In this document: in pieces, positions 1 through 20,428 of the stretch | How positions within the stretch are numbered: the stretch's first letter is position 1 | How the letters are laid out: every line of letters starts with the position of its first letter | Source: a virus | Reading direction: 5' to 3' (one strand) | Virus record (IMG/VR): IMGVR_UViG_3300022925_000232 | Location: 1 to 20,428 of that record | Length of the DNA: 20,428 nucleotides | Position numbers and translations under genes: made by a program | Notes under the pieces: model-generated | Told to the model about the DNA's origin: nothing | Databases searched by the model: none | The model's input: only the letters and a program-made list of their open reading frames with translations

Positions 1-11
1 TTTCTTGCCAT

Positions 12-210
12 GATATAACCTAAAAAGGCGGAACGGGGGGAATCGGGTAACCCCCAAGGAGGTACTATCTGATGTACCTTTCCGAATGGACCTCCTACAA
101 CTCGCAACCCTGCTAAGGGTATGGACGCTATCCCTTTGAGCCTACCTTATCCCCCATCAGCGAGAGATATTCGGTCACGTTCCTATCGGTGTTGCAATCA
201 CCGAACTCTG
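12..210 (-). ncRNA. Candidate structured RNA downstream of the reductase gene
   Basis: These roughly 200 bases after the reductase stop codon hold no open frame but many complementary segments. Read on the minus strand, GGAACG (178-183) can pair with CGTTCC (30-35) and close a multi-branched fold. Inside are GGGGG/CCCCC (36-40 with 51-55), a 6-bp stem (58-63 with 90-95), ACCCT/AGGGT around a 4-base loop (107-111 with 116-120), and AAGGG/CCCTT (115-119 with 132-136). Some stems exclude each other: 58-63 with 90-95 competes with 61-65 with 74-78, and 107-111 with 116-120 competes with 115-119 with 132-136. Another stem pairs TTCGGT with ACCGAA between about 170 and 206. A T-run lies at 22-26 but 9 bases past the nearest stem, so this is not a clean intrinsic terminator. 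An ATG at 9-11 may start the next gene. It could be a 3'-UTR RNA, an RNA element controlling that gene, or a processed ncRNA. I recognise no known class. Confidence 0.4.
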
Positions 211-1974
211 TTATCCCTGACAGGAGATACACTCTTCTCCTTCACTGTCAGAGGTGAAATCTTTTAATGCGTTGCGTTCAACTGACGCACCGACTTTGTC
301 AGCACTCACACCGGCATTGGTACGTAAGTAATACAATCCTTTGAGGCCATCCTTCCACGCCTTGATGTGGACAGAATTGACATATGGCTTAGGTGAGCCA
401 GCAGGGAAGAATAGATTTACTGATTGTCCCTGACAAATAAACTCCTGCCTTTTAGCCGCATGTTCAACAACCCACGCTTGGTCCAGTTCAAAGGCTGTTT
501 TGAATACGCTCTTTTCATGGTCACTGAGGAAGTCCAAATGCTGGACAGAGCCTTCGCTTGATATAATTGTTTTCCATGTAACTTCGGTATTTTCACCGTG
601 TTCCTCCAGAACCTTTTCTAACGCTTTGTTCTTAACCAGATGCGCACCTGCACGTGTTCTGTGCGTGTATGCATTCGACTTGATAGGCTCAATAGACGCT
701 GAGCACCCACATATGATAGACGAGTTAGCATTCGGAGCAATCGCAAGTAGATGAGCATTACGCCGCCCTGTGCCTGCCATATCCGGTGCTTCACCTCTTT
801 CTTTAGCGAGTTCATGTGTAGACTCCAATGCATCTTCTTTGATCTTCTTAAAGATCTGGTAGTTCTCACTAGCCGCCTGCCAAGATTCCCATGCAATGCC
901 CTTGTTCTGTAAGTAGCCATGGAAGCCCATCGCACCTAAGCCGATGGACCGTTCCATGTATGCACTGAACTTAGCTTTCTCTAGCTCTTCTGGCGCATTT
1001 CTGATAAAGAATTTAAGGACGTTGTCCAAGAGTCGGACCATGTCTTGTACCATTTCTGTATCTCGCCATTCATCGTATCGCTCAATGTTGACACTTGAGA
1101 GGCAACAGACGGCTGTTCTGTCTTCACTTGTCGCGAGATGTATCTCGTTACATAAGTTACTCCCTCTAATTGCAAGTCCAAGAGCTTTTTGAGCGTCTGG
1201 TAATGCGCGGTTGGCTGTGTCGATAAAGTTGAGGTAAGGCGAACCAGTTCTGAAGCGAGCTTCAAGTATTCTTTGCCACAATTCTCTAGCTTGGATTGTA
1301 CTTCGGATAGCTCCTGTGTGTGGACATCTAAGTTCCCAGATTTCTCCATTTTTTACTGCCTCCATAAAAGCATCTGTAATGTTAACTGCGTTGAATAAAT
1401 TCAAACACTTACGGTTTATATCCCCTCCAGTAGGGACTTTAAAGTTTACGAACTCAATGATCTCTGGATGCGATACATCAAGGTATGCGGCATAAGATCC
1501 CTTGCGGGTCTTGCCTTGTTTGTAGGCTGTCATCTGTGAGTCAACAACCTTTAAGAATGGAATCACTCCCGGTGCCTTGTCGCTTACAGGGCGTACATCA
1601 GACCAGTGACCACCGACTCCACCTCCTTTGACAGATAGCCATGCAACTTCAGCATTGTGATCAATAAGGGACTCCAGATTGTCACCAACATAAGTGAGAA
1701 AACAACTGATAGGAAGACCCTTGATGTCTTCTCCGTCTCTGGGTGCATTAGACAAGACCGGAGATGCAAACATAAACCAACACTTGCTAGCATAGTCATA
1801 AATCCGTTGAGCAAAAGCATAGTCACCCTCACAATATGCGACAGCGGCACGTGCAAATGCCTGCTGTGGCGATGTTTCGTCTTCCAGCATGTAGTAATCT
1901 TTGAGGAGAACAGTCGCTTGTTCAGTTAGCTCACTGTCTCTGTCAAGATCTATGTTGATGCCTAAGTATTTCAT
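211..1974 (-). CDS. nrdA: Class I ribonucleoside-diphosphate reductase, alpha (large) subunit
   Basis: This enzyme reduces ribonucleotides to deoxyribonucleotides and supplies phage DNA synthesis. The 587-residue protein has the catalytic N-x-C-x-E motif (N273, C275, E277), the active-site redox cysteines C91 (in PISCF) and C290 (in CCLSS), and the YY dyad (Y548-Y549) that carries radical transfer in class I enzymes. It ends in a C-terminal shuttle pair, C582-x-x-C585, followed by QG. The YY dyad argues for class I rather than the cobalamin-dependent class II. It is shorter than the E. coli enzyme (761 residues) and has little sequence before the core, so an N-terminal ATP-cone appears absent. 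The start ATG overlaps the TAA of the upstream gene (TAATG), which suggests translational coupling. A class I enzyme needs a beta subunit (NrdB). None lies in the window, so it may follow to the left or come from the host. Confidence 0.95.
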   Translation of the reverse strand: MKYLGINIDLDRDSELTEQATVLLKDYYMLEDETSPQQAFARAAVAYCEGDYAFAQRIYDYASKCWFMFASPVLSNAPRDGEDIKGLPISCFLTYVGDNLESLIDHNAEVAWLSVKGGGVGGHWSDVRPVSDKAPGVIPFLKVVDSQMTAYKQGKTRKGSYAAYLDVSHPEIIEFVNFKVPTGGDINRKCLNLFNAVNITDAFMEAVKNGEIWELRCPHTGAIRSTIQARELWQRILEARFRTGSPYLNFIDTANRALPDAQKALGLAIRGSNLCNEIHLATSEDRTAVCCLSSVNIERYDEWRDTEMVQDMVRLLDNVLKFFIRNAPEELEKAKFSAYMERSIGLGAMGFHGYLQNKGIAWESWQAASENYQIFKKIKEDALESTHELAKERGEAPDMAGTGRRNAHLLAIAPNANSSIICGCSASIEPIKSNAYTHRTRAGAHLVKNKALEKVLEEHGENTEVTWKTIISSEGSVQHLDFLSDHEKSVFKTAFELDQAWVVEHAAKRQEFICQGQSVNLFFPAGSPKPYVNSVHIKAWKDGLKGLYYLRTNAGVSADKVGASVERNALKDFTSDSEGEECISCQG

Positions 1975-2159
1975 TAATCAAGTCCTTCAATCTCAATCCC
2001 GATTCTTTTGAGAGTCGAACCCGGAATGTCATACACACACGCATCGAGCACATCCTCGATGATTTCTGTGATTCCATCTTGATTCCTATGTTCGGGCGAA
2101 ACTTCAGTTATATCTATAAACAGTTCAATGTCAACCTTGACATCTATTTCCCTAGACAT
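1974..2159 (-). CDS. Small acidic hypothetical protein
   Basis: This is a 61-residue acidic protein with an alternating beta-like start (IDVKVDIELFIDI) and no motif I recognise. It is kept because it fills the space between two real genes with 1-4 base overlaps at each end: its ATG overlaps the stop of the DUF3310 gene, and its TAA overlaps the reductase ATG. That arrangement is typical of a translated phage operon. Its place directly before the reductase could mean a nucleotide-metabolism role, but nothing in the sequence shows this. Confidence 0.65.
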   Translation of the reverse strand: MSREIDVKVDIELFIDITEVSPEHRNQDGITEIIEDVLDACVYDIPGSTLKRIGIEIEGLD

Positions 2160-2464
2160 TACCAGTTCACTCCTTCAGTTTTGCGCATTAAGCCAGTCTG
2201 TTTGTCTAAGTACCATGTTGCCTTTCCGACATTGGCTAGTGGATCACCCTTGTTCCACATTCTATGCAACATATACTTCAGCACATTGCCACGACAGTAG
2301 GGTATTGTGTCGTAGTCTCCCATTACATCGACAATGATATCAAATGTTTCGTACTTGCCTGTGTTGTAATGCATAGGCTTATTGATCTCATCAAATTCTA
2401 CCATGTCTTCAAGCATTGCGTTGACTTCTGGTGTCAACTCATTACGGATATCTTTAAAACCCAT
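2159..2464 (-). CDS. DUF3310 family protein
   Basis: The 101-residue product has the DUF3310 pattern: a His-Tyr near the start of the domain (PMHYNTGKYETFDII), then a Gly-Asn motif (CRGNVLKYMLHR) and a final KATWYLDKQ helix. The family is common in phages, and is sometimes labelled nucleotide-kinase-like, but its biochemical role is not established. The ATG at 2464 is chosen over a GTG three bases upstream; it shares one base with the TGA of the preceding gene. Its position between nucleases and the reductase fits a role in DNA or nucleotide metabolism, which is inference. Confidence 0.8.
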   Translation of the reverse strand: MGFKDIRNELTPEVNAMLEDMVEFDEINKPMHYNTGKYETFDIIVDVMGDYDTIPYCRGNVLKYMLHRMWNKGDPLANVGKATWYLDKQTGLMRKTEGVNW

Positions 2465-2832
2465 CACGCATTCCCATATGTTTTAGTGTGAAAGTTTAAC
2501 GAAATAACTTTGCCATCTTCACTTCGTGTGAATGAGGGCTTTTGTGCTTCATCAAATTCCTCCAAGAAACCTTCAATCATGTCTTGCTGGGTTTCAATGA
2601 AAAATGTTCTGACGTAATTTAAGAAATCTTCATCACGTTCCATAAGCTCAAGGCAAGATGCAAGCATACCTAAAACGCTACGAACTTGAACCAACTCATT
2701 TTCATCAAGATCGTCTTCAACAGCTTCTTCAATGTGGGCTGAGACAACACCAGTCCACTTGTTGTTATCATCAAACTCCGGTTCAACTGCAACTGCAAAT
2801 GTTGAATTGTTTTTGCTTGTCTGCTCAGTCAT
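2464..2832 (-). CDS. Acidic hypothetical protein
   Basis: This is a 122-residue, strongly acidic protein with no recognised domain. The middle (about residues 35-95) is predicted helical by eye, with runs such as EEAVEDDLDENELVQVRSVL and a second acidic helix; the C-terminus returns to beta-like sequence. It starts after a GAGG ribosome-binding site five bases from the ATG. The TAG of the upstream endonuclease I gene lies within that same short leader, so the two are probably co-translated. Acidic proteins in this setting may act as partners or inhibitors of DNA-binding proteins, but nothing here shows that directly. Confidence 0.65.
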   Translation of the reverse strand: MTEQTSKNNSTFAVAVEPEFDDNNKWTGVVSAHIEEAVEDDLDENELVQVRSVLGMLASCLELMERDEDFLNYVRTFFIETQQDMIEGFLEEFDEAQKPSFTRSEDGKVISLNFHTKTYGNA

Positions 2833-2834
2833 AA

Positions 2835-3299
2835 CTACCTCTGTATTTTCTTGTAAGGAAATTTAATTAGTTCTTGTGGAAACACTTTAGCAGGTTTTTT
2901 CTTTTCGTCAATCCATTCCTGTGGGACATCCTTGTCCGCATACAGAAACCCATTCTTCACACACCAATCTGCATAAGTAGTCTTGGCACCCTTACGTAAT
3001 TTAGAGTTACTGTTACTAAATACAAATCGTATATCTAAATTAGGATGTTGCTTTTGTATAGCCAAATGTTTCATACGATCAGCAGGTGTGAACCTACCTT
3101 TTGTTTCTATGATTATTCCATTGGGTAAAAGAAAGTCTGGTGTATATTTTCTATACGATAGATCTTCCCACTCAATTTTCATACACTCGTATTGGGCAGT
3201 GCAGTTCCTATCTGTAAGAGAATTAAGAACTACATGCTCTAGCCCAGAACGATAGCCGTGTTTAAGTGCGTTTCTTCTTAGTTGACTCTTCAGTTTCAT
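2835..3299 (-). CDS. T7-like endonuclease I (Holliday-junction resolvase)
   Basis: This 154-residue protein matches phage T7 endonuclease I (gp3), a dimeric nuclease that cuts branched DNA, resolves concatemers and helps degrade host DNA. The PD-(D/E)xK active site is clear: E21 in RSGLE, D55 in YTPDFLL, and E65-x-K67 in IIIETKG, aligning with T7 E20, D55, E65 and K67. A conserved block around residues 69-98 (DRMKHLAIQKQHP to RFVFSN) follows. Length is close to that of the T7 enzyme (149 residues). The gene overlaps the end of the exonuclease gene by 38 bases. The pairing of exonuclease and endonuclease I in one operon resembles T7 genes 6 and 3. Confidence 0.93.
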   Translation of the reverse strand: MKLKSQLRRNALKHGYRSGLEHVVLNSLTDRNCTAQYECMKIEWEDLSYRKYTPDFLLPNGIIIETKGRFTPADRMKHLAIQKQHPNLDIRFVFSNSNSKLRKGAKTTYADWCVKNGFLYADKDVPQEWIDEKKKPAKVFPQELIKFPYKKIQR

Positions 3300-4143
3300 T
3301 AGCTATCTCAATGTATGCAACGATAGGCTTTTCCTTAGCCTGTGATGCAAGCGAGGGTAGCTCTTGAATTGAGGGCCAACACTTGTACCTATACTTACAC
3401 CAACCGCACTCTTCAGCTAACACCTTGTTGCCAGTTGGCTTCTTACGATATGTCTCTTCAACAGGTTCAAAGCAACGCTCAAACTGATTAGACTCAAGCT
3501 TGTCTGCTTTCTCTTTGATGTCATCCAAGATGTCCTGCTTTTCGACAGCCATGTCCCATGCAGACACATACTTGAATTCACCTGTTGCCTTATTGATTAC
3601 CCACCAACCACCGATGTCTACACCAAGCGATTGTGAGTAACCTGCTAGCTGACCAACATACCCGAAGGAATCATGATCACGAAGTGTGTAGTAATCCTTG
3701 AACTTGTTTTTGTAAGACCAAGGTGACGCAGACTTGATGTCATCGACACGTTTATCCATGATCAAGTCATGCGTACCATCAATCTTATGTTTACCGAGAT
3801 TGAGTGTAGATTTGAATCCATCGCTGAAATCAACCCCTGCCTCTGTCAACACTCCTTTGAAGACAGCTTCCACGATGTCACCAATCATCATGTTCATCAG
3901 GAAGTTGGCAGATGGTTCTACACCTTCCTCTGGTGCATTCTTGTCGTACCATAGCTGACAGTAAGGTCTGCCAATGTTCGACATACGCAATGTGAACTTC
4001 CGTTCACTCTGGTTGAACTGTTTCTCAACAGCTTCCTTCACATCCTTGACGATGCGAGCAATTGTGTCAGGAGACATACCACGCTTGCTCTTACGCACAT
4101 CCTCAAGGTATCTGTGAATCTTTATTTCAGCGGAATGATTCAC
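3262..4143 (-). CDS. Cas4/RecB-like PD-(D/E)xK exonuclease with probable Fe-S cluster
   Basis: This is a probable DNA exonuclease for host-DNA breakdown, recombination or primer removal. The catalytic core shows Asp in KIDGTHD (about residue 122) and D-I-K in VDDIKSAS (about 135-137), followed by the GYVGQLAGY motif typical of RecB/Cas4 nucleases. A single Cys in RPYCQLWY (about residue 62) and three in ECGWCKYRYKCW (about 246, 249 and 255) form the one-plus-three cysteine layout that binds a 4Fe-4S cluster in Cas4 and AddB. The start is set at a GTG at 4141-4143, because GGGGAG lies five bases upstream; a GTG two codons earlier would overlap this ribosome-binding site. The gene follows the probable ssDNA-binding protein and overlaps endonuclease I, as expected in a recombination module. 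Confidence 0.85.
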   Translation of the reverse strand: MNHSAEIKIHRYLEDVRKSKRGMSPDTIARIVKDVKEAVEKQFNQSERKFTLRMSNIGRPYCQLWYDKNAPEEGVEPSANFLMNMMIGDIVEAVFKGVLTEAGVDFSDGFKSTLNLGKHKIDGTHDLIMDKRVDDIKSASPWSYKNKFKDYYTLRDHDSFGYVGQLAGYSQSLGVDIGGWWVINKATGEFKYVSAWDMAVEKQDILDDIKEKADKLESNQFERCFEPVEETYRKKPTGNKVLAEECGWCKYRYKCWPSIQELPSLASQAKEKPIVAYIEIANETEESTKKKRT

Positions 4144-4145
4144 AA

Positions 4146-5024
4146 TCACTCCCCATCAATATCTACAAATTCCTCAACGAGGGAGGCATCATCATCGGAG
4201 ATGGAGTTACCAGCCTTTTCGTTGTAGGCATTTAGAATGTATTGATTGTAGTTACCAATCCAATCAATGAAGTCTTGGAATCTTTTCTGATCCGCTTCTT
4301 CAAGATCAATTGTAGATGAAAGATCCAGTGATGGCACTGGTACGTAGTAGGTGACGTTGCCACTGTACTGACCTGTAGTAGTCGTACACTTAATCCAGTG
4401 TTGGACTGGCAAACGCTTCTGTCGGCCTAGCTGAGCGAATGGCTCACCCATCGCCTTGAATGCTTCACCGTTGTCAACTTCCCAGATGAATGGCTGACGG
4501 CCAACTTCAACTTCGTTGCCTTCAGCATCAACAGGATTGACTAACTCGACTTCACCAAGGATGACGCGAGTGCGCTTGATTGTTTTAAAGAAAGCCTGTT
4601 GCTCCTTTGAGTAGTCGCTGTAGTTAGGGATGTACCCAGCAGGCTTACCACAATTGAATGTGCCAGCGTTATCTTTAAGATCGCTATTAAGATCTTCGCC
4701 CATGATTGTTTTGACGTACATATTGTTTTTGTCGTCAAACCGCTTATTCATAAAGCGTTGTACAAAGATGCGAACATTGGCCTGTTCAGCATACACGAAC
4801 GACTCGTCAGGCATTTGAAGACGGAATGTACCTTCAGGCACAACCTCCATGTTCTTCTTCTTGCCATTGACCTCTACCTGTCCCATGACAGCAGAGTTCC
4901 AGATGCGTAGGCGTGGAAGTGTGGATGATTTAGATGAGCCACTGCTCATGTCAGCACCCATGCCCATAGCGTGAGCCATGTCAGCAAAGTTAGCTGTATT
5001 AATAGGTGATACTTCAGTTGTCAT
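4146..5024 (-). CDS. Probable single-stranded DNA-binding protein
   Basis: The 292-residue protein has no motif that proves its function. It combines features of phage ssDNA-binding proteins: a low-complexity Ser/Gly/Met N-terminus, a beta-rich middle with many aromatic residues, and an acidic C-terminal tail with a run of aspartates (SISDDDASL) ending in DIDGE. Acidic tails of this kind recruit replication proteins in T7 gp2.5. It lies between the DNA polymerase and the exonuclease, where an SSB would be expected. The ATG at 5024 is chosen because a perfect AGGAGGT lies six bases upstream. A longer TTG-start frame from 5045 would place that ribosome-binding site inside the gene. The start overlaps the polymerase stop by 11 bases. 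It could instead be another conserved replication accessory protein. Confidence 0.55.
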   Translation of the reverse strand: MTTEVSPINTANFADMAHAMGMGADMSSGSSKSSTLPRLRIWNSAVMGQVEVNGKKKNMEVVPEGTFRLQMPDESFVYAEQANVRIFVQRFMNKRFDDKNNMYVKTIMGEDLNSDLKDNAGTFNCGKPAGYIPNYSDYSKEQQAFFKTIKRTRVILGEVELVNPVDAEGNEVEVGRQPFIWEVDNGEAFKAMGEPFAQLGRQKRLPVQHWIKCTTTTGQYSGNVTYYVPVPSLDLSSTIDLEEADQKRFQDFIDWIGNYNQYILNAYNEKAGNSISDDDASLVEEFVDIDGE

Positions 5025-7077
5025 ATTTGACCTCCTTTTGGTCAAGCCAGTTTACACCAATTTTGGGTTCAAGTAAAAGGGGTACATTGAACTCTATATC
5101 AAATCTTTCTAATATTATAGAATACAGTGAATTGTTGATCTCGTCAATAGTTGATAGTACCAACCCCACTTCATCAGGATGAATGTCTATGACGATTGAG
5201 TCATGAACGCTGTTCACAATACACGACTTTAGGTTGCGCATCCTGTCATCAATCTCAAGAAGTACAGCAGGGACAATGTCAGCCGTCGCAAAAGATTGTA
5301 CAGGATAGTTCTTCACAGCAGTGAAGTTAGTAATCGTGCCATTCTTTCTACGCTTCACATCAGGGAATGAAAATTGCCTACCACTAGGTGTGGTAATCTT
5401 CTTGAACGTCAGCACTTCAGTCGCTAAGTTGCGATGCCACTTCGCTATTCCTTTGTATTTGTCTGTGAAGTGTTCGTAGTATTCTGCTTCTGAGGGACTT
5501 CTTCCGAATCCTGTTGCTCCATAGAGTGGAGCGAATGTGTGTGCCTTCGCCTCCTGCCTAGTAGTTGCCTGACCCGCTTCCGAAATGACTTTTGCGGTGT
5601 ACGCATGGACATCAAATCCCTCCTCAATCTCTTTCATTGCTACTTTATCTTGTGACAAGAATGCCGCCACACGAAACTCAAGCTGAGCAAAGTCAGCCTC
5701 CATGATCTTACCTCCTGCAAATCGGGACTTGAATACCCGTTTTACAGGAAATGTACCGCCACGTGGCATGTTCTGCATGTTTGGATCTCGTCCTGAGAAC
5801 CTACCTGTAGAAGTCATGTGCTGTGTTAGTCGAACGTGTAGCTTTCCATCAGGCTTGACAAAAGATCTGATGCCATCGACAAAACTATTTAAGTAAGTAT
5901 CAACAGCACTGAGTCTGCGAATTTTAGATAAAAAATCTACTGCCTCATGCATCTCCTTTGATCGGGCAACACGCTCCAGATATTCTAAATTAGATTTACT
6001 TGTGCTGAACCCGTTAGCACTGTGCCATCCAACAGTAGGGGGAGTGAACTTCAGACCTGCAAGTTTAGGTAACTCAGTCAGCACGTACCCATTGCCAGCG
6101 CATGTTGGACACTTGCTTGCATTCTTAAAGTTAGATCCATCTTTCTTTTTCTTGTAGAACGTACCGTTACCCCTGCACTCAGAACACTTGACTGCCTTTG
6201 TACGTCTAACAGGTGTACTTGACTCATTAATGAATCGTTTAAAGTCAGTAGGACTCATATACGGATCAACTTCGTTTGCCCATTGCGTTTTGTTCTTCGG
6301 CTTGCGTGAGTAGATGACCCAAGACAATTGCTCAGGTGAATTCAGATTAATCGGAGTATCACCCATAAGTGATGTTATTGCCTCATTTAAATCACGAATA
6401 AGTGATAATTTCTCTGTCTCAAATTCGACACGCACATCTTCCAATGCTTCTGTATCTACAGTGAATCCATTGCGGTAGATCTTTGCGAGTAGCACGCATG
6501 TCTCCATTGTGAGATCGACAGTAGGCATCAAACCACGATTCTCATCTTCCCTGAAGTCATGGGACTGATCATAGTACAGCGCCATTGTCGTCTCTAAGTC
6601 AGCGTAAAGATATTCTTTTAGCTCTTCATATGGAATCTCATTGATGGGTACACCCTGCTTCATGTAGTTCTTCAGGGTATCCTGCTTCTTCACAGGTAAG
6701 TCCCTGCGTTCAGCAACAGCTTCCAACGACAATGGTTCTTTCTGCGCACGTTGTAGTACATACTCAGCAAGCATTGTGTCCCACACAGCACCGTCATATT
6801 TGAATCCACTTTCCCACATCCACATCAAGTCGTGTGGTGCATTGTGTGCAATTAACAATGTGGTCTGATCAAGTAGTGCCTGTATCTCATCGCAGTCACG
6901 TTTCCTGTACTCATACTTGCAATCATAATCTACGTGATCAAATGTGTAGTGCTTTGGCTCCCCACCTTCAGGATAAACACCAACCATGACAAGGGAATTT
7001 GTGGGTGTAAATGGGTCTAAATGTAGTTTTCCATCAATCTTTGTGACGGTGTTCTCTACGTCAAGAACTAATTTCAT
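5014..7077 (-). CDS. Family A DNA polymerase with 3'-5' exonuclease and DnaJ-type zinc-finger insert
   Basis: This is the replicative polymerase, 687 residues. Exonuclease motifs are intact: D6-x-E8 (Exo I), the HNAPHD block at 78-83 (Exo II) and Y156-x-x-x-D160 (Exo III). Polymerase motif A is DFAQLE from D462, motif B is R507-x-x-x-K511-x-x-x-F515-x-x-x-Y519-G, and motif C is VHDS with D626. F515 aligns with E. coli Phe762. Between the two halves is a zinc-binding insert with two CxxCxGxG repeats (C298/C301 and C323/C326), like half of a DnaJ cysteine-rich region. This combination is the hallmark of HMO-2011-type polymerases. The ATG at 7077 follows a GAGG nine bases upstream and overlaps the endonuclease VII gene by 17 bases. 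No 5'-nuclease domain is present. Confidence 0.97.
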   Translation of the reverse strand: MKLVLDVENTVTKIDGKLHLDPFTPTNSLVMVGVYPEGGEPKHYTFDHVDYDCKYEYRKRDCDEIQALLDQTTLLIAHNAPHDLMWMWESGFKYDGAVWDTMLAEYVLQRAQKEPLSLEAVAERRDLPVKKQDTLKNYMKQGVPINEIPYEELKEYLYADLETTMALYYDQSHDFREDENRGLMPTVDLTMETCVLLAKIYRNGFTVDTEALEDVRVEFETEKLSLIRDLNEAITSLMGDTPINLNSPEQLSWVIYSRKPKNKTQWANEVDPYMSPTDFKRFINESSTPVRRTKAVKCSECRGNGTFYKKKKDGSNFKNASKCPTCAGNGYVLTELPKLAGLKFTPPTVGWHSANGFSTSKSNLEYLERVARSKEMHEAVDFLSKIRRLSAVDTYLNSFVDGIRSFVKPDGKLHVRLTQHMTSTGRFSGRDPNMQNMPRGGTFPVKRVFKSRFAGGKIMEADFAQLEFRVAAFLSQDKVAMKEIEEGFDVHAYTAKVISEAGQATTRQEAKAHTFAPLYGATGFGRSPSEAEYYEHFTDKYKGIAKWHRNLATEVLTFKKITTPSGRQFSFPDVKRRKNGTITNFTAVKNYPVQSFATADIVPAVLLEIDDRMRNLKSCIVNSVHDSIVIDIHPDEVGLVLSTIDEINNSLYSIILERFDIEFNVPLLLEPKIGVNWLDQKEVKYDN

Positions 7078-7495
7078 TCTGATGTGCCTCTAAATATCTA
7101 ACTGCACGTTTCGTTGTTTCAATGTCATCATTGAGAGATCCTAGTCCAGAGTTGCAGTTAAAGCAAATCCAACCCCTGAATGTGTCTGTGTCGTGACAAT
7201 GATCCAACACCCATTTCTGTAATTTTGCCTGACCATGCTTACCAATCTCCTGCAATGTCTGCAAACAGATTGGGCATTGATAATCGTCAGGAGGATCAGG
7301 CACCTCCTTGCGTAACCTAGACACAACTTGGCTATGTTTTTTCTGGCAGGACTTGCACTTACGTTTGATCTCACCAGACTCCATGTGTTGAAAGTTCTCT
7401 GGAGGTTGGGCAACACCACACTTCTTACACACGATGGCATCTTCACCATCATATGCAAAGAACTTGTCAAACATCTCCAGTTGATCATGGCTCAC
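7061..7495 (-). CDS. Recombination endonuclease VII (HNH/His-Me finger)
   Basis: This nuclease resolves branched DNA before packaging in T4-like systems. The C-terminal half is a clear endonuclease VII domain: zinc ligands C74-x-x-C77 and C111-x-x-C114, the active-site D98-H-C-H101, RGWICFNCNSGLG, and a final helical block ending in VRYLEAHQ. The N-terminal third adds a separate zinc-ribbon-like pair, C23-x-x-C26 and C47-x-x-C50, probably a DNA-binding finger. The start is a GTG at 7493-7495, overlapping the helicase TGA. An in-frame ATG seven codons later is possible. With endonuclease I also present, this phage carries two unrelated junction resolvases. Confidence 0.9.
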   Translation of the reverse strand: MSHDQLEMFDKFFAYDGEDAIVCKKCGVAQPPENFQHMESGEIKRKCKSCQKKHSQVVSRLRKEVPDPPDDYQCPICLQTLQEIGKHGQAKLQKWVLDHCHDTDTFRGWICFNCNSGLGSLNDDIETTKRAVRYLEAHQNEISS

Positions 7496-8703
7496 ACTTC
7501 ATACCGTCCGATGTAGTAGTTTAAGTTACAGGTGATACGTCCATGCCACCCACTCAACTTATTCTTAGCTACGTTAATGTGACGAGTGTACCCATCATCT
7601 TCAACACCTTCGACTGGAGGATCTTTCGCAATCAACAGCATCAGGTCAGCCTCACTAGCCTTGCCAGTCTTACTACCTTCCATCATCGACTGATTAAGAT
7701 TGGTACGTCCCTCAGCCTCAGCACTTAGCTGTGACATGTAGAAGATTGCACAGCCATACTCCTTGGCTATCTGTCTCGCATGGATAGCACACAGCTTCAA
7801 TCCCTCATGAGATTGATCAGGTGCAAACTTATCACCCATGTCTAACACCACGATGTCAGGGTTATACGTCTTGCATACTAACTCAACCCAATGCATGGAC
7901 TGCCCAGTAGCATCCTTGATGTGGATGTTACTCTTTAACTTAGACCAGCGGTGATGTGCCTCACGTGGATTGTCACGTATCTCCCGCATTGTCATGCCAC
8001 TAGCGGCTGTCAGGTAACGTGCTCCAACCCGATGGGTAGCTTCTTCATTACAGAGGATCACACAGTTAGCACCCTGCTGTGCAAAACCATTAGGGCCAGC
8101 GATGAGTGACGCATGGAAAGATGTTTTACCTGTGTTGGGACGAGCACCACCCACGATCAAGTGTCCTGCATTCACACCCTCAACGTGCTGTGCGAGTGTA
8201 GGTAAGTTGAAATGCCAACGTGTCTCTAGATCATTCTTCTCAAGCAATGTCTCAATCTCCAAGTCATCCCACTCAATGTTTAAGTCGGGTAGGAAATCAT
8301 CACGGTAGTTACTCACGAGCCTGCGTAGTGGCTCCATGGATGTCTGCGTACCATTGACTAAGTTAAAGCCAATGTTCGCAACTTCCTCGCCAAGGTACTG
8401 CTGAAAAAGTTTAGATAAAATATCACTGGCTACATCTTTGCCGATGGAGGATTCATGCCGCATTTTGGCGAACACACCTTTGAAGACATCTATCTGTGCA
8501 GTGGTTAGTGAGGGATCAGAAGCAAAGAACAGTCCCTCTATCTCATTGACTGTGAGGTCACGGCGATACTTATCCATAGCCGAGTCAATCAGTGTTTTGA
8601 TCTTACTCAGATCCTTACTGAATAATTTGTGTGGGCATTTATCACCTTTGAACTCGTCGTAGAATTCTTTATTTAGTAGGCTCTTTAGTAGTGCCAGTTC
8701 CAT
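7492..8703 (-). CDS. DnaB-type replicative DNA helicase
   Basis: This RecA-fold helicase unwinds DNA at the phage fork. Numbered from the chosen start (403 residues), Walker A is GARPNTGKTS at about 186-195, Walker B is PDIVVLDM at about 282-289, the sensor motif is FYMSQLS near 325, and an arginine/lysine-rich C-terminal block (VAKNKLSGWHGR) provides the trans-acting finger region. The N-terminal 150 residues are helical and lack a zinc finger, so priming is left to the separate primase gene at 9943-10743. The ATG at 8703 follows GGAG six bases upstream. A longer frame to 8736 has no ribosome-binding site. The gene overlaps the upstream small gene by 35 bases. Confidence 0.93.
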   Translation of the reverse strand: MELALLKSLLNKEFYDEFKGDKCPHKLFSKDLSKIKTLIDSAMDKYRRDLTVNEIEGLFFASDPSLTTAQIDVFKGVFAKMRHESSIGKDVASDILSKLFQQYLGEEVANIGFNLVNGTQTSMEPLRRLVSNYRDDFLPDLNIEWDDLEIETLLEKNDLETRWHFNLPTLAQHVEGVNAGHLIVGGARPNTGKTSFHASLIAGPNGFAQQGANCVILCNEEATHRVGARYLTAASGMTMREIRDNPREAHHRWSKLKSNIHIKDATGQSMHWVELVCKTYNPDIVVLDMGDKFAPDQSHEGLKLCAIHARQIAKEYGCAIFYMSQLSAEAEGRTNLNQSMMEGSKTGKASEADLMLLIAKDPPVEGVEDDGYTRHINVAKNKLSGWHGRITCNLNYYIGRYEV

Positions 8704-8842
8704 TCTTATCTCCAAAGATTCTGTCCCACCCATCACGATACTTTTGATTGGAGACTTTAGTTACAATTTCTTTTGGCTTCTCACGACTGTTGATCCAGTC
8801 CTGATTGCGTTCATTCATTGAGTCGCGCCAGTGCTTACTCAT
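8669..8842 (-). CDS. Small hypothetical protein before the helicase
   Basis: This 57-residue, highly charged protein has a Trp/Asp-rich C-terminal half (DWINSREKPKEIVTKV, then YRDGWDRIFGDK) that looks like a short folded module. No function is recognised. The ATG at 8842 is chosen because AAGGAGG lies six bases upstream; the longer frame starting at 8896 has no such site and would overlap the upstream gene heavily. It overlaps the helicase start by 35 bases and the upstream stop by 8 bases, so it is translated as part of the helicase cluster. A helicase accessory or loader role is possible but unproven. Confidence 0.7.
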   Translation of the reverse strand: MSKHWRDSMNERNQDWINSREKPKEIVTKVSNQKYRDGWDRIFGDKNGTGTTKEPTK

Positions 8843-9152
8843 TGAGTCCCTCCTTATCATCCCACCACTCAACTGATTCAAAGTCGAATGGCTCATGGTC
8901 TACAGTGTATTCATCTAAGATCATATCAATCGCTTCAATGCGTCTGCTAATCTCAAATGCATCTTGTTCAAGATCACCTACTACATATGCGTTTATAGAT
9001 ACACCATCCTTTACTGACAGGTATTCATCTATTCTATTCTGACGATACTTGCGTAACTCAGCAACGAGTATGCTGTCTGACAAATCACTCAGTGTATCTC
9101 GCAAATTGTGTTCATCAACTTCAATCTCACTCAAGAAATCAATTAGGTTCAT
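8835..9152 (-). CDS. Acidic hypothetical protein
   Basis: This is a 105-residue acidic protein, mostly helical by eye, without a recognised motif. The start ATG follows AAGGAG at good spacing, and the TAA overlaps the next gene's ATG by 8 bases. It ends in a Trp-Trp-Asp-Asp segment (FESVEWWDDKEGLNE). It lies in the run of small genes between the primase and the helicase. Confidence 0.7.
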   Translation of the reverse strand: MNLIDFLSEIEVDEHNLRDTLSDLSDSILVAELRKYRQNRIDEYLSVKDGVSINAYVVGDLEQDAFEISRRIEAIDMILDEYTVDHEPFDFESVEWWDDKEGLNE

Positions 9153-9163
9153 TACACTCTCCT

Positions 9164-9445
9164 TTAATACCAGCCCATTGCACGGCCAAAGCCGAACACG
9201 TTAATGCACACGAAGTACGATGTCAATAACAAGACCCATGCCGCACCTCTACGGTAGCTAGCATACACCTGTGCGATGACACCCACAAACGAAACTGGGT
9301 ACACCACTCTCATATCAGGTGCGTTGGCATTGATTGCTAGGTACATGCTTGCCGCTACTGTGAACAGGAAGCCTACCAGTTCAAGCCAGAATGCTTTGCG
9401 ATCACTCCTGTAGCTGTTCACCCAGAACCCAATGATCTTGCTCAT
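9164..9445 (-). CDS. Small integral membrane protein, three predicted segments
   Basis: This 93-residue protein has three hydrophobic stretches long enough to span a membrane: about residues 20-40, 48-64 and 68-87, separated by short loops carrying Arg and Lys (YRSDRK near the start, SYRRG between the second and third). No signal peptide cleavage site is evident. The start ATG overlaps the TGA of the upstream gene (ATGA). The family is not recognised. Candidates are a small permease-like protein, a superinfection-exclusion protein or a lysis accessory. Nothing in the neighbourhood decides between them. Confidence 0.7.
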   Translation of the reverse strand: MSKIIGFWVNSYRSDRKAFWLELVGFLFTVAASMYLAINANAPDMRVVYPVSFVGVIAQVYASYRRGAAWVLLLTSYFVCINVFGFGRAMGWY

Positions 9446-9711
9446 TCCTGTGGATCACTACCGGGGTACACATACTCACGACCATTGTATTTTTGCATGG
9501 CATCTTCAAGATCAGCACAATGAACAGTGGCGGGCATGGGCTTACCTTCTGAAGGTGTTAGCTGTTCAGCCAGTGACTTCCATTTGGAATACTCAAAGGT
9601 ATCGTCTGCCATGTCAGCTTCATTGGCTAGGAACAATGCCCACAGGTAAGCGCACTCACCTGTCAAGCCACTGTCACCATAGCTTCTCTCGATGTAAGGT
9701 ACTTTACTCAT
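9442..9711 (-). CDS. Hypothetical protein
   Basis: This is an 89-residue soluble protein with no recognised domain. It is rich in aromatic residues and ends in a proline/glycine-rich tail (YVYPGSDPQE). The ATG follows GGAG seven bases upstream. The last codons overlap the start of the membrane-protein gene, and the start overlaps the end of the 80-residue gene by 8 bases. It probably belongs to the same translational unit. Confidence 0.65.
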   Translation of the reverse strand: MSKVPYIERSYGDSGLTGECAYLWALFLANEADMADDTFEYSKWKSLAEQLTPSEGKPMPATVHCADLEDAMQKYNGREYVYPGSDPQE

Positions 9712-9946
9712 TGCTTAACTCCTCTTCTAGCTTCCAAAGGCCAGTGATAAAAGGTTTAACACCGGCAGGCATCCTGTCATAGTCACGTTCAAACTGACTC
9801 TGCGGCTTAGGCAACTTCTTATCAGAAGGTGCAAGCTTCTTCCAATCAGCGTAGGTGTAAGACTGATACGGTGATGGAGCATTGCGCTCTTTCTCTAACT
9901 GAGCACGCTCACGTGGGCTGATAAAATTAGACCAATCTACTTTCAT
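9704..9946 (-). CDS. Hypothetical protein
   Basis: This is an 80-residue basic protein with a mid-section rich in Tyr, Pro and Lys (SPYQSYTYADWKKLAP) and a short acidic end. No family is recognised. It follows a strong GGAGG seven bases before the ATG and overlaps the primase stop by 4 bases. The location directly after primase could mean a replication accessory, which is inference only. Confidence 0.65.
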   Translation of the reverse strand: MKVDWSNFISPRERAQLEKERNAPSPYQSYTYADWKKLAPSDKKLPKPQSQFERDYDRMPAGVKPFITGLWKLEEELSNE

Positions 9947-10743
9947 AGTAACGCCTCCAATTGTTTCATGTCATTTGCATTAGCATACTTCAAGTCATCT
10001 TCAGTATTCAATGCAGTTGTATTCATTAAGCTACGAAGATCTTTCGTCATAGACAAAGTCTTGTCACGAGCATCTGGATCTAAAGATACGATTGCATTCT
10101 CAAAGTAATTGCCGATGTACCACTTATGGAAGTCAGTCAATTGTGTACCTAATAATGCTAGGCCAGTTGCCTTGTGACCAACAATCTCACCGATAGTGTA
10201 GGCACTGATCGCATCTTCAACGATGACAACAGTCCTGCCCTTACCGTGTGTGTATGGCACAGGTGATGACGCATAGCGTAGCCACTTGGGTTGTCTGTTG
10301 AATATGGATCTGCCTACTGCATCGACTAAGTTTCCAGTGCGAGTGTACACAGGGAACACTACTCTGTCCTGTCGAATGTCATACAGCACATCATCTGGGT
10401 TGAGATTCCACTTAGTCAAAAACTCTCTCACAGCGTCACTGTTAGGCTTCATGCGTGTCAGGTATGGCGATTGTTTGAAAGTCTCTTGTAGAGCTTCCTC
10501 GTAAGTGTCAGCGGTATATTCAGAGGATTGTTGCATAAGTTTAGCCTTAATTGTAAATGCATCCATGTTGCGATGTATTGCACCAGCAACCCGACAACTA
10601 TTTTTGTAGCAGTTATACAAAACATTACCATTATCGTTAGTTACTGTGAACGTATTCTTGCCCCCACACTGAGGGCAATTACACCTGTAGGAAAATCCTA
10701 CACCTAAATCTAAACCATCAATAAAGTCATTGATCCTATTCAT
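9943..10743 (-). CDS. DNA primase (zinc ribbon plus TOPRIM)
   Basis: This enzyme makes RNA primers for phage replication. Numbered from the chosen start (266 residues), an N-terminal zinc ribbon has C23-x-x-C26 and C45-x4-C50, with another Cys at 21. A TOPRIM domain follows, with the catalytic Glu in VVIVEDA (about 176) and the D-P-D motif in SLDPDARD (about 222-224). It resembles the primase half of T7 gp4, but here primase and helicase are separate genes. The ATG at 10743 is chosen for the GAGG eight bases upstream. The longer frame to 10812 overlaps the recombinase and lacks a site. Codons for VGFSYR near the start contain a full copy of the dispersed hairpin element (10687-10701). Confidence 0.9.
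   Translation of the reverse strand: MNRINDFIDGLDLGVGFSYRCNCPQCGGKNTFTVTNDNGNVLYNCYKNSCRVAGAIHRNMDAFTIKAKLMQQSSEYTADTYEEALQETFKQSPYLTRMKPNSDAVREFLTKWNLNPDDVLYDIRQDRVVFPVYTRTGNLVDAVGRSIFNRQPKWLRYASSPVPYTHGKGRTVVIVEDAISAYTIGEIVGHKATGLALLGTQLTDFHKWYIGNYFENAIVSLDPDARDKTLSMTKDLRSLMNTTALNTEDDLKYANANDMKQLEALL
10687..10701 (-). repeat. Dispersed hairpin element, copy in the primase gene
   Basis: This is a perfect copy of the 15-base element GTAGGATTTTCCTAC (minus strand), extended by one more T-A pair on each side. It lies inside the primase reading frame, encoding VGFSY, and is the only copy wholly within a coding sequence. Its orientation matches all other copies. Confidence 0.85.
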
Positions 10744-10753
10744 AGCGATAACC

Positions 10754-11674
10754 TCATTCAGTATGTACACCTGCCGTGTGTGCAGAACGGAGTGTAAGCG
10801 CATTTGTCGCACCTGTCAAGGTGTTCTTCATGTAGGGTGTGACTGACTGTGGTGACTGGTGTCCTGTGACCTGCATGATCTGGGCAATACCCACGCCTGC
10901 TTCAACCATTTCCGTAGTCGCTGTGCGTCTAAGGTCTGCCAGTCGTAGCTCTGGGTTAAGACCAGCCTCAATGATAATCTTCTTTGCGACACGAGATACT
11001 ACCTCCAGTCCATAGGGTGCATAGCCACTGTCAGTCTTAGCGTTGACGTTAGGTGCAACATAGGGTTGCCAGTCAAATGCTCCATTCTGTTGGCGCAGTA
11101 CATCCATCAAGTCGTTTGAGATAGGTAGATGTACAACAGCCCTGCGCTTCGACTGCTCAAGATGTAGCACTTGATTCTCAAAGTCTATGGCATCCCATGT
11201 GAGTAGACGCATATCACCAATGCGTTGCGCCCATTCATACGCCATGTGAACAATCAACCCAATGCCACGGGTCTTGAAGTGACTGTATGCAATCTCAAGA
11301 AATGTCTTCACATCATCAGGTTGCCACATCACTTTGCGTGGTGCAGGCGTCAAGGTCTGAATCATTGACCATGGGTTCTTCTCAATGTGTCCATACTTCA
11401 TGCCATAGTTATAAACTTTACGCGCTACTGCATTGATTCTATTAGCAAAAGTAATACCACGATCTGAGATTGTATCGTAGATAACCTGTGCCTCTGGGGC
11501 AGTTAGCTTCTTGTATTTAAGTTGGCCGACTGTCTCACCCTCATACTCAGTCTCAAGTAGCACCCGCAACCAGTAACGATACTGGTCTTGGGATGCTGTC
11601 AGACGATCAAAGTCACGGGACTTGAGATACGAATCAACGAGATGCTTAATCATTGTCCCGTTAACTTCGCTCAT
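10754..11674 (-). CDS. Tyrosine recombinase / integrase, active-site His replaced
   Basis: This 306-residue protein has the tyrosine-recombinase layout: a helical N-terminal core-binding domain (about 1-105) and a catalytic domain with R151 (in AQRIGDMRLLTWD), a beta-hairpin Lys near 176, R249 (in ADLRRT), H272 (in TGHQS) and the nucleophile Y281 (in TPYMK). The usual H-x-x-R motif reads A-D-L-R, so the first His is Ala246. This position varies in some families, so activity is still likely. It could integrate the phage, resolve genome dimers or invert DNA. No attachment site is visible beside it. AGGAG lies eight bases before the ATG. Its end comes 10 bases before the primase start, so it is embedded in the replication operon rather than near a genome end. 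Confidence 0.9.
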   Translation of the reverse strand: MSEVNGTMIKHLVDSYLKSRDFDRLTASQDQYRYWLRVLLETEYEGETVGQLKYKKLTAPEAQVIYDTISDRGITFANRINAVARKVYNYGMKYGHIEKNPWSMIQTLTPAPRKVMWQPDDVKTFLEIAYSHFKTRGIGLIVHMAYEWAQRIGDMRLLTWDAIDFENQVLHLEQSKRRAVVHLPISNDLMDVLRQQNGAFDWQPYVAPNVNAKTDSGYAPYGLEVVSRVAKKIIIEAGLNPELRLADLRRTATTEMVEAGVGIAQIMQVTGHQSPQSVTPYMKNTLTGATNALTLRSAHTAGVHTE

Positions 11675-11873
11675 ATTTCATTCTCCTTTCAAGATCAATG
11701 ATGGCAGAGCGAATGTTAGTTCCCATACCTTCCTGCAATGAATCAGTAGACTTGGCTCTCCATCTGCGTGTCTCACCAATGTAGACAACAGACACCCTGT
11801 TGTTCTGCATGAAGTTCATCAAGCTAACATCACTGCGCTTACGTTCTTCAGCCATCTCCTGTAGATCACTCAT
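11661..11873 (-). CDS. Small basic hypothetical protein
   Basis: This is a 70-residue protein with no recognised family. A helical start (MSDLQEMAEERKRSD) is followed by a beta-like VSVVYIGETRRWRAKS segment and a C-terminal helix rich in Arg. It overlaps the recombinase start by 14 bases and the upstream gene by 8 bases. A small basic protein next to a recombinase could act as a directionality factor. No DNA-binding motif is clear, so this is only a suggestion. Confidence 0.65.
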   Translation of the reverse strand: MSDLQEMAEERKRSDVSLMNFMQNNRVSVVYIGETRRWRAKSTDSLQEGMGTNIRSAIIDLERRMKYERS

Positions 11874-12072
11874 ACATCATGGACTCCGAGATTGTGTTGT
11901 GACCGATGATGCATGCCGCCTCATTGAGACGCTTGCTCATATGCTCGTTGCGCTGATCCTTCTGCATAAAGCGTTGCTGTACTAAATTAGCAAGCCATTC
12001 ATACGAGTCTTTCCCGTTACCAACATTCTTAATGCGTTCTACGATCTCATCGTCAGTGTAATATTCAGTCAT
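11866..12072 (-). CDS. Small hypothetical protein
   Basis: This is a 68-residue charged helical protein with no family recognised. The ATG at 12072 is favoured because GGAG lies about nine bases upstream. A start at 12087 would put that site inside the frame. It is the first gene after the long stem-loop at 12102-12176. Its stop overlaps the next gene by 8 bases. Confidence 0.65.
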   Translation of the reverse strand: MTEYYTDDEIVERIKNVGNGKDSYEWLANLVQQRFMQKDQRNEHMSKRLNEAACIIGHNTISESMMYE

Positions 12073-12101
12073 GATAAATGTCTCCATAAAGGTTGATTTG
12101 A

Positions 12102-12176
12102 ATAGGATCTATGTGGGTAAACAGGGTCAGGTAATACCTACCTACTACACTGCCCTGCTACCTAGGTAGATCCTAT
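12102..12176 (-). other. Nested inverted repeats after the DUF932 gene
   Basis: Immediately after the DUF932 stop codon, three inverted repeats are nested. A 10-bp outer stem pairs 12102-12111 with 12167-12176, CAGGG (12122-12126) pairs with CCCTG (12153-12157), and AGGTA-A-TACCT sits near 12129-12139. No T-run follows on the leftward strand, so this is not a standard intrinsic terminator. An RNase processing site, an mRNA-stabilising 3' stem or a protein-binding dyad are all possible. Confidence 0.6.
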
Positions 12177-12177
12177 G

Positions 12178-13059
12178 TTATGCCGCGAGTCCAACTAGCT
12201 CACGGAACTTAGGAGTCTGTACGATGTCAGACACTTTGTCTTCAATGCGTACCTGCTTGCGTGCTAGGTCAGTACCTTCACGGCCACTAACGTGTGTGCC
12301 GATGTGAGTCAGCGTGTTGTACAGACGGTAGCCTGTATCACCCAATGCTGAATACTGATTCCAGATGCGAGCGAACTCCTCAACTGATTTCTCATTGATC
12401 TTGATACCAGTCGTTGAACGATACGATGCAACGTAGTCACGGCAGAACTGGATCGCAGTATCCTTGTCCAGTTTAGTGCGCATCATGATCTTGTAGAGGT
12501 GCGCCTCATTCTCCAAGCGAACTGGATACTGTGACGCAACTGCACCAATCTTCTCAGGATCACTGTGAATGGTATGGAATGATTTGAATTCCAAACGCTC
12601 ACCGACAGTGACCATACCGTTAGTGCAAGCGAGTCGCTCAATGTACGCACGCATTACCCTGCGGAATGTGCTGTCATGCGAGTCGATGATACGCATTTTC
12701 ATCTGAGTAGGCTCACCGACAATGCGTTCATAGTCGTACTTAGGGAACAAGATGTCAGCACTGTAAGCGGCTGAGTTATGTGCCACATTGAACTTAACCT
12801 TCAACTGTGACAGGTCAATGCCAGATGCAATCAGACCATCAGTGAAAGAATCCCAAGACACATTAAAGTTTGGGGATCTATGACGCTTCCTAGTTGTAGC
12901 CATCACACTGTCAGTCAGTGGGTTGATTACCCAGAATGAATCTGGAACTGAGCGGACGATACCGTCACGGCCAGTACGAACTACCTGCTCACGCACTGGC
13001 TCAAAGTTAAGCTCAGCAGGAAGTGCAGGGACATGGTCAAAGTTTTGATAAATGCTCAT
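12178..13059 (-). CDS. DUF932 family (phage/plasmid-like) protein
   Basis: This 293-residue protein belongs to DUF932, found in many phages and plasmids and of unknown biochemical role. The diagnostic RLACTNGM block lies at residues 142-149, in the middle, as usual. A helical C-terminal half follows, with YNTLTHIGTH and a basic RKQVRIEDKV segment. The ATG follows GGAG seven bases upstream. The gene has its own strong promoter (13091-13119), which suggests that it is needed early or in quantity. It is followed by the stem-loop at 12102-12176. Confidence 0.85.
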   Translation of the reverse strand: MSIYQNFDHVPALPAELNFEPVREQVVRTGRDGIVRSVPDSFWVINPLTDSVMATTRKRHRSPNFNVSWDSFTDGLIASGIDLSQLKVKFNVAHNSAAYSADILFPKYDYERIVGEPTQMKMRIIDSHDSTFRRVMRAYIERLACTNGMVTVGERLEFKSFHTIHSDPEKIGAVASQYPVRLENEAHLYKIMMRTKLDKDTAIQFCRDYVASYRSTTGIKINEKSVEEFARIWNQYSALGDTGYRLYNTLTHIGTHVSGREGTDLARKQVRIEDKVSDIVQTPKFRELVGLAA

Positions 13060-13090
13060 TTGTATTCTCCATTTGATTTAATGTTTAGTG

Positions 13091-13119
13091 ATAATAATTT
13101 ACTTAAAATATGATGTCAA
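13091..13119 (-). promoter_or_regulatory. Leftward sigma70-type promoter for the DUF932 gene
   Basis: On the minus strand the -35 box is a perfect TTGACA (13114-13119), followed after exactly 17 bases by TATTAT (13091-13096), one mismatch from TATAAT. The predicted start near 13084 leaves a leader of about 25 bases with a GGAG before the DUF932 ATG. The promoter overlaps the last codons of the 29-residue gene upstream. Confidence 0.75.
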
Positions 13120-13192
13120 CAACCCACTTGATTGCACGCAATACAAGATACATTGAGATGATGACACCGATCATGATTGCTGATTCAACCAT
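13103..13192 (-). CDS. 29-residue single-pass membrane peptide
   Basis: This short frame encodes a peptide that starts MVESAIMIGV and ends WVVDIIF. Almost the whole middle is hydrophobic, with one Arg and one Lys near residues 19-22, so it would insert once in the membrane. The ATG lies two bases after the TGA of the upstream gene (13195-13473), fitting translational re-initiation. No strong ribosome-binding site is seen. Its function is unknown; small membrane peptides in phages often act in exclusion or lysis control. Confidence 0.5.
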   Translation of the reverse strand: MVESAIMIGVIISMYLVLRAIKWVVDIIF

Positions 13193-13194
13193 GA

Positions 13195-13473
13195 TCAATC
13201 AAGACCATAGAAAGCATTGTGCAAAAATGCAGGCTTGCTAGTGTCCAACCACAAACGATTAGACTTCCATTCATAGTACCCATGAATCTGAGTCTTACCG
13301 CCACGATGTAACTGCATGACACAGACCTCACGAATGTTGTCTTTGTCATCGACAGTCTTACGCACCCAGTCACTGATCTTAGTCACACCAGTGAAGATGG
13401 GTGAGATAGTCATGCGCTCAGACCAGAAGTCATCGTCATCCTTGTAATGGATTTGTGCTGTGTACTTAGGCAT
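13195..13473 (-). CDS. Hypothetical protein starting MPKY
   Basis: This 92-residue protein starts with an MPKYTAQIHYKDDDDFW stretch, then a beta-rich, Trp-containing body ending in HNAFYGLD. No known family is recognised. The start resembles the next gene upstream (MPKYFVGA...), hinting at an old duplication limited to the first strand. It overlaps that gene by 8 bases. Confidence 0.65.
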   Translation of the reverse strand: MPKYTAQIHYKDDDDFWSERMTISPIFTGVTKISDWVRKTVDDKDNIREVCVMQLHRGGKTQIHGYYEWKSNRLWLDTSKPAFLHNAFYGLD

Positions 13474-13657
13474 TGTCTTTTACCTCAAAGTTTGTGTATA
13501 TCTCTTCTTCAATTTCTTCATCATGTTCCACGACACCTCTGTCAGGATCATAATTTAAACTCCAAAACTTATGATTAGCTTCAACCTCATTATCAGCCTC
13601 AACTTCTGCGCTGTAATACTTGGTGACTGTTGCACCAACAAAATACTTAGGCATCAT
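13466..13657 (-). CDS. Small acidic protein of the YxxEVEA type
   Basis: This is a 63-residue (or 62, from the second Met) acidic protein. A first beta strand (KYFVGATVTKYYSAEVEAD) leads into NEVEANHKFW, a pattern seen in many small phage proteins: strand, strand, then a helix starting with an E-x-E-A. GGAG lies a few bases before the two start codons, and the start overlaps the upstream stop by 11 bases. The gene at 15348-15509 has a similar pattern. Confidence 0.65.
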   Translation of the reverse strand: MMPKYFVGATVTKYYSAEVEADNEVEANHKFWSLNYDPDRGVVEHDEEIEEEIYTNFEVKDNA

Positions 13658-13781
13658 CGCTCTCCTCTATTTCCACGTTGGATATTCTTACCCAGATGTC
13701 TCCGCTCTCATGAAAAACTTCAATTAGTTCAGCGTCAATATCAACTTCTGCTAATACATTAAACACTTCTTCAATTGTCAT
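13647..13781 (-). CDS. 44-residue acidic protein
   Basis: The frame encodes a 44-residue acidic protein starting MTIEEVFNVL and ending with an acidic EIEESDDA. The ATG at 13781 follows GGGGAG five bases upstream. A longer frame to 13871 runs antiphase over the real gene at 13771-13932 and is rejected. The function is unknown. It overlaps its neighbours at both ends. Confidence 0.6.
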   Translation of the reverse strand: MTIEEVFNVLAEVDIDAELIEVFHESGDIWVRISNVEIEESDDA

Positions 13782-13932
13782 CTTTGCTCCCCTTGATTTC
13801 ATCCAACATCTTACCGATGTCACGCAACTCTTGCTTAGCAAGATCCTTACCAACATCATCACCACTCTCAAACATCATGATGATAATGTCCATCGCTGTA
13901 CTCCACGTTGGAGTCATGTCAACTGTATTCAT
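13771..13932 (-). CDS. 53-residue protein, short conserved phage type
   Basis: This small gene encodes MNTVDMTPTWSTAM at the start and a helical end (ELRDIGKMLDEI) with a few acidic residues after it. From memory, a TPTW start followed by an A..EL..M...LD helix is common in small phage proteins of unknown function; I could not check this. The ATG overlaps the TGA of the upstream gene (ATGA), and AGGAGG lies ten bases upstream. The stop overlaps the next gene by 11 bases. Confidence 0.6.
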   Translation of the reverse strand: MNTVDMTPTWSTAMDIIIMMFESGDDVGKDLAKQELRDIGKMLDEIKGSKDDN

Positions 13933-14153
13933 TCTACGATAACCTCCTGAATGTCAGCATCGACAATGCCGAACTGATCATTCATCTCATACACATCCTG
14001 AGCCTCAACGTATCGGATGATATGCTCATCTTCAATCGCATCAAACTCATCAAGCCCTTCAGCCTCACGAATCTCATACGCTACATTCTCATCGAGATCC
14101 ATCAAGTCGAACTCAATCTCACACGTTACCTTCACACGAATATGTTTACTCAT
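13929..14153 (-). CDS. Acidic hypothetical protein
   Basis: This is a 74-residue, very acidic protein with a beta-strand start (KHIRVKVTCEIEFDLMDL) and a helical middle. AAGGAG precedes the ATG at good spacing. It belongs to the run of small acidic proteins at 13195-14153. None has a recognised function. The hairpin element at 14180-14198 lies 30 bases upstream of its start. Confidence 0.65.
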   Translation of the reverse strand: MSKHIRVKVTCEIEFDLMDLDENVAYEIREAEGLDEFDAIEDEHIIRYVEAQDVYEMNDQFGIVDADIQEVIVE

Positions 14154-14179
14154 AACTACTCTCCTTTATTTAGAATGGA

Positions 14180-14198
14180 GTGTAGGAAAATCCTACAC
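14180..14198 (-). repeat. Dispersed hairpin element, intergenic copy
   Basis: This is a perfect 15-base core with two extra base pairs on each side (GTGTAGG...CCTACAC). It lies in the 51-base gap after the stop of the 14205-14486 gene and before the next ribosome-binding site. Confidence 0.85.
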
Positions 14199-14204
14199 CC
14201 TCAG

Positions 14205-14486
14205 TTAAAAACGAAATGCCTGCTGTCCAGACATCTCAAACTTTGACTTGTCACTTGCAATGTAAGTGCAGTCACCCTTTGCATCGACAAAGAACGTCAT
14301 CACATAGTGACGCTTGTATGCAGGGACAAAGATACGACAGGTGATTGAACTGTCATCAAGACCTTCAATCGCAGTCACTTTGAAGTTTGCTTTGATCATG
14401 TCACCGACACGACCCTTCCACTTTGCAGTGAAGAAACGTCCACGACTGTTCATCAACTGCATCTTCAATAGATCTACTCTTTTCAT
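14205..14486 (-). CDS. Hypothetical protein with SH3/Sm-like start
   Basis: This is a 93-residue protein. The segment NSRGRFFTAKWKGRVGD (about residues 13-29) resembles the start of small SH3/Sm-like folds seen in phage proteins (gRFFtVkF pattern), and later strands end in GQQAFRF. The match is by eye and weak. The ATG follows AAGGA eight bases upstream. It has a 20-base gap to the upstream gene. Confidence 0.6.
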   Translation of the reverse strand: MKRVDLLKMQLMNSRGRFFTAKWKGRVGDMIKANFKVTAIEGLDDSSITCRIFVPAYKRHYVMTFFVDAKGDCTYIASDKSKFEMSGQQAFRF

Positions 14487-14506
14487 AGTTTATTTCCTTA
14501 TGTTAG

Positions 14507-14719
14507 TTAAGCTAGTTCAAACAACTTGCCGAATGAATGCATCACCACACGATAGGCAGGGCGCACTTCACTAGGCAACTCATCACGATCTTCCATGTCA
14601 CTCATGTTTACGAGTGCAGTGTATAAATCGACAGACTTAGGATCATGACCAAACACCCAACCATTCTCAAGTGCGTAGTCACTAACAATCATCTCAGCCA
14701 TTCTGTATTCAGTAATCAT
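14507..14719 (-). CDS. Hypothetical protein
   Basis: This 70-residue protein is mostly helical, with an aromatic segment (ENGWVFGHDPKSVDLY) in the middle. No family is recognised. GGAG lies at normal spacing before the ATG, and the start overlaps the upstream stop by 4 bases. Confidence 0.6.
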   Translation of the reverse strand: MITEYRMAEMIVSDYALENGWVFGHDPKSVDLYTALVNMSDMEDRDELPSEVRPAYRVVMHSFGKLFELA

Positions 14720-15105
14720 AATGCTCTCCTCAATTTGCCAAGCTCATCAAATCCGAATGGAGCTACAATGTAATACTCATTTGACTCAGTGTCAAGTATT
14801 ATGTCACCGACACTGACTGAGTGCATACGCTCGATGCGATCAATGCGCTTCTCGCGATCAGCATCATCAATGTACGGATTGTTGGATAGATCATAGATAT
14901 CTTCCAACTGCGTTACATCAAAGCGTGCCACGACACGATAGCCATGACGAGAGAACAGATCGCGTGCAGTCTCTTTTGAGAACTCATACACACTGTCTGA
15001 TTTATCTTTACCCCAGTACAGGAATGGAGTTGGCTTGCCTTCGTCAGACAAAGATTCCATCACACTGAATGGCACTTGGTACACTTCATATTTCCAATTT
15101 TTCAT
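14716..15105 (-). CDS. YodL-like hypothetical protein
   Basis: The 129-residue product has an N-terminal part with MKNWKYEVYQVP and, near the end, the block MHSVSVGDIILDT...YYIVAPFGFDEL (about residues 94-121). A His-Ser-x-Ser-Val-Gly-Asp core followed by a Tyr/Gly-Phe end is typical of YodL-type domains found in phages and mobile elements, where a role in host interaction has been suggested. The middle is charged and helical. GAGG lies ten bases before the ATG, and the start overlaps the upstream stop by 4 bases. Confidence 0.6.
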   Translation of the reverse strand: MKNWKYEVYQVPFSVMESLSDEGKPTPFLYWGKDKSDSVYEFSKETARDLFSRHGYRVVARFDVTQLEDIYDLSNNPYIDDADREKRIDRIERMHSVSVGDIILDTESNEYYIVAPFGFDELGKLRRAL

Positions 15106-15344
15106 GGGTGCATTTCCTCTGCTATTGCTTGGGCTTTCGCCTCTACATACTCCCTATGAAATGCGGGAGCTTCTTCTTTCAAGATCACTTTGTAAATATC
15201 TTGGATCTCAATCTCAATGTCACGGCACAGATCAATCGTTGTGCTGTCCTGATAATTGTGGTCACTGATCTCACGCGATATCTCATAGATTTTATCTATC
15301 GTCATGAGTGTAGCCCACAGAGCTTGTTTCATATCATCTTTCAT
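15102..15344 (-). CDS. Helical hypothetical protein
   Basis: This is an 80-residue, wholly helical, slightly acidic protein with no recognised family. GGAG lies nine bases before the ATG. The 15 bases before its start are nearly identical to those before the next gene upstream (GGAGAAATGAAC), suggesting a local duplication of the leader. Confidence 0.6.
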   Translation of the reverse strand: MKDDMKQALWATLMTIDKIYEISREISDHNYQDSTTIDLCRDIEIEIQDIYKVILKEEAPAFHREYVEAKAQAIAEEMHP

Positions 15345-15347
15345 AGT

Positions 15348-15509
15348 TCATTTCTCCAACACTTCTACAATTTCAAATTCTTTAAAGTCTTGCTCATCTG
15401 GCGCGACTTCACCTTCAGTTACCATTTCTCTGGCACGTTCTTCCGTTTCAGCTTCGACAACATACTTGTTCACTACTGAAGCATCTTCCCAAATAATAAA
15501 TTTCTTCAT
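15348..15509 (-). CDS. 53-residue acidic protein of the YxVEAE type
   Basis: This short gene encodes a protein that starts MKKFIIWEDA, continues with a KYVVEAETEERAREM strand-helix pattern and ends FEIVEVLEK. The pattern of a strand with Y-x-V-E-A and then E-E-A on a helix is shared with the gene at 13466-13657. The ATG follows GGAG eight bases upstream, and the gene fills the gap between two accepted genes. Confidence 0.6.
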   Translation of the reverse strand: MKKFIIWEDASVVNKYVVEAETEERAREMVTEGEVAPDEQDFKEFEIVEVLEK

Positions 15510-15532
15510 GTTCATTTCTCCATTGGTAATGC

Positions 15533-15547
15533 GTAGGAAAATCCTAC
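15533..15547 (-). repeat. Dispersed hairpin element overlapping a stop codon
   Basis: This is a perfect core with outer C-G and G-C pairs (GCGTAGG...CCTACGC). The TAG stop of the GP88-family gene lies inside the 5' arm on the minus strand, so the hairpin would form right at the end of that reading frame. Confidence 0.85.
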
Positions 15548-16257
15548 GCTACTGCTATTAAGTTATCGGTGTTCACAATGAAAGGATTGTCCCTGTCATT
15601 GCGAGCTTTACCCTTGGCCTTCAATCCCACGACATAGCCATGCTTCTGTGCATTGACAATATCGGAAGCATCACCATCAATCACAGGCTTGCCCATAAAG
15701 AACTTAGGGAACTTGCCACGGAACACCACAGACATTGGTGCGTTTGATCTCAGCGCAACACCAACCTGTTTTGTGTACTCAATCTTGGCACTGTAACTAA
15801 AGATCAAATGGTAGTTGTTAGGCACAGTACCTAAGCGAGACGCAATCTTGGTGTAGTCCAAGAACACCGCATTGCGGAACTCATACGTCATATCAAGATG
15901 ACGCTCCCAAGGAATGTCACTGATCGTATTCAAACGGAATACGGGTAACTTGCCCTGCTTAGTACAAGTCTTGATGAAGTTATGCATCTCACGTTTGAGT
16001 TGCTCCAAGAAACCTGCACGATCAGACATGAACCAATCAGTCTTAGCTTGCCGTGAAGCATTGACAGATGGATACACGCCACCCATACCAGATGTCACAA
16101 GACAAGGATCAGCGCACCCAGCTTTGTGGCGCATAGGGCACAGCTTGTCATTGGGCATCATTGACAGTGTCGCATAGCGTACAGGCTGTCCGTAGAAATC
16201 ATAGTTAGCTGACTTCTTAGCTTTGGGATTAGATCCCTGTGTATCTAGCAATTTCAT
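15544..16257 (-). CDS. GP88-family phage protein
   Basis: This 237-residue protein matches the GP88 family (first named in mycobacteriophages), widespread in phages and of unknown function. The family start MKLLDTQGSNPKAKKS is present, followed by a cysteine cluster (C40, C48, C52 in LCPMRHKAGCADPC) and TSGMGGVYPSVNASRQAKTDWF. Later blocks include FRLNTISDIPWE and VIDGDASD. The three closely spaced cysteines suggest metal binding. GGGGAG lies six bases before the ATG. It lies downstream of the terminator at 16294-16313, with a hairpin copy between them and another overlapping its stop. Confidence 0.85.
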   Translation of the reverse strand: MKLLDTQGSNPKAKKSANYDFYGQPVRYATLSMMPNDKLCPMRHKAGCADPCLVTSGMGGVYPSVNASRQAKTDWFMSDRAGFLEQLKREMHNFIKTCTKQGKLPVFRLNTISDIPWERHLDMTYEFRNAVFLDYTKIASRLGTVPNNYHLIFSYSAKIEYTKQVGVALRSNAPMSVVFRGKFPKFFMGKPVIDGDASDIVNAQKHGYVVGLKAKGKARNDRDNPFIVNTDNLIAVA

Positions 16258-16269
16258 TTGTTGCTCCCC

Positions 16270-16284
16270 GTAGGAAAATCCTAC
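16270..16284 (-). repeat. Dispersed hairpin element between terminator and GP88 gene
   Basis: This is a perfect core copy with an outer U.G wobble pair on the leftward RNA. It lies 9 bases past the intrinsic terminator's T-run and just before the GP88 ribosome-binding site. Confidence 0.85.
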
Positions 16285-16293
16285 ACCTCCAAT

Positions 16294-16313
16294 AAAAAAG
16301 GGGCATTTGCCCC
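16294..16313 (-). terminator. Intrinsic terminator, leftward
   Basis: On the minus strand GGGGC pairs with GCCCC around an AAAT loop and is followed by six T residues (16294-16299). It should end most leftward transcription before the GP88 gene unless it is read through. A perfect 12-bp palindrome, GACTATATAGTC, lies just upstream at 16316-16327, and a TTGAC/GTCAA inverted repeat lies at 16336-16350. Confidence 0.85.
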
Positions 16314-16364
16314 ATGACTATATAGTCTCACATATTTGACTCTGTGTCAAGTGACCGAGAGACT

Positions 16365-16535
16365 TCACCACAAAACAATCCCACTACTCTGCAACGATTT
16401 CAGATGCGCACGATACTGCGAACGATGACGCGCACGATTGAGTTTCGGATTGTTGTACTTGCCTGTCATATCACGATTGTGATTGCGCTTCTGCGCGAGA
16501 TGAACAGACACCCATTCAGAACATAACAAATTCAT
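16365..16535 (-). CDS. Small basic hypothetical protein
   Basis: This 56-residue protein starts MNLLCSEW and is strongly basic in its second half (NRARHRSQYRAHLKS). It may bind nucleic acid, though no motif is certain. The ATG at 16535 follows GGGAG five bases upstream. The longer frame from 16547 would place that site inside the gene. The gene lies alone between two intrinsic terminators (16643-16665 and 16294-16313). The sequence here is richer in CG and GC steps than most of the window. Confidence 0.5.
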   Translation of the reverse strand: MNLLCSEWVSVHLAQKRNHNRDMTGKYNNPKLNRARHRSQYRAHLKSLQSSGIVLW

Positions 16536-16556
16536 AATTTCTCCCAATTAAACGGC

Positions 16557-16571
16557 GTAGGAAAATCCCAC
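16557..16571 (-). repeat. Dispersed hairpin element, wobble variant
   Basis: This copy reads GTGGGATTTTCCTAC on the minus strand, so one core pair becomes G.U in leftward RNA. Three further pairs on each side (GGC...GCC) extend the stem, the strongest of the set. Confidence 0.85.
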
Positions 16572-16642
16572 GCCAAAGGCACGCACCAAAACGCAGGCAC
16601 GTAGGCACGTTGATAGTAGCCCGAAAAAAAAAATTTGGGCAT

Positions 16643-16665
16643 AAAAAAACCCTGCCGGAGCAGGG
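16643..16665 (-). terminator. Intrinsic terminator, leftward
   Basis: On the minus strand CCCTGC pairs with GCAGGG around a TCCG loop and is followed by seven T residues (16643-16649), a textbook intrinsic terminator after the 16696-17454 gene. A second, weaker stem (GCCC at 16619-16622 with GGGC at 16637-16640) encloses a run of ten A residues just beyond it. Confidence 0.92.
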
Positions 16666-16677
16666 TCTTGATTCAGT

Positions 16678-16692
16678 GTAGGAAAATCCTAC
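16678..16692 (-). repeat. Dispersed hairpin element before the terminator
   Basis: This is a perfect core copy in the 30 bases between the stop of the 16696-17454 gene and the terminator at 16643-16665. Here the pair outside the core is mismatched (C with A). Confidence 0.85.
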
Positions 16693-16695
16693 GGG

Positions 16696-17454
16696 TTAGA
16701 TTTGCGCCGATTGAATGGCGCGGATTAGTTCGGCTTTTTCAATCCCTAGTTTATCCGCGCGGGTTAACGCATTTTTAACGATTTTGTCTAGCGTATCCTT
16801 TTTTGGATCATTGTCCGATTCATTTTCCGAATCGCTCGCGCTTTGCGCTTTGTCGTATGCATCAAACGCGGAGCGGATAGAATCAGCGTCCAATTCGTGC
16901 AACGGCTTGATGCGCTTTTTCGCAACTGACTGTCGCCATGCTTCCAAAGCTTGCAATTCGGTTTCACGCTGATAAACCACAATGTAGGCGCGTCTTTGTC
17001 CGCGCGAATAATGCGATAAATCAAACGATTCTAAAACCGATTCCAGAGTGGAATTGTTCACTAAAGTTTTACCGTCTTTTTCATATTCGGCTTGAATCTG
17101 GAATCCGCGCAAAGCTTTACCAATTGCGACAAAGTCCGCGATGTTCTTTTCATTACGCGATTTCATCTCGCGCTCTTTGCGCTTGATCAAAGTTGCTCGC
17201 GCTTTGTTTTCTTTGCCGAATGACTCCGCGATTTGCTCAACTGTCAGCGCAACTTTAGACACATCCGCGCGAACTGCCGCGCCCTTTGCTTTACGCTCGC
17301 GCCCTTTGTTCTTTGCCGCGCCCTTGATATCTGAATCGCGCTCTTTGCTCTTCAAATCATCAAAAGCTTTTTCAGCAACTTTCTTTGCATCGTCAGCAAA
17401 GTCAGCACCGAAACGATGCGCGGGAGTCAGATCAACTACGTTTAAATTTTTCAT
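16696..17454 (-). CDS. Charged hypothetical protein, first gene of the leftward arm
   Basis: This 252-residue protein is very rich in Lys, Arg, Glu, Asp and Ala and mostly helical, with likely coiled-coil stretches. No domain is recognised. A long basic region (about residues 45-100, including KNKGRERKAKGAA and LIKRKEREMKSR) suggests nucleic-acid binding. The middle has an aromatic patch (LSHYSRGQRRAYIVVYQRE), and the end is an acidic linker followed by a short helix (KADKLGIEKAELIRAIQSAQ). As the first gene after the main leftward promoter it is likely expressed early. It could be the regulator of the nearby repeats, but this is not shown. Codon use differs from most neighbours, with frequent GCG and CGC. 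AAGGA lies eight bases before the ATG. Confidence 0.75.
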   Translation of the reverse strand: MKNLNVVDLTPAHRFGADFADDAKKVAEKAFDDLKSKERDSDIKGAAKNKGRERKAKGAAVRADVSKVALTVEQIAESFGKENKARATLIKRKEREMKSRNEKNIADFVAIGKALRGFQIQAEYEKDGKTLVNNSTLESVLESFDLSHYSRGQRRAYIVVYQRETELQALEAWRQSVAKKRIKPLHELDADSIRSAFDAYDKAQSASDSENESDNDPKKDTLDKIVKNALTRADKLGIEKAELIRAIQSAQI

Positions 17455-17499
17455 AACTTCATTCCTTTATTTGAAATTGATATTTGTACTCGAGCCATT

Positions 17500-17528
17500 A
17501 TTAAACCACTACCGCGAATCAGAGTCAA
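17500..17528 (-). promoter_or_regulatory. Main leftward sigma70-type promoter
   Basis: On the minus strand TTGACT (17523-17528) is followed after 17 bases by TTTAAT (17500-17505). The predicted start near 17493 leaves a leader of about 40 bases with an AAGGA site before the 16696-17454 gene. The hairpin element at 17534-17548 ends only five bases upstream of the -35 box. Confidence 0.75.
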
Positions 17529-17533
17529 CACCC

Positions 17534-17573
17534 GTAGGAAAATCCCACACCAAAGAGCGTAGGAAAATCCTAC
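17534..17573 (-). repeat. Dispersed hairpin elements, adjacent pair
   Basis: Two copies lie 10 bases apart: the wobble variant GTGGGATTTTCCTAC (17534-17548) and a perfect core (17559-17573). Both have an outer U.G wobble pair on leftward RNA. They lie upstream of the mapped -35 box, so they would be in RNA only if a more upstream leftward start exists; otherwise they act as DNA sites. Confidence 0.85.
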
Positions 17574-17583
17574 ACCTACCATG

Positions 17584-17878
17584 CGCAAATATTGCGTGAC
17601 GCAAATTGTGCGTGTCCCTATCGCGTATAAAAGGAACGCGCGTAGCAATAACCATGCCAACTATGTGGACACGCAAAAATTGCAGGTAGTATCTGGACAC
17701 GCAAATTGTGCGGTATAGATGCTTCACCATTGCAACACGCGCACGTTTTGCGTGTCGCACTTTTTGCGTCTCACTCTGGCTATCAAGTGATTAGATATCA
17801 GTTGACGGATAGCACGCAAATATTGCGCTTTTGACCCTTTATCCGCACATTTTGCGCGTTTTAGCCGCACATATTGCG
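17584..17878. repeat. Cluster of nine 13-bp dyad iterons, CGCA-N5-TGCG
   Basis: Nine sites start at 17584, 17600, 17672, 17700, 17740, 17756, 17815, 17844 and 17866. Eight fit CGCA-N5-TGCG exactly; the one at 17672 ends TGCA. The five inner bases are mostly A/T. Two pairs are spaced 16 bp start to start. Sites at 17600, 17672 and 17700 share a GGACA-type flank on one side, suggesting a longer symmetric site. This pattern fits binding by a dimeric regulator or replication initiator. Confidence 0.85.
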
Positions 17879-17927
17879 CATTTTGTTGGTGGGGCGGGCG
17901 AGAGCCACCCCCGGTACCCACGTACAC

Positions 17928-17994
17928 ATATACACAGAAATACACAGAAGTGGATTTTGAAGTGTAAACCACAATGTACATGAGGCTATCCACA
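17928..17994 (+). other. DnaA-box-like sites and TACACAGAA repeats
   Basis: A tandem pair of 10-bp units (TACACAGAAA and TACACAGAAG) covers 17931-17950. ATATACACA (17928-17936) and CTATCCACA (17986-17994) are each one mismatch from the DnaA consensus TTWTNCACA, and AAATACACA (17938-17946) is two mismatches away. Such matches occur by chance in AT-rich DNA, so they support an origin only weakly. Confidence 0.35.
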
Positions 17995-18066
17995 CGATAG
18001 CTATTTTCTATGATAAACCATGGGTATGTATAGTTAGTATCTATCAGTATCATAGCTATTATTAAC

Positions 18067-18094
18067 TTGACTTATTCTTAGTTCTGGATATAAC
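18067..18094 (+). promoter_or_regulatory. Rightward sigma70-type promoter P1
   Basis: TTGACT (18067-18072) is followed after 16 bases by TATAAC (18089-18094). Both boxes are one mismatch from consensus. It would give a leader of about 200 bases before the first rightward gene. Confidence 0.65.
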
Positions 18095-18157
18095 TCATTA
18101 CTGAAAGTGATGATAAGAAGAAGAAAACAACAAAGTCCTGAAAAAAAGATGTAAAAT

Positions 18158-18194
18158 ACACTGTCAGTGTAACACTTAAATGTACACTTAAATG
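18158..18194 (+). promoter_or_regulatory. Palindrome and tandem direct repeats upstream of P2
   Basis: A perfect 13-base palindrome ACACTGTCAGTGT (18158-18170) is followed by two exact copies of ACACTTAAATG (18172-18182 and 18184-18194, period 12). They end five bases before the P2 -35 box, where an activator or repressor site is expected. Confidence 0.65.
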
Positions 18195-18199
18195 AACCC

Positions 18200-18228
18200 T
18201 TGCATAGATGAAGTATCTGTGCTAGAAT
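18200..18228 (+). promoter_or_regulatory. Rightward sigma70-type promoter P2
   Basis: TTGCAT (18200-18205) is followed after 17 bases by TAGAAT (18223-18228). The predicted start near 18235 gives a leader of about 77 bases before the ATG at 18312. The spacing is ideal, and repeats lie directly upstream. Confidence 0.65.
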
Positions 18229-18282
18229 CTGTACATCCCATCCAGAGTGATACAATCTGTATCTGCTCATTTGTCAATTTCC

Positions 18283-18310
18283 TTGACATTTTCAATTTTC
18301 CGAATATAAC
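18283..18310 (+). promoter_or_regulatory. Rightward sigma70-type promoter P3, overlapping a start codon
   Basis: A perfect TTGACA (18283-18288) is followed after 16 bases by TATAAC (18305-18310). Its expected start, near 18317, lies just inside the first codons of the gene at 18312, so transcripts from P3 could not make that protein from this ATG. It may serve the downstream genes. Confidence 0.55.
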
Positions 18311-18311
18311 T

Positions 18312-18521
18312 ATGTATAAATTTGAAAGATCCCGTGAGGGACTACTAGAAAAAGTTTACGATTGTTTAAGGACTGGTACGTCTTTAGACAGTGTTCATAT
18401 ACCGCATTCAGATGTATTCTTTGTGCGTGAAGCATTGGAGGACCGCTTTGGGCGGTCTTTGTCATTATTACAAGTTGAAGAATACATGAAAGAAGCAGGT
18501 TGGACGGATGGCAACAACTAA
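18312..18521 (+). CDS. Hypothetical protein, first gene of the rightward arm
   Basis: This 69-residue protein starts MYKFERSREGLLEKVY and ends in a helix (LLQVEEYMKEAGWTDGNN). No recognised family. The ATG at 18312 has no clear ribosome-binding site. A longer frame from 18192 would be read through promoters P2 and P3 and begins with an unlikely Cys-rich stretch, so the shorter start is preferred. It overlaps the next gene by 14 bases. Confidence 0.7.
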   Translation: MYKFERSREGLLEKVYDCLRTGTSLDSVHIPHSDVFFVREALEDRFGRSLSLLQVEEYMKEAGWTDGNN

Positions 18522-18792
18522 AGATGTAGAAAGATTACCATCAGGTAGAATTAAGTACCGTGGTGAGACATTCGCTGGCTTCAACAAACCTAAGCGTACT
18601 CCCGGTGCCAACAAGAAGTTTGCTGTACTTGCTAAGAAAGGCGATGAAATTAAGATAGTCCGTTTTGGTGATCCGAATATGGAGATCAAAAAGGATAATC
18701 CTGAGAGACGTAAGTCCTTCCGTGCTCGTCACAACTGTGACACAGCGACAGATAAGTTCAGTGCTCGTTACTGGAGTTGTAAGAAATGGTAG
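18508..18792 (+). CDS. Small basic conserved phage protein with ARYWSCKKW end
   Basis: This 94-residue basic protein has a Lys/Arg-rich body (PKRTPGANKKFAVLAKKGDE) and ends in a Cys/Trp motif, RHNCDTATDKFSARYWSCKKW minus its last residue. From memory, this ending (RHNCD...ARYWSCKxW) is shared by small proteins of marine podoviruses, placed before the head genes, but no function is known. The two cysteines could bind metal or form a disulfide. The start overlaps the upstream gene by 14 bases. AGG lies a few bases upstream. Confidence 0.75.
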   Translation: MATTKDVERLPSGRIKYRGETFAGFNKPKRTPGANKKFAVLAKKGDEIKIVRFGDPNMEIKKDNPERRKSFRARHNCDTATDKFSARYWSCKKW

Positions 18793-19043
18793 CTAAACGT
18801 AACTACCGTAAAGAATATGATAACTACCACAGTAAGCCTGCCCAGCGTAAAGCTAGATCATCACGTGTGATGGCTCGCAGGAAGATGGCAAAGGCTGGCT
18901 TGGTTAAGAAAGGTGATGGGAAAGATGTCCATCACACAACTGGTAATCCATTAAACAATAGCAAGTTGGCTGTCAAGCCAGCATCCAAAAACCGTTCCAT
19001 TGCTCGCACGAAGACTGCGAGAAAGAAAAATCCAAGGGCATAG
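18786..19043 (+). CDS. Small very basic protein with HNH-like core
   Basis: This 85-residue protein is extremely basic (RNYRKEYDNYH start, TKTARKKNPRA end). The central block GDGKDVHHTTGNPLNNSKL followed by NRSIARTK resembles the short H-H-x-x-G-N-P-x-N-N core of HNH-like proteins, but no zinc cysteines are present, so it may be a DNA-binding relative rather than a nuclease. GGAG lies nine bases before the ATG. It overlaps the upstream gene by 7 bases. Confidence 0.75.
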   Translation: MVAKRNYRKEYDNYHSKPAQRKARSSRVMARRKMAKAGLVKKGDGKDVHHTTGNPLNNSKLAVKPASKNRSIARTKTARKKNPRA

Positions 19044-19045
19044 AT

Positions 19046-20002
19046 ATGGCAACTCGTGGCGCACAAAAGTTAGATGAAAAGAAACTGCAAAAAGCAGTCG
19101 AAAATTGGGTAAAACAAAATCGTGCAAAGATTGCAGATCAGAGGATGCAAGCCGCAGTCGATGATTTTGTAAAGCAACACCGTAAAGAAGTCGGTGACCG
19201 AGGAATGAAGATTATTCGTCGTGTTATCGCTGAGGGTCGCACCACGCCTACAGTTAAATCAAAAACGCCTACTAGAGGGTCTTCTCTACGTACCGAAGAC
19301 AGACGCCCTAAAGTTACTAAGCAGGGTGTTGAGAAGATGGTTAAGACTGCAACAGGTAAAGCGGGAGATACGCTATCTAAGACAGCTTCTCGCTTGAGTT
19401 CACTGACTAAATTAGGTAGTGGTGTGGGCGCATTTTTAGCCTCTGATGAGGTAGGCGCAGGCTCAGATGTTATACCAGAAGGCCGCCGTGATGAATTTGT
19501 CAAGAAGCTGGATGCTGAGCGTAAAGCAAAAGAAAAAGCTAAAGCTAAAAAAGTAGAAGCTGATTCAAAACCAAAAGCTGATTCAAAACCAAAAGCTGAT
19601 TCAAAACCAAAAGCTGATTCAAAACCCAAGCCAACACCAAAAGCTGAGTCAAAACCTAAGTCAACACCTAAGCCTGAAAATAAAGCAACTACTGAAGCGA
19701 AGAAAAAAGCGGCAATGGAAAAGGCTCTTGCCGCAGATAAGGCAGGTGTAGAGGCTAGAAAAGAAACAGCTAGAAAAGTAAATGCTAGAAGAGAGGCGTT
19801 ACGAGCACATAATAAGCGTATCACAGCAATGTCCCCGGCGGAGCGTAAAAAGTACCGTGAAAGTGAAGCGGGTAAGAGTGGAAAGCTTCTCAAAAATCGC
19901 GGTGGTTCAGTATCTAAATATAGTAGTGGAGGTATGGCACAGCGAGCTAACTGTGGTGCATCCATGAAGCCAACACAGAAATCATCACGAGGAATTAGGT
20001 AA
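19046..20002 (+). CDS. Repeat-rich basic protein, possibly virion-associated
   Basis: This 318-residue, lysine-rich protein has three parts: a helical N-terminal part (about 1-150) with a short Gly/Ala segment (LGSGVGAFLASDEVGAGS); a long low-complexity region with four DSKPKA repeats (about 172-195) and Ala/Lys/Glu-rich helices; and a C-terminal tail ending in YSSGGMAQRANCGASMKP. The tail resembles those of the two genes downstream. No enzyme motif is present. It is likely a structural or scaffold-like phage protein, but this is inference. Confidence 0.7.
   Translation: MATRGAQKLDEKKLQKAVENWVKQNRAKIADQRMQAAVDDFVKQHRKEVGDRGMKIIRRVIAEGRTTPTVKSKTPTRGSSLRTEDRRPKVTKQGVEKMVKTATGKAGDTLSKTASRLSSLTKLGSGVGAFLASDEVGAGSDVIPEGRRDEFVKKLDAERKAKEKAKAKKVEADSKPKADSKPKADSKPKADSKPKPTPKAESKPKSTPKPENKATTEAKKKAAMEKALAADKAGVEARKETARKVNARREALRAHNKRITAMSPAERKKYRESEAGKSGKLLKNRGGSVSKYSSGGMAQRANCGASMKPTQKSSRGIR
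19559..19630 (+). repeat. 18-bp tandem repeat, four units
   Basis: The unit GCTGATTCAAAACCAAAA occurs three times exactly and a fourth time with two changes. It encodes ADSKPK-type hexapeptides in the linker of the 19046-20002 protein. Degenerate copies follow for about 40 bases. Copy number probably varies between relatives. Confidence 0.9.
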
Positions 20003-20304
20003 TGCCGGGTATGACTGATAAAGAAAAAATTGCATTTTATGAGCGGCAGATGCGCAATAATAAAAGAGGTTCTGATCCGTACATGAGAGCCTTGATTGAG
20101 TTACGCAACATTCCCGGCTCAGGCTATGAAATGCCATCTAACACAGAAGATCAGCCAATGGCGAATGATCCATCTGAAACAGCACCGGAGAAGTCATCTA
20201 CCATGAAAGATGGTGGCATGGCTCGTGGTAAAGGTAATAAGATGTACCAGCATAACTACGCAACAGGCGGTAATGTTGTGGATCACCTTGGAGGTAAGAA
20301 GTAA
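20002..20304 (+). CDS. Small Gly/Met-rich hypothetical protein with GGMA tail
   Basis: This 100-residue protein has a helical start (TDKEKIAFYERQMRNNKRGS), a proline/acidic linker, and a tail with DGGMARGKGNKMYQHNY and ATGGNVVDHLGGKK. The tail resembles that of the preceding protein. GAGG lies before the ATG, which overlaps the upstream stop by one base (TAATG). A structural or packaging role is possible. Confidence 0.65.
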   Translation: MPGMTDKEKIAFYERQMRNNKRGSDPYMRALIELRNIPGSGYEMPSNTEDQPMANDPSETAPEKSSTMKDGGMARGKGNKMYQHNYATGGNVVDHLGGKK

Positions 20305-20428
20305 TGGCTATGACTTACTGTAAGGGTTGCAATCGTAAAGCTGAATGCAAGGCAAAAAATAAATGCCTTGGGCCTAAAAAGGTAGTTAAGAAAGCATACG
20401 GTGGCGCAGTTAAGAAGGGCCGTAAGTA
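20304..20428 (+). CDS. Cys-rich small protein, partial (cut by window end)
   Basis: The frame starts MAMTYCKGCNRKAEC and runs to the window edge without a stop (41 codons seen). Four cysteines (C-x-x-C, then C and C spaced by 5) look like a small zinc-binding knuckle, followed by a basic stretch and AYGGAVKKGRK, again a GG-containing basic tail. GGAGG lies nine bases before the ATG. Confidence 0.65.
   Translation, partial: MAMTYCKGCNRKAECKAKNKCLGPKKVVKKAYGGAVKKGRK

Follow-up and report, generated by a model that had tools for sequence, protein, structure and literature searches.

A lineage-specific array of CGCA-N5-TGCG dyads adjoins a conserved, probably pac-bearing element in an HMO-2011-type marine phage

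What is the role of a tight cluster of short palindromes at the point where the early and late genes of a marine phage diverge? The window, by which we mean the whole 20,428-bp IMG/VR contig that was analysed, is a fragment of an HMO-2011-type marine podovirus; phages of this type belong to the most abundant viruses of the sea. The DNA polymerase encoded in the window shares 63% identity with that of Puniceispirillum phage HMO-2011 and 60-54% with those of the roseophages CRP-1, CRP-345, CRP-603, CRP-2 and CRP-207. The leftward genes encode a ribonucleotide reductase, endonuclease I, a polymerase with a DnaJ-like insert, endonuclease VII, a helicase, a primase, a tyrosine integrase and gp88, and those running rightward open the late module; the palindromes sit in the long gap between these early and late genes. 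The first leftward gene is a 252-aa ORF with no database match (16696..17454, minus strand), and the first rightward gene (18312..18521, plus strand) encodes a conserved small protein with a VHIPxSDVFxVR motif and a weak winged-helix match, whose predicted structure (three helices, pLDDT 66) was too weak for a fold search. After the 252-aa gene, a GC-rich hairpin followed by a T-run was seen by eye on the minus strand at 16640-16672, absent from the scan list; it is probably a leftward terminator, making the 252-aa gene a separate transcription unit. The isolate phage collection contained no near-identical genome, and a host search in genome contigs returned distant relatives only, nearly all of them from metagenome bins of diverse taxa.

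The first-pass annotation had reported eight exact and one near-exact CGCA-N5-TGCG dyads within 295 bp, and counting, shuffling and Markov modelling all confirmed this. The window holds exactly eight perfect copies, all inside 17584-17878, whereas 100 dinucleotide shuffles contained 0.13 on average and two at most. In the intergenic stretch 17455-18311, 8 of the 10 CGCA words and 8 of the 9 TGCG words have their partner at N5 exactly; all other spacings between 0 and 20 are without a single CGCA/TGCG pair, and Markov models of order 1-3 for the stretch yielded two dyads at most. The sites, read on the plus strand, are CGCAAATATTGCG (dyad 1, 17584..17596), CGCAAATTGTGCG (dyad 2, 17600..17612), CGCAAAAATTGCA with its one mismatch (dyad 3, 17672..17684), CGCAAATTGTGCG again (dyad 4, 17700..17712), CGCACGTTTTGCG (dyad 5, 17740..17752), CGCACTTTTTGCG (dyad 6, 17756..17768), CGCAAATATTGCG again (dyad 7, 17815..17827), CGCACATTTTGCG (dyad 8, 17844..17856) and CGCACATATTGCG (dyad 9, 17866..17878). 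Their start-to-start spacings are irregular (16, 72, 28, 40, 16, 59, 29 and 22 bp), and the longer symmetric flanks that had been noted, GGACACGCA / TGCGTGTCC, are common to some dyads only. The annotation had also said that no described phage system is known to carry the motif; a search of the literature for the literal string CGCANNNNNTGCG together with 'phage' found none, which agrees with the statement but is only a weak test of it.

Directly to the right of the array lies a conserved element of about 90 bp (17881..17970, plus strand; GGGGCGGGCGAGAGCCACC at 17891-17909 and ATACACAGAAGTGG at 17940-17953), which the first-pass annotation had not mentioned. A profile search with this element recovered 111 loci, including HMO-2011, five CRP roseophages and about 100 IMG/VR contigs, and matched the window with an E value of 6.5e-17.

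We located relatives by two anchors, the gene at 18312..18521 and phrog_7595. Among the 80 loci gathered through the conserved rightward gene phrog_7595, the exact motif occurred at the array's place in near-clonal contigs only; the contigs L001-L003, in which the 252-aa neighbour is matched by a protein of 100% identity, have all eight exact sites at unchanged positions. A de novo dyad search revealed other dyads in the same gap of several phrog_7595 relatives. Five non-clonal relatives keep CGCA dyads at the same place (L022, L024, L025, L118 and L135), and in all five the conserved element directly adjoins them. L022, L024 and L025 were first recovered solely because they contain a pair of CGCA dyads; the presence of the element beside dyads found in this way independently supports the conclusion that motif and place belong together. 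In more distant relatives the CGCA dyads are replaced at the same place by other dyads, mostly TTTGTGATCACAAA.

The extent of this replacement was assessed to the left of the element in 80 non-redundant relatives. TTTGTGATCACAAA was found in about 25 lineages and CGCA-N5-TGCG in 6, one of which comprises the clones of the window; further types were TGTACAAAWTTTGTACA, GTTTA-N4-TAAAC, TGCA-N4-TGCA and ATTC-type dyads. The laboratory roseophages CRP-1, CRP-2 and CRP-603 have TTTGTGATCACAAA sites. In about half of these 80 relatives an array of some dyad type stands to the left of the element at a distance of 15-300 bp; in about half no array passes our counting rule, partly as a result of degenerate sites (for example, in L179). 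A comparison of L179 with L032 as an array-free pair was dropped, since degenerate GTGACCAC sites are present. In motif-bearing contigs, 44 CGCA dyads lie within 500 bp left of the element and 8 in 65 kb elsewhere; similarly, GTGATCAC occurs 106 times in the 50.5 kb adjoining the element and 15 times in 855 kb elsewhere. The dyads are thus neither missing from the same place in close relatives, five non-clonal ones having kept them and more distant ones having swapped them, nor equally dense elsewhere, the two outcomes that had been named in advance as speaking against the array.

At orthologous sites, conservation of the dyad arms equals or exceeds that of the spacers and flanks. Between the window and L135, the identity is 62/64 at arm positions, 32/40 in spacers and 147/180 at other positions; the corresponding values are 52/64, 31/40 and 136/207 for L022, and 40/40, 22/25 and 100/104 for L024. 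Arm positions are the best kept in all three, most clearly in L135, the margin of arms over spacers being small in L022 and L024 being nearly identical throughout. At dyad 5 all three relatives keep the arms while the spacer varies, and the place orthologous to the imperfect dyad 3 reads CGCAAAAATTGCG in L022 and L135. In L025 and L118, the CGCA and GTACA dyad types stand side by side, as would be expected if specificities drift from one to another.

Two repeat patterns in these left flanks are worth noting. In L109, L166 and L184, the TGCA-N4-TGCA unit occurs three times at intervals of exactly 22 bp, 214-259 bp left of the element; this is the place occupied by TTTGTGATCACAAA dyads in sister phages. 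Many relatives also carry a short repeat, CAAnn(n)CTTA[AG] (e.g. AAAATCAATGACTTAGC), mostly on one strand, with 36 matches in 74 loci against 2.2 in shuffles.

Within the window's array lies a second conserved feature, the inverted repeat CAAGTGA-N7-TCAGTTG (17784..17804, plus strand), with 7-bp arms and a 7-bp centre. Its distance from the element, on the left side, is about 139 bp in many lineages and about 101 bp in the window's own. Across 24 sequences the arms covary, with 20 cells in which both sides change against 7.4 ± 1.8 in shuffles, and the signal is lost when the partner is slid. The fixed offset and the paired changes are stronger evidence than the percentage of paired positions, which is inflated because the 21-mers were chosen by symmetry. 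A search for structured RNA (RNAalifold) yielded small hairpins only.

The identity of the adjoining element is suggested by Sinorhizobium phage PhiM6 (MH700630), a headful-packaging relative of HMO-2011 in which position 1 of the record is the pac cleavage site assigned by PhageTerm (PMC6256558). Position 1 falls in the corresponding gap, with early genes running leftward from it and terminase and capsid genes running rightward, in the same orientation as in the window. When the 68-kb PhiM6 genome was searched with the element HMM, the best match lay on the expected strand at 47-93, which is 46 bp from position 1. The match is weak (5.9 bits, E 0.45 genome-wide), but we estimate at about 1 in 1000 the chance that the best PhiM6 match would fall on the right strand and no more than 50 bp from the cut; by eye, AGGCAGGGCCAAGGGTGGGGTAC of PhiM6 also matches AGGCAGGGGCCACGGGTGGGGTGTAC of CRP-2. 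Because the best match in the whole genome lies so close to the mapped cleavage, the conserved element is probably the pac core. The two regions are further alike in belonging to the same phage group and in the presence of other short repeats, of the TTAAC...GTTAA type, left of the PhiM6 cut; PhiM6 differs in having no CGCA dyads and an element recognisable in its core only. Homology to PhiM6 would place the pac cut of the window near 17842, between dyads 7 and 8, whereas the TTTGTGATCACAAA sites of other lineages, at -140 to -260, do not straddle the corresponding cut. Contig left ends are frequent up to 700 bp left of the element and show no sharp position; a cos site with fixed ends is not supported, as these ends are spread and the only mapped relative, PhiM6, is headful.

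The best reading of these data is that the dyads, as an array specific to the lineage, serve a dimeric DNA-binding protein within a control region for packaging, possibly also for replication. The nine dyads would be candidate sites for a sequence-specific dimer, encoded by phage or host, that assembles on the long early/late intergenic region. There the array would abut the pac site at which headful packaging starts, straddling it if the PhiM6 homology holds, and, with the core element and the inverted repeat, it would mark or remodel the DNA for packaging initiation; it may serve replication too. We give a role in packaging initiation, exerted other than by direct reading through the small terminase, slightly less than an even chance. 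Weighing against it are the low score of the PhiM6 match, the TTTGTGATCACAAA sites that do not straddle the cut, the many relatives in which no clear array is seen, the uncoupling of dyad type from the small terminase, and the failure of a flank search to turn up a type-specific gene for the binder. The first-pass annotation had offered an origin or an operator array. Its description of a protein-site-like array at the early/late divergence is upheld, with the arms conserved; an origin or operator role is conceivable, and packaging initiation is a third and better-anchored context, since the adjoining element matches the PhiM6 pac region.

Which protein might read the dyads? The small terminase (TerS) was considered and set aside by an indirect test, in which TerS identity proved uncoupled from dyad type: L153 and L184 have TerS proteins that are 98.8% identical and different dyads, while CRP-1 and L078 have TerS proteins only 54% identical and the same dyads. 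Because dyad type does not track TerS identity, TerS is probably not the protein that reads the motif directly. This uncoupling is compatible with a packaging role: SPP1 and SF6 have pac regions in which a conserved cleavage region goes together with repeat boxes that vary from one close relative to the next, and the DNA-binding domain of SF6 TerS is largely sequence-independent, with little sequence preference (PMC4737164). The 252-aa neighbour, which had been proposed for binding tests, turned out to be a weak candidate, since none of the left-side ORFs compared is homologous to it and it is absent from the ORFs of L118, which carries CGCA dyads together with 4.2 kb of left flank. Its single-sequence AlphaFold model was poor (pLDDT 50). 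Among the genes in the 5-kb left flanks, none tracks dyad type beyond ORFs that read through the repeats, and a host protein is a possible binder.

The SPP1/SF6 pac region (pacL, pacC and pacR, with boxes A, B and C) resembles the present locus in being a multi-repeat region around a headful cut. In SPP1, however, pac overlaps the promoter and start of terS, and the boxes are direct repeats, whereas the sites in the window are 13-bp palindromes with conserved arms; in L118, terS lies about 3 kb right of the element, so that the repeats do not cover its promoter or start. A bolder reading is that HMO-2011-type phages pair a conserved pac element with a dyad array that can be switched, close relatives exchanging it without a matching change of terminase. 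In that case the array would be a rapidly evolving determinant of specificity, whether for packaging, replication or segregation, that a putative protein reads, comparable to the diversification of immunity or incompatibility regions. We regard this as conceivable, if rather unlikely. Should the array be a specificity determinant that switches while TerS stays unchanged, the context of the packaging site would be separated from terminase evolution to an unusual degree.

Two papers on the HMO-2011-type group that were searched for terms concerning termini or control regions contain nothing on the array region. The array is the lineage-specific part of a conserved control region, probably bearing pac, of an abundant marine phage group, and from sequence comparison it looks like a fast-changing protein-docking site in the main control region. 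The comparison yields a probable pac element across about 100 genomes, a conserved inverted repeat and the adjoining lineage-specific dyad arrays, and the roles in packaging, origin function and regulation are directly testable in cultured members (CRP-1, CRP-603 and PhiM6).

The motif by itself does not reveal its function. A motif scan found CGCA-N5-TGCG pairs in 11 other contigs, mostly as isolated pairs, with clusters in L013, L020, L023 and L026. The three clusters that were examined lie in different gene contexts of unrelated phages, namely inside an initiator gene (L013), between terS and terL (L020) and beside a CI gene (L026), and the motif alone is therefore not diagnostic.

The L013 case bears on a replication origin, in which an initiator would bind the dyads as an iteron-like array and open the adjacent AT-rich DNA, pac merely sharing the intergenic region. 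Confinement of the array to one locus is as expected of a cis-acting site, the 18001-18500 stretch to its right is AT-rich (34% GC), and the dyads of L013, an unrelated phage, offer a lambda-ori-like analogy by lying inside an O-like initiator gene. The GC-skew minimum that the first-pass annotation had suggested looking for was indeed found at the array, as a cumulative minimum at 17.5-18.0 kb, but it coincides with the switch of coding strand and hence does not prove an origin. Lambda-O-type iteron origins likewise consist of clustered short symmetric sites; the window's array differs from them in its irregular rather than regular tandem spacing, in its intergenic position beside a pac-like element and in the lack of an initiator gene, no initiator family having matched the neighbouring ORFs scanned, although unrecognised families are possible. 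In addition, core replication sites would be expected to be kept, yet the motif is exchanged between close relatives. An origin is a contender that we nonetheless think rather unlikely. The L013 cluster itself (4289-4371; four dyads with a 23-bp period; phrog_678, 1.5e-6) is likely a lambda-type origin.

Alternatively, the dyads could be an array of operators for an early regulator or immunity repressor that diverges fast, a change of motif then marking a change of immunity type. Such a system would fit the switching of dyad type without a change of TerS, and the unrelated L026 has a CI-repressor gene (PF07022, 1.4e-11) with three such dyads next to it. The HMO-2011-type group includes temperate phages, CRP-3 integrating in tRNA-Met (PMC6918029), and the window phage has its integrase. 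The array does lie between the leftward and rightward promoters, as had been annotated. By eye we recognised one leftward sigma70-like promoter on the early side (TTGACT-N17-TTTAAT, 17500..17528, minus strand) and two rightward ones (TTGACT...TATAAC, 18067..18094, and TTGACA...TATAAC, 18283..18310, both plus strand), none of which was reported by a stricter promoter scan of the window. The dyads overlap none of the three, starting about 55 bp upstream of the leftward -35 box; the remainder of the 20-kb window contains none of them, and no repressor gene was matched among the window proteins scanned or in the compared left flanks.

Moreover, the operator positions are already taken, on the leftward side by GTAGGAAAATCCYAC palindromes and, over the rightward promoters of relatives, by AGTT-N-AACT dyads. 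Two GTAGGAAAATCCYAC palindromes (17534..17573), distinct from the CGCA array, adjoin the leftward promoter. This 15-bp palindrome has eight copies in the window (10687, 14182, 15533, 16270, 16557, 16678, 17534 and 17559) where 0 are expected; one is inside the primase ORF, and the seven others are intergenic, mostly a short way upstream of where leftward genes start. Among all loci fetched, it was found only in the window's near-clonal lineage. The GTAGGAAAATCCYAC palindromes are candidate dispersed operators or RNA hairpins and, with GTAGGAAAATCCTAC beside the leftward promoter, a better operator candidate than the CGCA dyads. Cluster A mycobacteriophages have stoperators, which are lineage-specific short repressor sites, asymmetric and scattered over the genome. 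The CGCA dyads share with them the lineage-specific occurrence of short sites in a phage group but are symmetric and confined to one locus, and the GTAGGAAAATCCYAC set is the more stoperator-like of the two. An operator array appears quite improbable. The AGTT-N-AACT dyads, in four to eight copies over the rightward promoters upstream of the first rightward gene, were seen in L048, L043, L037, L078 and L042, and an array of this kind as such is absent in the window.

Whatever likelihood is left after packaging, origin and operator falls to segregation or other roles. As a segregation or host-hijack site, the dyads would act as a centromere array resembling parS, to which a ParB-type protein or some other nucleoid protein of the host would bind. 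Dyad arrays found at one locus only do recall plasmid centromeres, and L038 has a perfect 16-bp chromosomal parS near its TTTGTGATCACAAA dyads, but such a site is very improbable, as L038 is nearly the only parS case, no parS within 3 mismatches occurs in the window and no ParA/ParB family matched the window proteins scanned. The L038 site (TGTTTCACGTGAAACA, 1292-1307) shares one stretch with the TTTGTGATCACAAA dyads, about 260 bp to the left of the pac-like element, and a copy of parS with one mismatch is present in L138 at 4212.
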